From an uncultured Pelagibacteraceae bacterium (lineage in GTDB: Bacteria; Pseudomonadota; Alphaproteobacteria; Pelagibacterales; Pelagibacteraceae): a stretch of DNA of 64,000 nucleotides. The translations under genes were made by a program, and so were the position numbers. Where the stretch lies: assembly GCA_902571525.1 (NCBI GenBank), contig CACGCL010000001.1, positions 1 to 64,000 of the forward strand, given 5' to 3'. This document shows, in pieces, positions 1-64,000 of the stretch; position 1 is the stretch's first letter; each line of letters starts with the position of its first letter. The notes under the pieces were generated by a model that worked only from the letters and a program-made list of their open reading frames with translations, was not told the origin of the DNA and searched no databases.

Positions 1-248
1 GAAGATTTAGAATAGACAATTCAAGAAGAAAGCTTCATACAGCATTAATTGACTGTGAGCTTTTGTCTAAAGTTTATATAAATTTAATTGATCAAAAAGA
101 GCCAAAACTAGACTTTATGTCAGAGGAGACAAGAAAACCAGAAAATATCAAACCCACAGTTTATTGCAAAAAAATTATCGAACCAACAGAGAATGAGTTA
201 AAAAATCATAAACTTTTTATAAAAAAGTTTTTAAAAAAAATTATTTAA
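1..248 (+). CDS. dnaQ: DNA polymerase III epsilon subunit (3'-5' exonuclease), C-terminal fragment
   Basis: Only the last ~81 codons are in the window. The open frame (codons from base 3) runs in from the left edge, so the ATG at 63 listed by the ORF track is internal. The stretch RRKLHTALIDCELLSKVY matches the last exonuclease motif of the DnaQ family (HxALxDxxLLAxVY), which carries a catalytic His and Asp. The protein proofreads as part of the replicative polymerase core. The gene converges on secB, and the two stop regions overlap by four bases. A dnaQ-secB-fxsA order is common in alphaproteobacteria and supports the call. Confidence 0.85.
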   Translation, partial: RFRIDNSRRKLHTALIDCELLSKVYINLIDQKEPKLDFMSEETRKPENIKPTVYCKKIIEPTENELKNHKLFIKKFLKKII

Positions 249-667
249 TTTTTCCTATTTTTATATAGTTCATTAAAGTCCACTTTGGTCTCAAATTTTA
301 CATTTGGATAACCAGAATGGCTAAGTAGATCTAAGAAAATTTTTTCAATTTTTGGATAAACTTCTGTTGGAACATCTTTTAAGAATATTGGTTCTAAAAT
401 TTCTTTTGTATTCACTTCTTCGTCAATTTTTACAACTACTGCATATACCATTTCAAAATAGCCGTATTTATTACTATCATTTTCTTTAAATTTTGTTGAT
501 ATCGAAACCTCGGCCATTTTGTTTTTCAGAGGCTTTGTATTTATATCAATAAACAATTTATATTTAGAAATATTTTCTTTAGTATATATATAACTTTCAA
601 TATCTTTTGTTTCAGCAGAAATATCTTTTATAAATTCTCCTAGTATCCTATAATTTTTTTTTTCCAT
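245..667 (-). CDS. secB: SecB protein-export chaperone
   Basis: A 140-residue acidic protein with no signal peptide, slightly shorter than the usual 150-165 residues. It has the SecB fold pattern: an N-terminal strand with FIKDIS and the block EPIFLKDVPTEVYPKIEKIFLDLL, close to the conserved LF P(Y/F)AR segment but with Val-Pro-Thr in place of Phe-Pro-Tyr. SecB is a cytosolic tetramer that keeps precursors unfolded and delivers them to SecA. It overlaps the preceding fxsA stop by one base, so the two are probably co-transcribed. The divergence fits fast-evolving SAR11 proteins. Confidence 0.85.
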   Translation of the reverse strand: MEKKNYRILGEFIKDISAETKDIESYIYTKENISKYKLFIDINTKPLKNKMAEVSISTKFKENDSNKYGYFEMVYAVVVKIDEEVNTKEILEPIFLKDVPTEVYPKIEKIFLDLLSHSGYPNVKFETKVDFNELYKNRKN

Positions 668-1086
668 TAATTATCTTTATCCTCATACTCACCTTCAATC
701 AAATTATCTTTAGCTTTTTCGTTTGCATTTTTTTTCTTTGTATATTTTTTACTCAAATATTTAAAAAATATATTTCTAGTTACCGGGATAATTAACAAAA
801 AACCAATTAGATCTGTAGCAAATCCTGGAATAATTAAAAGTAATGCTGCTAATGCCAAAGCAGCCCCGGACATCATTTCGTAGATTGGCATTTGGTTTCT
901 ATAAAGTTGTGTAATACCAGATTTTAAAGTATTCAAACCTTGTAATCTTGCAAAATAAACCCCAACAACTGCAGTTAAAAGAATTACAAGAATTGTGCTA
1001 AAAGCACCTATTTGTCCCCCAATTTGAATGAAAAGGTAAATTTCAATAAGAGGAACTAATAAGATTATTAATAAAAGTGTGTTCAT
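667..1086 (-). CDS. fxsA: FxsA family inner-membrane protein
   Basis: 139 residues with several hydrophobic segments: about residues 3-25, 27-45 and 72-100. The N-terminal segment PLIEIYLFIQIGGQIG and the later LLLIIPGFATDLIGFLLIIP are the recognisable FxsA blocks, followed by a charged Lys-rich tail. In E. coli, FxsA lessens phage T7 exclusion by F plasmids; its normal role is unknown. It is the first gene of the secB pair and is divergent from the Tim44-like gene across a 58-base gap that must hold both promoters. That arrangement is typical of alphaproteobacteria. Confidence 0.85.
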   Translation of the reverse strand: MNTLLLIILLVPLIEIYLFIQIGGQIGAFSTILVILLTAVVGVYFARLQGLNTLKSGITQLYRNQMPIYEMMSGAALALAALLLIIPGFATDLIGFLLIIPVTRNIFFKYLSKKYTKKKNANEKAKDNLIEGEYEDKDN

Positions 1087-1144
1087 TTGTCATTAATCTA
1101 ATTTGCTAGTTGAAATTAAGCAATAGAGTAAATATGATAAAGTT

Positions 1145-1732
1145 ATGAGTTATAGCTTTGAATATATAGACATAATACTCCTGGCAATGATTGCTGGTTT
1201 CATATTTTTGAGACTGAGAGGTATTTTAGGTAAAAAGTCTGGTTTTGAGGAAGATATCACCCAGAGTTTCCCACACGAATTTCCAAATGTAAATACAATT
1301 AAAAAAACAAACTTTGATGTTTTTGACGAAAAGGCAAAATCTGAATTTCTGTCTGGAGCTAAAATAGCTTACGAGAATATCATCACTGATTTTTCAAAGG
1401 GAAACTTAAAGGATATTAAAAGCCTTTTAGAAAAAAAAGTTTTTAAACAATTTCAAGAAGCTATTTCTGAGCGCGAGAAACAGGGTAATATTTCTGAAAC
1501 AACGTTTATAGGAATTAATTCAGCAGAAATCAAACAACATGATAGAAATGGTAACTTCCTTGAAGTTACAGTGGACTTCGTAAGTGAAATTATTTCATGT
1601 GTTAAAGATAAAAACCTAAAAATTATTTCTGGTGATCCAGAAAAAATTAAAAAAGTTTATGACACTTGGAAATTTGCAAAAAATGTGAAGTCAAATGATC
1701 CAAACTGGTCACTGATTGAAACAAACGTCTAA
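1145..1732 (+). CDS. Tim44-like domain protein, membrane-anchored
   Basis: 195 residues. A hydrophobic N-terminal helix (about residues 8-24) is followed by a linker and then a C-terminal domain of Tim44/MRPL45 type, roughly residues 65-195 (AKSEFLSGAKIAYENIITDFSKGNLKDIKSLL and the closing DTWKFAKNVKSNDPNWSLIET). The family is the bacterial ancestor of mitochondrial Tim44 and is thought to work at the inner membrane; the bacterial role is poorly defined. It is divergent from fxsA. The next gene begins one base after its stop, so the pair should be translationally coupled. Confidence 0.85.
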   Translation: MSYSFEYIDIILLAMIAGFIFLRLRGILGKKSGFEEDITQSFPHEFPNVNTIKKTNFDVFDEKAKSEFLSGAKIAYENIITDFSKGNLKDIKSLLEKKVFKQFQEAISEREKQGNISETTFIGINSAEIKQHDRNGNFLEVTVDFVSEIISCVKDKNLKIISGDPEKIKKVYDTWKFAKNVKSNDPNWSLIETNV

Positions 1733-2137
1733 TTGAATAAAAAATTATCCAAAAAAGATTTAAAAGATTGGAAAAATTTCGTAGAAGGAAATGAGAAAGT
1801 TCAGGATAAAGATTACACCAGAGGACAAACAAAATATAAAAATGAAGCAACTATAGATCTTCATGGATTTTCTCTAGATCATGCCAATAGTAAAGTAGAA
1901 AAATTTATTATTGATTGCTTTGATAAAAAAGTACTAAAACTGAATATTATTACGGGTAAAGGATTAAGATCAAAAGTTGATCAAAATCCTTATCAATCGA
2001 AAGATTTAGGTATTTTAAAATATTCTGTTCCGGAATTTATTAAATCAAATACAGAGTTAATGAAAATAATAAAAAAAATTGATGACAGTACAGATGAAAA
2101 AAATTTAGGTTTTTTTTCTGTTTATTTAAAATTATAA
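1733..2137 (+). CDS. Smr domain protein
   Basis: 134 residues, starting with TTG directly after the Tim44-like stop; no better start exists because the protein already begins with the expected Lys-rich leader. The Smr core is visible: [13 protein letters not shown] (LDxH motif) at about 40-52 and IITGKGLRS (TGxG motif) at about 74-82. Smr domains bind and nick nucleic acids, for example at stalled ribosomes. In many alphaproteobacteria a lytic transglycosylase gene (mltA) sits between the Tim44 and Smr genes; it is absent here. The 3' end overlaps the hslU 3' end by six bases. Confidence 0.85.
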
Positions 2138-3496
2138 GATAAATTTTGACAAATCGTTATCTTTTACTAGTTGTCCAAGATTTTCATTTACATATTTAGA
2201 GTCTATAATAATTTTTTCTCCAGATCTGTCAGTTGCAGTAAAACTTATTTCGTCGAGAATTCTTTCAATTATTGTATGAAGTCTTCTTGCGCCTATATTT
2301 TCTACAGATGAATTGACTTCAGTCGCAAGATTCGCAATAGTTTCAATGCCGTCATCAGAAAATTCCAGGTCAACCTTTTCAGTTTTTAGCAAAGCCTTAT
2401 ATTGTTTGATTAAACTATTATCCGGCTCTTTCAAAATTCTCTTAAAATCATCACTTGTAAGAGCATCTAATTCTACCCTAATAGGCAATCTGCCTTGAAG
2501 TTCTGGCAACAAATCAGATGGTTTCGCCAGTTGAAAAGCCCCAGAAGCTATAAAAAGTATATGATCAGTTTTAACGGGTCCATATTTTGTACTTACCGTT
2601 GTACCTTCAATAAGTGGAAGAAGGTCTCTTTGAACACCTTCTCTAGATACATCTCCACCAGTTCTGTCGGTTCTACCAGAAATTTTATCTATTTCATCTA
2701 AGAAGACAATACCATTATCTTCGGTAACATTTTTTGCTGATTTTATTATTTTATCTTGTTCTATTAATTTGTCTGCTTCTTCATTAAGTAAAATCTCATG
2801 AGACTCTTTTACCGTCATCTTTTTCTTTTTAACTTTACCACCCATCGATTTACCTAACATTTCACCAATATTTATCATCCCAATATTTGCACCTGGCATT
2901 CCTGGTATTTCAAAACTTGGCATGTTGCTAGTTTCGCTAGTTGCGATTTCTATCTCATTGTCATCCAAATCACCATTTCTTAATCTTTTTCTAAAACTTT
3001 CTCTTGTTGCAACTGATGCCTTATCTCCAACCAAAACATCTAAAACTCTCTCTTCTGCAAGTTTTTGAGCTTTAGTGTGCACTTCTTTTCTCTTTTTAAC
3101 TTTTTCCATGGCAATAGCTATTTCAAGCAAATCTCTTATAATCTGTTCAACGTCTCTTCCGACGTATCCAACTTCTGTAAATCGTGTAGCTTCAACTTTT
3201 ACAAAAGGTGCCTCGGCTAATTTTGATAGTCGTCTCGATATTTCAGTTTTTCCAACTCCTGTTGGACCTATCATTAAAATATTTTTAGGAAGCACCTCAT
3301 CGCGCATGTCTCCTGTTAAAGCTTGTCTTCTCCATCTATTCCTTAAAGCAATAGCCACAGCTCTTTTTGCTTTATTCTGACCAACAACATATCTATCTAA
3401 TTCTGATACAATCTCTCTAGGAGATAATGAGTCGATATGACTCTGTTTTATCTCCTCAGTTTTCTTTGGAAAAGTTTTTATATTAGATTTTTCCAT
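2132..3496 (-). CDS. hslU: HslU, AAA+ unfoldase subunit of the HslVU protease
   Basis: 454 residues, a little longer than the usual ~440 because of an N-terminal extension of about 20 residues. Seen in order: [17 protein letters not shown] (25-40), Walker A GPTGVGKT (77-84), the Lys-rich insertion (I) domain around 150-240, Walker [11 protein letters not shown] (about 263) and the C-terminal [21 protein letters not shown] sensor region. The extreme C-terminus DLSKFIL is the tail that docks on HslV. It hydrolyses ATP to unfold and feed cytosolic substrates. It lies directly after hslV with a TAATG-type stop/start overlap, so the subunits are made together. Confidence 0.97.
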
Positions 3497-4011
3497 TAAA
3501 TTTTTTCAATTCTAATATTATTATTTGTAAAAACGCAAATATCAGATGCAACTTGGATAGCTTTTTTTGCAACTTCTTCTGCTTTCAATTCGGTATCAAT
3601 TAATACCTTTGCTGCAGCTAGAGCATAATTTCCACCTGAACCAATCCCAATCACATCTCCTTCAGGCTCTAAGACATCACCTGTTCCAGAAATGATAAAA
3701 CTTTTCTCTTTGTCACCAATTGCCATAAGAGCTTCTAATCTTCTTAAATATTTATCAGTTCTCCAATCTTTAGCTAACTCAACAGCCGCCCTTGTTAAAT
3801 TTCCCGCATGCTTCTCTAGTTTTGCCTCTAGTCTTTCAAATAAAGTTAAAGCATCTGCTGTTGATCCAGCAAATCCTGCGATCACATTTCTTTTCTCAAT
3901 TTTACGAACTTTGTTAGCGTTGCTTTTTATCACGGTATTTCCCATACTCACTTGTCCATCACTTGCCACAACTACGTCATTATTTTTTCTTACTAGTACT
4001 ATCGTTGTCAT
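3496..4011 (-). CDS. hslV: HslV, peptidase subunit of the HslVU protease
   Basis: 171 residues. Removing Met1 exposes the catalytic Thr of [27 protein letters not shown], the hallmark of this proteasome-like peptidase. Further landmarks are the [17 protein letters not shown] block, a Lys near 33, and [15 protein letters not shown]-type helix H2 (here [16 protein letters not shown]). Two hexamers of HslV form the proteolytic core capped by HslU. It is first in the hslVU operon and divergent from hisB over a 90-base AT-rich gap. No heat-shock promoter could be identified with confidence. Confidence 0.97.
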
Positions 4012-4063
4012 TTTAGTTAGATGGATATTAATTTTAAATGTTCAAGTGTTAAATTAACTGTTA

Positions 4064-4092
4064 TTGATATCGGTAAATAATGTATATATATC
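4064..4092 (+). promoter_or_regulatory. Candidate sigma70-like promoter for the his operon
   Basis: In the 90-base gap between divergent hslV and hisB, TTGATA at 4064-4069 is followed after 15-17 bases by TATATA/TATATC (4085-4092), about 10 bases before the hisB ATG. That would give a very short leader. The whole gap is AT-rich, so chance matches are likely. No attenuator-like leader peptide with His codons is present. Confidence 0.35.
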
Positions 4093-4101
4093 TAACTAAA
4101 T

Positions 4102-4692
4102 ATGAAGAGAAAAGCAGAGATAACTAGAAAAACAAAAGAAACCAAAATCGATGTAGCTATAAATATCGATGGTAAGGGTAAGTTTAAAATAGACACTGGT
4201 ATTGGTTTTTTAGATCACATGCTAGAGCAGTTATCAAAACACTCCTCAATTGATTTAAAAGTGAAAGCCAAAGGTGATACGCATATTGATCTTCATCACA
4301 CAACTGAAGACACAGGCATTGCAATTGGTGAATGTTTAAAAAAAGCATCAAAAAAATTCGTAGGTATAAAAAGATATGCTCACGCGATGATTCCAATGGA
4401 TGAAACTTTAACAAGAGTTGCCTTAGATGTTTCGAATAGACCATACTTAATTTGGAAAGTTGATTTAAAGGTAGAAAAGCTAGGTGAAATGGATACAGAA
4501 TTATTTAAAGAGTGGTTCCAAGCATTTTCACAAGCAGCAGGAATTACCTTGCACATAGAGAATTTATATGGTGATAACAGTCATCACAAAGTGGAGTCTT
4601 GTTTTAAAGGATTAGCAAGATCTTTAAGAAGCGCACTTGAGATTGACCCACAAAACAAGAACGTAGTACCATCGACCAAAGGTTCTTTATAA
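4102..4692 (+). CDS. hisB: Imidazoleglycerol-phosphate dehydratase
   Basis: 196 residues, the length of a stand-alone IGPD without the histidinol-phosphatase domain of E. coli HisB. Metal-binding motifs are present: [10 protein letters not shown] near 37, [15 protein letters not shown] near 70-84 and [18 protein letters not shown] near 155-172. These His/Glu clusters bind the two Mn ions that catalyse dehydration of imidazoleglycerol phosphate to imidazoleacetol phosphate, step six of histidine synthesis. It is the first of five tightly packed his genes, with six bases to hisH. Confidence 0.97.
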
Positions 4693-4698
4693 GAATTC

Positions 4699-5325
4699 AT
4701 GAATGTAACAATTGTTGATTACAAATCAGGGAACATAAGTTCTGTCATAAATTCATTTAAAGAAGTAGCACAAAATAAAGTCAAAATTGAAGTCACTTCT
4801 GATCTAAATAAAATAAAGTCAAGTGATAAAGTCGTCTTACCAGGACAGGGGTCATTCAAAAGCTGTACTGATGCACTAAATGGTATTAACGGTCTTGTCG
4901 AGACTTTAAATGAATTTGTAATCAATAATAAAAAACCTCTACTTGGAATTTGTGTTGGGTTACAAATGTTTTCAGATATAGGATATGAGGAAGCCGAAAC
5001 AAAAGGATTAGGTTGGATCCCTGGAAAAGTTACTAAAATAGATAATCAGAATGGAAAATATAAATTACCACATATAGGTTGGAATGAAATTAATATTTTA
5101 AAAAACAGTAAAATATTCAAAGATGTAAAAGATAAATCTCACATGTATTTTGTTCACAGTTATGAATTCGTACCCAATGATAAAAGTACTATTTTAGCAA
5201 CGACCGACTATTCCTCAAATCATGTTTGCGCTGTAGAAAAAGAAAACATTTTTGGAACTCAATTTCACCCAGAAAAGAGTGACAAAATAGGACTAAAAAT
5301 TATTAATAATTTTATAAATTTATAG
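4699..5325 (+). CDS. hisH: Imidazole glycerol phosphate synthase, glutaminase subunit
   Basis: 208 residues of class I glutamine amidotransferase fold. The oxyanion strand/PGQGSF motif lies near 50, the nucleophile Cys sits in GICVGLQMF near 84 and the catalytic His-Glu in TQFHPEKS near 190. HisH releases ammonia from glutamine and channels it through the HisF barrel. The gene stops one base before hisA and is only three genes from hisF, so the HisH/HisF heterodimer subunits are produced from one transcript. Confidence 0.97.
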   Translation: MNVTIVDYKSGNISSVINSFKEVAQNKVKIEVTSDLNKIKSSDKVVLPGQGSFKSCTDALNGINGLVETLNEFVINNKKPLLGICVGLQMFSDIGYEEAETKGLGWIPGKVTKIDNQNGKYKLPHIGWNEINILKNSKIFKDVKDKSHMYFVHSYEFVPNDKSTILATTDYSSNHVCAVEKENIFGTQFHPEKSDKIGLKIINNFINL

Positions 5326-6042
5326 ATGAAAATATTCCCAGCAATCGATATCAAAGATAAAAAATGTGTGCGTTTAGTTAAGGGTGATTTTGACAACAAA
5401 ACGGTGTACAAAAATTCTCCTGTAGATCAAGCTAATAGCTATAAAGATCATGGATTTAAAAATATTCACATTGTTGATTTGGATGGAGCTTTAACTGGAG
5501 AAACGGTCAATGTTGATATTATTCAAGAAATAGTAAAAAAGTCTTGTCTTAAGGTGGAAATAGGCGGAGGTATTAGAAATTTTGAAAGCATTCAAAAATA
5601 TTTAGATGTTGGTGTTGAAAAAATTATTCTAGGAAGTGCTGCAATTAAAAACAAAAGTTTTCTAAAAGAAGCTTGCCAAAAGTTTCCTCAAAAGGTTGCT
5701 CTTGGTCTAGATACACAGTGTGGAAAGCTTTCAGTTTTTGGATGGAAAGAAAGTTCAAATAAATCTACATTAGAATTTTTAAAAGAGGTAAATGATTACG
5801 GCGTGAGTAGATTAATTTTTACAGATATTAATAGAGATGGAACTAAAGAAAGTCCAAATTTTGAGGAAACATCAAAAGTTGCAAATATTTCTAATTGTCC
5901 AGTTATAATCTCTGGTGGTGTTTCATCAATCAATGATGTCAAAAAAGCAAGGAACATGGAAAATATTGAGGGTATAATAGTTGGTAAAGCTATTTACGAT
6001 GGTGATATTAAACTAGAGGAGTTAGTTAAAGAAGATGCTTAA
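5326..6042 (+). CDS. hisA: ProFAR isomerase (phosphoribosylformimino-5-aminoimidazole carboxamide ribotide isomerase)
   Basis: 238-residue TIM barrel. The N-terminal [13 protein letters not shown] carries the general-base Asp, and the barrel phosphate-binding loops are VEIGGGIRN (about 78-86) and [10 protein letters not shown] (about 193-202). The second catalytic Asp lies in FTDINRDGT (about 166-174). It converts ProFAR to PRFAR, the HisF substrate. It starts directly after hisH and overlaps hisF by eight bases, which implies translational coupling. Confidence 0.96.
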
Positions 6043-6790
6043 AAATAGAATAATCCCTTGTTTAGACGTAAAAAATGGTCGTGTTGTAAAAGGCATTAAC
6101 TTTGTCGACTTAAAAGATGCAGGTGATCCAGTCGAGCAAGCAAAAATTTATAGCGACGGAGGAGCAGATGAAATTTGTTTTTTAGATATAACAGCTTCAA
6201 ATGAAAATAGAGAAACAATCTACGAAGTGGTAAAAAAAACTTCAAAAAAATGTTTTGTTCCTTTAACGGTAGGCGGCGGAGTAAGAAGCTTAGAAGATAT
6301 TAATAAGTTACTTAATTGTGGTGCTGATAAAGTGTCAATTAACACTGCAGCTGTTCAAAATTCAAAAGTAGTTATAGAAAGTTCAAAAAAATTTGGATCA
6401 CAATGTATTGTTGTTGCAATAGATGCGAAACATAATGGCAAAAGTTGGGAAATATTTACTCACGGTGGAAGAAAAAGTTCTGGTATAGATGCAATAGAAT
6501 ATGCAAAAAAAATGGAAGAATGTGGTGCTGGAGAATTATTAGTTACTTCTATGGACAGAGATGGAACGCAAGTTGGTTATGATATTGAATTAATGTCTAC
6601 AATATCTTCAAAGGTAAATATACCATTGATTGCATCTGGAGGAGTTGGGAATCTTGATCATTTAGTAGATGGAGTTAAATTAGGAAATGCCAACGCAGTG
6701 CTTGCAGCCTCAATATTTCATTATGGAAAATACTCGGTAAAACAAGCAAAGGAATATTTGGATTCAAAAGGAATTCCTGTTAGAATTTAG
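6035..6790 (+). CDS. hisF: Imidazole glycerol phosphate synthase, cyclase subunit
   Basis: 251-residue TIM barrel homologous to HisA. Catalytic Asp residues are visible in [16 protein letters not shown] (Asp11) and in VVAIDAKH (about Asp130). Phosphate loops are LTVGGGVRS and [11 protein letters not shown]. It uses HisH-derived ammonia and PRFAR to make imidazole glycerol phosphate and AICAR. The AICAR goes on to PurH, which is also encoded in this window (14.7-16.3 kb). It overlaps hisA and is two bases from hisE. Confidence 0.97.
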
Positions 6791-6791
6791 A

Positions 6792-7064
6792 ATGCTTAAT
6801 GTATTAGAGAATCTGATTAGTCTCGCAAGACAAAGAAAAGAAAAACCTATAGACGGCTCATATACAAATAAATTATTAAAAGATAAAATTTTAAGCAGAG
6901 AAAAAGTTTTAGAAGAAATTGGTGAACTAATCCAATCTGTTGAACAAAACAGTAATAAAATCCATGAAGCTGCAGATGTATTTTATCATTTAATTATTTA
7001 TCTCGAATCTAATAATATTAAAATTGAGGATATAATGCTGGAATTAAAAAAAAGAAAAAAATAA
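6792..7064 (+). CDS. hisE: Phosphoribosyl-ATP pyrophosphatase
   Basis: 90 residues, an all-alpha MazG-like PRA-PH domain without a fused HisI. The family signature is clear: EEIGELIQSVE around 41-51 and HEAADVFYHLIIYL around 58-71, which supply the acidic metal ligands. It hydrolyses phosphoribosyl-ATP to phosphoribosyl-AMP, step two of histidine synthesis. It ends the his block. The next three genes follow with gaps of at most four bases or overlaps and are probably co-transcribed, although they are not histidine genes. Confidence 0.93.
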   Translation: MLNVLENLISLARQRKEKPIDGSYTNKLLKDKILSREKVLEEIGELIQSVEQNSNKIHEAADVFYHLIIYLESNNIKIEDIMLELKKRKK

Positions 7065-7068
7065 ATTT

Positions 7069-7413
7069 ATGGGTAAGATAAAAATAATATTTTTTTTAAT
7101 TATCGGCTTTATTGGGTACAAAGGATTTATAGCTTTTAAAAATTTTGAAATCGGTACATCAAATAAAATGGCAGAAATCGAGGAGGTCGCTGGCATTGAA
7201 AAGAAAAAAGAAGTTGTGGGTTTGCTCATGTATTTGGGTGAACCTCCAAAAATGATTGAACATTTATACATGGAGAGTGGGTCTAAATGTAAAGACCTGA
7301 AGTCTATCGCAGAGGAAAATTCCAATGCGATTTATGAGTGTGCTAGGTTAAATGCAGTTTTAACAGGAAAAAAGATTGTAAAAGTGATTGATAAACTTGA
7401 AGTTATTCAATGA
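7069..7413 (+). CDS. Small membrane-anchored protein of unknown function
   Basis: 114 residues that I do not recognise. An N-terminal hydrophobic helix (about residues 4-22, IIFFLIIGFIGYKGFIAF) is followed by a mixed soluble part with two Cys (SKCKDL and YECARL) about 17 residues apart. The helix could be an uncleaved signal anchor, which would put the rest in the periplasm, where the two Cys could form a disulfide. It lies between hisE and a HIT-protein gene (ATGA overlap with the latter), so it is expressed with them. It is probably a SAR11-restricted orphan. Confidence 0.75.
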   Translation: MGKIKIIFFLIIGFIGYKGFIAFKNFEIGTSNKMAEIEEVAGIEKKKEVVGLLMYLGEPPKMIEHLYMESGSKCKDLKSIAEENSNAIYECARLNAVLTGKKIVKVIDKLEVIQ

Positions 7414-7775
7414 CTTATGACGAAAATAACATTTTTGCAAAAATTTTAAGAGGCGAAATTCCATGCAAAAAGATTTATGAAGATGAGTTTGTTTTATCCT
7501 TTTACGACATAAACCCTCAGAAAAAAATTCATGCGCTAGTGATACCTAAAGGAAAGTATATTGATTTAGACAATTTTGCAAATAATGCTTCTGAAAAAGA
7601 AATTGTGGGATTGATAAAGGGAATAAACACGGTAGCAAAAAAACTACAGATTTCTTCTGATACGGGAAAAGGCTATAGAGCTTTAGCCAATATTAGTGAA
7701 AACGGTGGACAAGAAGTGCCTCATCTACATTTTCATCTTTTTGGGGGCGAAAAAATTGGTAAGATGGTTGAATGA
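7410..7775 (+). CDS. HIT family nucleotide hydrolase (HINT-like)
   Basis: 121 residues, the full length of the HINT branch. The catalytic histidine triad is VPHLHFHLFGG near 104-114 (HxHxH), and the N-terminal block IFAKILRGEIPCKKIYEDE is characteristic. Such proteins hydrolyse purine nucleoside phosphoramidates such as AMP-lysine. Stops and starts overlap by four bases on both sides. A HIT protein near hisE also occurs in other alphaproteobacteria. Confidence 0.93.
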   Translation: MTYDENNIFAKILRGEIPCKKIYEDEFVLSFYDINPQKKIHALVIPKGKYIDLDNFANNASEKEIVGLIKGINTVAKKLQISSDTGKGYRALANISENGGQEVPHLHFHLFGGEKIGKMVE

Positions 7776-8281
7776 TGATCCATGTTGAAAGAAACTTTTT
7801 AGAGTTAAAAGACTTAAAAAATCTTAAGGTATACTCAGTCAATAAAACCAAACTAATAGTAGAGAAAATTAAACCAGATTTTCAATTAAATAAATTTTTT
7901 TACAAACAAGTTGGGAAAAAACATAGATGGGTAGATAGACTTAGCTGGTCAGATGACAAATGGATTAAATATATTTCTAATAAAAATCTAGAAACTTACG
8001 TTATAAAATATTCAGAAGACTTAGCAGGTTTTTTTGAACTTTTGTATAATCCAGAATTAAATGAAACAGAAATTTCTTATTTTGGTTTATTACATGAATA
8101 TATTGGTAAAGGAATTGGTGGATATGCTCTAAGTGAAGCAATAAGAAAATCTTTTGAGAGAAATATCAGAAGAGTATGGTTGCATACATGTACTTTAGAT
8201 CATCCAAATGCTCTAAAAAATTATATAGCCAGAGGAATGACTGTTTTTAAAAAAGAGAATATAAATATATTAGATAGTTAA
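7772..8281 (+). CDS. GNAT family N-acetyltransferase
   Basis: 169 residues. The GNAT core runs from about 75 to 160: a strand with ISYFGLLHEYIGKGIGG gives the acetyl-CoA pyrophosphate loop (Q/RxxGxG/A, here YIGKGIGG), followed by the helix ALSEAIRKSFE and the strand RVWLHTCTLDHPNALKNYIARGM, typical of a GNAT closing motif with the conserved Asn and Tyr. The substrate is unknown. It is the last gene of the his-headed run and converges on lolA with a four-base overlap. Confidence 0.85.
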   Translation: MMIHVERNFLELKDLKNLKVYSVNKTKLIVEKIKPDFQLNKFFYKQVGKKHRWVDRLSWSDDKWIKYISNKNLETYVIKYSEDLAGFFELLYNPELNETEISYFGLLHEYIGKGIGGYALSEAIRKSFERNIRRVWLHTCTLDHPNALKNYIARGMTVFKKENINILDS

Positions 8282-8829
8282 TTAAATTTCTTTAAACTAA
8301 ATAAATTTTCATCGATAATTTCATTCACAGATAGAATGTTTATTTCTGTAAATACAGAATTATTGTAAATATCTATAGTTCGCCAACCCTTTAAGTACAA
8401 TCTTTCTTTATCAAAATAAACTTTTATATCAAAATTTTGATAATTTATTCTGACAAATAATTCATCATTTTGATCTTTTATATTGTTCATCTTAAGTTCA
8501 TTAATTAAATATCTTTTATCTAATAATTTGTAAAAAGATGTGTTTTTTAATTTATAAAAATTTGGAATATCAGAATTGTTAGTTTTAATAATTATATTTT
8601 TTCCATCTGAAATTAAAATCTTACCTAAATTATCATATTTACAATTTATTTTTTTATCAAATACCAATACGCAATTTCCTGTTTCTTTTTTATCATTAAT
8701 CTGTTGAGTAAATTTAAAACTATAATTTTCAGAATTTTTTAAATTATTTATTATTTGTTTTGCCAGATCTGAGTAAGCCTTAGTAGTTATAAAAAAAAAA
8801 AATAAGATAAGAATTAAAGCAAACCTCAT
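8278..8829 (-). CDS. lolA: LolA-like periplasmic lipoprotein carrier
   Basis: 183 residues with a signal peptide (hydrophobic stretch about 3-17, cleavage near AYS-D). The mature part has the LolA/LppX open-barrel pattern: QIINNLKNSENYSFKFTQ, GNCVLVFDKKINCKY, KILISDGKNIIIK and later FYKLLDKRYLIN. LolA carries lipoproteins from LolCDE across the periplasm to the outer membrane. It follows ftsK with a one-base stop/start overlap; ftsK-lolA is a common pairing in alphaproteobacteria. Confidence 0.88.
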   Translation of the reverse strand: MRFALILILFFFFITTKAYSDLAKQIINNLKNSENYSFKFTQQINDKKETGNCVLVFDKKINCKYDNLGKILISDGKNIIIKTNNSDIPNFYKLKNTSFYKLLDKRYLINELKMNNIKDQNDELFVRINYQNFDIKVYFDKERLYLKGWRTIDIYNNSVFTEINILSVNEIIDENLFSLKKFN

Positions 8830-10928
8830 TATAAAACTTCTCTTTTTCCAACATGGTTTGCTTTACTTACTATTCCCTTTTCTTCCATTGTGTCAATTAT
8901 TCTCGCAGCTCGATTATATCCAATTTGTAATTTCCTTTGTAAAAAGGAAGTTGATGCTTTTCTTTCAGATTTTACTATTTCTAAAGCAGCTTCATATAAA
9001 TCATCTAACTGGCTGTTATCTAAATTATCCTCTGAAAAATTATCTTTTTCATCTGATAAATTTAAAATTTCTTCTACATATTCAGGCTCATCTTGAGATC
9101 TCAAAAAATTATTAATTTTTTCAATTTCATTTTCAGATACGAATGGAGCATGGATTCTCGTTATCCTGTTGGCTGATGACATGTATAACATGTCACCTTT
9201 CCCCAAAAGTTGTTCTGCACCTTGCTCACCAAGAATAGTTCTACTATCTATTTTGGACGAAACTTGAAATGACACTCTTGTTGGAAAATTTGCTTTTATT
9301 GTTCCAGTTATCACATCTACACTAGGTCTCTGTGTTGCCATTATAATATGTATTCCTGCTGCTCTAGCCATTTGAGATAATTTTTGAATATAATTTTCGA
9401 TTTCTTTACCAGCTACTAACATTAAATCTGACATTTCATCAACCACAACAACGATATATGGCATTGGTAATTTATGTTTCGAATTATATCCCCCAATATT
9501 TCTCACGCCCACTTTTGTCATTAATTTATACCGACTTTCCATCTCTTTAACTACCCAACCCAAAACAGTAGCAGCCTTTTTTGCCTCGGTGATAACAGGA
9601 CATAAAAGATGGGGAATTCCTTCATAAGTTGAAAGCTCTAACATTTTTGGATCAATTAATATAAATTTACATAGGTCTGGTTTGTGCCTATATAAAAGTG
9701 AAATTAGTATAGTGTTTATGCACACAGACTTTCCTGAACCAGTTGTACCCGCAATCAGCAAGTGAGGCATTGAAGACAAGTCACTTATTATAGGCTGTCC
9801 AGATATACTTTTACCAAGCGCAATTGGCAAAATTAAATCTTTATTGTTAAATTTAGAGCTATTTAATATTTCTCTTAGAGATACATTGTCTCTTTCTAGA
9901 TTTGGTAATTCGATACCTACAGAACTGGAGCCAGGTATTACAGATATCCTTGCGGATTCTGAGCTTGTATTTCTAGCTATATCATTAGATAGATTTACAA
10001 TTTTAGAGACCTTCACCCCAGCAGCTGGCTCAAATTCATTTAAAGTTACGACTGGCCCTGAACTTATTTTCCTAATTTTACCCTCCACTCCAAAGTCTAG
10101 AAGTATCTTTTCAAGAAATTCCTCATTAATATCATTTCTTAAAGTATTTTTTTTATTTTTTGTTGTTGGTTTTTCTAATAAATCGATATTCGGTAGTTTA
10201 TATGATGTTTTCTGCTTTTCTAATATGTCACTTTTTTTTTCAAAAGAAAATTTTTCCTGTATATCATCAGAATCTAAAAATTCATCTTTTCCGTACTCTT
10301 TAGTTTTAATTGTAGAAAATGTTTTCTTCCTTTTGATGATATTCTTAAGAGTTGAAAACCATTTTAATTTAAAATTAATACTTGTAATAAATAAGATTAT
10401 GAATAATAAAATAAGAAAATAATACGAAACATCAGTGTTAATATTTGTAATCTTAAAAAATATATTATTATAAGAATAGCTTCCAACAAAGCCACCGTTT
10501 CCATTAATTACAAGAAAAAAAGCTTCTTTATAAAATTGTGTTAGAAAAATGGTTCCAATTATTGAATAACAAACCATATAAAAAAAACTATTTAAAATTG
10601 AAATTAAAGTTTTTTGATAAATCAATCTTATAGATAAAAATATTAAAGTTATTGGCAAAAAGTATGCTATCAACCCTATTGATTGTAATAAAAAATCAGA
10701 ACCAATACTACCATAAATGCCTAAAAAATTTTCTATTTCTTGATTTTCAGGATAAATAAAATTTGGATCATTAGGATTATAACTAATTAATGATAACAAT
10801 AACAGAAATGCAAAAATTAGGGTAAAAAAACCAACAAATTCAATAAATTTTTTGATGGCAAAATCTCTAATTTTTTCAAAATTATTTTTAATTTGCATAA
10901 AAGAATCAAATTTACCACTTTGTATCAT
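8829..10928 (-). CDS. ftsK: FtsK DNA translocase
   Basis: 699 residues, short for FtsK because the linker is short. Four membrane helices lie at about 31-50, 80-102, 112-132 and 168-186, then a charged linker (190-265), the alpha/beta motor with Walker A AGTTGSGKS (393-401) and Walker B YIVVVVDEMSDLM, and a C-terminal winged-helix gamma domain (about 635-699, SFLQRKLQIGYNRAARIID) that reads KOPS. It pumps DNA at the septum and activates XerCD recombination. A second Met at residue 11 is an alternative start. It is first of the ftsK-lolA pair and divergent from the UbiH-like gene. Confidence 0.96.
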   Translation of the reverse strand: MIQSGKFDSFMQIKNNFEKIRDFAIKKFIEFVGFFTLIFAFLLLLSLISYNPNDPNFIYPENQEIENFLGIYGSIGSDFLLQSIGLIAYFLPITLIFLSIRLIYQKTLISILNSFFYMVCYSIIGTIFLTQFYKEAFFLVINGNGGFVGSYSYNNIFFKITNINTDVSYYFLILLFIILFITSINFKLKWFSTLKNIIKRKKTFSTIKTKEYGKDEFLDSDDIQEKFSFEKKSDILEKQKTSYKLPNIDLLEKPTTKNKKNTLRNDINEEFLEKILLDFGVEGKIRKISSGPVVTLNEFEPAAGVKVSKIVNLSNDIARNTSSESARISVIPGSSSVGIELPNLERDNVSLREILNSSKFNNKDLILPIALGKSISGQPIISDLSSMPHLLIAGTTGSGKSVCINTILISLLYRHKPDLCKFILIDPKMLELSTYEGIPHLLCPVITEAKKAATVLGWVVKEMESRYKLMTKVGVRNIGGYNSKHKLPMPYIVVVVDEMSDLMLVAGKEIENYIQKLSQMARAAGIHIIMATQRPSVDVITGTIKANFPTRVSFQVSSKIDSRTILGEQGAEQLLGKGDMLYMSSANRITRIHAPFVSENEIEKINNFLRSQDEPEYVEEILNLSDEKDNFSEDNLDNSQLDDLYEAALEIVKSERKASTSFLQRKLQIGYNRAARIIDTMEEKGIVSKANHVGKREVL

Positions 10929-10959
10929 TTAATATTTATTGTTAAAATTAAAAAAAATT

Positions 10960-12054
10960 ATGACAATTTGTTTAATAGGCAAAAATTTAACTAGCTTAGT
11001 ATTATCAAAAGTTTTTGTTAATAAAGGCATAAATGTAGATCTTTATTACTCAAATAATAAAATAACAAATAATATGAAAAACACACTTTCTAGAACGATC
11101 GGATTGTCTAATGATAGTGTTAACTTTTTAGAAAGCTACAAAATTTTAAACAAAAAGGATTGTTGGAATATAAAACAAATTAAATTATATAATGAGAATG
11201 AATTTGATAGTTTTCTAAACTTTAAACCTGACAAAAATAGCTTCTCAATGATATCTTATAATGTTTTGAATAAATCATTAGAAACTAAATTAAAAAAAAA
11301 TAAGCGTATAAAAATAAAAAAGAAAAGATATCAAGTTTTTTCCCCTAATTTGTTAAAAAAAAATTATGAAATTATAATCATTACGGACACGAATAACTTT
11401 TTATTCAAAAAATATTTTGCTAGACACTTTAAAAAAAACTATAACAGCACAGCTTTTACCACTATCATCAATCACTCTAAAATACAAAATAACATAGCAG
11501 AGCAATATTTTACCAAGTTTGGCCCTTTAGCCTTTTTACCAATTTCAAATAATCAAACTTCAGTTGTTTTTTCTATATTTGATAAAGATTTAATTAAAGA
11601 TAAGGTAAAAATCAAAAATTTAATAGAAAAATACAACAGACACTATAAGATTAAGAATATCAGACCACTTCAAGAATTCCCAATTAACTTATTCTTATCT
11701 CGTAATTATTTTTATAAAAATATTTTATCATTTGGAGACGCCTTACACAAAGTTCATCCTCTAGCTGGACAAGGATTTAATATGACTATTAGAGATACAA
11801 AAATTTTAAGTGACTTAATTGACAAAAATTTAGCACTTGGACTAGATTTAAATACTATATTAGAAAAGTTCGAAATTGAAAGAAAGGATCCAAACTTTAT
11901 TTTTGCAATGGGTATAGATTTTTTACATGAGTTTTTTAAAGCAACAAATAAATACAATCTGAAAAATGTAGATTATTTATTTAGATTTCTTAACAAAAAC
12001 ACCTACTTTAAAAATAAAATTGAAAAATTTGCTGATAAAGGTTTTATTTTATAG
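10960..12054 (+). CDS. UbiH/COQ6-family FAD monooxygenase (probable ubiquinone hydroxylase)
   Basis: About 364 residues from the ATG at 10960. The ORF track starts at a TTG 21 bases upstream, but the ATG places MTICLIGKNLTSLVLSKVF directly at the FAD-binding beta-alpha-beta, so I prefer it. The dinucleotide loop is degenerate (GKNLTSL instead of GxGxxG). The C-terminal FAD motif is canonical: FGDALHKVHPLAGQGFNMTIRD, as in UbiH/UbiF/UbiL. It likely hydroxylates the ubiquinone ring. The middle of the protein is very Lys/Asn-rich and divergent, so regiospecificity cannot be read. It is divergent from ftsK. Confidence 0.8.
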   Translation: MTICLIGKNLTSLVLSKVFVNKGINVDLYYSNNKITNNMKNTLSRTIGLSNDSVNFLESYKILNKKDCWNIKQIKLYNENEFDSFLNFKPDKNSFSMISYNVLNKSLETKLKKNKRIKIKKKRYQVFSPNLLKKNYEIIIITDTNNFLFKKYFARHFKKNYNSTAFTTIINHSKIQNNIAEQYFTKFGPLAFLPISNNQTSVVFSIFDKDLIKDKVKIKNLIEKYNRHYKIKNIRPLQEFPINLFLSRNYFYKNILSFGDALHKVHPLAGQGFNMTIRDTKILSDLIDKNLALGLDLNTILEKFEIERKDPNFIFAMGIDFLHEFFKATNKYNLKNVDYLFRFLNKNTYFKNKIEKFADKGFIL

Positions 12055-12699
12055 CTACTGTAATGTTTTGTTACTAAAGTCATCAGAGCTATAAATTTTT
12101 ATTATTTGCTCAAGTTTTTGTTTTCTAAACTTTAGATCTTTTGCTTCCAAAAGCATTTGCTTTTCCTCTTTTGAGAAAGGAGAAGCCATAGAAAGAGTAT
12201 TTATAGTTTGATCTAAGCTTTGTTTTTCTAACTCAGTCCAATTTATCATGTACCCTTGCTTTTCAAAAATTCTTTTAAGATCATTAAAAATAAGATTTAA
12301 ATCAGAAAAGCTTATATCCTCTTCATTATTATTTTCATCGTTTTCAAATCCGTCATAGTTTACTTTAAATTCTCTAAATGGCTTACCGTTACCTATTTCC
12401 TCAACAATATTAAATCTAGTAATTCCATTTAAAACTATCACGTATCTGCCATCATCAGTTTCATTAAAGCTAGATATTTTACCCAAACATCCAACTTTAA
12501 AAAGTTCTGGCTTATTTGGATTTATTATACCTTTTGGTTGTGACATGCCAATCATTCGATGAGATTTTATGCTTTCATCAATCATTTGAATATATCTTGG
12601 TTCAAAAATATTAAGAGGTGCAGAAGTATTTGGAAAAAAAATAAAATTTGAAAGAGGAAATACAGGTAATGTGTTAGGAAATTTGTTAATTTTATTCAT
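12055..12699 (-). CDS. LON N-terminal (substrate-binding) domain protein
   Basis: About 214 residues when started at the ATG at 12699. The ORF track adds 18 residues from an upstream ATG, but homologues begin near LPVFPLSNFIFFP, which supports the shorter form. The domain signature is LPVFPL...PLNIFEPRYIQMIDESI, then GCLGKISSFNETDDGRYVIVLNGITRF. No AAA or protease domain follows, so this is the stand-alone LON-domain family of alphaproteobacteria with no proven function. It is convergent with and immediately adjacent to the UbiH-like gene. Confidence 0.87.
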   Translation of the reverse strand: MNKINKFPNTLPVFPLSNFIFFPNTSAPLNIFEPRYIQMIDESIKSHRMIGMSQPKGIINPNKPELFKVGCLGKISSFNETDDGRYVIVLNGITRFNIVEEIGNGKPFREFKVNYDGFENDENNNEEDISFSDLNLIFNDLKRIFEKQGYMINWTELEKQSLDQTINTLSMASPFSKEEKQMLLEAKDLKFRKQKLEQIIKIYSSDDFSNKTLQ

Positions 12700-12800
12700 A
12701 TAGTTTAAAAATAACAAATAATTGTTGAAAGATCTATGTTCATATTGTTGCATTATTATATTAAAAAAGGTTGTTTATTATTAAAAAAAAATCTTAATTT

Positions 12801-14243
12801 ATGAGTAATTTTGACGATAAAAGCTTCTATTCCAGAGGGCTAGATCTCTATAAAAAAAAACAATTAGATAATTCTCTAAATTTTCTCAGGAGGATAGGAA
12901 ACAAAGATCTAAATACTTTAAAATTAATATCCAAAATACACATAAAAAAAAAAGATTTTAACATCGCAAAGACCACCCTAATAGAAATTTTAAGATTAGA
13001 CAAAAAAAATTTATTTGCTTTAAATAATTTAGGTGATCTAAATAAGATTGAAAGAAATTTTAAAGATGCTGAAAAATATTATAAAAAATCAATTTCATAT
13101 GATGGAAATTTAATTTCAGGTTATTTTAATTTAGCATCGCTTTACGAGGACAAGGGTGAACTAGATCTTGCTAAAAAAAATTACCTCAAAGTAATTGAAA
13201 TTGATGATAAAAATTATGCAGCTTTCTTTAATCTACAAAGACTCCAGGAAAATTTAATAACTGAAGAAATAATTAAAAAAATTGATGAAGATTTAAAAAT
13301 TAATCAAAATTCTAAAAATAAAAGTATAGCTTATGGTCATTTTATTATTGCCAAGAATTACAGAAAAAAAAAAGAAGTTGAAAAAGAATTAATAGAATTG
13401 TCCAAAGGTCATGAAATTTTTTTTAACTCAGATCCAATTAATAAAGATGCAGTTAACCATTGGTTGGTAACTGTTCCAAAAATGGTAGAAAAGAATTTTC
13501 AATTTGAAAATCATAAAAAAAATGAAACTAAATCAAATAATATTGAGCCAATATTTATTTTTGGAATTCCAAGATCAGGCACAACCTTAGTAGAAACAAT
13601 AATCACTTCTGGTGATGATAAAATTCATAATGCTGGTGAAAACTTTATTTTGCAAAAGGCTTTACAAAAATCACAATTAAATAAAAAATTACAAGAAAAT
13701 GAAAAAACTATTAAAATAGATTTCAGTTTTTTAAAAAAAAATATTATAAACAGTTATATTAAGCAATTTTCTCCACAAACTGAAAAATTTAAGTTTATTG
13801 ATAGAACCATGACAAATTTTTTTTTTTCGGAGATTTTATTGGAACTATTTCCAAATGCTAAAATTATTAATTGCAAAAGAAACAATTTTCATAATCTTAT
13901 TGCCATTTATCAACAATGTTTAAATAATTTACCATGGTCACATAACGTCGAAGATATAAAAAAATATATTTCTATCTATAATTTTAAATTAAAAAATTTA
14001 AACAAAAATTATAGAAAAAATATCTTAAATATTGAATTAAAAACATTAACAGAATTTCCTGAAGAAACTTCAAAAGAAATAATGTCATTTTGTAATTTAA
14101 AATGGTCTGATAAAGTCCTTAAATTTTATGAAAGAAAAGACTTAATATGTACTACTGCAAGCAATATACAAATTAGGAAAAAAATTTATAAATATGATAG
14201 TGCAAAATTTTTACCTTACAAAGAATATTTTGACAATTTTTAA
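12801..14243 (+). CDS. TPR-containing sulfotransferase
   Basis: 480 residues. The N-terminal ~170 residues form tetratricopeptide repeats (for example ALNNLGDLNKIERNFKDAEKYYKKSI at about 74-99 and YFNLASLYEDKGELDLAKKNYLKVIEID after it). From about 250 a sulfotransferase domain begins with the PAPS-binding loop IFIFGIPRSGTTLVE; a later CKRNNF matches the 3'-phosphate-binding region. It would move sulfate from PAPS to an unknown acceptor. No signal peptide is seen. SAR11 genomes often carry several such TPR-transferases; two TPR glycosyltransferases lie further right in this window. Confidence 0.85.
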   Translation: MSNFDDKSFYSRGLDLYKKKQLDNSLNFLRRIGNKDLNTLKLISKIHIKKKDFNIAKTTLIEILRLDKKNLFALNNLGDLNKIERNFKDAEKYYKKSISYDGNLISGYFNLASLYEDKGELDLAKKNYLKVIEIDDKNYAAFFNLQRLQENLITEEIIKKIDEDLKINQNSKNKSIAYGHFIIAKNYRKKKEVEKELIELSKGHEIFFNSDPINKDAVNHWLVTVPKMVEKNFQFENHKKNETKSNNIEPIFIFGIPRSGTTLVETIITSGDDKIHNAGENFILQKALQKSQLNKKLQENEKTIKIDFSFLKKNIINSYIKQFSPQTEKFKFIDRTMTNFFFSEILLELFPNAKIINCKRNNFHNLIAIYQQCLNNLPWSHNVEDIKKYISIYNFKLKNLNKNYRKNILNIELKTLTEFPEETSKEIMSFCNLKWSDKVLKFYERKDLICTTASNIQIRKKIYKYDSAKFLPYKEYFDNF

Positions 14244-14301
14244 GTAAAAAAGTCTATTGCTTAATTCTTTAAAAGCATTTAACTTCGGTATAATTTAATA
14301 A

Positions 14302-14376
14302 GCGGGCGTAGCTCAGTGGTAGAGCGTCTCGTTGCCAACGAGAAGGTCGTGGGTTCAAGTCCCATTGCCCGCTCCA
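14302..14376 (+). tRNA. tRNA-Gly (anticodon GCC)
   Basis: A full cloverleaf can be folded by hand. Acceptor GCGGGCG pairs with TGCCCGC (one G-U), D arm GCTC/GAGC, anticodon stem TCTCG/CGAGA with loop TTGCCAA (anticodon GCC at 14334-14336) and T arm GTGGG/CCCAT with loop TTCAAGT. Discriminator U and an encoded CCA end the gene at 14376. It lies between the TPR sulfotransferase and the pterin dehydratase, 14 bases before the latter's ATG, so the two may share a transcript. Confidence 0.97.
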
Positions 14377-14390
14377 AATAAGGTAAATAT

Positions 14391-14729
14391 ATGGAAGACT
14401 TATCAAAAAAAAAATGTGTTCCTTGTGAAGGTGGTATTCCATCGTTCAATTTAGGTGAAATTCATAATTACCTAAAAAAGGTTGACGGATGGGATGTTAA
14501 AAAAAATGAAAATGATAATTTTTATTTATTTAAAGAATTTAAATTTGAAAACTTTATAAATGCACAAAATTTTGTAAATAAAGTTGGTACCATTGCAGAG
14601 ACAGAAGGTCATCATCCTGATATATGGTTTGGTTGGGGTTATGCCAGGGTTAAAATATTTACTCATGCGATTAATGGTCTTGCAGAGAGTGATTTTATTC
14701 TCGCGTCCAAAATAGATAAGATCAATTAA
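14391..14729 (+). CDS. Pterin-4a-carbinolamine dehydratase
   Basis: 112 residues, full length for PCD/PhhB. The catalytic motif is EGHHPDIWFGWGYARVKIFTHAINGL, with the two active-site His and the Trp-rich strand, preceded by NFVNKVGTIAE. The enzyme dehydrates 4a-hydroxytetrahydrobiopterin in pterin recycling and also occurs in bacteria without phenylalanine hydroxylase, where its role is less clear. No hydroxylase gene is in this window. It starts 14 bases after the tRNA-Gly and converges on purH with a four-base overlap. Confidence 0.93.
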   Translation: MEDLSKKKCVPCEGGIPSFNLGEIHNYLKKVDGWDVKKNENDNFYLFKEFKFENFINAQNFVNKVGTIAETEGHHPDIWFGWGYARVKIFTHAINGLAESDFILASKIDKIN

Positions 14730-16264
14730 TGTCTAAAATGTCTTGTTTTTGAAAAGACTAGCACTGTATCAGTGTCATTTGCAAATTTTATTATTTCTTT
14801 ATCTCTCATAGATCCATATGGCTGTATAATTGCTTTTACTCCCGATTGAACTAAGGTTTCGATACCATCAACAAAAGGAAAAAAAGCATCAGAAGCTGCA
14901 ACAAGGTTTTCGGTACTGTGTTTAAACTTTTTCATTTTATTTACAGCAATTTCGCAACTATCAACCCTGCTAGGTTGTCCCGATCCAATACCTACTGTTG
15001 AATAATTGTTTGTCAATACTATTGCATTTGATTTTACAAATCTACAAATACTAAAAGCAAAAATTAGGTCATTTAAAATTTTTTTGGTTGGTTTCTTTTT
15101 TGAGACAATCTTAAAATTATTTTTATTGAAGTTATTATTATCTGAATTTTGTAGGATAAAATTTTTTGAAAGTGAATTAAATACAATTTGTTCAGGATCG
15201 AATATTTGAGAATTTCTAATAATTCTCAAATTTTTTCTTGTTTTTAAAATTGATAAAGCCTTAGTATCAAAATCTTTCGCAACGACTACTTCAAAAAATT
15301 TTTTACTAATTTCCTTTGCAGTTTTGTAATTTATTTTATAATTGCATATAATAACACCACCAAAGGCACTTATAGGATCACAGTCAAAAGCTTGCTTGAA
15401 GCTTAATAGTTGTTTATTATCAATTGACACACCCGAAGGATTGGCATGTTTTATTATAGTAGTTCCAATACCCTTTGGTAGACTATTTGCAATATCAAGA
15501 CCGTAATAAATATCATTATAATTGTTATAACTTAATTCTTTGCCATTTAATTTCTCTAAATGATCAAAGTTATCTTGAGAGTATAATGCTCCTGATTGAT
15601 GAGGATTTTCTCCATATCTCATTTTATTGATAAGAGTTCCACTTAATGTGATCTTTTCTGGATACCTGTTATTTATTAACTTATTAAAATATTTCGAAAT
15701 ATTAGAATCATAATGAGCAGTTTCTGTAAACGCTGCTTGTGATAATCTTTTTCTGAAACTTAAGGATGTTGATCCATTATTAGTAATGATTTCTTCGATT
15801 AAGCTTTCTAATTGATTGTTTGAAGTTAACACTGATACATGTTTAAAATTTTTTGCCGCAGATCTTGCTAGCGCTGGACCACCAATATCTATATTTTCAA
15901 TAATTTTATTCTCATTTTTAGTTTTTAAAATAGTTTTTTCAAAAGGGTAAAAATTAACAATTACCAAATCTATATTCTTAAATTTTTTTAATTTCATTTG
16001 CTTAATATGTTTTTTATTGTCTCGTTTAAACAATATTCCTGAATGAATTTTAGGATGAAGTGTTTTAACTCTCCCATCTAAAATTTCTTGAAAATTTGTA
16101 TAATCACTTATTTCTAAACAAGAAAATCCACATTTTTTTATATATTTGAAAGTTCCACCTGAACTTAAAATTTCAACTTTAAATTTTCTTAAAGTCGGCA
16201 ATATTCTAGCAAGCTTAGATTTATCAGAGACAGATATTAGAGCTCTTTTAATTTTTTTCTTCAT
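14726..16264 (-). CDS. purH: AICAR transformylase / IMP cyclohydrolase (bifunctional)
   Basis: 512 residues, typical length. The N-terminal MGS-like IMP cyclohydrolase domain (1-~195) has RALISVSDKSKL and SSGGTFKYI. The AICAR transformylase domain has MRYGENPHQSG and the catalytic IIKHANPSGV (Lys-His). It catalyses the last two steps of IMP synthesis in the cytosol, using 10-formyl-THF; FolD for that cofactor is encoded at 30.5 kb. It overlaps the heparinase-like gene by four bases in an rpe-heparinase-purH series. Confidence 0.97.
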   Translation of the reverse strand: MKKKIKRALISVSDKSKLARILPTLRKFKVEILSSGGTFKYIKKCGFSCLEISDYTNFQEILDGRVKTLHPKIHSGILFKRDNKKHIKQMKLKKFKNIDLVIVNFYPFEKTILKTKNENKIIENIDIGGPALARSAAKNFKHVSVLTSNNQLESLIEEIITNNGSTSLSFRKRLSQAAFTETAHYDSNISKYFNKLINNRYPEKITLSGTLINKMRYGENPHQSGALYSQDNFDHLEKLNGKELSYNNYNDIYYGLDIANSLPKGIGTTIIKHANPSGVSIDNKQLLSFKQAFDCDPISAFGGVIICNYKINYKTAKEISKKFFEVVVAKDFDTKALSILKTRKNLRIIRNSQIFDPEQIVFNSLSKNFILQNSDNNNFNKNNFKIVSKKKPTKKILNDLIFAFSICRFVKSNAIVLTNNYSTVGIGSGQPSRVDSCEIAVNKMKKFKHSTENLVAASDAFFPFVDGIETLVQSGVKAIIQPYGSMRDKEIIKFANDTDTVLVFSKTRHFRH

Positions 16265-17886
16265 ATCTTTTTTAATTCCCAGTTTATAACTTCTTCTTCT
16301 TTTATAATTTCGCCATTAATGTAAATATTTTTATTTTCTGTATAAACGTCCTTTTTTCCAAAGTACAATCCTTGTTCAACTCCAAAACTTTTACTATCAC
16401 AAGTAAATTTCCAACCAGATTTTTTAAGCTGCAGTAAAATAGACTTTTTATCCTGAGTTTTAATTGCATTAGTTTCTGGCATTAAATGAAACCTAATATC
16501 AAAGCCAATTTTTTTAAAATCCTTTTTGCAGATTATCCTATCCTCTCCAATGTATTTGAGTTCTTTTGGAATAAATTTTATATTTCTTTGATGTAAAATA
16601 CCGTATTCTTTTAAATAGCCATCATGAGTTCCTTGCAATTCCCAAATCTCTTCATCAAAGTAAATTTTTTTGTTTGATACTCTTAAAGTATTTTCCAAGA
16701 TAGAATGGCTTAAATTATTCTTTTTAAATTTACATGACGACCTATCATCAATCGAGAGTGACGAGTGTGCGGCTGTAGATTTTGATAAAATATTTAATTT
16801 GTGATTGTAATTTTGAAAATACCCACAATTAGTGATTAATTTTTCTTTGTCATGAAAAATTTCAAATGACAAAGCACCTGACTGGTAGTCTTTTGAATAT
16901 CTTTTTTCTGGAGTTGGTCCAAGATCAATTATTATTTTGTTTTTTTTGTTTTTTAGTATTGAGTAACCTCCAAGGCTATTTAGTTTACTTTTAAATTTAT
17001 AATTATGATCTTTAAAATATTTTTTGAGTGCAATGATATTTATATTGTGACTACCATTAAATAAATATCTTCCATCATTTTCTTCAAAATAAAAATCAAA
17101 GGCCTGACCAAGATAAAAAATTATTTCATTCAAATACTCTGGTATTTCTGTGTTAGAATCTTTTAACAACTCTCTTATAAATACAAAATACTTTAAATAA
17201 AATATTACTTGTCTTGGATTTCTAGATTTTGGAAAGCCATCATTATCAAAAATTGTATTGATTATCTTTTTTAATAATTGAAATCCAATATTTAGATATT
17301 GTGATTGATATTTAAAAGATAAACCACCCATAATAATTGCTGAACACCCAATCATCTTATCGCTAACAGATTCAGTATTTTGTATTTCATTAGTTAAATG
17401 ATTTAATTGTTTTTTGATCGCTTTCGTGAATATAACTTTAAATTTTTCATCAGATTCATGATAGAAGCTGTTACTATTTGCTATCCAGGATATTATTCTT
17501 TTTGAAAGAATATCTAATTCCCAACTTTTATAACAATAATTATGATTATATTTAGTCCAATTAGAAATAACAGACCTAGTAATTTTTTTTGAGGATTTTA
17601 AGTCAATAGTAAATAACCAAAAAAAACTATGTAATTTTTTAAAATCTTTTTCTGATATATTTTTACTTTCCCAAACATTTTCAATTTTATAGTCTTCAAC
17701 CCTATGTTTTCGATCATTAATTTTTACAATACAATCGAAAATTTTAAGGTGTGGGATATATTCAAATCCTCCATCAAAAATTTTTGAAATTTTGGTGTCA
17801 TAAATGTTCGAATTTAAATAAATTTTTTTTATTTGTTTAGCAAAGTACAAAAAAGGATTATTCATAGAATTTTCTTTGTAACCCAT
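16261..17886 (-). CDS. Heparinase II/III family protein
   Basis: 541 residues. An all-alpha N-terminal region (to ~300) contains WELDILSKRIISWIANSNSFY, and the C-terminal beta domain begins around LGGYSILKNKKNKIIIDLGP and AHSSLSIDDRSSCKF, the pattern of the Hepar_II_III family (alginate-lyase-like barrel plus beta-sandwich). No clear signal peptide is seen; a second Met seven codons in (MNNPFLYFAKQ) may be the real start. Alphaproteobacteria commonly keep a heparinase-like gene directly before purH, so this is a conserved neighbour rather than a polysaccharide cluster. Substrate unknown. Confidence 0.85.
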   Translation of the reverse strand: MGYKENSMNNPFLYFAKQIKKIYLNSNIYDTKISKIFDGGFEYIPHLKIFDCIVKINDRKHRVEDYKIENVWESKNISEKDFKKLHSFFWLFTIDLKSSKKITRSVISNWTKYNHNYCYKSWELDILSKRIISWIANSNSFYHESDEKFKVIFTKAIKKQLNHLTNEIQNTESVSDKMIGCSAIIMGGLSFKYQSQYLNIGFQLLKKIINTIFDNDGFPKSRNPRQVIFYLKYFVFIRELLKDSNTEIPEYLNEIIFYLGQAFDFYFEENDGRYLFNGSHNINIIALKKYFKDHNYKFKSKLNSLGGYSILKNKKNKIIIDLGPTPEKRYSKDYQSGALSFEIFHDKEKLITNCGYFQNYNHKLNILSKSTAAHSSLSIDDRSSCKFKKNNLSHSILENTLRVSNKKIYFDEEIWELQGTHDGYLKEYGILHQRNIKFIPKELKYIGEDRIICKKDFKKIGFDIRFHLMPETNAIKTQDKKSILLQLKKSGWKFTCDSKSFGVEQGLYFGKKDVYTENKNIYINGEIIKEEEVINWELKKI

Positions 17887-17893
17887 AAAATAT

Positions 17894-18553
17894 TTATCCT
17901 GACTTTAAAAAATTTATATTTTTTTTTATGTCCCCATGATTTTCTTTAAAAATTGTAGTTCCTGAGACCAAAACATTTGCGCCAGCTTTTAGAACGTCTC
18001 TAAAATTTGAAAAGTCTATTCCACCATCGACCTCAATATCGAATTCAAATTTTCTTTTATTCCTGATTTCATTAATTCTTTCAATTTTTTTTAAAACATC
18101 TTTTATAAATTTCTGTCCACCAAAGCCTGGAAAAACACTCATAATTAAAACTAAATCAACTTGTTCTAAATATTGCTCTATAATTTCAATTTTTGTATCC
18201 GGATTTAGTGAAAGGCCTACTTTTTTTTTATATTTTTTTATTTCATCTATTGATCCCTGCAAAGATGTTGTTGCCTCAGGATGTATTGTAATTATATCAG
18301 CCCCACTTTCCGCATAATCTTTTATATATTTGTGCACAGGATTAATCATCAAGTGCACGTCGAATGGTAAGCTGGTATATTTTCTCAAAGCTTTTATTAC
18401 AGGCGGGCCTATAGTTAGGTTTGGTACAAAGTGACCATCCATAACATCCACGTGTATCATATCAGCACCATTCTTTTCTAAACTTTCTATTTCTTTTCCA
18501 AGTTGACTAAAATCAGCTGATAAAATAGAGGGTGATATTTTTATTTTTTTCAT
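17894..18553 (-). CDS. rpe: Ribulose-phosphate 3-epimerase
   Basis: 219-residue TIM barrel. All landmarks are visible: SPSILSADFSQLGKEI (residues 7-22), the metal/catalytic motif HVDVMDGHFVPNLTIGP (35-51), SVFPGFGGQKF (about 139-149) and the phosphate loop DIEVDGGIDFSN. It interconverts ribulose-5-P and xylulose-5-P in the pentose phosphate pathway. It lies seven bases upstream of the heparinase-like gene in a co-directional set ending with purH. Confidence 0.96.
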   Translation of the reverse strand: MKKIKISPSILSADFSQLGKEIESLEKNGADMIHVDVMDGHFVPNLTIGPPVIKALRKYTSLPFDVHLMINPVHKYIKDYAESGADIITIHPEATTSLQGSIDEIKKYKKKVGLSLNPDTKIEIIEQYLEQVDLVLIMSVFPGFGGQKFIKDVLKKIERINEIRNKRKFEFDIEVDGGIDFSNFRDVLKAGANVLVSGTTIFKENHGDIKKNINFLKSG

Positions 18554-18595
18554 TGATACTTAAATACTAGTATCAATATTTGTTTTTTTTTTGAA

Positions 18596-18946
18596 TTATT
18601 TTTTACCGAATAATTGATATATTTGTGAAGCAATTTCACTTTCCAATGGAAAAGAAAGCATACCCATCACCGAATAGCCCATTAAGTAAGGCATCAAATA
18701 AAATCTAAACATGAAGAAAAACCAGGCAACATATAAAGGCACCAAAGGCTTTATTATGAAAGATGGGGTTATAAATCTAAAAATCGTAATAAAGGGATCC
18801 GTTAATTTGACAAAAACCCTCATAAAGAAAAAACTAGAGTCTTCTCTTTGAAATATATTCATTGCTACTCTACCTATTAAAGTCCACATAATCATACCCA
18901 TAACGTAATCAATCAAGTATATAATTGGATGAAAGTTTGCGGACAT
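18596..18946 (-). CDS. YggT-like membrane protein
   Basis: 116 residues, mostly membrane-embedded (helices about 6-26, 60-80 and 83-100). The motif LTDPFITIFRFITPSF resembles the YggT signature (DPFLxPIRRxxP). YggT proteins are inner-membrane proteins of uncertain role, often linked to osmotic tolerance or division. A second, more typical YggT is at 30160-30450. Forty-two bases separate it from rpe and a strong inverted repeat separates it from the symporter gene upstream, so it may have its own promoter. Confidence 0.65.
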   Translation of the reverse strand: MSANFHPIIYLIDYVMGMIMWTLIGRVAMNIFQREDSSFFFMRVFVKLTDPFITIFRFITPSFIIKPLVPLYVAWFFFMFRFYLMPYLMGYSVMGMLSFPLESEIASQIYQLFGKK

Positions 18947-18964
18947 GTTTAAATTGAAGAGTTT

Positions 18965-18993
18965 TTAAGGGGCGAATACTTTTCGCCCCTTAA
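18965..18993 (-). terminator. 12-bp inverted repeat after the symporter gene (probable terminator)
   Basis: TTAAGGGGCGAA (18965-18976), a five-base loop, then TTCGCCCCTTAA (18982-18993): a perfect 12-bp stem and by far the most GC-rich patch nearby. It lies 12 bases after the symporter stop on the minus strand. There is no long U run after it on either strand, so it may act as a 3'-end stabiliser as well as, or instead of, an intrinsic terminator. Confidence 0.7.
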
Positions 18994-19004
18994 TAATTAA
19001 GTAT

Positions 19005-20825
19005 TTAGTGTTGTCTTCCTAGTATTGCTTTACCACTTGGCACACGAACTTCGTCTACCATTTTCTGTGTTGCAGCATCTGGTGCTTTAGTCATTAAGCT
19101 GACTACTACCATTAATACTAAACTTACTACTGATCCAACAATACCAAATGTTAACTGAGTAATATCTAAGAAACCAGGGTAACCACTTCTTACAGCAATT
19201 AAGTACGCTGTACCAGCAGCTAGTCCTCCTAGCATTCCTGCGACTGCTCCTTGAGCATTTGCTCTCTTCCACCATACTCCAAGTACAAGTGGGAAGAATA
19301 ATCCTGACATCGCAAAGTCAAAAGCCCAGATAACTGAACCTAAGATACCTTGAATTTCAAGAGCTGCAATTGTTGCTCCAGCAAAACCAATTAATACAAG
19401 TAGCACCCTTGCTATTAACAGCCTTTTAGCTGTCTCTGCTTTAGGGTTAATCATCTTGTAGTAAATGTCGTGAGATAATGCATTTGATATCGCTAAAACT
19501 AATCCGTCAGCTGTTGACATGGCAGCAGCCATACCTCCAGCAGCAACTAGACCAGAAATTACGTATGGTAATCCAGCTATTTCAGGAGTAGCTAATACTA
19601 CGGCTTTACCACCCATGAAAAACTCGTTTAATTCGAGTGTTCCATTTCCGTTAAAGTCGCTTACAAACATTAAGTTTGCTTGGTTCCAGTTTTGGTACCA
19701 GTCTATAGCTTGAACTTCAGAAATTGATTTACCAATAATTCCTGTTGCTAAATTTGGATCCATTAAAGATAGTTTAGATAAAGTAGCTAACATAGGTGCT
19801 GATGAATAAAGTAGGAATATAAAGAATAATGACCAACCTACTGATCTTCTAGCAGCTTTTACACTTGGAGTAGTGAAATATCTCATCATAACGTGTGGTA
19901 ATGAAGCTGTTCCAGCCATCATACAAACCGCTAAAGAAATAAATTTCCAAGGTGTAGTGTTAACTTCAGCATGCGCTTTAGTTATACCTGATAGTCCTTT
20001 AGGAACCTCTTTTAGATCTGCTGCAGAGTTTTTAATACTTCCCAAACCAAATTGAGATTCTAACTCAGCTATTCTAGCAACTTCATCAGCTAACATTAAG
20101 TGCGGAAATACTCCAGCACCCATTTTGTTACTGATCCAGAATACAGGTAACAAGTAGGCTATAATCAATACGATATACTGAGCTACTTGTGTCCAGGTAA
20201 CTGCTCTCATTCCACCAAGCATTGAACACATCAATATACTTGCTAATCCTACGTAAACAGCAATATTAAAAGGAATATCAAGTGCAACTGATGCAATTGT
20301 TCCCGTAGCATTAATTTGTGCTGTTACATAAGTGAATGATGCAACTGTTAAGACTATTACCGCAGATAATCTAGCTAAGTTTCCGCCATATCTAGTTCCG
20401 ATGAAATCTGGTACCGTATAGCAACCAAATTTTCTCAAATATGGTGCTAATAGCGAAGCAACTAGTACGTATCCACCCGTCCAACCGACAAGTAGTGCCA
20501 TATAACCATAACCTTTAAAGTAAATTCCTCCAGCCATCGCAACGAATGAAGCACCTGACATCCAGTCAGCTGCTGTAGCCATTCCATTGAACACTGTTGG
20601 AACTTGCCTTCCGGCTAAGTAATATGCATCAACTTGAATTGTTCGAGATAGGTAACCAATTAGTGCATAAATTAAAACTGTGAATGCAACAAAGCAAATA
20701 CCAATTACTTTTGCAGACATTCCAGCTTGTTCTCCAATCGCCATCAAGATTATGAAAACAATAAAACCACCGGTGTACGTTCCATAAATCTTGGGAAGAT
20801 TGTCAATAAATTTACCTTTAAACAT
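19005..20825 (-). CDS. Na+/solute symporter (SSS family, VC_2705/ActP-like), large subunit
   Basis: 606 residues with about 13 hydrophobic segments. The SSS signature is seen in AYYLAGRQVPTVFNGMATAADWMSGASF (about 68-95) and in GLVAAGGMAAAMSTADGL. A hydrophilic insert near 370-410 contains a perfect EF-hand-type loop (DFNGNGTLELNE) just before GKAVVLATPEIAGLPYV, a feature of the VC_2705 branch. It sits directly after its DUF4212 partner (one-base overlap) and two genes from acetyl-CoA synthetase. It probably imports acetate or a related monocarboxylate; the substrate is inference. Confidence 0.9.
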   Translation of the reverse strand: MFKGKFIDNLPKIYGTYTGGFIVFIILMAIGEQAGMSAKVIGICFVAFTVLIYALIGYLSRTIQVDAYYLAGRQVPTVFNGMATAADWMSGASFVAMAGGIYFKGYGYMALLVGWTGGYVLVASLLAPYLRKFGCYTVPDFIGTRYGGNLARLSAVIVLTVASFTYVTAQINATGTIASVALDIPFNIAVYVGLASILMCSMLGGMRAVTWTQVAQYIVLIIAYLLPVFWISNKMGAGVFPHLMLADEVARIAELESQFGLGSIKNSAADLKEVPKGLSGITKAHAEVNTTPWKFISLAVCMMAGTASLPHVMMRYFTTPSVKAARRSVGWSLFFIFLLYSSAPMLATLSKLSLMDPNLATGIIGKSISEVQAIDWYQNWNQANLMFVSDFNGNGTLELNEFFMGGKAVVLATPEIAGLPYVISGLVAAGGMAAAMSTADGLVLAISNALSHDIYYKMINPKAETAKRLLIARVLLVLIGFAGATIAALEIQGILGSVIWAFDFAMSGLFFPLVLGVWWKRANAQGAVAGMLGGLAAGTAYLIAVRSGYPGFLDITQLTFGIVGSVVSLVLMVVVSLMTKAPDAATQKMVDEVRVPSGKAILGRQH

Positions 20826-21088
20826 TAGTCATCCTCTCTTTCAGAAAAGCCGAACTCTTCATCAATCTTTTCTTGTCTTCCCGCAAACCAAAAAATTAGT
20901 ATTACGAAAATTCCAAGAGAACCTTGACATGTCATGTAATATGACAATGGATATCCAAAAGGTCTTATAGATGATGATTGCATTTCGGCACCGAAAAGAA
21001 AGATGCCAATAGAGAAAACGAACCAGATTGCTAGCGTTATAAAAAGCAGGCCTCTAGTCTTTTCCCAATGTTGTGCTTGTTTTGACAT
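20825..21088 (-). CDS. DUF4212 family small subunit of the solute symporter
   Basis: 87 residues with two membrane helices (about 14-34 and 53-70). The family pattern is plain: HWEKTRGLLFITLAIWFVFSIGIFLF near the N-terminus, then FGYPLSYYMTCQGSLGIFVILIFWFAGRQEKIDEEFG. DUF4212 proteins always accompany VC_2705-type SSS symporters and are presumed accessory subunits. The stop overlaps the large-subunit start by one base. It has an unusually strong ribosome-binding site, recorded separately. Confidence 0.93.
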   Translation of the reverse strand: MSKQAQHWEKTRGLLFITLAIWFVFSIGIFLFGAEMQSSSIRPFGYPLSYYMTCQGSLGIFVILIFWFAGRQEKIDEEFGFSEREDD

Positions 21089-21094
21089 TTTTTT

Positions 21095-21101
21095 CCCTCC
21101 C
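21095..21101 (-). promoter_or_regulatory. Strong Shine-Dalgarno before the DUF4212/symporter operon
   Basis: On the minus strand GGGAGGG ends six bases before the DUF4212 ATG. Most genes here have only weak A-rich leaders, so this stands out. A comparable AGGAG precedes the TRAP binding-protein gene (54611). Both lead uptake systems, consistent with high expression of transport proteins. Confidence 0.75.
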
Positions 21102-21206
21102 TATAGGTTAAAAAACGAAAGATTACTCATTATGAAAAATATTGGAACCCCTAAAATTCTCGTATTTTTTGCTATTTTGTAATATATTTCAACTTTAAGT
21201 ATATAT

Positions 21207-21833
21207 ATGGGCCTAAAATATAGATTCAATCTGAAAGACATAAAAATCGAGGACTTCAAAGTGTATCTTTTGGCAATGTTTAAGGGAATTTTGCCAAAAA
21301 AAAAAATTAAGAATTTTCTAGATTTGGAAGAATTTATCCAAAAAAAATCTGCATGGGTTTCTCAAGTAACTTTATACAATTATTTAAAAACTAGGATGGG
21401 AACTAAATATGTTCTTCATTTTAATAATGATGTTTTTCTTGAGTCGATAAATTTAGCAAAATGGAATATTTATATTATAGCTTTACAAGATCTTACCTTT
21501 TTCACATTTTCATATATTCATAACAACTTTAATTTGGATGATTTTGAAAAATCTAAGAGGATTTATGAATCAATTTTAGAAGAGGAATTAAAAAATGGAT
21601 TACCGGAGGAAATAGCAGCTCACGGAAGAAAAACATTTTCAGAAAGATATCAAAAAATTGATTGGAAAAAATATTTTAAATCTCTTCCTTTCAATCCTAG
21701 CGCACTTACACTTTATAAGTGGGCTCCGATAGCTGAAGAACTTAAAACTTTAGACAGAAAAATAGTTTTGAATTCCATGATACTCAAATGGGATAATATT
21801 AAGGATGAGTTTGTAAAACTTATAAAATTTTAA
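21207..21833 (+). CDS. Conserved protein of unknown function next to acs
   Basis: 208 residues, predicted mostly alpha-helical, with no signal peptide and no clear membrane helix. Blocks that look conserved: [30 protein letters not shown] (about 46-75), [16 protein letters not shown] (about 87-102) and [15 protein letters not shown] have the impression of a widespread alphaproteobacterial family without assigned function and cannot name a domain. It is divergent from the symporter operon across 118 bases and convergent with acsA (four-base overlap), so it sits inside the acetate module and may relate to it. Confidence 0.75.
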
Positions 21834-23893
21834 ATATTTTTTCTCTCATCAACTAAACTTTGAACAACACTTGGATCTGCTAAAGTTGTAGTGTCTCCAA
21901 GTTGGTCATGTTCATTAGCAGCTATCTTTCTTAAAATTCTTCTCATAATTTTTCCTGATCTTGTTTTTGGCAATCCTGGAGAAAAGTGAATTAGATCTGG
22001 AGTAGCAATCGGCCCTATCTGTTTTCTTACCCATAACTTTAATTCTCTCTCTAGGTCTCCATCTGCTTTTTCTCCAACGTTAAGAGTTACATAACAATAA
22101 AGTCCGTTTCCTTTTATGTCGTGTGGATAGCCAACTACTGCTGCCTCAGCAACTTTTGGATGTGCAACAAACGCACTTTCAATTTCGGCTGTACCAAGGT
22201 TATGACCTGAAACTATTATCACATCATCAACTCTTCCTGTTATCCAATAGTATCCATCTTTGTCTCTCCTACATCCATCACCAGTAAAATATTTTCCATC
22301 AAACTGTGAAAAATAAGTTTCAATAAATCTTTTGTGATCACCATAAACTGTTCTCATTTGTCCTGGCCAGGACTGAGCGATACATAGTCTTCCTTGTGCT
22401 TCTCCTTTTAAAACTTTTCCTTCTTTATCAACTATAACTGGTTTAATACCATAGAAAGGTTTTGTAGCTGAACCTGGTTTAAGATCTATTGCGCCAGTTT
22501 GAGGACTGATTAAAATACCACCGGTTTCTGTCTGCCACCAAGTATCAACGATTGGACACCTTGAGTCCCCGATGGTTTTGTAATACCACTCCCATGCCTC
22601 AGGATTTATTGGTTCACCAACTGTTCCTAATAATTTAAGAGTTTTTCTAGAAGTTTTTTTAACAGGCTTATCACCTTCTCTCATTAAAGCTCTTATCGCA
22701 GTAGGAGCCGTATAGAAAATATTAACTTTATATTTATCTATTATTTGCCACCATCTAGATGAGTCAGGGTAAGTTGGTATTCCTTCGAACATTAGAGTGG
22801 TTGCACCATTGGCCAAGGGTCCATAAATAATATAGCTATGACCTGTGACCCAACCAATATCTGCAGTACACCAGTAAATATCTTTCGATTTATAATTAAA
22901 AATATATTGATGAGTCATTGATGCGTAAACCATATAGCCACCAGTAGTATGAAGTACTCCTTTTGGTTTTCCAGTAGATCCTGAAGTATATAAAATAAAA
23001 AGAGGATCTTCAGCACTCATTTCCTCAGGTTCACAATATGATGAAACATTTTTTGTAATATCGTGATACCAAACGTCTCTACTACTATCCCAACTTATGT
23101 CGTTGCCTGTTCTTTTAACTACTACACACTTTTTAACATTTGGACAATTTAATAGCGCTTCATCTGTAATAGATTTCAAAGGAATAGTTTTACCACCCCT
23201 TACACCTTCATCAGCTGTTACGACAAAATCTGAGTCACAATCATTTATTCGTCCAGCTATACTGTCAGGAGAAAAACCACCAAAAATTATGGAATGGATA
23301 GCACCAATTCTTGCACAAGCTAACATAGTATAAGCTAGCTCAGGTATCATTGTTAAATAAATGGTTACTCTATCCCCTTTTTGTACTCCAATTTCTTTCA
23401 AACCATTTGCAATTTTGCAAACCTCACTATGTAATTGCTTATATGTAATTTTTTTTTGTGATTTCGGATCATCACCAACCCACATAATTGCTGTTTTATC
23501 TTTATTATTTTTTAAATGCCTGTCTATACAATTCGCTGAGGCATTTAATGTACCATCATAGAACCATTTAATATTTACATCTGAGGCACTATATTTTACG
23601 TCTTTTATTTTTGTATATGGTTTAATCCAAGTTATTCTTTTACCTTCTTTTCTCCAAAACCCATCATTATCTTTTAATGAATGATTATATTTTTTTTCAT
23701 AGACATTCTTGCTTACAATTGCTTTTTTTAGCCACTCAGATTTAACTTTATATATTTTTTCAACAGATTTATTATTACCTTTTAATTTTTTTACTTTTCT
23801 CTTTTTTAACTTAGACCTCTTACTTTTATTTCTTTTTTTTATAATTTTTTTTCTTTTCTTAGCTTTTTTTTTATTTTTTTTTCTTTTAGCCAT
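21830..23893 (-). CDS. acsA: Acetyl-CoA synthetase with a Lys/Arg-rich N-terminal extension
   Basis: 687 residues against about 650 usually. The enzyme proper begins near residue 50 ([18 protein letters not shown]) and is complete: AMP-binding P-loop [19 protein letters not shown], the hinge motif TGRVDD and the C-terminal acetylatable Lys in [15 protein letters not shown]. It converts acetate, CoA and ATP to acetyl-CoA. The first 43 residues are about 60% Lys/Arg. No internal ATG, GTG or TTG in frame offers a later start, so the extension is probably translated. It follows the EVE gene and belongs with the nearby symporter. Confidence 0.95.
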
Positions 23894-23902
23894 AATTTTT
23901 TT

Positions 23903-24316
23903 TTAGATGTTTCCCATCCTATTTAAAATCTTCCAGCTTTTAGAGTCAATAGGCATTACTGATAATCTGCTTTGTTTTATCAGCAGCAAATGTTGCAGAT
24001 TCTTTAATTTCCTTATTTTTTGTAAGCTGATAGGGTTTTTCAATTTTTTTTCAAACTTTACTTTTACTGCCACAAACTTTCCCATTTTATCTGTTGGGTC
24101 AACATAGGCTGTTTTTATAACTCTTACAATCCCAACAATTTCTTTACCTATGTTGGAGTGATAAAAAAAACACAAATCACCAACTTGCATATCTTTTAAA
24201 TTATTGGCGGCTTGATAATTTCTAACTCCGTCCCAATCCACACCTTTAATGCCGGCTTTTATTTGTTGATCAATTGACCATACATTAGGTTCAGATTTCA
24301 ATAACCAATATTTCAT
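23903..24316 (-). CDS. EVE domain protein
   Basis: 137 residues, one complete EVE (PUA-like) domain: MKYWLLKSEPNVWSIDQ at the start, then GVDWDGVRNYQAANNLKDMQVGDLCFFYHSN and the closing KQSRLSVMPIDSKSWKILNRMG. EVE domains are thought to bind modified nucleic-acid bases. It is transcribed toward acsA with a nine-base gap and is probably co-transcribed, though no functional link is obvious. Confidence 0.94.
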   Translation of the reverse strand: MKYWLLKSEPNVWSIDQQIKAGIKGVDWDGVRNYQAANNLKDMQVGDLCFFYHSNIGKEIVGIVRVIKTAYVDPTDKMGKFVAVKVKFEKKLKNPISLQKIRKLKNLQHLLLIKQSRLSVMPIDSKSWKILNRMGNI

Positions 24317-24386
24317 TTTACCAAATATTTTTAATATATTTTAATTATTATGATTTAATATAAAATAATAATAACTTTTTATCATT

Positions 24387-26366
24387 ATGAAAAACAAAAT
24401 TAATAAAATTTTAGAATTAATTAAACTTAATAAGTTTAATGATGCAAAGATTATTGGAGATTCTATTAAAAAAGATTTAGAAAAAAACTATGAATTCTTA
24501 AATATTTATGGTTATATTTTGTTCAGACTTGAAAATAATGAAGAGGCAATTAAGCTATATAAAAAAATAATTAAAATAAAACCCGATTACGCTTTTGCTT
24601 TCAATAATCTAGCAAATGTATACTCTAAATTAAATAAGCTTGAGGATGCAATTAAATATTTCAACCAAGCATTAAAACTTAAGTCAGATTATTTTGAAGC
24701 ATCATATGGACTTAGTGACGTATATTTTAAGATGCAAAATTATGATGATGCACTTTTATACATAAATAAGTCTATACAGCTCAAACCAAGTTATCTGCCT
24801 CCTGTGAAGAGCAAATTAAATCTTTTAAAAGTAATGGAAAAAAAAAAAGATATTTTGAAATTTCTAAATGATATGATTATCCAATTCCCTGACGATGCTT
24901 ATTTTTATAGTGAGAAGGGGTTAGTTTTATCTGATCTTGGCAAACAAAGAGAGGCAATTAATTCCTATAAAAGTGCTTACTTAATTGAACCTGACTATCC
25001 TTATATTTTAGGCAATATTGTTTTTGATAAATTGATAAATTGTGAGTGGGATAAAATAGAAAATTATTATGATGAAATACTTTTCAAAACTAAAAATGAT
25101 AAAGAAGTAGCAGACCCTTTAACAGTATCTTATATTTTTGATTCACTGGAGTTGCAAAAAAAATCAGCTGAAATTTGGACAAACTTTAAATATCCTGGAA
25201 TTCATAAAAAAAATCAATTACCCAAACTAAAAAATAAAAAAAAGATAAATATTGGCTATTACTCAGCAGATTTTAGAAATCATCCCGTGGGTCACTTAAT
25301 ATCAAGAACAATAGAATTACATGATAAATCAAGATTTAATGTGCATGGTTTTTATTTTGGAAAAAAACACAAGAAAGATGATCCTTACCATTCAAGACTT
25401 AAAAAAGCTTTTCATGAATATCATAATGTTGCTGATAAGAGTGATGAGGAAATTGTTAATTTTTCAAGAGAATTAGAAATAGACATCGCTATTGATTTAA
25501 TGGGGCATACAGGAGGATTTGAAAATCGTTTAAATATTTTTCTGAACGAATGCGCACCTGTTCAAGTGAATTACTTAGGTTACCCTGGAACTTTAGGAAC
25601 TGATAAGATTGATTACATTATTGCTGATAGAAATTTAATTCAAGAAGAAGAAAAAAAATTTTACTCAGAAAAAATAATTTATTTACCAAACTCATACCAA
25701 CCTTCTGAAAAGGAACGCCATATATCAGATAAAAAATTTACTAAAGAACAATTTAATCTACCCAATGACAAATTTATTTTTTGCTGTTTTAATTCTAATC
25801 AAAAAATTTTAAAAATTGTTTTCAATCTTTGGGTGGAAATTTTAAAAAAAACCCCAAAAAGTATATTATGGCTTCTTTCAAAAAATGAAAAATTTATAAA
25901 AAATTTGAAACATGAATTCGAAAAAAATAAAATAAATCCTGAAAGAATTATATTTAGCGAACCGATGCCCGTAAAAGAACATTTAGTAAGAATTAACTTT
26001 GCAGATTTATTTTTAGATACCTTCCCTTACAATGCTCATACCACGTGCAATGACTCCATCTGGGCAGGTGTACCTGTTTTAACAAAGATAGGAAAAACAT
26101 TTCACAGCAGAGTTGCCTCAAGCTTATTAAAAACAAGTGGTTTGGAGGAATTAATCACCCACTCAGATGAAGAGTATGTGAGTAAAGCTATACAAATTGC
26201 AAATGATGAACAATATTTAAAACATTTAAAAAATAAATTAAATAATTTTAGAGACTTAAATCCATTATTTGATAGTAAATTATATACAAAAAATTTAGAG
26301 CAAGCATATGAGATAGTTTTTAAAAATCACTTTCACAAAAAAGATCCAGATGACGTTTACTTATAA
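24387..26366 (+). CDS. TPR protein with SPINDLY/OGT-type glycosyltransferase domain
   Basis: 659 residues. TPRs fill residues 1 to ~200 (for example AFNNLANVYSKLNKLEDAIKYFNQALKLKSDY near 71-102). From about 285 the GT41 O-GlcNAc-transferase-like region starts with INIGYYSADFRNHPVGHLI, followed by DIAIDLMGHTGGFENRLNIF, CAPVQVNYLGYPGTLGTDKIDYIIAD and LFLDTFPYNAHTTCNDSIWAGVPVLT, all strongly typical. It would glycosylate proteins (Ser/Thr or other) in the cytosol. The gene stands alone and overlaps the end of tsaD by six bases. Confidence 0.93.
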   Translation: MKNKINKILELIKLNKFNDAKIIGDSIKKDLEKNYEFLNIYGYILFRLENNEEAIKLYKKIIKIKPDYAFAFNNLANVYSKLNKLEDAIKYFNQALKLKSDYFEASYGLSDVYFKMQNYDDALLYINKSIQLKPSYLPPVKSKLNLLKVMEKKKDILKFLNDMIIQFPDDAYFYSEKGLVLSDLGKQREAINSYKSAYLIEPDYPYILGNIVFDKLINCEWDKIENYYDEILFKTKNDKEVADPLTVSYIFDSLELQKKSAEIWTNFKYPGIHKKNQLPKLKNKKKINIGYYSADFRNHPVGHLISRTIELHDKSRFNVHGFYFGKKHKKDDPYHSRLKKAFHEYHNVADKSDEEIVNFSRELEIDIAIDLMGHTGGFENRLNIFLNECAPVQVNYLGYPGTLGTDKIDYIIADRNLIQEEEKKFYSEKIIYLPNSYQPSEKERHISDKKFTKEQFNLPNDKFIFCCFNSNQKILKIVFNLWVEILKKTPKSILWLLSKNEKFIKNLKHEFEKNKINPERIIFSEPMPVKEHLVRINFADLFLDTFPYNAHTTCNDSIWAGVPVLTKIGKTFHSRVASSLLKTSGLEELITHSDEEYVSKAIQIANDEQYLKHLKNKLNNFRDLNPLFDSKLYTKNLEQAYEIVFKNHFHKKDPDDVYL

Positions 26367-27428
26367 TTGAACACCTGCCCCCTTAAGAAATTTAGCATTT
26401 TCATCTAATTGCCATCTAGGATCTACAGAAAAATCTAGCTTACTAAATTTTTTTTTTTTAAACTTTTTTAGACCAACAAGTGCGATCATAGCAGCATTAT
26501 CACTACATAAATCTATATCTGGAAAAATAGCTGTAAACCTTTCCTCTAAACAAATCCTGCTTATCGTCTCTCTTATTTCTTTATTTGCAGCTACACCGCC
26601 TGCAACTACTAATTTATTTCCTTTATAATTTTTTTTAAAATCATTAATGGCTATTTTTGTTTTTTTGTAAATAATATCTGAAATCGTTTTTTGAAATGAT
26701 GCAGCTAAATCGTATTTACCTTGTTTATTTTTAATTATTTTAGACGATCTAAAAACTGCAGTTTTAAGTCCCGCAAAAGACAAATTACAACCTCCTCTAT
26801 TAATAATTGGTTTTGGTAGAATAAACTTTTTTTGATTTCCCTTTTTTGCATACTGTTCGATTTTTGGACCGCCGGGAAATCCAAATCCTAATATCTTGGC
26901 AGTTTTGTCAAATGCCTCACCTAAAGCATCATCAATTGTAGTGCCTATTCTTTTATATTTGCCCAAACCTTTTACAATTAAATACTGAGTGTGTCCCCCT
27001 GAAATAAGTAAAAGCAAATAGGGAAATTTTATATTATTTTTAAACATAGGACTTAATGCATGACCTTCTAAATGGTTTACAGCTATTAATGGTTTTTTTA
27101 AAGCTAATGACAATGATTTTGCAAAATTAAAACCAACTGACAAACACACGATTAAACCAGGTCCTGCCGTAGCTGATATGGCGTCTATATTATCTAATTT
27201 TACTCTGCTCTTTTTAAGAGCTTTTTTTGTAATCATTAAAATTTTCTCTAAATGACTTCTTGCTGCTAACTCGGGCACCACACCTCCAAATTTCTTATGA
27301 ATCTCTTCTTGGCTAGATACAATATTAGCCAATATTTTTGGTGGTTTTGTTACATTATCTTGAATTATTGAAACAGCAGTCTCATCACAGCTTGTTTCTA
27401 TGCCCATTATAAGTATTTTTTTTTTCAT
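26361..27428 (-). CDS. tsaD: tRNA N6-adenosine threonylcarbamoyltransferase
   Basis: 355 residues of the Kae1/TsaD ASKHA fold. Seen: MGIETSCDETAVSI at the N-terminus, the metal-binding HLEGH (His-x3-His) near 118, LLISGGHTQY, IGTTIDDALGEAFDKTAKILG and the late VVAGGVAANKEIR and LCSDNAAMIA. It transfers threonylcarbamoyl to A37 of ANN-decoding tRNAs. It is divergent from hemC over 35 bases; the tsaD-hemCD arrangement is usual for alphaproteobacteria. Confidence 0.97.
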   Translation of the reverse strand: MKKKILIMGIETSCDETAVSIIQDNVTKPPKILANIVSSQEEIHKKFGGVVPELAARSHLEKILMITKKALKKSRVKLDNIDAISATAGPGLIVCLSVGFNFAKSLSLALKKPLIAVNHLEGHALSPMFKNNIKFPYLLLLISGGHTQYLIVKGLGKYKRIGTTIDDALGEAFDKTAKILGFGFPGGPKIEQYAKKGNQKKFILPKPIINRGGCNLSFAGLKTAVFRSSKIIKNKQGKYDLAASFQKTISDIIYKKTKIAINDFKKNYKGNKLVVAGGVAANKEIRETISRICLEERFTAIFPDIDLCSDNAAMIALVGLKKFKKKKFSKLDFSVDPRWQLDENAKFLKGAGVQL

Positions 27429-27463
27429 AAATAATTTAATTAATATAGGTAAATTTAAATATT

Positions 27464-28375
27464 ATGAATAAAAAAAAAATAATCATAGGAGCTAGAGGAA
27501 GTAAATTAGCTGTTAAATATGCAGAAATCGCTATTAGGAAAATTAAAAAATTTTATCATGGAAAAATTGAGTTAAAAAAAATTGTTACAACGGGAGATGA
27601 AATTTTAAACCGTAGAACTTCTGATATTGGTGGCAAAGGGGAATTTATAAAGAATATAGAAAAAGAGTTAATTTCAAAAAAAATTGATATAGCTGTTCAT
27701 TCATTAAAAGATGTTCCATATAAAGAAACACCAGGTTTGATTATAAAAACATTTCTTAAAAGAAATTCGCCAAAAGAAGTACTGATAAGTAAAAATAATT
27801 TATCTTTTGAAAAGTTAAAGAAAAATTCTGTCATCGGTACTTCTTCTTTTAGAAGAGAATTTCAATTAAAAACGATGAGATCTGATTTAAAATTTAAACT
27901 TATAAGAGGAAATATTGACAGTAGAATAAAAAAAATTCACGAAAAAAAATATGATGCAATTATTTTAGCTAAGGCGGGCTTAAAGTGTTTAAAGATGACA
28001 AGTTTAATTACACAGGAATTTAATTGTAATAAGATCATCCCGTCAGCAGGCCAAGGGATAATTTCTCTACAATCAAGAAAAAATGACAACAAAATTAATC
28101 AACTTCTAAAAAAAGTTAATGACAAGGATACAGGAATTAGAGCTAAGACTGAGAGAGAAGTTTTAAAAATCTTAAAAGGTGACTGTAGTACAGCAGTTGG
28201 CATCTATTCATTCATTCAGAAAAAGAAACTGATTTTAAAAGCTGAGTTATTTTCTGTTGATGGAAAATTTAGGTATTTTTATGAACATTCTGATAAAATT
28301 GGGAACGCATTAAAAATTGGATCAATTGTTGGAAATTATTTAAAAAAAGTCTCTCATGGCAAATATAAAAATTGA
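27464..28375 (+). CDS. hemC: Porphobilinogen deaminase (hydroxymethylbilane synthase)
   Basis: 303 residues, full length. Key pieces: GARGSKLAVKYAE, IDIAVHSLKDVPYKETPGL with the catalytic Asp, RRGEFQLK-type IGTSSFRREFQLK, and the cofactor Cys in KGDCSTAVGIYS (about residue 243). It polymerises four porphobilinogens onto a dipyrromethane cofactor. hemD follows directly. Haem demand is high here because cytochrome c maturation genes are also in the window. Confidence 0.96.
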   Translation: MNKKKIIIGARGSKLAVKYAEIAIRKIKKFYHGKIELKKIVTTGDEILNRRTSDIGGKGEFIKNIEKELISKKIDIAVHSLKDVPYKETPGLIIKTFLKRNSPKEVLISKNNLSFEKLKKNSVIGTSSFRREFQLKTMRSDLKFKLIRGNIDSRIKKIHEKKYDAIILAKAGLKCLKMTSLITQEFNCNKIIPSAGQGIISLQSRKNDNKINQLLKKVNDKDTGIRAKTEREVLKILKGDCSTAVGIYSFIQKKKLILKAELFSVDGKFRYFYEHSDKIGNALKIGSIVGNYLKKVSHGKYKN

Positions 28376-28376
28376 A

Positions 28377-29075
28377 ATGCACATTTTATTAACTCGTCAA
28401 TTACAAGATTCAAACGATTTAATTCAAAAATTTAGATCTAATGGATTTAAAGTTTCAAACCTACCCTTATTAGAGATTAACAAATTAGATTACAATGAAA
28501 TAAAAATTTATAATTCTAATGCAATCATTTTTACCAGTTCTAATGCAATTAGATTTTTAGATTTAAAGAATATTAATAAGAATATTTCATGTTTTTGTGT
28601 TGGGTCATATACAGAAAAAACTGCAAGGTCTAATGGTTTCCAAAATGTATTTGCAGCTGACGGAAATGTTAGAAATTTGAAAGAACTTGTACAACAAAAT
28701 TTATCAGAAAAAGGTAACAAAATACTTTATGTAAGTGGAGATGTAGTGTCATATCCTTTAGATCAAGAGCTAATTTCTGAGGGGTACAATGTTGAAAGAT
28801 TGATAAATTATACTGTTAAACATATAGAAAATTTAGATTTATCATTTTTAAAGTCTTTGAAGAAAGATATGCCAAATTTAGTGTATGTTTACTCTGAAAA
28901 TAGTGCAAAAAGCTTTTTAAAATTAATTAAAAAATATGAATTAGTTGACTACTGGATGAATACCAATTTAATGTGCATTGGTGAAAAAACATCATCAATT
29001 TTAAATGTGATAAAATGGAAAAAAATATTTTTATTTAACCCTGGTGAAGAGGAATTTTTATTATATAAAATTTAA
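28377..29075 (+). CDS. hemD: Uroporphyrinogen-III synthase
   Basis: About 232 residues when started at the ATG at 28377, one base after the hemC stop (TGAAATG). The ORF track begins seven codons earlier inside hemC, but MHILLTRQLQDSNDLIQKFRSNG is the normal HemD opening. The poorly conserved family is recognisable from NAIIFTSSNAIRFL (about 42-55), GNKILYVSGDVV and VYVYSENSAKSFL. It cyclises hydroxymethylbilane with inversion of ring D. It is three bases from the MscS gene downstream. Confidence 0.88.
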   Translation: MHILLTRQLQDSNDLIQKFRSNGFKVSNLPLLEINKLDYNEIKIYNSNAIIFTSSNAIRFLDLKNINKNISCFCVGSYTEKTARSNGFQNVFAADGNVRNLKELVQQNLSEKGNKILYVSGDVVSYPLDQELISEGYNVERLINYTVKHIENLDLSFLKSLKKDMPNLVYVYSENSAKSFLKLIKKYELVDYWMNTNLMCIGEKTSSILNVIKWKKIFLFNPGEEEFLLYKI

Positions 29076-29077
29076 AT

Positions 29078-30163
29078 ATGGAAGTTTTTATTAATTTAAA
29101 AGATTTATTTCTTTCTGTTTGGGATAAAGGAATTTTAGGAATTGATATTGGTCAGATACTAATTGGAATAGGAATTTTTTTAATATTTCTAATTTTTAGA
29201 GGATTAATTAGTAAATTAATTATAAAAAAATTGGAGCTTATCTCAAAAAAAACAACCAACAAACTAGATGATACTTTTGTAAAAGCTATGGTAGGACCAG
29301 CACGTTTTTTACCTATAGTTTTAGGTTTTTTCTTTGCAAGTTATTATATGACGTTTGCTGAGGATACCAGATCCTTTGTGGATACTATAAACAGAACTTT
29401 AATAACAATTTTATTATTTTGGATTATTCATCAAATAATTGAACCAATTTCATATATTTTAAGTGGATTAGACAAAATTCTTACAAGAGAATTAATAGGA
29501 TGGATAATTAAATCTTTAAAAATTCTTATTTTTATTTTAGGTGCTGCCGCTGTTTTAGAATTGTGGGGAATAAAAATTGGACCAATTATTGCTGGTTTAG
29601 GTCTTTTTGGAGTAGCTGTTGCGCTTGGAGCTCAAGATTTATTTAAAAATTTAATATCTGGGATTCTAGTTCTTGTAGAAAAAAGATTTAAAATGGGTGA
29701 TTGGATATTAGTGGAAGGTATAATTGAGGGAATTGTTGAAAAAATAGGATTTAGATCAACAACAATTAGAAAATTTGATAAATCATTAGCTATAATTCCT
29801 AATTTTCAGTTTGCAGAAAATGCTGTTATTAATGTGAGTCAAACCACTAATTGGCTCATAAGCTGGATAATTACTTTACAATATGACACAACGGTTGATC
29901 AGTTGAAGAGTATTAGAGATCAAATAGAAAAACATATTACGGAAAACAATGACTACGATAAAAAGGTAGGGCTTGCAGTTAGAGTTGATAAATTTTCAGA
30001 CAGCTCGATAGATATGTATGTAAGATGCTTCACCAAAACTAACAGTTGGAGCGAATGGTTAAAAGTCAAAGAAAAATTAGCTATTGAAATTAAGCAGATA
30101 GTTGAAAGAAACAAAGCTTCCTTTGCTTTTCCAAGTCAATCTATCTACGTCGAAAAAAAATGA
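29078..30163 (+). CDS. MscS family mechanosensitive channel
   Basis: 361 residues. Membrane helices lie at about 17-42, 73-92, 103-122 and 145-165, then the pore-lining helix region GPIIAGLGLFGVAVALGAQDLFKNLISGILVLVEKRFKMGDWI (Gly/Ala-packed TM3 running into the beta domain), the hallmark of MscS. The C-terminal alpha/beta domain is complete. It should open on membrane tension and release solutes during down-shock. It is in line with hemD (two-base gap) and overlaps yggT by four bases. Confidence 0.93.
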   Translation: MEVFINLKDLFLSVWDKGILGIDIGQILIGIGIFLIFLIFRGLISKLIIKKLELISKKTTNKLDDTFVKAMVGPARFLPIVLGFFFASYYMTFAEDTRSFVDTINRTLITILLFWIIHQIIEPISYILSGLDKILTRELIGWIIKSLKILIFILGAAAVLELWGIKIGPIIAGLGLFGVAVALGAQDLFKNLISGILVLVEKRFKMGDWILVEGIIEGIVEKIGFRSTTIRKFDKSLAIIPNFQFAENAVINVSQTTNWLISWIITLQYDTTVDQLKSIRDQIEKHITENNDYDKKVGLAVRVDKFSDSSIDMYVRCFTKTNSWSEWLKVKEKLAIEIKQIVERNKASFAFPSQSIYVEKK

Positions 30164-30450
30164 TAGCTCTATTTTATTTATCATTACAAATTTTAAAATT
30201 ATATTCTTATGTTGTTATAGCAAATGTTATTATAAGCTGGTTAGTTGCATTTAATGTTTTAAATACGTCAAACAGATTCGTCTACCTGGTCTTAGATTTT
30301 ACATTTAGATTAACTGATCCTTTTTTGAAAAAAATAAGAGGTTTTACACCAAATTTAGGTGCTATTGATATTTCGCCAGTTATTCTTCTTTTATTGATAT
30401 GGTTTATAGAAATGTGTATGAAACTTTATATAGCACCTTTAATTTTTTAA
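30160..30450 (+). CDS. YggT family membrane protein
   Basis: 96 residues with two hydrophobic hairpins (about 3-30 and 68-93) around the signature FRLTDPFLKKIRGFTPNLGAIDISPVILLL, a clear YggT match (DPFLxxIRRxxPxxGxIDxSP). Its function is undefined. It sits between an MscS channel (ATGA overlap) and folD (six-base gap), which fits the suggested link of YggT to osmotic stress. Confidence 0.92.
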   Translation: MIALFYLSLQILKLYSYVVIANVIISWLVAFNVLNTSNRFVYLVLDFTFRLTDPFLKKIRGFTPNLGAIDISPVILLLLIWFIEMCMKLYIAPLIF

Positions 30451-30456
30451 TTTGAA

Positions 30457-31302
30457 ATGATTATTATAGATGGAAAAAAAACTGCAGCAGACCTTAGATT
30501 AAATTTAAAAACTGAAGTAGATAATTTAAAAAAAAAATTTAATAAAGTACCTGGTTTGACAGTTATATTAATTGGTGAATACGCGCCAAGCAAAATTTAT
30601 GTACGTAATAAAGAAAAATCAGCCGAAGAAATTGGTCTAAAATCTGAAATTGTTAAATATCCTAAAACAGTTGACGAAAAGACAGTTTTAGAAAAGATTT
30701 ATGAACTTAATCAAGACGATACTGTTTCTGGTATTTTAGTTCAGTTACCTCTTCCAAAACATATTGATAATAAAAAAGTTATAGATGCAATTAATCCAAG
30801 AAAAGATGTGGATGGTTTTCATCCAAACAATGTAGGAAATTTATCGTCAGGATATAAAAGCTCAATCCCTTGCACTCCACTCGGATGCTATCTGCTTATT
30901 AAAAATATTGAGCCAAATTTAAGCGGAAAAAAAGCAGTTGTTCTTGGTAGATCTAATTTGAATGGAAAACCAATGACACAACTTTTGTTAAAAGAAAATT
31001 GTACAGTTACAATTACACATTCAAAAACAAAAAATCTAAAAGAAGAATGCTTAAAAGCTGATATATTAGTTGTTGCTGTAGGAATACCAAAACTTGTTAA
31101 AGGTGATTGGGTTAAAAAAGGAACTATAGTAATAGACGTTGGTATAAATAAAACTGATAAAGGGATAGTCGGTGATGTAGATTTTGATGAAGTTTCAAAA
31201 TCCGCAAAAGCAATCACACCGGTTCCAGGTGGTGTCGGACCAATGACAATTGCATGCTTATTAAAAAATACGATTGAGTGTTTTAAAAGATCTCTAGTTT
31301 AA
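30457..31302 (+). CDS. folD: Methylenetetrahydrofolate dehydrogenase / cyclohydrolase
   Basis: 281 residues, full length. Active-site motif YVRNKEKSAEEIG (Tyr-x3-Lys), then VSGILVQLPLPKHID, DVDGFHPNNVG, the NADP loop GRSNLNGKPM and the closing TPVPGGVGPMTIACLLKNT. It supplies 10-formyl-THF for purine synthesis (purH in this window) and interconverts C1 units, which matter in SAR11 metabolism. It converges with the TPR glycosyltransferase gene over nine bases. Confidence 0.97.
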   Translation: MIIIDGKKTAADLRLNLKTEVDNLKKKFNKVPGLTVILIGEYAPSKIYVRNKEKSAEEIGLKSEIVKYPKTVDEKTVLEKIYELNQDDTVSGILVQLPLPKHIDNKKVIDAINPRKDVDGFHPNNVGNLSSGYKSSIPCTPLGCYLLIKNIEPNLSGKKAVVLGRSNLNGKPMTQLLLKENCTVTITHSKTKNLKEECLKADILVVAVGIPKLVKGDWVKKGTIVIDVGINKTDKGIVGDVDFDEVSKSAKAITPVPGGVGPMTIACLLKNTIECFKRSLV

Positions 31303-32964
31303 ATTTAAAAGTATTTTATTGAATTCTTCGCCAGCTTTAAAAGTATTAAATAGTTTTTCTCTAGCTTTAATCTGATAATATTTTTTTGTATCCAATAAAT
31401 TTTTCTTATTTGCAATTTCTGTTGCTAATTCAACATATTCATTTTTATTTTTAACTATTGGGGGACTCTCTATCTCCATTTGGATATAAGCGGCACTAAC
31501 AATTCGAGATTTAATGAATTTTGTTGGAAGTGTTACTGTCGGTGTTCCATATACCATTGATTCATGAAATGAATTACCCGCTCCAAAATATAAAGGATCC
31601 AACAATACCGAAGATGTTCCTAAATGATTTATATAGTTATCTCTACTAAGCGGATCAAGAAAAATAACTCTTTCAAGATCGAAATTTTCAATTTTTTTGA
31701 AACGTTCTATTAATTTATTATAATAGATTTTGTTATTATCTTTTATTAGATATAATACACCTTTTTTATCTCTTTTTAGTATTTCAGCTAAAATATAATC
31801 AAAATCAGGATGAAATTTAAATATTGTTTGTGGACAAGAATAAATATTATTTTTAGATAGTTCATTGTCATTTATTTTATTTTGTATTTTTGGGACTTCG
31901 TAAATCATTGGCAAGTGATCCATCAATAACAGTTTTTCAGAGTAGCTTTTTGAGGTTTCTTTGGTAATCAAACTTTTTGAACAAAGAAAAAAATCTATAC
32001 TTTCACTACCAGTTGTTTCAGGATGTCCCCACGACATTATCTGATACTTTGCAAGCCTAATAAGTGATAGATAATACATCTCAATTGACATGCCAATATC
32101 TGGATAAAACAAAATATTAAACTTTTCCTTTTTAAAAAAATTTATTTTTTCACTCAATTTTTCAGGAAGTCGAACATTTTTTAAAAAACCGCTTTTTTCT
32201 TTTTCAATAAATTCATTAAAAATATTACCTACCTTCGTTTTTTTTGAGTGAAATATAAATATATCAAATTTTGTTTGATCAAGACTAAAAATAATATTTT
32301 TGAATAGTTTACCTATTGTATGACTAGTAAAAAATTCTGATATAAAACCTATTTTGATTTTTTCATTTTCATTTTTTTCAGTTACAAAATTTTCATTCAA
32401 TTCTTTGTAAATTTTTCTTAAAGCCTTCACACTTTTAATATTTAAGTCAAGATTATCATGTTGATTATAAGAAGATTCATAATGAGGGGTTTGTATTATT
32501 TGATCATTATCATAATTAAGTTGTTCGTTATTTTCTAAAATTTGATCGTAACAATTATTAATTTTTTCTCTAAATTTATTAATTTCTTGGTTATCTTTTA
32601 CAACCACAGGAAATAACAATTCTTTTTGATATTTCCATTTAGAATTCATCAGGTTTTTGTTTAGACCTTCCTCAATTAGATTAATCATCTCATCAATTTT
32701 GTCCTGGCTCTTTAAAATCGATGCATAAAATTGGTAAACGTGTGGCTCTTTTTCATTTATTTTTATAACTTTTTTAATTGTGTTTTCTGCATTATTGAAA
32801 TCGCCTGAGAAAGCATAAGCATGTAGTAAATTTCTTAAAACTGATAAATTTTCAGGATAGTGAGTTAAAATCTTATTAAATAACTCAATAGATTTGGAGT
32901 AGTTTTTATTTTGTAGGTGACTATAGGCAATTTTAAATAATTCTTCAGTAGAAATTTTTTTCAC
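31294..32964 (-). CDS. TPR protein with divergent OGT/SPINDLY-like glycosyltransferase domain
   Basis: 556 residues. TPR-like helices cover 1 to ~110 (AYSHLQNKNYSKSIELFNKILTHYPENLSVLRNLLHAYAFSG). The C-terminal part keeps the OGT-like layout: IGFISEFFTSHTIGKL near 200, LARYQIMSWGHPETTGSESIDFFL (matching the QVxxxGxPxTxG block) and SVLLDPLYFGAGNSFHESMVYGTPTVTLP, with later divergence. Probably a cytosolic glycosyltransferase with an unknown target, distinct from the one at 24.4 kb. A stand-alone gene. Confidence 0.85.
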   Translation of the reverse strand: MKKISTEELFKIAYSHLQNKNYSKSIELFNKILTHYPENLSVLRNLLHAYAFSGDFNNAENTIKKVIKINEKEPHVYQFYASILKSQDKIDEMINLIEEGLNKNLMNSKWKYQKELLFPVVVKDNQEINKFREKINNCYDQILENNEQLNYDNDQIIQTPHYESSYNQHDNLDLNIKSVKALRKIYKELNENFVTEKNENEKIKIGFISEFFTSHTIGKLFKNIIFSLDQTKFDIFIFHSKKTKVGNIFNEFIEKEKSGFLKNVRLPEKLSEKINFFKKEKFNILFYPDIGMSIEMYYLSLIRLAKYQIMSWGHPETTGSESIDFFLCSKSLITKETSKSYSEKLLLMDHLPMIYEVPKIQNKINDNELSKNNIYSCPQTIFKFHPDFDYILAEILKRDKKGVLYLIKDNNKIYYNKLIERFKKIENFDLERVIFLDPLSRDNYINHLGTSSVLLDPLYFGAGNSFHESMVYGTPTVTLPTKFIKSRIVSAAYIQMEIESPPIVKNKNEYVELATEIANKKNLLDTKKYYQIKAREKLFNTFKAGEEFNKILLNLN

Positions 32965-33017
32965 AGCTTTGTTTATTATTAAACAACATTACACTAATAC
33001 AAAAAAAATAAAATAAA

Positions 33018-33734
33018 TTATGATAATTTTGATCTTCCACCATCTACACCTATTATCTGACCAGTTATCCACGAGCTGTCATCAGATAATAAAAATTGCG
33101 CCATTGCAGCTGCATCTTTTCCTTCACCAACTCTTTTCATAGGGTGAGCTTTAGCCACACCTTCTGCAATTAATTTATTTTTTAATATTGGTTCAGCTAT
33201 TTTGGATTTAGTTAAACTAGGTGCAATACAGTTAACCCTTATATTAGGAGCAAACTCTGCTGCTAAAGATACTGTTAGTCCCTCGATTGCACCTTTCACA
33301 GATGCAATAATACTATGATTGGTAAATCCTCTCTGAACAGCTACTGTTGAAAACATAACTATAGAACCTTTATTTTTTTTCAAATTATCTTGAAAATTTT
33401 TAATGGTCTCAACTATTGGAAAAAAATTTAAATCAAAGCATTTTATAAAATCATCTTTTTTAACAGCACGAATAGGTTTGAGATCAATAGAGCCAACGCA
33501 ATAAGCAATTCCTGAAATATCTTGTCCTTCAAATTCATTTTTTAAATTTTTAATAGATTGTTCATTTAAAACGTCAACAACACTATATTTACAATCAAGT
33601 TCAGATGATAATGATTTTAGACCATTTTCATCTCGACCTAAAAGTCGAACATCTTGATTTCTGCTAACCATCAACTTTGCTAGGTTCGAACCGATAGAAC
33701 CTGTCGCACCAAAAATTAAATATTTTCCTGACAT
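33018..33734 (-). CDS. SDR-fold protein lacking the catalytic Tyr
   Basis: 238 residues. The NAD(P) loop GATGSIGSNLAK (9-20) and the C-terminal NCIAPSLTKSKIAEPIL and SSWITGQIIGVDGGRS are classic SDR features. At the active site Ser129 (FSTVAV) and Lys147 (ASVKGAIEG) are present, but the residue four before the Lys is Ile143, not Tyr; His140 is nearby. I recall similar Tyr-less SDRs beside cryptochrome/photolyase-like genes elsewhere, and here the photolyase-related gene is divergent only 28 bases away. Function unknown; it may bind a nucleotide without normal dehydrogenase chemistry. Confidence 0.88.
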   Translation of the reverse strand: MSGKYLIFGATGSIGSNLAKLMVSRNQDVRLLGRDENGLKSLSSELDCKYSVVDVLNEQSIKNLKNEFEGQDISGIAYCVGSIDLKPIRAVKKDDFIKCFDLNFFPIVETIKNFQDNLKKNKGSIVMFSTVAVQRGFTNHSIIASVKGAIEGLTVSLAAEFAPNIRVNCIAPSLTKSKIAEPILKNKLIAEGVAKAHPMKRVGEGKDAAAMAQFLLSDDSSWITGQIIGVDGGRSKLS

Positions 33735-33762
33735 ATCGTATAATAATATTTATAAATAAATT

Positions 33763-35256
33763 ATGAAATTATTTATTATACTTGGAAATCATTTATTTCC
33801 ATTAAAATACCTAAATCGCTTCAAAAAAGACCATCTTTTTTTTATGGCAGAGGATAATGGTCTATGTACTTATGAAAAACATCACAAACTTAAAATCCTG
33901 TTATTTTTGTCATCAATGAGATCTTTTTTTGATAATTTAAAAAAAAATAACTTCAAAATAACCTATTCTAAGATCGATGACGCTGCTTTTAAAGAAGATT
34001 ACCTTTTAAAAATCCAAAAAATTTTAAAAAAAAATAAAATTAATGAAATTTCATGTTTTGAAATTGAAGATAAGCCAATTGAAAAAAAAATTATAGATTT
34101 TTCTAAGAAGAATAAAATAAAACTTAATATAATTACATCTCCAATGTTTCTTAATACTAGAGATGATTTCAAAAAATATTTATCGAAATCAAAGAAACCA
34201 TTTATGGCAGTTTTTTATAAAGAAACTAGAAAGAAGATGAACATTTTAATGAATGGTGAAGATCCTGTTGGTGGAAAATGGAGCTTTGATGAGGACAATA
34301 GAAAGAAACTACCAAAAGGAACTAAAGTTCCATCTTTCCCTAAAATAAATGAGACATTTCATACAAAAAATTTAAAAAACATTATAGAAAAGAAATTCTC
34401 AACACATCCTGGTTCAACGAAAAATTTCTGGTTTGCAACCGAACATAAAGATGTTCTTAAATTATTAGAGTTTTTTATAAAAGAAAAATCTAATTTATTT
34501 GGTGATTATGAGGATGCAGTTGATCAAAATAATAATATATTATTTCATAGCGCTCTCAGTCCTTACATAAATTTAGGTTTAATAACTCCAGAAATAATTA
34601 TTGAGAAAATTTTGGAAAGTCATAAAAAAAAAAAAATCAGAATAAATTCTTTAGAGGGATATATAAGACAGGTAATTGGTTGGCGAGAATTTATGAGAGG
34701 AATATATCAAAATTTCTATAGCAGATTGGAGACTGGTAATTTTTTTAAACATAACCGCAAAATGAAATCTACTTGGTATGAAGGAAAAACAGGCTTGCTA
34801 CCTTTAGACTATGCTATCAAAAATGCGAATGACCATGGTTGGTCACATCATATAGAAAGATTAATGATTTTATCTAATATTATGAATCTTTGTGAAGTTA
34901 AACCGATATATGTTTACAAATGGTTTATGGAAATGTTTGTTGACTCATCTGATTGGGTAATGTCTCCAAACGTTTATGGAATGGGATTGTTTAGTGATGG
35001 AGGAATTTTTGCTACTAAACCTTATATTTGTGGATCAAGTTATTTTCTTAAAATGATGGACTTTAAAAAAGGTGAATGGTGCAACATTATGGATGGTCTT
35101 TATTGGAGATTTATAAATAAGAATAGATCTTTTTTTTTAAAAAATCCAAGATTATCAATGATGGTAAGAATATATGACAAAATGAATGCCCCAAGAAAAA
35201 AAGTTATATTAGCTGCGGCTGATAAGTTTATAAAGGAAAACACTAATGCCAGTTAA
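33763..35256 (+). CDS. Cryptochrome/photolyase-related flavoprotein (DPRP/PhrB-like), Fe-S cysteines absent
   Basis: 497 residues. The N-terminal antenna-like domain starts FIILGNHLFPLKYL with HHKLKILLFLSSMR (about 40-53). The FAD domain has YIRQVIGWREFMRGIYQ (300-316), GWSHHIERLMIL (359-370) and WVMSPNVYGMGLFSDGG (398-414). Bacterial PhrB-type enzymes bind a [4Fe-4S] cluster with four Cys; at the matching places this protein reads TGLLPL and MDFKKGEWCNIMDGLYW, so the set is missing. Cys377, 423 and 440 exist but in a different layout. It heads a run of overlapping genes. Light-driven (6-4) repair or signalling is inference. Confidence 0.88.
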   Translation: MKLFIILGNHLFPLKYLNRFKKDHLFFMAEDNGLCTYEKHHKLKILLFLSSMRSFFDNLKKNNFKITYSKIDDAAFKEDYLLKIQKILKKNKINEISCFEIEDKPIEKKIIDFSKKNKIKLNIITSPMFLNTRDDFKKYLSKSKKPFMAVFYKETRKKMNILMNGEDPVGGKWSFDEDNRKKLPKGTKVPSFPKINETFHTKNLKNIIEKKFSTHPGSTKNFWFATEHKDVLKLLEFFIKEKSNLFGDYEDAVDQNNNILFHSALSPYINLGLITPEIIIEKILESHKKKKIRINSLEGYIRQVIGWREFMRGIYQNFYSRLETGNFFKHNRKMKSTWYEGKTGLLPLDYAIKNANDHGWSHHIERLMILSNIMNLCEVKPIYVYKWFMEMFVDSSDWVMSPNVYGMGLFSDGGIFATKPYICGSSYFLKMMDFKKGEWCNIMDGLYWRFINKNRSFFLKNPRLSMMVRIYDKMNAPRKKVILAAADKFIKENTNAS

Positions 35257-35617
35257 AGTTTTTTTTAATAATTCTTGTAATATTTGTAAACTCGAAATTG
35301 ATCACTACAAAAAAAATTCTGATGAAAATTTAGAATGGGTTGATATTACAAACAATCAACAAGCAGTCGACTTAACATCAAAATCTAAAGAAGAACTTCT
35401 AAGAAGATTACATGTGATAGACAATGGACAAGTTATCGGAGGAGCTAAAGCATTTATAATTATCTGGTCAAAAATACCAAAATATAATTTTTTAGCGAAA
35501 ATTTTAAGTTTTAAACCTCTGTTTATCTTATTTCATTACGCTTATGAATTTGTAGCTTATTTTTTATTTTTAAAAAACAAACACCAACTTAATGAAAAAA
35601 CAAAACCTACCAACTAA
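35246..35617 (+). CDS. DUF393 (DCC family) thiol-disulfide oxidoreductase-like protein
   Basis: 123 residues. The N-terminal motif [19 protein letters not shown] (residues 4-22) keeps the CxxC of the DCC family, with Asn-Asn where Asp-Gly is usual. A hydrophobic C-terminal region (about 90-112) could associate with the membrane. It overlaps the photolyase-related gene by eleven bases and the DUF2256 gene by twenty-six, so all three are tightly coupled. DUF393 genes are often found near photolyase-like genes; the chemistry is unproven. Confidence 0.87.
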
Positions 35618-35720
35618 GTTGTGTCCAGTTTGTGAAAGGCCCTTTAAATGGAGAAAAAAGTGGAAGCTAAACTGGGAAAAAGTTAAATATTGTTCTAAAA
35701 GATGTTCATCAAAAAGGTAA
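35592..35720 (+). CDS. DUF2256 zinc-ribbon-like mini-protein (missing from the ORF track)
   Basis: A 42-residue protein read directly: ATG at 35592, TAA at 35718-35720. It begins [18 protein letters not shown] and continues KWRKKW, then YCSKRC. Two Cys pairs (CPVC and CSKRC) flank a basic Trp-rich middle, the DUF2256 pattern, and suggest one zinc-binding knuckle. It overlaps DUF393 upstream by 26 bases and the FG-GAP gene downstream by 19, each in a different frame. DUF2256 proteins commonly neighbour photolyase-related genes, which backs the reading. Confidence 0.88.
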
Positions 35721-37147
35721 ATTATTTATATAAATTTTTAATAATTTTTTTTTTAATATTACCAATTAATATTTCTCGTGCAGAATTTTTTAAAGATATT
35801 TCAAATATAATAACGATTAATGAAAACAGGCTTAGTTATGGGGTTTCGGTTACGGATATCAATTCAGATGGAAATAATGAGTTTATAGTCACAGGTTTTG
35901 GTTATCCAAATTTAGCTTTAAGTTACATTGATGGAAAATTAAAAAACATAATCCAAGAGGAAATTTTTTTAGATCGAGATAGAAAAACTATTGGTGTTGC
36001 AGCCTGTGATTTAGATAAAGATGGTTTTGAGGAAATTTATTTTTTAAATACGGATACCTATAGTGGAACAAAAAAATATTCTGATAGACTAATTGATAAA
36101 AACAATAATAATTTTTTTGACTTATTTGAGTTAAAAAAAAATAGAGAAAATCTAAACTTAACAGCAGGTAGATCTGTAGTTTGTGTTGATAGAAAAGGTA
36201 ACGGTGAATACGGTATTTATGTAGCTAATTATGGCGGACCAACTAGATTTTATGAAATCGAAAATAACAAAATAGTAGACAAAGCAGAAGATTTAAATTT
36301 GGATAAAGTTACTGGTGGAAGAGCAGTAGTATCAGGGCATATATTGACAGATAGAGCTGATATATTTGCAGCAAATGAAAGAGGTGCTAATTTTCTATTA
36401 AAAAATAATGACGGTAAATTTTATGATGTTGCATTTGAATATAGAGTTGATGATGTAATACAGAGTGGAAGGGGAACAGCATTATCAGATATTTACTATA
36501 GAGGAAGATTAGATATTTTGAGTGGTAATTGGCTTGGTTATCATAGAGCGTATGTTTTAGAAAAAAACGAATTTAAGGATATAGGAAACAAAGCTTTCGA
36601 TAAACCATCTAGAATAAGAACAATTATCTCTGCAGATTTTGACAATGACGGGTTTGATGAAGTTTTTATGAACAATATCGCAGAACCAAACAAATTATTT
36701 AAAATAAATGAAAATGGAAAATTTGAGGAAATAAAATTAAAAACGGCGCTTGAGATTGAAGGATTTGGTACTGGAGCAGCCGTAGCAGATATTGATAATG
36801 ATGGGATTTTAGAATTATTAGTTTCTCACGGGGAGAGTAAAGCACAACCTTTGACATTGTATAAAGCTAAAGTAGAAAAAAATAGTAGATATTTAAGGAT
36901 CAAGCCCATCAATAAATTTGGAGCACCTGCTAGGGGAGCAACTGTAACGCTAATGTCGAATCAAAGAAAGCACTCAAAAACAATAGATGCTGGGTCTGGT
37001 TATTTATGCCAAATGGAACCTGTGGCACATTATGGAATTAGAAAAAATGAAAAAGATTTTAGAGTAGAAATTAAATGGACCAATGGAAAAAAAGTTTTTA
37101 TAGATAAAATTAAACCTAATCAAACGGTAACAATAAAACAAAAATGA
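35702..37147 (+). CDS. Exported FG-GAP/ASPIC-UnbV (CRTAC1-like) protein
   Basis: 481 residues. A signal peptide (about 1-27, hydrophobic core [13 protein letters not shown]) precedes repeated Ca-binding FG-GAP loops: [34 protein letters not shown] and [12 protein letters not shown]. These suggest a beta-propeller. The last ~90 residues form an ASPIC/UnbV domain ([13 protein letters not shown] and a closing [12 protein letters not shown]). It is probably periplasmic or surface-located, binds calcium and has unknown function. It overlaps the DUF2256 gene and shares an ATGA junction with the Cys-rich gene after it. Confidence 0.9.
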
Positions 37148-37833
37148 AAAATATTTTATTAAAATTTGTTTTAATTTTTGTAGTTTTTTTTCAAATCGAA
37201 TTAGTTGCAGAAGAAAAAAATTACCACAAAGAATTAATAACTGATTGGTCTAGAATATTTCCTGACAAAAACAGGAATGCTGCAGGACCTAAATTTTTTA
37301 AATATATCATAGATAAAAAAATTACTTATAAAGATTTTATTGAGTTTAATAAATTATATTGCGCTGTTTCAGGATCATTAATTGATCCGGGAAGCGATTC
37401 AGAGTTTTTGTTTGTAAAAGAAAGTAAAACAAACAAAAAAATTTGCGGTAATTATTATAGGTGCTGTGTGCCTTGTTCTTGCGATATCATGAGGTATTCA
37501 GAGGTTCAAAAAATGAGTTATAAATTTATAGATGGCTTAAGAGAATTCTACGTTTTAACAATTAAAAATCCTTGTAACAAAAGTGATTTTCCAAACAGAG
37601 TAAATAAAGATTATTTTTGTGATGGCAAAAAAATCAACAACGATCAGGTATATAATTTAGATAATAGAATAGTTATAGGATTATTACATAATGGAAGAAA
37701 ATGTAAAAATGATGATATTGATTTGGTCAAAAATCATCAAATAACTGGAAGTTACTGCGAACTGAGAAATAATACTCCTCTAGAGGAATTAGATGCTGGT
37801 ATGGGTGACATTTTCATAAAACTTGCTAGGTAA
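37144..37833 (+). CDS. Exported Cys-rich protein of unknown function
   Basis: 229 residues. The N-terminal signal peptide has the core LLKFVLIFVVFFQIELVA, with cleavage likely near residue 21. The mature part has ten Cys, including the dense cluster ICGNYYRCCVPCSCDIM near 100-116, and others at LYC, NPC, YFC, RKC and SYC. In the periplasm these would form disulfides or bind metal. I cannot assign a family. It is coupled by ATGA overlap to the FG-GAP/ASPIC gene, so the two exported products probably work together. It converges on the photolyase gene with a 12-base gap. Confidence 0.78.
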   Translation: MKNILLKFVLIFVVFFQIELVAEEKNYHKELITDWSRIFPDKNRNAAGPKFFKYIIDKKITYKDFIEFNKLYCAVSGSLIDPGSDSEFLFVKESKTNKKICGNYYRCCVPCSCDIMRYSEVQKMSYKFIDGLREFYVLTIKNPCNKSDFPNRVNKDYFCDGKKINNDQVYNLDNRIVIGLLHNGRKCKNDDIDLVKNHQITGSYCELRNNTPLEELDAGMGDIFIKLAR

Positions 37834-37845
37834 AACTCAGCAAAA

Positions 37846-38988
37846 TTAAGAAAAGTTTGAAATAATTTTTGGAATGTAATTTTTAAAATTAAAAAACCCT
37901 TTATTACAATATTGCCAAGAATACTGATCAAGTTTTCTATATAAAAAATTTATTTTTAAATTATTCAAATTCAGATAATCTAAGTTTTCACCGATAGTCG
38001 GATACAATCCAATATTTTTTTCATCAATTTTTTTAATTTCACTTATATCAATTATTTCACAATCAATTGATAGCTCTTTTAACCTTTGTTCTTGATCGGT
38101 AAATAAAAGTTGCTTAAATTTTGCTACTTTTTCACTAAGTTTGATTGATCTATTTTCATTTTTGTTAGAGACTAAATATATCTTTTCAAATTTACTATTT
38201 CTAAAGTCAGTGAATTCAAAAGAGAGATTATTATCAAAAATTAATAAATTATTTGTTTTAATATCTTCAGGATTTTTAAAATCTTTTTTTATTATTGAAT
38301 AGTTTTTTTCTAAAATTTTTGGAGTAGCATTTTTATTTAATTTAATATTATGAAATCTGTTATTAGTAAATTTTTTGATATTCCACTCGCTTGCTAAATA
38401 ATGTTTTCCTTGTGTTTGAACTCCCGCAACCCATCTCCATCCAAGAGTATTAGATGCAGCGTCACCATCATAAAGATGTTGCATAAAAAATTCTGCACCT
38501 AGTTGCCAAGGTAAATCAAGTGTAAAAATCCAAATACTAGCAAACCACATTCTTGTATGATTATGAAGGTAGTTATTAACTTTTAACTCATTCACCCATT
38601 CGTTAAAGCAATCTATATTAGTTTTACCCTCAACCGCATTTTGATAATTTCTATCTTTTTTAAAATTTTCTTTAATATTTGTTAGTTCAATTAAATAGTC
38701 GCTCCAAACATTTGGTCTTAATTCTAACCATCCTTTCCAGTAAGTTCTCCAGAGCACTTCCTGTATGAATTTTTCATTTTTTGAAAAAGAAAACTTATCT
38801 AGCGATTTTTTTATAATTTCAATTTCATTAAGAACACCATGAGTGATATAAGGAGATAAGCATGAAACATTATCCCTTTTATCAGGACCAAAATCAAAGT
38901 TTCTTAGCCTTGAATAATCTGATAAACTTTTTTCTATAAAATTATTTAATTTATTTATAGCTTTTGATCTCTCAGGTTCAAAATTCAT
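37846..38988 (-). CDS. Photolyase-family flavoprotein with the FAD domain first
   Basis: 380 residues. The N-terminal ~220 residues are the alpha-helical FAD domain of the photolyase/cryptochrome family: SCLSPYITHGVL (42-53), EVLWRTYWKGWLELRP (77-92), NYLHNHTRMWFASIWI (139-154) and DGDAASNTLGWRWVAG (174-189). The usual N-terminal antenna domain is absent. Instead ~135 residues follow (246-380) that look like alternating strands and helices (LLIFDNN, KIYLVSN, CEIIDIS), possibly a permuted antenna domain. DNA repair is plausible but not shown. It lies just upstream of argG on neither operon axis: eight bases after argG's stop side lies its start, in the opposite order of transcription (it follows no gene on its own strand but argG upstream ends far away). 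Confidence 0.87.
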   Translation of the reverse strand: MNFEPERSKAINKLNNFIEKSLSDYSRLRNFDFGPDKRDNVSCLSPYITHGVLNEIEIIKKSLDKFSFSKNEKFIQEVLWRTYWKGWLELRPNVWSDYLIELTNIKENFKKDRNYQNAVEGKTNIDCFNEWVNELKVNNYLHNHTRMWFASIWIFTLDLPWQLGAEFFMQHLYDGDAASNTLGWRWVAGVQTQGKHYLASEWNIKKFTNNRFHNIKLNKNATPKILEKNYSIIKKDFKNPEDIKTNNLLIFDNNLSFEFTDFRNSKFEKIYLVSNKNENRSIKLSEKVAKFKQLLFTDQEQRLKELSIDCEIIDISEIKKIDEKNIGLYPTIGENLDYLNLNNLKINFLYRKLDQYSWQYCNKGFFNFKNYIPKIISNFS

Positions 38989-38995
38989 ATGATTT

Positions 38996-40171
38996 TTATC
39001 TTAATTTTTTTTTATGGAAATTAATAAATTTTTCAACATTAGATTTATTAAAAGTTTTATTATCTTCAAAAGAAACTTTTTTTATGGAGTATGCATTACT
39101 TTTTGTTATTCTTGACTGAATTGTAATATTTCCTTTGTAAAGTTTAAGCTTAATAATCCCGTTTACCTTGTTTCTTTTAAGATCCACAATCTTTTGCAAT
39201 TTTAATCTTTCTTTTGAAAACCAATAACCATTGTAAATTAATTCAGCATATCTTGACATAATCGAATCTTTTTTATGCATTGTATTTTTGTCTAATGTCA
39301 CCGACTCTATTGCTCGATGAGCAATTAAAAGCAATGTTCCCCCAGGAGTTTCGTAAACACCCCTAGACTTTATTCCTATAAATCTATTTTCAACTAGATC
39401 AACTCTGCCAATTCCATTTTTACCAACTAATTGATTTAATTTTTCTAAAAGTTTTTCTGGTGTTAATTTCTTTCCATTAACACTAATTGGGTCACTATTT
39501 TTAAATTTAATTGATACAAATGCAGGTTTATTAGGAGCTTTTTCAGGTGAGATCGTTCTTTGAAAAATAAATTCTGGAGCTGAATTTTTTGGATTTTCTA
39601 AAACTTTACCTTCGGTTGAAGTATGAAATAAGTTGTCATCTACCGAAAAAGGTGGTGCACCCTTCTTATCTTTTGGAATTGAAATGTTATGCTTTTTTGC
39701 GTATTTGATTAGATCAGTTCTTGATTTCAATTTCCAAATTCTCCATGGAGCTATTACTTTTATTTTTGGTCCAAAATAGTGATATCCCAGTTCAAATCTC
39801 ACTTGATCATTTCCCTTCCCCGTTGACCCATGCGAAACTGCAAATGCTTTAAATTTTTTTGCAACTTGAATTTGGTCTTTTGCAATTAAAGGTCTCGCAA
39901 TAGATGTACCTAGTAAATAGACTCCTTCATAAATAGCGTGACCTCTTATCATTGGGAAAACGTAATCTTTTACAAATGTATTTTTAAGATTTTTTATAAT
40001 TATTTTTTTTACTCCTAGTTTTTTTGCGTTTTTTATAATTTCTTTTTTATTCATTTCCTGACCGATGTCGGCCGTATATGCGATTACTTCAGCTTTATAA
40101 TTTTCCTGAAGCCATTTAAGAATTATAGATGTATCTAGACCGCCTGAGTAAGCTAAAACTATTTTTTTCAT
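38996..40171 (-). CDS. argG: Argininosuccinate synthase
   Basis: 391 residues, nearly full length (usually ~400). ATP-pyrophosphatase loop VLAYSGGLDTSIILKWL (5-21), GKGNDQVRFELGY (about 118-130) and the substrate-binding SVDDNLFHTSTEGKVLE are present. It condenses citrulline and aspartate, the penultimate step of arginine synthesis. Its stop is seven bases before the photolyase start on the same strand, so the two could be co-transcribed. It lies 21 bases after the IalB-like gene. Confidence 0.97.
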   Translation of the reverse strand: MKKIVLAYSGGLDTSIILKWLQENYKAEVIAYTADIGQEMNKKEIIKNAKKLGVKKIIIKNLKNTFVKDYVFPMIRGHAIYEGVYLLGTSIARPLIAKDQIQVAKKFKAFAVSHGSTGKGNDQVRFELGYHYFGPKIKVIAPWRIWKLKSRTDLIKYAKKHNISIPKDKKGAPPFSVDDNLFHTSTEGKVLENPKNSAPEFIFQRTISPEKAPNKPAFVSIKFKNSDPISVNGKKLTPEKLLEKLNQLVGKNGIGRVDLVENRFIGIKSRGVYETPGGTLLLIAHRAIESVTLDKNTMHKKDSIMSRYAELIYNGYWFSKERLKLQKIVDLKRNKVNGIIKLKLYKGNITIQSRITKSNAYSIKKVSFEDNKTFNKSNVEKFINFHKKKLR

Positions 40172-40192
40172 CAGATTTTTATTTTATTTTCA

Positions 40193-40699
40193 TTAGCTGC
40201 AATTTTTTTTTGCGCTATTATATGCCTTTGTAAAACCCATTAGTGAATAATGGTCAATAGTTTGAGAACCAGATTCATTGTAACCTGTTATCATAATTCT
40301 TGAGCCTTTTTTCATTACACCAATCATTTTTTTTTCGATTTTATTATTTGTGATCCAAGCAAAATTATCCTTAGAAATATCAAATTTAATTTTATTTTTA
40401 CCTGATCTTGCTAATATTGTATTTTGTACATTGTATTCGTATCCTGAAGTAATACTTACTTCGTCAGTAATTTTTTCATTTGGCCTAAAGCTTATAAACA
40501 ATCTGGCCTCTCGAGTATTATTTTTTGGAGACTGCAATACCGGTTTAGATTGAGCAAAGCATAACTTAGCAGTTTCACTACTTACCACAATTGTCTCCCA
40601 GTCTTTAAATTTAGCAATTTTTTTTATTTCCTGCGCATTTAATGGTGTTAAACTTATAGCGAGAAATAACAAAATTATTGTTTGTTTAATTATGGGCAT
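40193..40699 (-). CDS. IalB family exported protein
   Basis: 168 residues with a signal peptide (cleavage near LNAQ-E, about 22). The mature domain has the invasion-associated locus B pattern: FKDWETIVVSSETAKLCFAQSKPV (KDWxVxC...CxA), RLFISFRPNEKITDEVSI and ARSGKNKIKF. Despite the name, this family is general in alphaproteobacteria and periplasmic. The start overlaps the aldo/keto reductase stop by ten bases. Confidence 0.82.
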   Translation of the reverse strand: MPIIKQTIILLFLAISLTPLNAQEIKKIAKFKDWETIVVSSETAKLCFAQSKPVLQSPKNNTREARLFISFRPNEKITDEVSITSGYEYNVQNTILARSGKNKIKFDISKDNFAWITNNKIEKKMIGVMKKGSRIMITGYNESGSQTIDHYSLMGFTKAYNSAKKNCS

Positions 40700-41727
40700 G
40701 GATTTGGATATAGTTTTTGTATTTCATTAATTTCATCAATTATCTTATTATCAAGATTTATATTTACACTTTCTATATCAGTTTTCAACTGATCCATAGT
40801 TGTTGCACCAATTATTACACTGGTTACGAAAGGTTGGAGTTCGCAGAATTTTAAACTCATTTGAGTTAAGTCTAGATTATATTTTTTTGCAATATTAAAG
40901 TATTTCTCAATTGCTTGTTGACCATTATCCGATTTGTACCTCGAAAACTGGTCACCAAATAATTGCATTCTAGAATTTTTTGGTAATTCTCCATTTCTAT
41001 ATTTTCCTGTCAAATAACCAAATGCAAGAGGTGAATAAGCTAGAAGACCACTTTTCTCTCTAACAGAAATTTCTGCCAATCCTACCTCGTAGGATCTATT
41101 TAAAAGACTATAAGGGTTTTGAACAGACATCATTCGAGGAAGTTCTTTTAATTTAGAAATTTCTAAAAATTTAGATAATCCCCAAGCTGTTTCATTAGAT
41201 AGGCCAATGTATCTAATTTTACCACTTTTAATTATTTTATCCAAAGCATTAAGAACATCCTCAAATTTATTCCAATCATTACCGTCTTTGTGTTCGTAAC
41301 CTAATCTACCAAAAAAATTAGTTTTTCTTTCTGGCCAATGTAATTGATATAAATCTATATAATCAGTCTTTAATCTTTTAAGACTATCGTTTACAGCTTC
41401 GTTTAAATTTTTTTCGTCATATTGGTTTCCCCCACCTCTAATCCAACTTGGTCCTGGACCAGATATTTTAGTTGCGAGTATTACTTTGCTTCTCATTTTT
41501 GATTTTGTAAACCAATTACCGATGATTTCCTCGGTCTTACCGTAAGTATTTTTTTTAGGTGGAATTGCATAAATTTCAGCAGTATCCCAAAAATTTACAT
41601 CATTTTCGAATGCATAATCCATTTGATCAAACGCTTCTTTTTCTGAATTTTGTTCACCCCATGTCATAGTACCGAGACAAATTGTACTAACATCTAAGTC
41701 TGTATTGCCCAATTTTTTAAAATTCAT
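40690..41727 (-). CDS. Aldo/keto reductase (Tas-like)
   Basis: 345 residues, TIM barrel. The catalytic tetrad is visible: FWDTAEIYAIPP (Asp and Tyr, about 47-58), VILATKISG (Lys) and LYQLHWPER (His). The N-terminal LGNTDLDVSTICLGTMTWGEQNSEKEA resembles the Tas/YghZ group of NADP-dependent reductases. It probably reduces small aldehydes; the substrate is unknown. It is first of a minus-strand run toward IalB and argG and divergent from the Bax-inhibitor gene. Confidence 0.93.
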   Translation of the reverse strand: MNFKKLGNTDLDVSTICLGTMTWGEQNSEKEAFDQMDYAFENDVNFWDTAEIYAIPPKKNTYGKTEEIIGNWFTKSKMRSKVILATKISGPGPSWIRGGGNQYDEKNLNEAVNDSLKRLKTDYIDLYQLHWPERKTNFFGRLGYEHKDGNDWNKFEDVLNALDKIIKSGKIRYIGLSNETAWGLSKFLEISKLKELPRMMSVQNPYSLLNRSYEVGLAEISVREKSGLLAYSPLAFGYLTGKYRNGELPKNSRMQLFGDQFSRYKSDNGQQAIEKYFNIAKKYNLDLTQMSLKFCELQPFVTSVIIGATTMDQLKTDIESVNINLDNKIIDEINEIQKLYPNPCP

Positions 41728-41751
41728 AAATTTTTACGATCTCTGTCAGTT

Positions 41752-41780
41752 TTGACCATTGAATATAATCTCAAAATAAT
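41752..41780 (+). promoter_or_regulatory. Candidate promoter of the Bax-inhibitor-1 gene
   Basis: TTGACC (41752-41757) followed after 17 bases by AATAAT (41775-41780), twelve bases before the ATG at 41793. It is the best -35-like match in the 65-base divergent gap. The short leader fits other genes here. AT richness makes the -10 assignment uncertain. Confidence 0.4.
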
Positions 41781-41792
41781 TATATTATATCT

Positions 41793-42548
41793 ATGAATTT
41801 TAACAGACAAAACATATTTGAAGCAACAAGTGTTAAAAAAAATGTAGTTTGGGACGCAGGCTTAAGGTCATATATGCTTAAGGTCTATAATTACATGGCT
41901 ACAGGAGTTCTTCTAACAGGTATAATTTCACTTTTATCATTTAAAATGTCAGTTGTTACTGACAGTGCCGGGGCAATTTCAGGCTTTACAAGTTTTGGAA
42001 ACGCAATATTTTTTTCAGGTTTAAAGTGGTTAGTTATGTTAGCGCCACTCGGTATTGTTTTCTATATGAGTTTTGGAATTAATAAAATGAGCACAGCTAA
42101 AGCACAAACTGTATTTTGGATATTTGCTTCACTGATGGGTCTATCCTTATCTTGGGTCCTTTTAGTTTACACTGGAGTGAGTGTTGCAAGAGTTTTCTTT
42201 ATTACTTCAGCAACATTTGGAGCTATGAGTATTTATGGATATACAACTAAAAGAGATTTAACCAAATTAGGCTCTTTTTTAATGATGGGTCTTATAGGAA
42301 TAATCATTGCATCACTAGTAAATATATTTTTAAAATCTGCAATGATGTATTTCATTGTTTCCATTTTGGGTGTCCTGATATTCGTAGGTTTAACTGCATA
42401 TGATACTCAAAAAATAAAAAACATGTATTCAGCTAATGACACAGTAGAAATCTCAGGTAAAAAAGCAATAATGGGTGCATTAACTCTTTATCTTGATTTC
42501 ATCAACCTGTTTATAATGTTATTAAGGCTTTTCGGACAAAGAAGATAA
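41793..42548 (+). CDS. Bax inhibitor-1 / YccA family membrane protein
   Basis: 251 residues with seven hydrophobic helices. The start VVWDAGLRSYMLKVYNYMATGVLLTGIISLL and the closing GLTAYDTQKIKNMY plus ALTLYLDFINLFIMLLRLFGQRR are the usual bacterial BI-1 landmarks. The conserved Asp pair implicated in pH-gated ion leak lies in the last helices. In E. coli, YccA modulates FtsH. A monocistronic gene, with the DUF2794 gene ending two bases after it on the other strand. Confidence 0.95.
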   Translation: MNFNRQNIFEATSVKKNVVWDAGLRSYMLKVYNYMATGVLLTGIISLLSFKMSVVTDSAGAISGFTSFGNAIFFSGLKWLVMLAPLGIVFYMSFGINKMSTAKAQTVFWIFASLMGLSLSWVLLVYTGVSVARVFFITSATFGAMSIYGYTTKRDLTKLGSFLMMGLIGIIIASLVNIFLKSAMMYFIVSILGVLIFVGLTAYDTQKIKNMYSANDTVEISGKKAIMGALTLYLDFINLFIMLLRLFGQRR

Positions 42549-42549
42549 A

Positions 42550-42888
42550 TTATATTTTTTTCCAATCTATATTATTTAATAAAACTTCAAGATTATCAGA
42601 GTTTTTAATTATTCTATTTCTGTTATCTGTAATTAGATATCTTAAGTTTTTATTTGATGGTTTAAAGTTTTTACAAATGTTGTAAACAGCATTTTCTGCT
42701 GAGTTTTTAAATACACTAAAGCTTACTCTTTTAGATGAAATATGAAGACCATAATCTTTCCACGAGCCTCTAGAAACCATTTTAGCATACAAATTTAATA
42801 TAGTTTTAAGTTCTTTTTTTTCAAAAAAAAACTTATTTTCTTTAGTTTTAAAAGAGTTATCGACTACAAGTTTTATTTCTCTATTCAT
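42550..42888 (-). CDS. DUF2794 family protein
   Basis: 112 residues. The pattern FFEKKELKTILNLYAKMVSRGSWKDYGLHISSKRVSFSVFKNSAENAVYNICK followed by DNRNRIIKNSDNLEVLL matches the alphaproteobacterial DUF2794 family, whose function is unknown. No signal or membrane segment. It overlaps the IspZ-like gene upstream by eight bases and is presumably co-transcribed with it. Confidence 0.87.
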   Translation of the reverse strand: MNREIKLVVDNSFKTKENKFFFEKKELKTILNLYAKMVSRGSWKDYGLHISSKRVSFSVFKNSAENAVYNICKNFKPSNKNLRYLITDNRNRIIKNSDNLEVLLNNIDWKKI

Positions 42889-43432
42889 CTATTTTATATT
42901 TATTTATTAAAGGAATTTGGAAAGCCGTAAATATAATTGTAATTGGCATCATTCCCCAAACTTTAAAGTTTACCCAGAATTCCTCTGACTGAGTACGCCA
43001 AATAAACTCATTTAAAACAGCTAAAAAAACGAAGAAAAAAATCCATCGTGAATTAAGTTTATTCCATCCTTCATTATTTAAAGGCATAGTTTTACCTAAA
43101 ATTTTTTTTAAAATTGGTTCGCTTGTAAAATATTTTCCAAAAAAAAGTGTAATTGCGAATATTATATTTATAATAGTTGGCTTCATATAAATAAAGACAG
43201 GATTTTCGAAATAAATTGTAAGTCCACCAAAAAAAGTTATTAAAACTCCACCTAATAGCGGAACGAAAGGAATTTTCTTTTCAAGTATCCAAACTATTAT
43301 TATAGATATTATTGTCGCAATAACCAATGGCGGTATAGCTATCTGCAGATTTTTACCACTTTTGTAATAAAAGCTAAAAAATATTATTAAAGGTCCAAAA
43401 TCAGTGATGAATTTAATTAAAGACTTATTCAC
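42881..43432 (-). CDS. IspZ/YciB-like inner-membrane septation protein
   Basis: 183 residues, at least five membrane helices. The opening FITDFGPLIIFFSFYY and the blocks GGLTIYFENPVFIYMKPTIINIIFA and GWNKLNSRWIFFFVFLAVLNEFIWR are typical of the intracellular septation protein A family. In enterics YciB affects envelope synthesis and septation. In alphaproteobacteria it often follows ftsY; here it pairs with the DUF2794 gene instead. Confidence 0.92.
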   Translation of the reverse strand: MNKSLIKFITDFGPLIIFFSFYYKSGKNLQIAIPPLVIATIISIIIVWILEKKIPFVPLLGGVLITFFGGLTIYFENPVFIYMKPTIINIIFAITLFFGKYFTSEPILKKILGKTMPLNNEGWNKLNSRWIFFFVFLAVLNEFIWRTQSEEFWVNFKVWGMMPITIIFTAFQIPLINKYKIDE

Positions 43433-43509
43433 AGTTTAATTCTATCAGATATGCAAAAATTTAATATTTTTTTTATTGATTTTTTTACAAGAATACACAT
43501 ATTTAAATA

Positions 43510-43830
43510 GTGACTATTCAAAAAGCAAAATTTTCTATAGGTGATGTAGTAAAACATAAACATTTTGATTTTAGAGGTGTGATTTATGATGTTGATTTTG
43601 AGTTCAATAACTCAGAAGAATGGTACGAATCTATCCCAAAGAATGTAAGACCGAGAAAAGACCAACCTTTTTATCATCTGCTTGCTGAAAATGAGGATAT
43701 TACATATGAGGCGTATGTATCTGAACAAAATCTTATAAAGGACTATTCTGGAGATCCAATAAAACATCCTTTAATTAACGAGATATTTTCTGGAAAAAAA
43801 GGAACCAGCTACTTTAAGCCATCAAACTAA
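43510..43830 (+). CDS. hspQ: HspQ heat-shock protein (YccV-like)
   Basis: 106 residues, GTG start. The beta-rich fold is recognisable: KFSIGDVVKHKHFDFRGVIYDVDFEFNNSEEWYES, then QPFYHLLAENEDITYEAYVSEQNLI, close to HspQ/YccV-like hemimethylated-DNA-binding domains. In E. coli HspQ binds DNA-related complexes and acts as an adaptor for Lon. Alone between the divergent IspZ-like gene and the ccm operon. A long hairpin lies 63 bases after its stop. Confidence 0.93.
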   Translation: MTIQKAKFSIGDVVKHKHFDFRGVIYDVDFEFNNSEEWYESIPKNVRPRKDQPFYHLLAENEDITYEAYVSEQNLIKDYSGDPIKHPLINEIFSGKKGTSYFKPSN

Positions 43831-43893
43831 TCGTCATCTTTATAACACAATTTTCACAAAACTTAGACAAATCAATTTATTACATTTTATCTA

Positions 43894-43949
43894 CTGATCA
43901 AGGATGTTAACGTTTCCCTTTAATTATCTCCCTCAACATTCTTGATCAG
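43894..43949 (+). other. Long inverted repeat between hspQ and ccmC
   Basis: CTGATCAAGGATGTT (43894-43908) and AACATTCTTGATCAG (43935-43949) can form a 15-bp stem with one G-U pair and a 26-base pyrimidine-rich loop. On the plus strand it is followed by TTTATTTT, so it could end hspQ transcripts, though the loop is large for an intrinsic terminator. It lies 30 bases before ccmC, so a leader or operator role for the ccm operon is equally possible. No homology to a known RNA was recognised. Confidence 0.7.
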
Positions 43950-43978
43950 TTTATTTTCAAGATATATATATAAATAAA

Positions 43979-44686
43979 ATGTTAGCTTTATTAAACGAAA
44001 AAAGTAAAAAAATATTAATTTCTTCCAAGTTTAGAAATCTAATATCTATATTATTTATAATTTTTCTTTCACTTGGTTTATTTGAGGCATTAGTAATATC
44101 TCCTAAAGATTACCTTCAAAGTGACTCTGTTAGAATAATGTATGTACATGTTCCCTCAGCTTGGATTTCTCTAGGAATTTTTTCTATTATCGCTTTTTTG
44201 TCTCTTGGAGTTTTGGTATTTAAAAATAAAAATTTTGTTTTGATCTCAAAAAGTTTAGCCCCGTCAGGATTCATTTTTAATTTAATAGCCCTAGTTACTG
44301 GATCAATTTGGGGAAAACCAACCTGGGGAACATGGTGGGCGTGGGATCCAAGAATAACTTCGATGTTAGTATTGTTTTTGTTCTATTTTTTATATTTATT
44401 AACATGGAAAATTTTTGAAAAAAATAAAGCCATTACAATTTCTTCGTACATTTCAATTATAGGAGCAATTAATGTTCCAATTATCAAATTCTCAGTGGAC
44501 TGGTGGGCAACCCTACACCAACCATCTTCGATTAATGTTTTATCAGAAAGCACTATTCACTCATCAATGTTAATACCATTATTTTTAATGACTGCGGCAT
44601 TTGCACTATTTTCTATGTTGATTTTTTTGATGAAATATAATGTGGAGTTGATAAAAGTAAAAAATAAAGGCTTAAATAGAATATGA
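43979..44686 (+). CDS. ccmC: Cytochrome c maturation protein C (haem-handling)
   Basis: 235 residues, six membrane helices. The tryptophan-rich haem-binding motif WGKPTWGTWWAWDPRITS (about 121-138) is intact, as are flanking His residues in YVHVPSAW and DWWATLHQPSSI. CcmC presents haem to CcmE in the periplasm. It begins the ccmCDEFGH block; ccmA, ccmB and ccmI are not in this window. The ATGA junction with ccmD indicates coupling. Confidence 0.97.
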   Translation: MLALLNEKSKKILISSKFRNLISILFIIFLSLGLFEALVISPKDYLQSDSVRIMYVHVPSAWISLGIFSIIAFLSLGVLVFKNKNFVLISKSLAPSGFIFNLIALVTGSIWGKPTWGTWWAWDPRITSMLVLFLFYFLYLLTWKIFEKNKAITISSYISIIGAINVPIIKFSVDWWATLHQPSSINVLSESTIHSSMLIPLFLMTAAFALFSMLIFLMKYNVELIKVKNKGLNRI

Positions 44687-44913
44687 ACTTAGATTTATTA
44701 ATAATGAATGGATATGGAGTGTATGTTTGGTCTGCGTTCTCATTTACTTTATTCAACTTTTTCATTTTATACAAAGTAACAATTAGGCAATTTGATAAAG
44801 AACACGCTAAATTTTCTAAAAAATATAAATCTTTAAATTCACAACAGATCACTTTAGCTCATAAACAATCAACAAATAGAACATTTGTAAGAACAGTTGC
44901 TCACAAAATCTAA
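44683..44913 (+). CDS. ccmD: Cytochrome c maturation protein D
   Basis: 76 residues. One membrane helix near the N-terminus (NGYGVYVWSAFSFTLFNFFILYKV, about 6-29) with the conserved GYGxYVW motif, followed by a basic cytoplasmic tail. CcmD holds CcmC and CcmE together and helps release holo-CcmE. It is slightly longer than many CcmD proteins. Position and the ATGA overlap with ccmC support the call. Confidence 0.9.
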   Translation: MNLDLLIMNGYGVYVWSAFSFTLFNFFILYKVTIRQFDKEHAKFSKKYKSLNSQQITLAHKQSTNRTFVRTVAHKI

Positions 44914-44922
44914 TTTAGATTA

Positions 44923-45342
44923 ATGTATGGTAAAAAAGTTAGATTAAGAATTGTATTTATAATTTCTATCTTAACTATAATCATTTTAAGCGTTTATATT
45001 ATACTCAAGCTCTTAGAGGATGATGTTGTATATTTTAAATCACCTACTGAAATTAAACAATCTTCTGAGAATATAACAAAAAAAATTAGAGTAGGAGGAA
45101 TGGTAAAGAAAGACTCTATAACTTTAGATAATAAAAAAATTTTTTTTATTATCACTGACTTCAAAAATGAAATAAGTGTTATTTTTGCAGGAACTGTTCC
45201 AAATTTGTTTCAGGAAGAAAAAGGAGTAGTGGCAGAAGGTATTTTACAAGATAACAATTTATTTATTGCTGATAAAATTTTAGCAAAGCATGACGAAAAT
45301 TATATGCCTCCCGAAGTAAAAGAAAGTCTTGAGCAAAAATGA
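44923..45342 (+). CDS. ccmE: Cytochrome c maturation haem chaperone CcmE
   Basis: 139 residues. An N-terminal membrane anchor (about 5-27) is followed by an OB-fold: [12 protein letters not shown], then [32 protein letters not shown]. The His of KHDENY is the residue that binds haem covalently, and the nearby Tyr is also conserved. Periplasmic. Nine bases after ccmD and overlapping ccmF by four. Confidence 0.97.
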
Positions 45343-47222
45343 TGTTATCTAATTTAGGTTTTTTCTCATTATTCTTAGGACTTGTATCCTCTTTTACTGT
45401 TTTTTTTTGCTCTGTGTTCAATATAAAAAAAAATTCTTTAAAATTAGAAAATAAAATTTATAAATTTCTTACATTTCAATTTTTTTTCGTCGTTATTGGT
45501 TTTTTTATTTTATTGTATTCTTTTTTTACATCCGATTTTAGCAATGCGACTGTCTATAACAACTCTCACTCAACAAAACCGCTATTTTATAAAATCACAG
45601 GTTTGTGGGGGAATCATGAAGGAAGCTTACTTTTGTGGTTATTGGTGCTTACAAGTTTTATATTATTTTTTTTCTTTAACTCTAAAAATGAGCCTAAAAA
45701 TTTTAGACTTTACACCTTAATTTTTCATCAAATAATTATTATTGGTTTTTTTATTTTTGTTCTTAAAACTTCAAACCCATTTGATACTCTTTTCCCGATT
45801 CCAACCGAAGGTCTTGGATTAAATCCCATTCTTCAAGATCCAGCGTTAGCAATACATCCGCCAGTTTTATATGTTGGATATGTTGGAACATCAATTATAT
45901 TTGCTTCTGCTCTAGCTGCAATGGTAACCGGATATGTTAATAGTATCTGGGCAAAAAATTTAAAAAAATGGGTTTTAATATCCTGGACTTTTTTAACAGG
46001 TGGTATTCTTTTAGGCTCGATTTGGGCATACTATGAGTTAGGATGGGGAGGATTTTGGTTTTGGGACCCAGTTGAAAACATTTCTCTAATGCCATGGTTG
46101 AGTTTAACTGCTCTTTTACATTGTATTTCAACTCTAGAGAAAAGAGGCATACTTAAAAGTTGGTCGATTATATTAAGTATAGTGACCTTTATGCTAAGTG
46201 TTACTGGAACATTTCTAGTTAGGTCTGGAATTCTTAATTCAGTTCACACGTTTGCAAATGATCCTTCGAGGGGAATTTATATTCTAATTTTTTTATTTAT
46301 TTTAATATTTATGTCTTTTGTAATATTTTTAATCTTCGAAAGTAAAAATTTAGAAAATAAAAAACAAATTTTTTTTTTAAGTAAAGAAACTTCAGTATTA
46401 ATAAATAATTGGTTTATGATTTATTTTTTGAGTGTAGTTTTAATAGGAACAGTATATCCAATATTTTTAGATGTAATTACTTCAGAAAAAATTTCTATTG
46501 GACCTCCATTTTATAACAAGCTTTTAATACCGTTTTTAGTGCCATTTTTTTTGTTTATGTCAGTGGGACCGAGTATGAATTGGATTAAAACAAATTTGAA
46601 ATTTGAGATGAGTTACATTTACTACTTTTTACTTACATTAATTGCAACAGGTATAACTGTATATTATTTATCTCAAAAAAATTTATTAACTATAATTTTA
46701 ATTTTTTCTCTAGTTTTTTTAATCATCAAAACACTTCCTAACTTTTTAAAAAATAATACGAATCATTCTCAAAACTTATCACATTTAGGTTTTGCAATGC
46801 TGATGCTGTCAATATTGTTTAATAGTGTTACTTCTACAGAAATTATTAAAAACATTAAAGTAGGAGATAGTTTTATTTCAAAAAATGAAAAAATAACTTT
46901 TAAAAAAGTTATAAAAGAAGAAGAAAGAAATTACTCTTCGATAATTGGGATTTTTGAGATAAAAAACAATTATGATAAAATAATTAAGCTTAATCCTGAA
47001 ATTAGAATTTATAATCAACCAGTTATTGCAACTAGTGAGGCAGCAATTAAAACAACTCTATTTAAAGATAGATTTATAACAATTAATTTAATTAAAGATG
47101 AACAGCTATTTAATGTTAGATATCAGAATAAACCATTTATGATCTGGATCTGGATATCTACTTTAATAATAATTTTTGGAGGCACATTTGCAATTTTTAG
47201 TAAAAAAAAAAATTACTCTTAG
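45339..47222 (+). CDS. ccmF: Cytochrome c haem lyase subunit CcmF
   Basis: 627 residues with about 14 membrane helices. Haem-handling WWD-type motif [19 protein letters not shown] (about 229-247) and the His-bearing [13 protein letters not shown] (about 88-100) and [11 protein letters not shown] are present. It attaches haem to apocytochromes in the CcmFGH complex. Its 3' end overlaps the ccmG ORF by 35-47 bases, depending on which ccmG start is used. Confidence 0.97.
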
Positions 47223-47733
47223 TTTTTTAATAATAGCCTTCTTAGTATTTTGCTTTTTGATACTTAATAAAGCATTAAATAAAGATAAAACTTACTCTCC
47301 TACATTTCAAAATCAAAAGGTAACATACTTACCAGATTTTAATTTACCCGAATTATTCTCCTCAAATGAAATACAATTAAGTGAAATTGTTAAAGATAGA
47401 GATTTTTCATTAATTAATATTTGGGCATCCTGGTGCGTGCCGTGTAGAGAGGAAAATGATCTACTTAAAAATTTAAGCAACATAAGTTCACTGCAAAATA
47501 TTGGCATAAATTATAAAGACAAAAAAAAAAATTCTATAAATTTTTTAAATAATTATGGAAACCCATTTAAATATAATTTAGTAGATTACAATGGAACACA
47601 ATCTATTAATTTAGGTGCTTACGGAGTTCCAGAAACTTTTCTAATTAATAAAAACAGAAAAATTTTACTTAAGATAATAGGGCCAATAAATAATGATCAT
47701 ATAAGAAAAATTAAAGAAATTACTAATGGTTAA
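47176..47733 (+). CDS. ccmG: Thiol:disulfide interchange protein CcmG (DsbE)
   Basis: 185 residues at most. No ATG is available: the ORF starts at TTG (47176), and a TTG at 47188 is an alternative; both lie inside ccmF. An N-terminal membrane anchor ([18 protein letters not shown]) precedes a thioredoxin fold whose active site is NIWASWCVPCREE (WCxPC), followed by GAYGVPETFLINK with the cis-Pro. It reduces the CxxCH cysteines of apocytochromes in the periplasm with CcmH. Overlaps ccmH by eight bases. Confidence 0.93.
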   Translation: MEAHLQFLVKKKITLSFLIIAFLVFCFLILNKALNKDKTYSPTFQNQKVTYLPDFNLPELFSSNEIQLSEIVKDRDFSLINIWASWCVPCREENDLLKNLSNISSLQNIGINYKDKKKNSINFLNNYGNPFKYNLVDYNGTQSINLGAYGVPETFLINKNRKILLKIIGPINNDHIRKIKEITNG

Positions 47734-48106
47734 AAAAAAGTTTATTATTTTGCTTATTTTATTCAATAGTGTTTTTGGAAATTGTTATTCTGAAAATGAA
47801 CCTTTCTCTAAACTTGAGAATGACATCGCAAAAAATTTAAGATGTTTAATCTGTCAAGGTCAGTCAATATACGACTCTAATTCAGAATTTGCGTTGAGCA
47901 TGAGAGTTTATATTAAAGATCAAATAAATAGTGGTTATTCAGAAAGTCAAATTTACAAGATATTGGTCAAAAAATACGGACAATGGATTGTTTATGATCC
48001 GGGATATTCTAAAAAAACCTTTTTATTATGGGTTATACCAATATTGTTTTTTTTATTAGGTGGTGCAATAATATATATAAGAATATATAAGAAAAAAAAA
48101 ACATGA
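47726..48106 (+). CDS. ccmH: Cytochrome c maturation protein CcmH
   Basis: 126 residues. Signal-like N-terminus, then the redox motif NLRCLICQGQSIYDSNSEFA (LRCxxCQ, about 36-42), a three-helix bundle with YSESQIYKILVKKYGQWIVYDP, and a C-terminal membrane helix (LLWVIPILFFLLGGAIIYI). It corresponds to the short CcmH, without the CcmI-like TPR domain. Works with CcmG and CcmF. Overlaps the PagL-like gene by four bases. Confidence 0.95.
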   Translation: MVKKKFIILLILFNSVFGNCYSENEPFSKLENDIAKNLRCLICQGQSIYDSNSEFALSMRVYIKDQINSGYSESQIYKILVKKYGQWIVYDPGYSKKTFLLWVIPILFFLLGGAIIYIRIYKKKKT

Positions 48107-48621
48107 AAAATTTTTTAAAAACTTTATTAGTTCTATTCTTAACTGTTATAATATTTGATAAGTCATTTGGAGAAGATAAAACAAAAATAGACTCTGGCCA
48201 TAAATATAATGTTTATACTGGAATGTTTGATTTCAGTGACAAAGGTAAAAAATCTCAAATAATAGGTATTCAACATTTAAATGATAATCTTTTTAGAGAT
48301 AGTTTTATAGGTACTATCAAGCCAGTCACTGGTTTTATGCTTACAGCTGACTCAGCATCGTATCTTTACACTGGAATTCAAGCTGAGTATAAATTTGGTA
48401 AATTAAATTTAACCCCTAGTTTTACTCCTGGACTATATCAAGAGGGAGATGGCAAAGATTTAGGACATATGGTGGAGTTCAAAAGTGAGCTACAATTATC
48501 GTTAGATTTATCATCAAGCACAGAATTTGGTTTTTCATATAACCATTTATCTAATGCCAGTTTGGGTGAAAAGAATCCTGGGGCAAATAGTTATATGTTT
48601 AATTTCTCAAAAAGCTTTTAG
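48103..48621 (+). CDS. PagL-like acyloxyacyl hydrolase, outer membrane
   Basis: 172 residues with a signal peptide (about 1-23) and a small beta-barrel pattern of alternating residues. The family motif YNHLSNASLGEKNPGANSYMF near the C-terminus contains the His and Ser of the PagL triad (His-x-Ser-Asn-Ala). The acid expected 14 residues after the His is Asn here instead of Glu. PagL removes a 3-O acyl chain from lipid A. It overlaps ccmH by four bases and ends nine bases before the first hydroxyacid dehydrogenase, although no functional tie to either is evident. Confidence 0.82.
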   Translation: MKNFLKTLLVLFLTVIIFDKSFGEDKTKIDSGHKYNVYTGMFDFSDKGKKSQIIGIQHLNDNLFRDSFIGTIKPVTGFMLTADSASYLYTGIQAEYKFGKLNLTPSFTPGLYQEGDGKDLGHMVEFKSELQLSLDLSSSTEFGFSYNHLSNASLGEKNPGANSYMFNFSKSF

Positions 48622-48630
48622 ATTATTAGG

Positions 48631-49785
48631 ATGAATTTAAGTAATTGCCATAATTTTAATGATTTTAGAACTCTAGCTAAAAAAAAATTACCATCACCAA
48701 TATTTCACTATATTGATGGTGCTGCAGATGACGAAATAACATATAATCGAAATACATCTGCATTTAATGATGTAGATCTTGTACCTAATGTGTTAAGAGG
48801 TGTAGAGAATGTAGATTTGTCAACGACAATTTTTGGAAAAAAAATTGATTTACCTTTTTACTGTTCACCAACTGCTTTACAAAGATTGTTTCATTATGAT
48901 GGTGAAAGAGCAGTGGGAAAAGCTGCTCAGAAATTTAATACGATGTTCGGTGTTTCTGCTTTAGCTACAGTTAGTGTAGAGGAAATTTCTTCAATGATAG
49001 ATACTCCTAAAATGTTTCAATTTTATTTCCACAAGGACAGAGGTTTAAATGATTCTTGCTTAGAGAGAGCAAAGGCAGCTAAATTTGATGTAATGGCTTT
49101 AACCGTTGATACTATAACAGGTGGAAACCGTGAGAGAGATTTAAGAACAGGTTTTACTTCACCCCCTAAGCTTACTTTATCAAGTTTATATAGTTTTGCT
49201 ACTAAGCCAATGTGGGGAATAAATTATCTTACAAAAGGAAAATTTGAATTACCTCATTTACAAGATTTTGTAAAAGAAGGAACAAGTACAAATTCTTCAA
49301 TTGGAAATTATTTTTCTACTATGCTGGATCAATCAATGAATTGGAATGATGCTGAAAAATTATGTTCTAAGTGGAATGGTCATTTTGCTCTCAAAGGAAT
49401 TATGAGTGTTGAAGATGCAAAAAAAGCAGTTGATATTGGATGTACTGGAATAATGGTTTCAAACCATGGAGGAAGACAACTAGACGGATCAAGATCACCA
49501 TTTGACCAATTAGCAGAAATAGTTGATGCTGTTGGTGATAAAATTGATGTTATTTGCGAGGGTGGATTTCAGAGAGGCACGCATATGCTTAAAGCCCTAT
49601 CATTAGGTGCAAAAGCTTGCGCAGGAGGAAGATTATATCTTTACGCTTTAGCTGCGGCGGGACAAGCAGGTGTTGAAAGGGCTTTGGGGCAATATAAAGC
49701 TGAATTAGAAAGAGATATGAAATTAATGGGTTGTACTAAGATAAGCGATCTAAATAGAAATAATCTACGATTTAGAAATATTTAA
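48631..49785 (+). CDS. FMN-dependent alpha-hydroxyacid dehydrogenase, copy 1 (LldD/glycolate oxidase family)
   Basis: 384 residues, TIM barrel. Catalytic residues are conserved: FQFYFHKDR (Tyr), ALTVDT (Asp), FALKG (Lys) and VSNHGGRQLDGS (His and Arg, about 272-283). The FMN-phosphate loop reads CEGGFQRGTH, where the family norm is DGGxRRGxD, so Asp and one Arg are replaced. Oxidises an L-2-hydroxyacid (lactate, glycolate or similar) to the 2-oxoacid. It is the first of two tandem homologues separated by eight bases and heads an acid-metabolism cluster. Confidence 0.93.
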   Translation: MNLSNCHNFNDFRTLAKKKLPSPIFHYIDGAADDEITYNRNTSAFNDVDLVPNVLRGVENVDLSTTIFGKKIDLPFYCSPTALQRLFHYDGERAVGKAAQKFNTMFGVSALATVSVEEISSMIDTPKMFQFYFHKDRGLNDSCLERAKAAKFDVMALTVDTITGGNRERDLRTGFTSPPKLTLSSLYSFATKPMWGINYLTKGKFELPHLQDFVKEGTSTNSSIGNYFSTMLDQSMNWNDAEKLCSKWNGHFALKGIMSVEDAKKAVDIGCTGIMVSNHGGRQLDGSRSPFDQLAEIVDAVGDKIDVICEGGFQRGTHMLKALSLGAKACAGGRLYLYALAAAGQAGVERALGQYKAELERDMKLMGCTKISDLNRNNLRFRNI

Positions 49786-49793
49786 ATCACTAA

Positions 49794-50951
49794 ATGAGCC
49801 TTAAAGACTGTTATAATTTTGAGGATTATAGAAACCTAGCAAAAAAAAAATTACCTTCACCAATTTTTCATTATATTGATGGTGGTTCTGACGATGAAAT
49901 AACTCTTAATAGGAACACGGAGTCATTTAACGATTGTGACTTAGTTCCAAACATTTTAGCAAGCGTTGGTAAACCAGATTTATCTACTACTTTATTTGGA
50001 CGAAAAATAGATATGCCTATTTTTCTTTCACCTGCTGCCATGCAGAGACTTTACCATCCTGAAGGGGACAAAGCATCGGCAAGAGCAGCTGAGAAATTTG
50101 GAACTTTTTACAGCATGTCCTCTATGGGTAATAACTCTATTGAAGAAATATCAAATCTTTCTAGCGGACCAAAATTATTTCAACTTTATGTCCATAAGGA
50201 TCGTTCTATCTCAGATGACTTGATTGAAAGGTCTAGGAGATCTGGTTTTGATGCAATGTGTTTGACTGTAGATACTTTAGTTGCAGGCAATAGAGAAAAG
50301 GATCATAGAACAGGCTTTACCACACCCCCAAAGTTAACTTTTAAAAGTTTAATGAGTTTTGCAATGCGTCCTAAATGGGTATTTAATTATTTAACCGGTA
50401 AGAGATTCGAGCTTTCAAATGTCAAAAAAAAAACTGATAAAGGAACAAATATTGCTAAGTCAGTAATCGAATATATTAATGAGCAATATGACCCCGCTAT
50501 GAGCTGGAAAGATGCAGAATATTGTGCAAAAAAATGGAATGGACCATTTGCCTTAAAAGGAGTCATGTCCGTAGATGATGCAAAGAGAGCAATTGATATT
50601 GGGTGTACCGCAATCATGGTTTCAAATCATGGTGGACGACAACTTGATGGATCTAGAGCCCCCTTCGATCAGGTTAAAGCCATTTCTGACGCTGTCGGGG
50701 ACAAATTAGAAATTATTCTTGATGGGGGAGTAAGAAGGGGAACACATGTGATAAAAGCCATATCTGCAGGTGCGAAAGCATGCAGTTTTGGAAAAATGTT
50801 TTTGTTTTCTTTAGCCGCAGGTGGTCAAAAAGGTGTTGAACATCTACTTCAAAACATGCACGATGAGATAAACAGAAACATGGTTTTAATGGGGTGTAAA
50901 AATTTAAAAGAGTTGAATAGTACAAAAATAATTTATAGAAATAGTAAATAA
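49794..50951 (+). CDS. FMN-dependent alpha-hydroxyacid dehydrogenase, copy 2 (LldD/glycolate oxidase family)
   Basis: 385 residues, closely related to copy 1 (shared start KDCYNFEDYRNLAKKKLPSPIFHYIDG). Catalytic Tyr, Asp, Lys, His and Arg are all present (FQLYVHKDR, CLTVDT, FALKG, VSNHGGRQLDGS), and the FMN loop LDGGVRRGTH is canonical. The later GRP motif is GKM. The differences from copy 1 around the FMN loop and the substrate region suggest split specificity rather than a recent copy. Eight bases before the aminotransferase gene. Confidence 0.95.
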   Translation: MSLKDCYNFEDYRNLAKKKLPSPIFHYIDGGSDDEITLNRNTESFNDCDLVPNILASVGKPDLSTTLFGRKIDMPIFLSPAAMQRLYHPEGDKASARAAEKFGTFYSMSSMGNNSIEEISNLSSGPKLFQLYVHKDRSISDDLIERSRRSGFDAMCLTVDTLVAGNREKDHRTGFTTPPKLTFKSLMSFAMRPKWVFNYLTGKRFELSNVKKKTDKGTNIAKSVIEYINEQYDPAMSWKDAEYCAKKWNGPFALKGVMSVDDAKRAIDIGCTAIMVSNHGGRQLDGSRAPFDQVKAISDAVGDKLEIILDGGVRRGTHVIKAISAGAKACSFGKMFLFSLAAGGQKGVEHLLQNMHDEINRNMVLMGCKNLKELNSTKIIYRNSK

Positions 50952-50959
50952 TTAAAATT

Positions 50960-52123
50960 ATGAAGTTAGCAAAAAGTTTAGATAGATTGGGGACCGAAAC
51001 TGCTTTTTCTGTTCTAGCAGAAGCAAAAAAATTAGAAGCTACTGGCAAACCAATGATACATCTTGGGTTAGGTCAACCTGATTTTAAAACTCCCAAACAT
51101 GTAGTAGACGCTGCAAAAAAAGCTTTAGATGATGGTCACCATGGTTATGTTTTATCAAATGGAATTTTAGAATGTAGACAAGCTGTTTCTAGAAAAATTA
51201 AAAAACTTTACAATCAGGATATTGATCCCGAAAGAATTATCATAATGCCAGGGGGTAAACCAACAATGCATTACGCAATTCAATGCTTTGGTGAACCTGG
51301 GGTAGAAATAATTCATCCAACTCCAGCTTTTCCAATTTATGAGTCAATGATTAATTATACAGGTTCAACTCCCGTACCGTATGACCTTACAAAAGATAAA
51401 GATTTGAAGTTTAATGCAGAAGAAATATTGTCTTTAATAACAGAGAAAACAAGACTGCTTATACTTATTAACCCAAACAATCCGACAGGTAGTTTTGTAG
51501 AAAAGTCAGAGATTGATAAACTTGCAAAAGGTTTAGAAAGTCATCCTCATGTAACAATTTTGAGCGATGAAATTTATAGTAGACAGATTTTTGATGACAA
51601 AGAGATGCCAACTTTCTTTAATTATCCTGCGTTAAGAGAAAGACTAATTGTATTAGAGGGCTGGAGTAAAGCTTACTCTATGACTGGATGGAGATTAGGT
51701 TGGAGCTTTTGGCCAGAACATTTGGTGGAACATGTAAATAAACTATTAATAAATAGTGTTTCCTGTGTAAATGCAGCCGCTCAGTTTGCTGGTATTGCTG
51801 CACTAGATGGACCAGATGACTCAATTCACGAGATGATGGAAAAATTTACAGCAAGAAGAGATCTTATTCATAAAGGATTAAATGATTTACCAGGTGTTGA
51901 ATGTAGTTTACCTGGTGGTGCATTTTACGCATTTCCAAATGTTAAAGGAACTGGAATGAGTGGCAAAGAATTTTGTAAAAAGGCTATGCATGAAGCAGGT
52001 GTTGCCATTGTGCCAGGAACAGCATTCGGTCAAACTTGTCAAGATTATGTAAGATTTAGTTTTGCTGCCTCAAGAGATAATATATCTCAAGCATTAGAAA
52101 ATATTAAAAAAATACTTAAGTAA
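50960..52123 (+). CDS. Class I PLP-dependent aminotransferase
   Basis: 387 residues, AspC-like fold type I. Seen: HLGLGQPDFKTPKHV (about 34-48), NPNNPTGS (PLP-binding Asn), LSDEIYSRQIF (Asp and Tyr) and the PLP-Lys motif EGWSKAYSMTGWRLGW (Lys about 234), plus VRFSFAAS with the carboxylate-binding Arg. In this context it may aminate the 2-oxo acids formed by the neighbouring dehydrogenases (for example glyoxylate to glycine); that is inference. A hairpin terminator overlaps its end. Confidence 0.94.
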   Translation: MKLAKSLDRLGTETAFSVLAEAKKLEATGKPMIHLGLGQPDFKTPKHVVDAAKKALDDGHHGYVLSNGILECRQAVSRKIKKLYNQDIDPERIIIMPGGKPTMHYAIQCFGEPGVEIIHPTPAFPIYESMINYTGSTPVPYDLTKDKDLKFNAEEILSLITEKTRLLILINPNNPTGSFVEKSEIDKLAKGLESHPHVTILSDEIYSRQIFDDKEMPTFFNYPALRERLIVLEGWSKAYSMTGWRLGWSFWPEHLVEHVNKLLINSVSCVNAAAQFAGIAALDGPDDSIHEMMEKFTARRDLIHKGLNDLPGVECSLPGGAFYAFPNVKGTGMSGKEFCKKAMHEAGVAIVPGTAFGQTCQDYVRFSFAASRDNISQALENIKKILK

Positions 52124-52139
52124 TTTAAGTATTTTTTTT
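52105..52139 (+). terminator. Intrinsic terminator after the aminotransferase gene
   Basis: AATACTTAA (52111-52119), five-base loop, TTAAGTATT (52125-52133), extended by an A run before and a T run after it. The stem overlaps the stop codon at 52121-52123. It would end the lldD-lldD-aminotransferase transcript before the GlcD-type gene 44 bases downstream. Confidence 0.75.
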
Positions 52140-52166
52140 ATTAAATTTTTATAGTATCATCCTTTT

Positions 52167-53540
52167 ATGAATAACGAAGTTCAATTAGAATTAAAAAAAA
52201 TATTAAATTCAAGGTTCTCACAGTCAGAGTCAACAAGATTAACTTATTCAAGGGGAGAGGATACTTATGATCCCATTTTGTCAAAAGCTGTAGTATTTCC
52301 TGAGTCAAATGAAGAGGTTTCAAAGATATTAAAACTTTGTAACCAGCATAAAATACCTGTTGTTCCTTTTGGTACTGGCACCTCCTTAGAAGGGAACGTT
52401 GTTGGAAATGACCAAGGTATTACTATTTCTCTCGAAAAGATGAATAAGATACTAAGTGTTAATGTAGAGGACTTTGATTGTAAAGTTCAAGCTTGCGTGA
52501 CAAGAGAGCAGCTGAATGAGTATTTAAGGGAAGATGGTGTATTTTTTCCAATAGACCCAGGTGCTAATGCTGCAATTGGTGGTATGGCTGCTACCTCTGC
52601 ATCAGGAACTATGGCAGTAAAATATGGAACTATGAAAACAGTTATATCAGGATTAACTGTAGTTTTACCAAGCGGCGAAATTATAAAAACAGGAAGCAGA
52701 ACAAAAAAAACTTCTGCAGGATATAATTTAACGAATCTATTTATCGGTTCTGAAGGTACTTTAGGAATTATAACTGAAGTGCAACTAAGGCTATCACCAA
52801 TTCCGGAAAGTATTATGAGTGCAGTTTGTCATTTTAAGTCTCTTGAAGAAGCTGTAAAAACAGCCCAAGAAGTAATTCAATATGGAATACCAATTGCAAG
52901 AATAGAAATGCTTAATAAAGATCAAATGGAAATTAGTATAGAGTATTCAAAACTTAAAGACGTAGACGCAACCCCAACATTATTTTTTGAGTTTCACGGT
53001 TCAGAGATATCTAACAAAGAATCGATTGGTGTTGTTGAGGAAATTTCAAAAAATAATAATGGCAGTTCTTTTAAATGGGCTAAAGATTTAGCTGAAAGAA
53101 ATAAACTATGGCAGGCGAGATGGGATGTATATTATTCAGTGAAAGCTCAGATAAACAATGGAAGGGTATATTCAACAGATGTTTGTTTGCCGATTTCCAG
53201 AATAACGGAGTGTGTTAATTTTGCAGATGCAGAAGCTAAAAAATTTGGATTAAGAGCTCCTATGGTTGGACATTTAGGTGATGGTAATTTTCATGTATTG
53301 CTTCCTTATGATCCAGAAAAAAAAGAAACTTATCAGAAAATAAGAAAGTTTAGTGATATTCTTATAGAAAAAACATTAGAATTAGAGGGTACTATTACAG
53401 GGGAGCACGGAGTTGGACTGCATAAAAAAGATTACCTTCTTAAAGAACACGGCGATAATTTACCTGTTATGAAGTCTATAAAAAGAACTATAGATCCAAA
53501 CAATATAATGAACCCTGGTAAGATTTTTGACTTAAATTAA
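52167..53540 (+). CDS. FAD-linked D-lactate/glycolate dehydrogenase (GlcD family)
   Basis: 457 residues. FAD_binding_4 domain with PVVPFGTGTSLEGNVVG (about 68-84) and DPGANAAIGGMAATSASGTMAVKYGTM, then a FAD-oxidase C-terminal domain with the metal-site motif HLGDGNFHVLL and TGEHGVGLHK near the end. Oxidises D-2-hydroxyacids such as D-lactate or glycolate with a respiratory acceptor. GlcE and GlcF partners are not adjacent, which favours a single-subunit D-lactate dehydrogenase type. Eight bases before the reductase gene. Confidence 0.94.
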   Translation: MNNEVQLELKKILNSRFSQSESTRLTYSRGEDTYDPILSKAVVFPESNEEVSKILKLCNQHKIPVVPFGTGTSLEGNVVGNDQGITISLEKMNKILSVNVEDFDCKVQACVTREQLNEYLREDGVFFPIDPGANAAIGGMAATSASGTMAVKYGTMKTVISGLTVVLPSGEIIKTGSRTKKTSAGYNLTNLFIGSEGTLGIITEVQLRLSPIPESIMSAVCHFKSLEEAVKTAQEVIQYGIPIARIEMLNKDQMEISIEYSKLKDVDATPTLFFEFHGSEISNKESIGVVEEISKNNNGSSFKWAKDLAERNKLWQARWDVYYSVKAQINNGRVYSTDVCLPISRITECVNFADAEAKKFGLRAPMVGHLGDGNFHVLLPYDPEKKETYQKIRKFSDILIEKTLELEGTITGEHGVGLHKKDYLLKEHGDNLPVMKSIKRTIDPNNIMNPGKIFDLN

Positions 53541-53548
53541 TAAGTTGA

Positions 53549-54502
53549 ATGAAAAAAATTTTAATTACCAGAAAACTCTTAAGATCAAACGAAGAGAAAG
53601 CCTCGAAATTATGGGATGCAAAGTTAAATTTAAACGATGAGCTTTATTCTCAGACAAAGTTAATAGAATTAAGTCAAGGTTGTGATGGAATTCTAACATC
53701 ATTAACTGACAAAATGGACGAGGCAACAATTGATAAATTGCCCGAAAGTGTAAAAATTTTGTCAAATTTTGCTGTAGGATTTGGAAATATTGATTTAATT
53801 GCAGCGAAAAAAAAAAATATAGCAGTAACTAATACACCAGAAGTTTTAACAGATGCCACAGCAGAAATAGGAATATTATTAATTCTTGGGGCTTGCAGAA
53901 GAGCAAGTGAAGGTATTCAAGCAGCGAAAGAATCTAATTGGAAATGGTCAGCAGATTATTTGATTGGCAAACAACTAACAGGTTCAAGATTAGGTATTTT
54001 AGGAATGGGTCGAATTGGTCAAAAAATTGCAAATGTTGCAAAGTCACTTGGTATGATAATTCACTATCATAACAGATCCAAATTATCTCCCGAGAAAGAG
54101 CAAGGTGCTGTTTATCATGATAATCTAAAAAGTTTGATGAAAGTATCAGATGTTTTATCTGTGTGTTGTCCAGCCTCAAAAGAAACAATCAATCTAATTA
54201 ATAAAGAAACTTTGGAATATTTGCCTAAGGGTGCAGTTGTAACTAATGTCGCTCGTGGAGATATAGTTGATGATGATGCGCTTTTAGATGCATTAGATAG
54301 AAGAAAAATTTATGCAGCAGGTTTGGACGTTTACAAAAATGAGCCTAATTTGAATCCTGGCTACCTAAAACATAAAAGTGTTTTTATTCTTCCCCATTTA
54401 GGGAGCGCCACTAAAGAAACAAGAACAGCAATGGCGAATCTTGCAATTGATAACGTTGAGGAATTCTTCAGCACAGGTAACTGTAAAAATAAGGTAAATT
54501 AA
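53549..54502 (+). CDS. D-2-hydroxyacid dehydrogenase (glyoxylate/hydroxypyruvate reductase type)
   Basis: 317 residues. The Rossmann loop LGILGMGRIGQKIA (about 149-162) and catalytic VARGDIVDD (Arg), DVYKNEPNL (Glu) and PHLGSAT (His) mark the D-isomer-specific dehydrogenase family, GRHPR/GyaR branch. It would reduce glyoxylate or hydroxypyruvate to glycolate or glycerate with NAD(P)H. Combined with the flanking oxidases, both directions of the glycolate/glyoxylate couple are encoded side by side. Confidence 0.93.
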   Translation: MKKILITRKLLRSNEEKASKLWDAKLNLNDELYSQTKLIELSQGCDGILTSLTDKMDEATIDKLPESVKILSNFAVGFGNIDLIAAKKKNIAVTNTPEVLTDATAEIGILLILGACRRASEGIQAAKESNWKWSADYLIGKQLTGSRLGILGMGRIGQKIANVAKSLGMIIHYHNRSKLSPEKEQGAVYHDNLKSLMKVSDVLSVCCPASKETINLINKETLEYLPKGAVVTNVARGDIVDDDALLDALDRRKIYAAGLDVYKNEPNLNPGYLKHKSVFILPHLGSATKETRTAMANLAIDNVEEFFSTGNCKNKVN

Positions 54503-54551
54503 TAAAATAATACCACTCATAGTTGTAAATAAATATTTTTAGAATGATTTT

Positions 54552-54604
54552 AACTTAGGACTCTAAGTTCATTTTATGTTTTAATATTACTAAGTTAATT
54601 AACT
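54552..54604 (+). promoter_or_regulatory. Two dyad-symmetric elements upstream of the TRAP operon
   Basis: In the 119-base gap before dctP, AACTTAG-GACT-CTAAGTT (54552-54569) forms a 7-bp hairpin, and AGTTAATTAACT (54593-54604) is a perfect 12-bp palindrome ending seven bases before the Shine-Dalgarno. Either could bind a dimeric regulator, or the first could end the reductase transcript. No regulator gene is adjacent. Confidence 0.45.
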
Positions 54605-54610
54605 AAATAG

Positions 54611-54615
54611 AGGAG
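54611..54615 (+). promoter_or_regulatory. Strong Shine-Dalgarno of dctP
   Basis: AGGAG six bases before the ATG at 54622. It is one of only two near-perfect sites I noticed in the window, fitting the very high synthesis of periplasmic binding proteins in SAR11. Confidence 0.8.
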
Positions 54616-54621
54616 AAATAA

Positions 54622-55776
54622 ATGATTAAAGAAAAAAAATCGTTAAAAGGAAAAATTCCTTCAAGACGAAAGTTCTTTAAGGCAGCAGCAGCAACTGGTG
54701 CAGCAGCAACAGCAGCAGTAGCAATGCCAAACATTGCATTCGGAGCTCCACAAACTCTAAAAATGCAAGCAGCATGGCCAAGTGGTGCTAATATCTTTTT
54801 TGAAATGGCAGGTGACTATTGCAAAATGGTTAACGACATGTCAGGTGGATCACTCAAAATTGATTTACAGCCAGTTGGAGCAGTAGTAAAAACAAGTGAA
54901 ATCGGATCAGCAGTAAGTTCAGGAGCTGTGGATATGGGTCACTGGGTAACTGCTTATTGGTATGGTAAAAATCCAGCTGCATCTTTGTTTGGAACTGGAC
55001 CATCTTACGGAATGTCATCTCAGGAAGTAATGGGATGGATGGAGTATGGTGGAGGAAGAAAACTGTATGAGGAAACAATTGCAAAAGTTGGTTACGACTA
55101 TACAGGAGTTTTCCATATGCCTATGCCAGCACAACCTTTTGGTTGGTTTAAAAAGAACGTAACAAAAGTATCTGACGTTAAAGGTATGAAGTACAGAACT
55201 GTTGGTCTTGCTACTAACGTTCTTACAGCAATGGGTATGGTCGTTAGACAATTACCAGGCGGTGAGATTCAGCCAGCTATGAAAACTGGATTGATCGAAG
55301 CAGCTGAGTTTAACAACCCAACATCAGACTCTCAATTTGGTATGCAAGATGTTTCTAAGCATTATCACTTAGGAAGCTTTCACCAGTCACAAGAGATGTT
55401 TGAAATACCAATAAACAACAAAACATTTAACAGTCTGTCTCCAGCGAACCAAGCAATATTGAAAAATGCTGCTTACGCTGCAAACACAGACAACTACTTT
55501 AAAGCATTAGTTAGATATTCAGCTGATTTATCTAAATTAATGAATCAACATAAAGTAAATGTTTACCAAACTTCAGATGAGATCTTAGCTCAACAACTAA
55601 AAGGTTGGGATAAGGTAATTGGTGATTTTACTAAGAAAGACGCTTTCTTTAAGAAAATCGTTGATTCTCAAAAAGCATACGCTAAGAGAGTAATGAAATA
55701 CTTGCTGATGAATCAGCCTAATTACAAATTAGCATATGAAAATGAGTTCGGACCGATTGGTAAAGTAAAAATATAA
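54622..55776 (+). CDS. dctP: TRAP transporter substrate-binding protein (DctP family)
   Basis: 384 residues. The leader carries a twin-arginine motif, SRRKFFKAA at residues 14-22, then an Ala-rich h-region and cleavage near AFG-A, so export through Tat is predicted. The mature domain has LKMQAAWPSGANIFFEMAGDY, VSDVKGMKYRTVGLATNVL (with the conserved binding Arg) and LIEAAEFNNPTSDSQFGMQD, resembling the 2-oxo-acid/monocarboxylate (TakP-like) branch. Substrate: possibly a 2-oxo or hydroxy acid, inferred from neighbours. A terminator separates it from dctQM. Confidence 0.94.
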   Translation: MIKEKKSLKGKIPSRRKFFKAAAATGAAATAAVAMPNIAFGAPQTLKMQAAWPSGANIFFEMAGDYCKMVNDMSGGSLKIDLQPVGAVVKTSEIGSAVSSGAVDMGHWVTAYWYGKNPAASLFGTGPSYGMSSQEVMGWMEYGGGRKLYEETIAKVGYDYTGVFHMPMPAQPFGWFKKNVTKVSDVKGMKYRTVGLATNVLTAMGMVVRQLPGGEIQPAMKTGLIEAAEFNNPTSDSQFGMQDVSKHYHLGSFHQSQEMFEIPINNKTFNSLSPANQAILKNAAYAANTDNYFKALVRYSADLSKLMNQHKVNVYQTSDEILAQQLKGWDKVIGDFTKKDAFFKKIVDSQKAYAKRVMKYLLMNQPNYKLAYENEFGPIGKVKI

Positions 55777-55796
55777 TAATTTATAACAATTTAATT

Positions 55797-55826
55797 AAAG
55801 GGGGCCATTGGCCCCCTTTTTTATTT
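55797..55826 (+). terminator. GC-rich intrinsic terminator between dctP and dctQ
   Basis: GGGGGCC-ATT-GGCCCCC (55800-55816) followed by TTTTTTATTT, with A residues before the stem that extend pairing into the T run. It is the clearest rho-independent terminator in the window. Placed between the binding protein and the permeases, it would leave dctP transcripts in excess over dctQM by partial read-through. Confidence 0.92.
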
Positions 55827-55857
55827 GATTAATACCTAAGAATTAACATAAACTAGT

Positions 55858-56448
55858 TTGATGAAATCTTTCATAAAATTTGCAGACACACTCAGCGCAT
55901 CAATGGGTAAAGCTTTTTCTTGGTGTATTGTTATACTTATGGGCGGAACCTGTTACGAGGTAGTTATGGCTTACGCTTTTAATAGTCCAACGCTTTGGAA
56001 CTTTGACTTCAGTTTACAGATGTATGGTGCAATTTTTATGATGGCAGGTGCTTATTGTTTGTCTACAGAGGCACATGTTAGAGGAGATGTAATTTATAGA
56101 TTATTTCCTACAAGAGTTCAGGGATGGATAGATCTAATTTTATACTTTATTTTTTTCTTTCCTGGAATATTAGCTTTAGCATTTTATGGTTTTGAATATG
56201 CAGCTTTGGCTTGGAAAATAAAAGAAACTAGTTGGAACAGTCCTGCCCAAATACAAATTTATATGGCAAAATCTTTAATACCTTTGTCTGGAATTCTATT
56301 AACCATACAAGGCATTAGCGAAGTGTGTAGAGCAATTATTTGTATCAAAACCGGTCATTGGCCCGAGAGATTGTCAGCTGACGCTGTAGAGACAGAAAAA
56401 ATTTTAATGAGGACTTCACAAAAGGACGAAAAATCAGATGTTATTTGA
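55858..56448 (+). CDS. dctQ: TRAP transporter small permease (DctQ family)
   Basis: 196 residues, four membrane helices (about 18-38, 55-72, 91-112 and 134-155). The family motif EAHVRGDVIYRLFPTRVQGWIDLI (about 72-95) is distinct. It pairs with DctM in the inner membrane. Overlaps dctM by eleven bases. About 80 bases after dctP, with the terminator in between. Confidence 0.95.
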   Translation: MMKSFIKFADTLSASMGKAFSWCIVILMGGTCYEVVMAYAFNSPTLWNFDFSLQMYGAIFMMAGAYCLSTEAHVRGDVIYRLFPTRVQGWIDLILYFIFFFPGILALAFYGFEYAALAWKIKETSWNSPAQIQIYMAKSLIPLSGILLTIQGISEVCRAIICIKTGHWPERLSADAVETEKILMRTSQKDEKSDVI

Positions 56449-57799
56449 ATTAACAAACCCAGAAATAGCGATCTTAATGATGAGTTTATTTTTATTTGCA
56501 GTCCTATTGGGTTTTCCAATTGCGTTTACTTTATTAGCTATGGGAGTTGGATTTGGGTACTACGCATATTTTGATCCATCAAGGATGGATCATATGTTTG
56601 ATAATCGGATATTTTCGCTTCTTGTTTCAAACACTTATACCATAATGGATAATACGGTTTTAACCGCCGTGCCCTTGTTCTTGTTTATGGGATATTTAGT
56701 CGAAAGAGCTGGAATAGTAGCAAAATTATTTTTTGCTATAAGACTTGCTTCTCACAGACTTCCAGCTTCGATGGCTGTTGCCGCACTTGTAACATGTGCA
56801 TTATTCTCAACAGCGACTGGTATTATTGGGGCAGTAGTTACTTTGATGGGACTTTTAGCTTGGCCTGCAATGGTAAAAGCTGGTTACGATAAAAAATTTG
56901 CATCTGGAGTTATTTGTTCAGGTGGATGTTTGGGAATTTTAATTCCCCCAAGCATTATGCTTATAGTTTATGCAGTAATTGCACAATTATCTCCGCTAAG
57001 ACTTTTTGCGGCAGCAATATTTCCTGGCCTTATGTTAGCAGGTCTTTATATTTTATACGTAATTATAAGAGCATATTTTAACCCCTCTTTAGCACCCAAA
57101 CCTGCAGCAGAAGAAATTCCTCCAAGAGCAGAAATTTTAAAAGAAGTGTTAGTTTCTTTTGTACCTTTATTCTCATTAATAATTTTAGTCTTAGGAACAA
57201 TTTTAGGTGGACTAGCAACACCCGCAGAAGCAGCGGCTGTAGGTGCATTTGGAGCTTTAGTTTTATCTTATTTTTATAAATCACTTAAATGGAAAAATTT
57301 TAAAGAATCAGTATTTTTAACTGCAAAAACTAGCGCAATGATCATGTGGCTATTTGTTGGTTCTTGGACGTTTGCTTCAGTATTTTCTTACTTAGGTGGA
57401 CATGAAGTTTTTGAACATTTTTTTAAATCAATGGATATTCAACCTTGGCAATTTCTAGTTATCACTCAAATAATAATTTTCTTACTGGGTTGGCCGTTGG
57501 AATGGACGGAAATACTGATTATATTTGTGCCAATATTTCTACCACTTGTAGAGTTTTTTGGAGTAAATCCTTACTTCTTTGCCATGTTAATAGCGTTAAA
57601 TTTGCAGACATCTTTTTTAACACCACCTATGGCAATGTCAGCTTATTATTTAAAAGGCGTGCAAAGTAAAAATGTTGAGCTAATGCAAATCTTTAGAGGT
57701 ATAATGCCGTTCTTAGGAATTGTAATCTTTGCAATGGTTTTAATGTACATGTTTCCTGGAATAGCGCTTTGGTTACCTGATACTTTATTCGCAGAATAA
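56438..57799 (+). CDS. dctM: TRAP transporter large permease (DctM family)
   Basis: 453 residues with about 12 membrane helices. Typical blocks: VPLFLFMGYLVERAGI (about 80-95), STATGIIGAVVTLMGLLAWPAM, CSGGCLGILIPPSIMLIVYAVIAQLS and ATPAEAAAVGAFGAL. It drives Na+-coupled uptake of the ligand delivered by DctP. Six bases before the amidase gene, so permease and amidase are probably co-transcribed. Confidence 0.97.
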   Translation: MLFELTNPEIAILMMSLFLFAVLLGFPIAFTLLAMGVGFGYYAYFDPSRMDHMFDNRIFSLLVSNTYTIMDNTVLTAVPLFLFMGYLVERAGIVAKLFFAIRLASHRLPASMAVAALVTCALFSTATGIIGAVVTLMGLLAWPAMVKAGYDKKFASGVICSGGCLGILIPPSIMLIVYAVIAQLSPLRLFAAAIFPGLMLAGLYILYVIIRAYFNPSLAPKPAAEEIPPRAEILKEVLVSFVPLFSLIILVLGTILGGLATPAEAAAVGAFGALVLSYFYKSLKWKNFKESVFLTAKTSAMIMWLFVGSWTFASVFSYLGGHEVFEHFFKSMDIQPWQFLVITQIIIFLLGWPLEWTEILIIFVPIFLPLVEFFGVNPYFFAMLIALNLQTSFLTPPMAMSAYYLKGVQSKNVELMQIFRGIMPFLGIVIFAMVLMYMFPGIALWLPDTLFAE

Positions 57800-57805
57800 A
57801 TATTT

Positions 57806-59143
57806 ATGTCCAATCTATTTTCATTAAAAGTATCTGAAATAGCAGATAAGATTAGAAATTCAGATTTAAACTCAGTTGATTTATGCAAATCTTATATCGA
57901 ACAAATAAACAAGTTTGAAAAAGATGTAAAAGCTTGGGCTTATATAGACAAAAAACTTCTTTTAGAAAAAGCAGAGGAAGCAGATAATCATAGAAGATCT
58001 GGAAAAGTAGTTGGGCCACTTCATGGTATCCCGGTTGCGCTCAAAGATATTATAGGAACTTATGATATGCCAACTGAATGCGGTACTATTTTAAGAAAAG
58101 GTAAAACAGAGTCACAAAATGCGGAAATAGTAGATTTATTAAAAACAGCAGGAGCTTTAATTATGGGAAAAACAAATACTTCTGAATTAGCCTATCTTGC
58201 TCCACCTAAAACTAAAAATCCTCATGATTATTCAAGGACTCCAGGCGGATCTTCAAGTGGATCTGCAGCCGTTATAGCTTCGCATATGGCCCCCTTGTCA
58301 ATTGGATCTCAAACTGGAGGTTCAGTAATAAGACCAGCATCTTATTGTGGAGTAGTTGGTTACAAACCAAGTTATGGATTAATTTCGCGCAACGGAGTTT
58401 TAAGAACCTCTTTTAATCTTGATCACATTGGAGTTTTTGGAAAAACAGTTGAAGATGTAGCTTTACTTGCAAAAGTATTAATTAAAAAAGATTCTTATGA
58501 CAAAGCAACAATACACTATTCATCAGAATTTATGTTAGATGAATGTAAAAAGGGTCCAATGTTTGAACCAAAATTTATATTTTACAAGACTGCTAGTTGG
58601 AAAAAAGTCGATAAAAAATCAAGAGAGGCTTTTGAGTATTTTATTAAATCTTTTAAAAAAAATATTGAGATATTCGATACACCTTCATATTTCACAGATA
58701 TAGACAAACATCATAGAATAATACATGAATCTGACTTGGCAAACAATTTTCAAGTTTATTATAAAAAATCAAAATCTAAACTTTCAAAAGAAATGCAAGC
58801 CGCCATTTCTAAAGGCATGAAGTACTCTGCTAAAGAATATCTAGATGCAGTTGATTTTATGGACAGAAGTTACGAATCTTATAAAGAGGTATTTGAAGAT
58901 TATCATGGAGTATTAAGCCCATGTAGTACTGGCGTAGCTGATAAAGGTTTAAAGAGCACGGGTAGTGCTGACTTTAACAGGGTATGGTCATATATGCATA
59001 CACCAGCAATTTCTCTACCTTTACTTCAAGGTGAAAATAATTTACCATTAGGAATTCAATTAGTTGGTGACAGGTATGACGACAATAGATTTTTAGGTGT
59101 AGCTAACTGGTTAGAAAAAGAGAGCAAAAAATTTAATGAATAA
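57806..59143 (+). CDS. Amidase (amidase signature family)
   Basis: 445 residues. Ser-cisSer-Lys triad motifs are present: GIPVALKDIIGTYDMPT (Lys about 78) and TPGGSSSGSAAVIASHMAPLSIGSQTGGSVIRPASY (both Ser). Related to GatA-like amidases but without the full GatCAB context, so a small-molecule amidase is likely. Following a TRAP permease, it may release an acid from an imported amide; that is inference. Its stop overlaps the start of the small membrane protein by eight bases. Confidence 0.93.
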   Translation: MSNLFSLKVSEIADKIRNSDLNSVDLCKSYIEQINKFEKDVKAWAYIDKKLLLEKAEEADNHRRSGKVVGPLHGIPVALKDIIGTYDMPTECGTILRKGKTESQNAEIVDLLKTAGALIMGKTNTSELAYLAPPKTKNPHDYSRTPGGSSSGSAAVIASHMAPLSIGSQTGGSVIRPASYCGVVGYKPSYGLISRNGVLRTSFNLDHIGVFGKTVEDVALLAKVLIKKDSYDKATIHYSSEFMLDECKKGPMFEPKFIFYKTASWKKVDKKSREAFEYFIKSFKKNIEIFDTPSYFTDIDKHHRIIHESDLANNFQVYYKKSKSKLSKEMQAAISKGMKYSAKEYLDAVDFMDRSYESYKEVFEDYHGVLSPCSTGVADKGLKSTGSADFNRVWSYMHTPAISLPLLQGENNLPLGIQLVGDRYDDNRFLGVANWLEKESKKFNE

Positions 59144-59312
59144 AATCACACTTATTGTCGGTTTAAGTTTTGCAATATTTTTTTTAGTTGGACTTGCAAC
59201 AACATTAACAAGATCTATGATGATTGGATTTACCGACGTATTACCAGTATACATCTTGATGGGAATAGCGATTGCAATGATGATATATGAGACTTTTTTT
59301 GATAAATCTTAA
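59136..59312 (+). CDS. 58-residue two-helix membrane protein (missing from the ORF track)
   Basis: Read directly: ATG 59136, TAA 59310-59312. Hydrophobic segments ITLIVGLSFAIFFLVGLAT (about 4-22) and VLPVYILMGIAIAMMIYET (about 35-53), joined by a short loop, end with FFDKS. The start overlaps the amidase stop (ATGAATAA) and eight bases separate its stop from the EamA GTG, so it sits in a coupled run. No family recognised; it could be a transporter-associated subunit. Confidence 0.72.
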   Translation: MNKITLIVGLSFAIFFLVGLATTLTRSMMIGFTDVLPVYILMGIAIAMMIYETFFDKS

Positions 59313-59320
59313 TAGATTTT

Positions 59321-60211
59321 GTGATTAAAAAAGAGCTTCTAGCTTACGCTTTACTTATAATTCAACCTATTTTCATGGCGAGTAATCTAGTAGTTGCAAG
59401 AGGTGGGGTTGAATTTATACCACCAATATCTCTTGCATTTTGGAGATGGTTAACTGTTTTTTTTATTCTTTTACTATTTAATTATAAAATTTTCTCAAAA
59501 AAAAAAATTGTATTTAAAGAATATAAAAAACTATTTTTTTTAGGTTTCATGGGGTGCGGAGTATGTGGGGCTTTCCCATTTATAGCCGGTCAAACCACAA
59601 CAATAATAAATATGGGTATAATTTATACCTCATCCCCTATTTTTATAATACTTTTGTGCTATTTTTTCTTTAAAGAGAAAATGAATTTATTAAAAATAGC
59701 TGGTCTAATATCTTGTTTAATTGGAGTTATCATTATTATTGTCAAAGGCGATTATTTAGCATTGATTAAGCTAAAGTTTACCAAAGGTGATATTTGGATG
59801 TTAGGAGCTTCAATTGGTTGGGCTTTATATTCTATATTTTTATTTTACTGGAAATCATCATTTAAAGTATTTGAAAGATTTACGCTTATATCTTTTTTTG
59901 GTGCACTAAGTTTGCTACCATTTTATTTAATTGAAGAAATATATATAAAAAATACCACATTTGATCTAAATTTTGTAACTTGGGTAATATTTGCAGCAGT
60001 TTCACCAGGTATAATCGCATTTTCTTTGTATACTTATGCTCAAAGATATCTAGGAGCAACCACGACTGGCTTTACTTTATATTTATTTACAGTTTATGGA
60101 GCATTTTATGGAATTTTATTTTTTGGCGAGAGCCTAAAAACTTTTCATATTTATGGATCAATATTAGTCTTTCTAGGAGTTTATTTAGTTAAATATAAAA
60201 AAAATGTATAA
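59321..60211 (+). CDS. EamA/DMT family transporter
   Basis: 296 residues, GTG start, ten hydrophobic helices in two EamA repeats. Repeat 1 opens with IFMASNLVVARGGVEFIPPISLAFWRWL and repeat 2 with DIWMLGASIGWALYSIFLFYW. The closing FFGESLKTFHIYGSILVFLGVYLV is typical. These carriers export or import amino acids and metabolites; the substrate is unknown. Overlaps the hydrolase gene by eight bases. Confidence 0.94.
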   Translation: MIKKELLAYALLIIQPIFMASNLVVARGGVEFIPPISLAFWRWLTVFFILLLFNYKIFSKKKIVFKEYKKLFFLGFMGCGVCGAFPFIAGQTTTIINMGIIYTSSPIFIILLCYFFFKEKMNLLKIAGLISCLIGVIIIIVKGDYLALIKLKFTKGDIWMLGASIGWALYSIFLFYWKSSFKVFERFTLISFFGALSLLPFYLIEEIYIKNTTFDLNFVTWVIFAAVSPGIIAFSLYTYAQRYLGATTTGFTLYLFTVYGAFYGILFFGESLKTFHIYGSILVFLGVYLVKYKKNV

Positions 60212-61016
60212 AAAGATTTCAATGATAATTTTAAACTCTATTTTTACTTTAGCACTTATCTATTTAGTAGTTGTCTTAGTAATCTTTTTTTCTCAGAGAA
60301 AATTAATGTATCATCCCTATGAAAATAATTATTTGGAGGAAAATCAATTAAATCACAATATTGAAAAAGTTTATATAAACTCAGATTTTAAAATTTTAGG
60401 CTGGCACCATTTTAAAAATAAAAAATTTAAAACATTACTTTTTTTTCATGGCAATGCAGGAAATTTGCAAAATAGAATTTATAAACTAAATGATATATCA
60501 AAACTTGACATAAACTACTTGATTATTGCCTATAGAGGATTTAGCGGTAATGAAGGAGAACCAAACGAAATAGGATTATATAAAGACTCAGAATCAGCAA
60601 AAAAATGGCTTAACGATTACGGAGTATCTGATAAAGATATAATTTTGTACGGAGAGTCGTTGGGTACAGCGGTAGCTATTGATTTAGCATCAAAACATAA
60701 ATTTGCAGGCATAATTTTAGAATCTCCTTTTACATCAATGGTTAAATTATCTAAAATATATTACCCATATCTACCAGTAAAAATACTTCTTAAAGATAGA
60801 TATGAGTCAATCAATAAAATTAATAATATAGATTTTCCAAAAATGGTAATGCATGGAGATAAAGATAAAATAGTACCTTTCAGTATGGGAAAAGAAATTT
60901 TTGAAAATCTTTCTGAACCTAAAGTAAGCTATTTTAAAGAAGGCGATGATCACATGATGGATTTCGATGCAGAGTTGCTAAAAAATATTCAAAATTTTTT
61001 TAAAATCATAAAATAA
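60204..61016 (+). CDS. Membrane-anchored alpha/beta hydrolase (BEM46-like)
   Basis: 270 residues. An N-terminal helix (about 8-28) anchors the protein. The hydrolase fold follows: TLLFFHGNAGNLQNR (oxyanion region, about 76-90), IAYRGFSGNEGEPNE, the nucleophile elbow LYGESLGTAVAID (Ser about 151), HGDKDKIVPFSMG (Asp) and DDHMMDFD with the catalytic His. Substrate unknown. Adjacent to ftsY's 3' end with no gap. Confidence 0.92.
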   Translation: MYKKISMIILNSIFTLALIYLVVVLVIFFSQRKLMYHPYENNYLEENQLNHNIEKVYINSDFKILGWHHFKNKKFKTLLFFHGNAGNLQNRIYKLNDISKLDINYLIIAYRGFSGNEGEPNEIGLYKDSESAKKWLNDYGVSDKDIILYGESLGTAVAIDLASKHKFAGIILESPFTSMVKLSKIYYPYLPVKILLKDRYESINKINNIDFPKMVMHGDKDKIVPFSMGKEIFENLSEPKVSYFKEGDDHMMDFDAELLKNIQNFFKIIK

Positions 61017-61937
61017 TTATTCGAAATTAATGAAATTATTCGAAAAATTCTCACTATCAAAAATTTGAAGATCATTTTCTTTTTCACCGAAACCCAAAGC
61101 AATAATTGGTAGCTTAAATTTTTTAGAAACAGCAATTAAAATCCCGCCTTTTGCGGTCCCGTCAAGTTTAGTCATAACTAATCCTGTAATTGGTATTATC
61201 TTATTAAATTCCTCGACTTGATTTATCGCGTTTTGTCCAGATATTGCATCTAAAACTAATATTACTTCTTGGGGTGCCTTTTCATCAATCTTTTTTATTA
61301 CATTTCCAATCTTCTTGAATTCATCCATCAAATTCTTTTTATTTTGTAATCTTCCTGCAGTATCAATTAAAGTAACATCAATTTTATTATTTTGTGCAAA
61401 TTCCATGGCTTTATAGGCCACTGAAGCAGGATCACTACCTGGATCAGACTTAATAATCTTACAATTTATTTTTTTTGACCAGCTCTCTAACTGATCAATC
61501 GCAGCAGCTCTAAATGTATCACAAGCTGCCAAAATTACTTCATTATGATTTGATTGATAAAGTTTTGACATTTTAGCAATAGTTGTTGTTTTACCAACAC
61601 CATTTACCCCAGCTATAAGAATTGCCTTTCTTTCCTTAATTTTTTCAAAAAATTTTTTCTTTTCTAAAGGTTTCATTAAAGAATTTAAATAATTTTTAAT
61701 AATATTCTGAATTTCTATAAGTTCATTTTTGCTTGGATCGATTTTTCGGTTAGAAATTACTTCTCTAATTTCAGAGGAAGCTTTTAGCCCAACATCTGAT
61801 TGAATTAAAAATTCCTCAATTTTTTCTAATTCTTTGTCACCAATTTCTTTATTTATTATGATTTCTTTGATACCTTTAGAAAAATTTGATGTAGTTTTTT
61901 TTAAACCATCTTTAAATTTTTTAAAAATATTCATCAT
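61017..61937 (-). CDS. ftsY: Signal recognition particle receptor FtsY
   Basis: 306 residues, a compact FtsY lacking the long acidic A domain. Helical N domain (about 1-95), then the G domain: AGVNGVGKTTTIAKMS (G1), AACDTFRAAAIDQLESW, VTLIDTAGRLQNK (G3), VLDAISGQNAI and MTKLDGTAKGG (G4). It docks Ffh-ribosome complexes at the membrane. Overlaps dapF by four bases. Ffh is encoded just beyond dapF on the other strand. Confidence 0.97.
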   Translation of the reverse strand: MMNIFKKFKDGLKKTTSNFSKGIKEIIINKEIGDKELEKIEEFLIQSDVGLKASSEIREVISNRKIDPSKNELIEIQNIIKNYLNSLMKPLEKKKFFEKIKERKAILIAGVNGVGKTTTIAKMSKLYQSNHNEVILAACDTFRAAAIDQLESWSKKINCKIIKSDPGSDPASVAYKAMEFAQNNKIDVTLIDTAGRLQNKKNLMDEFKKIGNVIKKIDEKAPQEVILVLDAISGQNAINQVEEFNKIIPITGLVMTKLDGTAKGGILIAVSKKFKLPIIALGFGEKENDLQIFDSENFSNNFINFE

Positions 61938-62746
61938 AAATCTAATCGAATTTTTTCTATATCAGATACATTTCCTTCCATAAGAATGTTTCCATTAGGA
62001 TCCCTATTTATTTTGATTTTTCCTAATTTAAATTCAATTTCAGTCGGATAATTTGAAATTTTATTTATTTCACCAGCTATTGCTGTGGCGCATGCTGCTG
62101 TACCACAAGCTTTAGTTAAACCCGCTCCTCTTTCCCAATGTAAAACTTTAAAATAATTGTCATTAATTTTTTTTGCAAAAGTAACATTTACTTTTTCAGG
62201 AAATAAAGGATTATTTTCAATTTTAGGTCCTATATCTTTTATCTTAATTTTATCTAAATCTTCAGTAAAAAAAATGATGTGAGGATTTCCAACATTTATA
62301 GCTGTCCCTGAAAGATCCAAATTATCAACTTTTATTTCAATATTTTTGGTATCTATTTCTTTTAATAAAGGAATTTCTCTCCAATTGGTTTTGGGGATTC
62401 CTATATTAGTTTGTATGTTGTTATTGTTAAGAATTTTAGATTTTAAGATACCGTTCACTGTTTCAAATATCATTTCACTTTTAGAGTTCTCTTTTGATAA
62501 AAGACTTGCCACACACCTTGTGCCATTACCACACGCTCCTGAGCTGGAACCATCTGAGTTTTTAAAAATTAAAAAAGCATCAACTTTTTCACTTTTTTTA
62601 ACCAATATTAGCTGATCGCAACCAATTTTTTTTCTGTCACAAATATTTTTGATTTGCGATTGACTTAATTCAAATTGACTGTTTCTTTGATCAATAATGA
62701 CAAAGTCATTTCCTAAACCATCCATTTTATATGCTTTAAAATCCAT
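61934..62746 (-). CDS. dapF: Diaminopimelate epimerase
   Basis: 270 residues. Both catalytic Cys are present: SSGACGNGTRCVASL (about 70-84) and KACGTAACATAIA (about 210-222). The N-terminal MDGLGNDFVIID is standard. It converts LL- to meso-diaminopimelate for lysine and peptidoglycan. In many alphaproteobacteria a MiaB/MtaB-like gene lies between dapF and ftsY; here the two genes overlap directly. Confidence 0.97.
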   Translation of the reverse strand: MDFKAYKMDGLGNDFVIIDQRNSQFELSQSQIKNICDRKKIGCDQLILVKKSEKVDAFLIFKNSDGSSSGACGNGTRCVASLLSKENSKSEMIFETVNGILKSKILNNNNIQTNIGIPKTNWREIPLLKEIDTKNIEIKVDNLDLSGTAINVGNPHIIFFTEDLDKIKIKDIGPKIENNPLFPEKVNVTFAKKINDNYFKVLHWERGAGLTKACGTAACATAIAGEINKISNYPTEIEFKLGKIKINRDPNGNILMEGNVSDIEKIRLDL

Positions 62747-62805
62747 ATATTTATACTTAACTTATTTATTGACTTTTTGAACCTCTATTATAGTTTCTGT
62801 GACTT

Positions 62806-62887
62806 CCGCAAAAAACAGCATTTTGCGGTGTCTTTGGAAACAAAGAGATCGACACCAGTCAGCGAGGGTTCGCCCACTGGTGCGATT
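62806..62887 (+). ncRNA. Structured leader upstream of ffh (candidate cis-regulatory RNA)
   Basis: Three hairpins sit in the 157-base gap before ffh. One: CCGCAAAA/TTTTGCGG (62806-62828, 7-base loop). Two: CTTTG-GAAA-CAAAG (62832-62845), which can be enclosed by GGTGTC/GACACC (62827-62832 and 62851-62856). Three: CACCAGT/ACTGGTG (62853-62882), extended inward by GGG-TTCG-CCC with a six-base bulge and outward by TCG/CGA. The enclosing stem of two and the base of three compete for 62851-62856, so alternative folds exist. No match to the SRP RNA core was found. Function not known. Confidence 0.7.
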
Positions 62888-62903
62888 ATTGCTGGATTGA
62901 AAT

Positions 62904-64000
62904 ATGTTTGAAAATTTAACAAATAAATTCGAGGGAATACTCGATAAATTTAAAAAATCACCATCACTTGATGAAAATCAGGTTGATGAAGGATTGAGAT
63001 TAATAAGACAAGCTTTATTAGAGGCAGATGTATCATTAAGTGTTGTTAAAGAGTTTGTTAATAATGTTAAGCCTAAAGTTTTAGGTAAAGAAATTTTAAG
63101 ATCTACAGCCCCAGGCCAGATGGTTGTAAAGATTGTAAATGATGAACTTGTAAATTTCTTAGGCGACAAGAATCAGGAAATTAACTTAAAGTCCAATCCT
63201 CCAATTTCAATAATGATGGTTGGATTACAGGGGTCTGGCAAAACAACAAGTACAGCAAAGTTGTCTAAATTTTTAGAAAAAAATAATAAAAAGAAAATTA
63301 TGATGGCTAGTTTGGATATTTATCGTCCTGCTGCTCAAGACCAATTAAAGGTACTTGGTGAACAAAATAACATTCAAACACTTCCAATAATTGAAGGTCA
63401 AACACCAGCTGATATTTGTAGAAGAGCTTTAACAGCTGCAAATCTTAACGGTTCAGATGTTATTATTTTTGATACTGCTGGTAGGACTCAAATTGATCTG
63501 CAGATGATGAGTGAAATAAAACAAATAGAAGAGGTCATCAAACCAACCGAAACACTTTTAGTTGCAGACTCACTAACTGGTCAAGTAGCTGCTAATGTGG
63601 CCAAAGAATTTGGAAATACAGTAAAACTTACAGGAATAATTCTTACTAGAGTAGATGGAGATGGAAGAGGTGGTGCTGCACTTAGTATGAAGCATGTTGC
63701 TAATGTGCCAATCAAATTTTTAGGAATAGGTGAAAAAATTGAAAATTTTGAGATTTTTCATCCTGACAGAATTGCAAATAGAATACTTGGTATGGGAGAT
63801 ATTGTTTCTCTAGTTGAGAAAGCATCACAAGATATTGATGAAGAAAAATTAAAAGAAGCAGAAGAAAATTTAAAAAAAGGACAATTTTCATTAGAGGACT
63901 ACCTTAAGCAGTTAAGACAAATGAAAAAAATGGGTGGAATTGAGGGAGTAATGTCTTTTTTACCAGGTGTATCAAAATTGAAATCTCAAATGGACCAAGC
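62904..64000 (+). CDS. ffh: Signal recognition particle protein Ffh, 5' part
   Basis: The frame is open from ATG 62904 to the window end (365 codons and two bases), so the M domain is cut off; the ORF track omits it for that reason. N domain: MFENLTNKFEGILDKFK and LRLIRQALLEADVSL. G domain: MMVGLQGSGKTTSTAKLS (G1), SLDIYRPAAQDQLK, IIFDTAGRTQID (G3) and TRVDGDGRGGAALS (G4), with GMGDIVSLVEKA at its end. It binds signal sequences with 4.5S RNA and partners with FtsY, encoded nearby on the other strand. Confidence 0.97.
   Translation, partial: MFENLTNKFEGILDKFKKSPSLDENQVDEGLRLIRQALLEADVSLSVVKEFVNNVKPKVLGKEILRSTAPGQMVVKIVNDELVNFLGDKNQEINLKSNPPISIMMVGLQGSGKTTSTAKLSKFLEKNNKKKIMMASLDIYRPAAQDQLKVLGEQNNIQTLPIIEGQTPADICRRALTAANLNGSDVIIFDTAGRTQIDLQMMSEIKQIEEVIKPTETLLVADSLTGQVAANVAKEFGNTVKLTGIILTRVDGDGRGGAALSMKHVANVPIKFLGIGEKIENFEIFHPDRIANRILGMGDIVSLVEKASQDIDEEKLKEAEENLKKGQFSLEDYLKQLRQMKKMGGIEGVMSFLPGVSKLKSQMDQ

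What the first reader, a model, noticed from the sequence alone, without database searches (positions are those of the whole stretch)
37846..38988. Photolyase with swapped domain order
The protein starts with the FAD-binding helical domain (motifs at residues 42-189) and carries about 135 extra residues at the C-terminus with alternating strand/helix character. Ordinary photolyases have the alpha/beta antenna domain first. A circularly permuted or re-acquired antenna domain would be a new architecture for the family.
Basis: inference. Interest (0 to 1): 0.55.

Follow-up and report, generated by a model that had tools for sequence, protein, structure and literature searches.

The report
SAR11 inverted-domain photolyase (NewPHL type)
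This gene from an abundant ocean bacterium encodes a light-driven DNA-repair enzyme whose two domains are in reverse order, an arrangement first described in 2020 (the NewPHL photolyases), so it is a real but already known kind of protein.

Summary
The ORF at 37846-38988 (-) is an intact 380-aa photolyase that begins with the FAD domain and ends with a separate alpha/beta domain. No antenna domain was lost upstream: an in-frame stop lies five codons before the ATG, and argG ends 7 nt before it. The same full-length architecture occurs in at least 80 SAR11 loci, in 48 of 60 sampled genomes of the family, and across Alphaproteobacteria. Profile comparisons link it to the alpha/beta domain of (6-4) photolyases and, more strongly, to a short antenna-like partner protein that itself matches the ordinary antenna domain. 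In the structure search, (6-4) photolyases have the highest probabilities, although no hit is significant by E-value. The claim of a new architecture is wrong. It is the NewPHL class (Emmerich et al. 2020; Phr7 of Prochlorococcus), N-terminal FAD domain plus C-terminal Z-domain, reported to repair cyclobutane dimers in single-stranded DNA. A second inverted type (Phr4/5/6) was reported in 2022. CPD-contact residues and a tryptophan dyad are kept. Verdict: new SAR11 member of a known class, with some added evidence on the Z-domain's origin.

The parts
37846..38988 (-). NewPHL-type photolyase gene, 380 aa, inverted domain order
38344..38988 (-). N-terminal FAD/catalytic domain, residues 1-215 (Pfam FAD_binding_7 at residues 74-198, profile 1-127/203); CPD contacts E77, W80, N143; N180 next to FAD; Trp dyad W161/W184 (third triad Trp replaced by N108)
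38278..38343 (-). linker, residues 216-237
   Evidence: between the two domains
37849..38277 (-). C-terminal Z-domain, residues 238-380: Rossmann-like alpha/beta domain (strands at 247-251, 270-274, 310-314, 325-328, 347-350) plus conserved tail R351..D354...W358.....GFFNFK..IP
   Evidence: profile links
38996..40171 (-). argG-like argininosuccinate synthase gene, 7 nt upstream of the photolyase ATG; found near it in 78 of 80 loci (7-38 nt away, or separated by a ~900-nt insert holding two small genes), so probably co-transcribed
   Evidence: function named from sequence

Best explanation
The gene encodes the SAR11 NewPHL: a FAD-dependent photolyase that most likely repairs cyclobutane pyrimidine dimers, probably in single-stranded DNA, under blue/UV-A light. 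The N-terminal helical domain holds FAD, takes in the dimer and donates an electron from FADH-. Photoreduction of FAD uses a two-tryptophan chain (W184, W161). The C-terminal Z-domain is a displaced, shortened relative of the alpha/beta antenna domain. It takes the place of the last ~75 positions of the usual FAD domain and of the N-terminal antenna domain, and it probably seals the FAD pocket. Shown here: architecture, conservation, clade, retained residues, and profile-level kinship of the Z-domain to antenna domains. Inferred: CPD specificity, ssDNA preference and FAD sealing (from the literature on NewPHL in Dinoroseobacter and Methylobacterium, and from residue conservation).
For: Domain order and intact ORF. 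Full-length relatives throughout SAR11 (80 loci; 48/60 genomes) and other Alphaproteobacteria. They form one clade with 100/100 support, separate from class I, FeS-type and Phr4/6-type proteins. E. coli residues map as E274->E77, W277->W80, N341->N143, N378->N180, W382->W184, W359->W161, W306->N108; E77, W80, N143, N180, W161 and W184 are invariant in 13 diverse relatives. The tryptophan dyad agrees with the dyad reported for D. shibae NewPHL (PMC8948257). Literature: NewPHLs repair CPDs in ssDNA with inverted topology (PMC13274461); Phr7 is an N-terminal FAD domain plus C-terminal Z-domain and lacks Fe-S cysteines (PMC9426592).
Against: No sequence of a characterised NewPHL (A8LJA9, M7YZC8, Q2N8F4, B6IPR5) could be compared directly; the nearest named homologues here are from Ruegeria, Novosphingobium, Asticcacaulis and Peteryoungia. 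The primary paper is not held. The AlphaFold model of the FAD half is poor (pLDDT mostly <50), so domain packing and FAD sealing could not be seen. E. coli R342 is replaced by H144.
Confidence: 0.9

Rival explanations
1. The C-terminal domain is not an antenna relative but an unrelated Rossmann/HUP-like domain recruited independently to cap the FAD pocket.
For: Direct similarity to the class I antenna is weak (20% probability, 0.5-19% in jackknife subsets). Foldseek gives no E<0.001 and mixes photolyases with many other Rossmann proteins. The Usp control also scores 75% against the Phr5-like family over 58 columns.
Against: The Z profile reaches 42-86% against DPRP, always collinear over the whole domain, while column-shuffled and reversed controls stay at 0.3% or less. 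Z against the Phr5-like family is 91-94% and Phr5-like against class I antenna 96.6%. In Foldseek the (6-4) photolyases have the highest probabilities (up to 0.97) and TM-scores (0.49-0.55).
Confidence: 0.2
2. The protein belongs to the Phr4/5/6 kind of inverted photolyase (predicted Fe-S (6-4) photolyase) rather than to NewPHL.
For: Same domain order; that group lies next to NewPHL in the tree (94/76).
Against: No Fe-S cysteine motif of the kind seen after the FAD motifs in the Phr4/6-like proteins (e.g. Deinococcus YCAGCPL...CPF). NewPHL is a separate 100/100 clade. The C-terminal domain is not recognised by PF00875, whereas a Deinococcus fused form gives a weak hit (E 7e-4).
Confidence: 0.04
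3. The protein has lost repair and acts as a light or redox sensor (cryptochrome-like).
For: SAR11 already carries a class I-like photolyase (L082) and a DPRP-type (6-4) photolyase, so a third photolyase could be free to change role.
Against: CPD-contact residues E77, W80 and N143 are invariant; characterised NewPHLs repair CPDs.
Confidence: 0.06

Closest known systems
NewPHL photolyases (Emmerich et al. 2020, NAR 48:12845; D. shibae and M. mesophilicum proteins) and Phr7 of Prochlorococcus (PMC9426592)
   Same: N-terminal FAD domain, C-terminal Z-domain, no Fe-S cysteines, Trp dyad; alphaproteobacterial relatives in one clade
   Different: SAR11 lineage; 380 aa against 383-411 aa in most other alphaproteobacterial relatives aligned here; activity untested
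Phr4/Phr5 and Phr6 inverted photolyases of marine Synechococcus/Cyanobium (PMC9426592); similar split and fused genes found here in Alphaproteobacteria and Deinococcus
   Same: FAD domain first, alpha/beta domain second; adjacent in the FAD-domain tree
   Different: They carry a CxxC...CP motif, their alpha/beta part is closer to the ordinary antenna domain, and they are often two genes
Prokaryotic FeS (6-4) photolyases (PhrB/CryB, Pfam DPRP), e.g. 4dja, 3zxs, 9hnk
   Same: Their alpha/beta antenna-side domain is among the closest structural and profile matches of the Z-domain
   Different: Opposite domain order, Fe-S cluster, (6-4) specificity
Class I CPD photolyase (E. coli PhrB, 1dnp)
   Same: Catalytic domain residues 200-395 align with residues 3-197; CPD-contact residues kept
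   Different: Antenna domain N-terminal, Trp triad, complete FAD_binding_7 domain

Membership tests
NewPHL | N-terminal FAD-binding photolyase domain | tested here: met
   FAD_binding_7 at residues 74-198; PDB photolyases align from residue 3
NewPHL | C-terminal Z-domain, no N-terminal antenna domain | tested here: met
   alpha/beta domain at 238-380, in-frame stop just upstream of the ATG; identity with the published Z-domain not compared letter by letter
NewPHL | Trp dyad instead of triad | tested here: met
   W306->N108, W359->W161, W382->W184; dyad in D. shibae NewPHL per PMC8948257
NewPHL | Monophyly with characterised NewPHL proteins | tested here: inconclusive
   One 100/100 clade with other alphaproteobacterial FAD-first proteins incl.
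NewPHL | No Fe-S cysteine motif (reported for Phr7) | tested here: met
   no CxxC...CP motif in P0001; PMC9426592
NewPHL | CPD repair specific for single-stranded DNA | not testable with these tools
   needs an enzyme assay; CPD-contact residues conserved
Phr4/5/6 inverted photolyase | Conserved Fe-S cysteines | tested here: not met
   motif present in Deinococcus and alphaproteobacterial Phr4-like proteins, absent in P0001
Class I CPD photolyase | N-terminal PF00875 antenna domain | tested here: not met
   no PF00875 match; FAD domain at the N-terminus

The most novel reading that the evidence does not exclude
The Z-domain is a degenerate antenna domain, and inverted photolyases arose once, through a stage in which the FAD half and the antenna half were two neighbouring genes in FAD-first order (Phr4/Phr5-like) that later fused (Phr6-like) and, in the NewPHL branch, lost Fe-S cysteines and antenna features. 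SAR11 would then carry a streamlined product of a split-and-refuse domain swap.
Probability: 0.45. Interest if true: 0.45.

Novelty: new member of a known kind. Interest (0 to 1): 0.27.

Why it matters
It shows that one of the most abundant groups of ocean bacteria, with very small genomes, keeps three different photolyases, including the inverted type reported to act on single-stranded DNA. The profile chain from Z-domain through the Phr5-like partner to the ordinary antenna domain gives a testable origin for the inverted topology. The inversion itself is not new.

Tried and rejected
Lost upstream antenna or frameshift: rejected, because stops and argG lie immediately upstream. Single-genome artefact: rejected. 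Chance Rossmann similarity: tested with Usp, HEM4 and response-regulator profiles and with column-shuffled and reversed profiles; similarity to DPRP and Phr5-like proteins stands out, direct similarity to the class I antenna alone is not robust. Phage-borne copies: none confirmed in viral contigs. The full-length AlphaFold model was too poor in the FAD half to study domain packing; the last job went to the Z-domain alone. Foldseek gives no E<0.001, so the fold match rests on probability and TM-score only. The single Persicobacter C-terminus gave no profile signal. The primary NewPHL paper is not in the library.

Full report
What is there. The ORF at 37846-38988 (-) is intact, 380 aa, in a SAR11 genome (relatives named Pelagibacteraceae at up to 94% identity). 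FAD_binding_7 matches residues 74-198, profile 1-127 of 203, and solved photolyases align from residue 3 with their catalytic halves. So the catalytic domain starts at the N-terminus and lacks the last third of the usual Pfam domain. The remainder (about 238-380) matches no Pfam or NCBIfam model above threshold. An in-frame stop lies five codons upstream of the ATG and argG ends 7 nt upstream, so no antenna was lost.

Conservation. All 80 SAR11 loci retrieved carry the same architecture end to end. In 60 sampled genomes of the family 48 have it, counted at E<1e-90; one of these, G436, is in two pieces with a stop. Full-length relatives of about 385-410 aa occur across Alphaproteobacteria, including Ruegeria, Novosphingobium, Asticcacaulis and Peteryoungia plasmid genes annotated only as 'FAD-binding domain-containing protein'.

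Catalytic residues. On the phmmer alignment to E. coli photolyase, E274, W277, N341, N378, W382 and W359 map to E77, W80, N143, N180, W184 and W161, while W306 maps to N108. E77, W80, N143, N180, W161 and W184 are invariant in 13 diverse members. From established photolyase biochemistry (own knowledge), E274, W277 and N341 contact the cyclobutane dimer. The dyad agrees with the report for D. shibae NewPHL (PMC8948257).

The C-terminal domain. AlphaFold gives an alternating strand/helix domain with five strands. With the Z-domain model as query, Foldseek hits with the highest probabilities (0.96-0.97) are (6-4) photolyases and bacterial cryptochrome B (8ijy, 9hnk, 9q8f, 3zxs; TM 0.49-0.55 over 122-128 columns), though no E-value is significant. 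Profile comparison (34 members) gives 82.5% probability against the DPRP domain of FeS (6-4) photolyases, collinear over the domain, and 20% against class I antenna; Usp, HEM4 and REC controls give 6, 0.8 and 0.3%. Jackknife subsets give 42-86% for DPRP; shuffled and reversed controls give 0.3% or less.

A bridge. Shorter FAD-only relatives in Alphaproteobacteria are mostly followed directly, with a 4-nt overlap or a gap of up to ~30 nt, by a ~131-153-aa gene (L110, L111, L263, L264, L265); L266 shows no such partner. One Deinococcus plasmid has the same split pair (FAD part 257 aa, partner 173 aa, 4-nt overlap), and three others have the two parts fused in FAD-first order; the one scanned has a weak PF00875 match in its C-terminal part. 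This matches the Phr4/Phr5 and Phr6 genes of marine picocyanobacteria (PMC9426592). The partner family scores 96.6% against the class I antenna and 91-94% against the Z-domain. So the Z-domain is most likely a displaced antenna-type domain, in ordinary strand order, moved as a whole. A caveat is that Usp also scores 75% against the partner family over 58 columns, so part of the signal may be shared HUP-like fold.

Tree. On the FAD domain, the NewPHL-like proteins form one branch with 100/100 support, next to the Phr4/6-like proteins (94/76, not a strong branch), with class I and FeS types separate.

What is known. [quoted passage not shown] The primary paper, Emmerich et al. 2020 (doi 10.1093/nar/gkaa1147), is not held; that the C-terminal domain seals the FAD site is recalled from its abstract and was not tested here. 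The claimed new architecture is therefore already described.

Context. The same window holds a DPRP-type (6-4) photolyase gene at 33763-35256 (+), overlapping a DCC1-like gene, and the genome has a third, class I-like photolyase.

Noticed in passing
33763-35256 (+): DPRP (FeS type) (6-4) photolyase gene, 497 aa, 2.6 kb from the NewPHL gene; in several SAR11 loci the two lie close together.
   Followed up: partly
35246-35617 (+) and 33018-33734 (-): A DCC1-like thiol-disulfide oxidoreductase gene overlaps the end of the (6-4) photolyase gene, and an SDR gene lies divergently next to its start; the SDR arrangement recurs in relatives, suggesting a photorepair gene group.
   Followed up: no
38996-40171 (-) and L026:3162-3994: argG is kept upstream of the NewPHL gene in 78 of 80 loci, either 7-38 nt away or (with one exception) separated by a ~900-nt insert with two small, probably membrane, protein genes.
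   Followed up: partly
L110, L111, L263, L264, L265, L269: Split inverted photolyases outside cyanobacteria: a FAD-only gene followed by a ~131-173-aa antenna-like gene, usually with a 4-nt overlap, in Alphaproteobacteria and Deinococcus (Phr4/Phr5-like).
   Followed up: partly
L271:1290-2888: Halorubrum plasmid with a 129-aa gene annotated photo-lyase directly followed by a FAD-binding gene: a split photolyase in the ordinary order.
   Followed up: no
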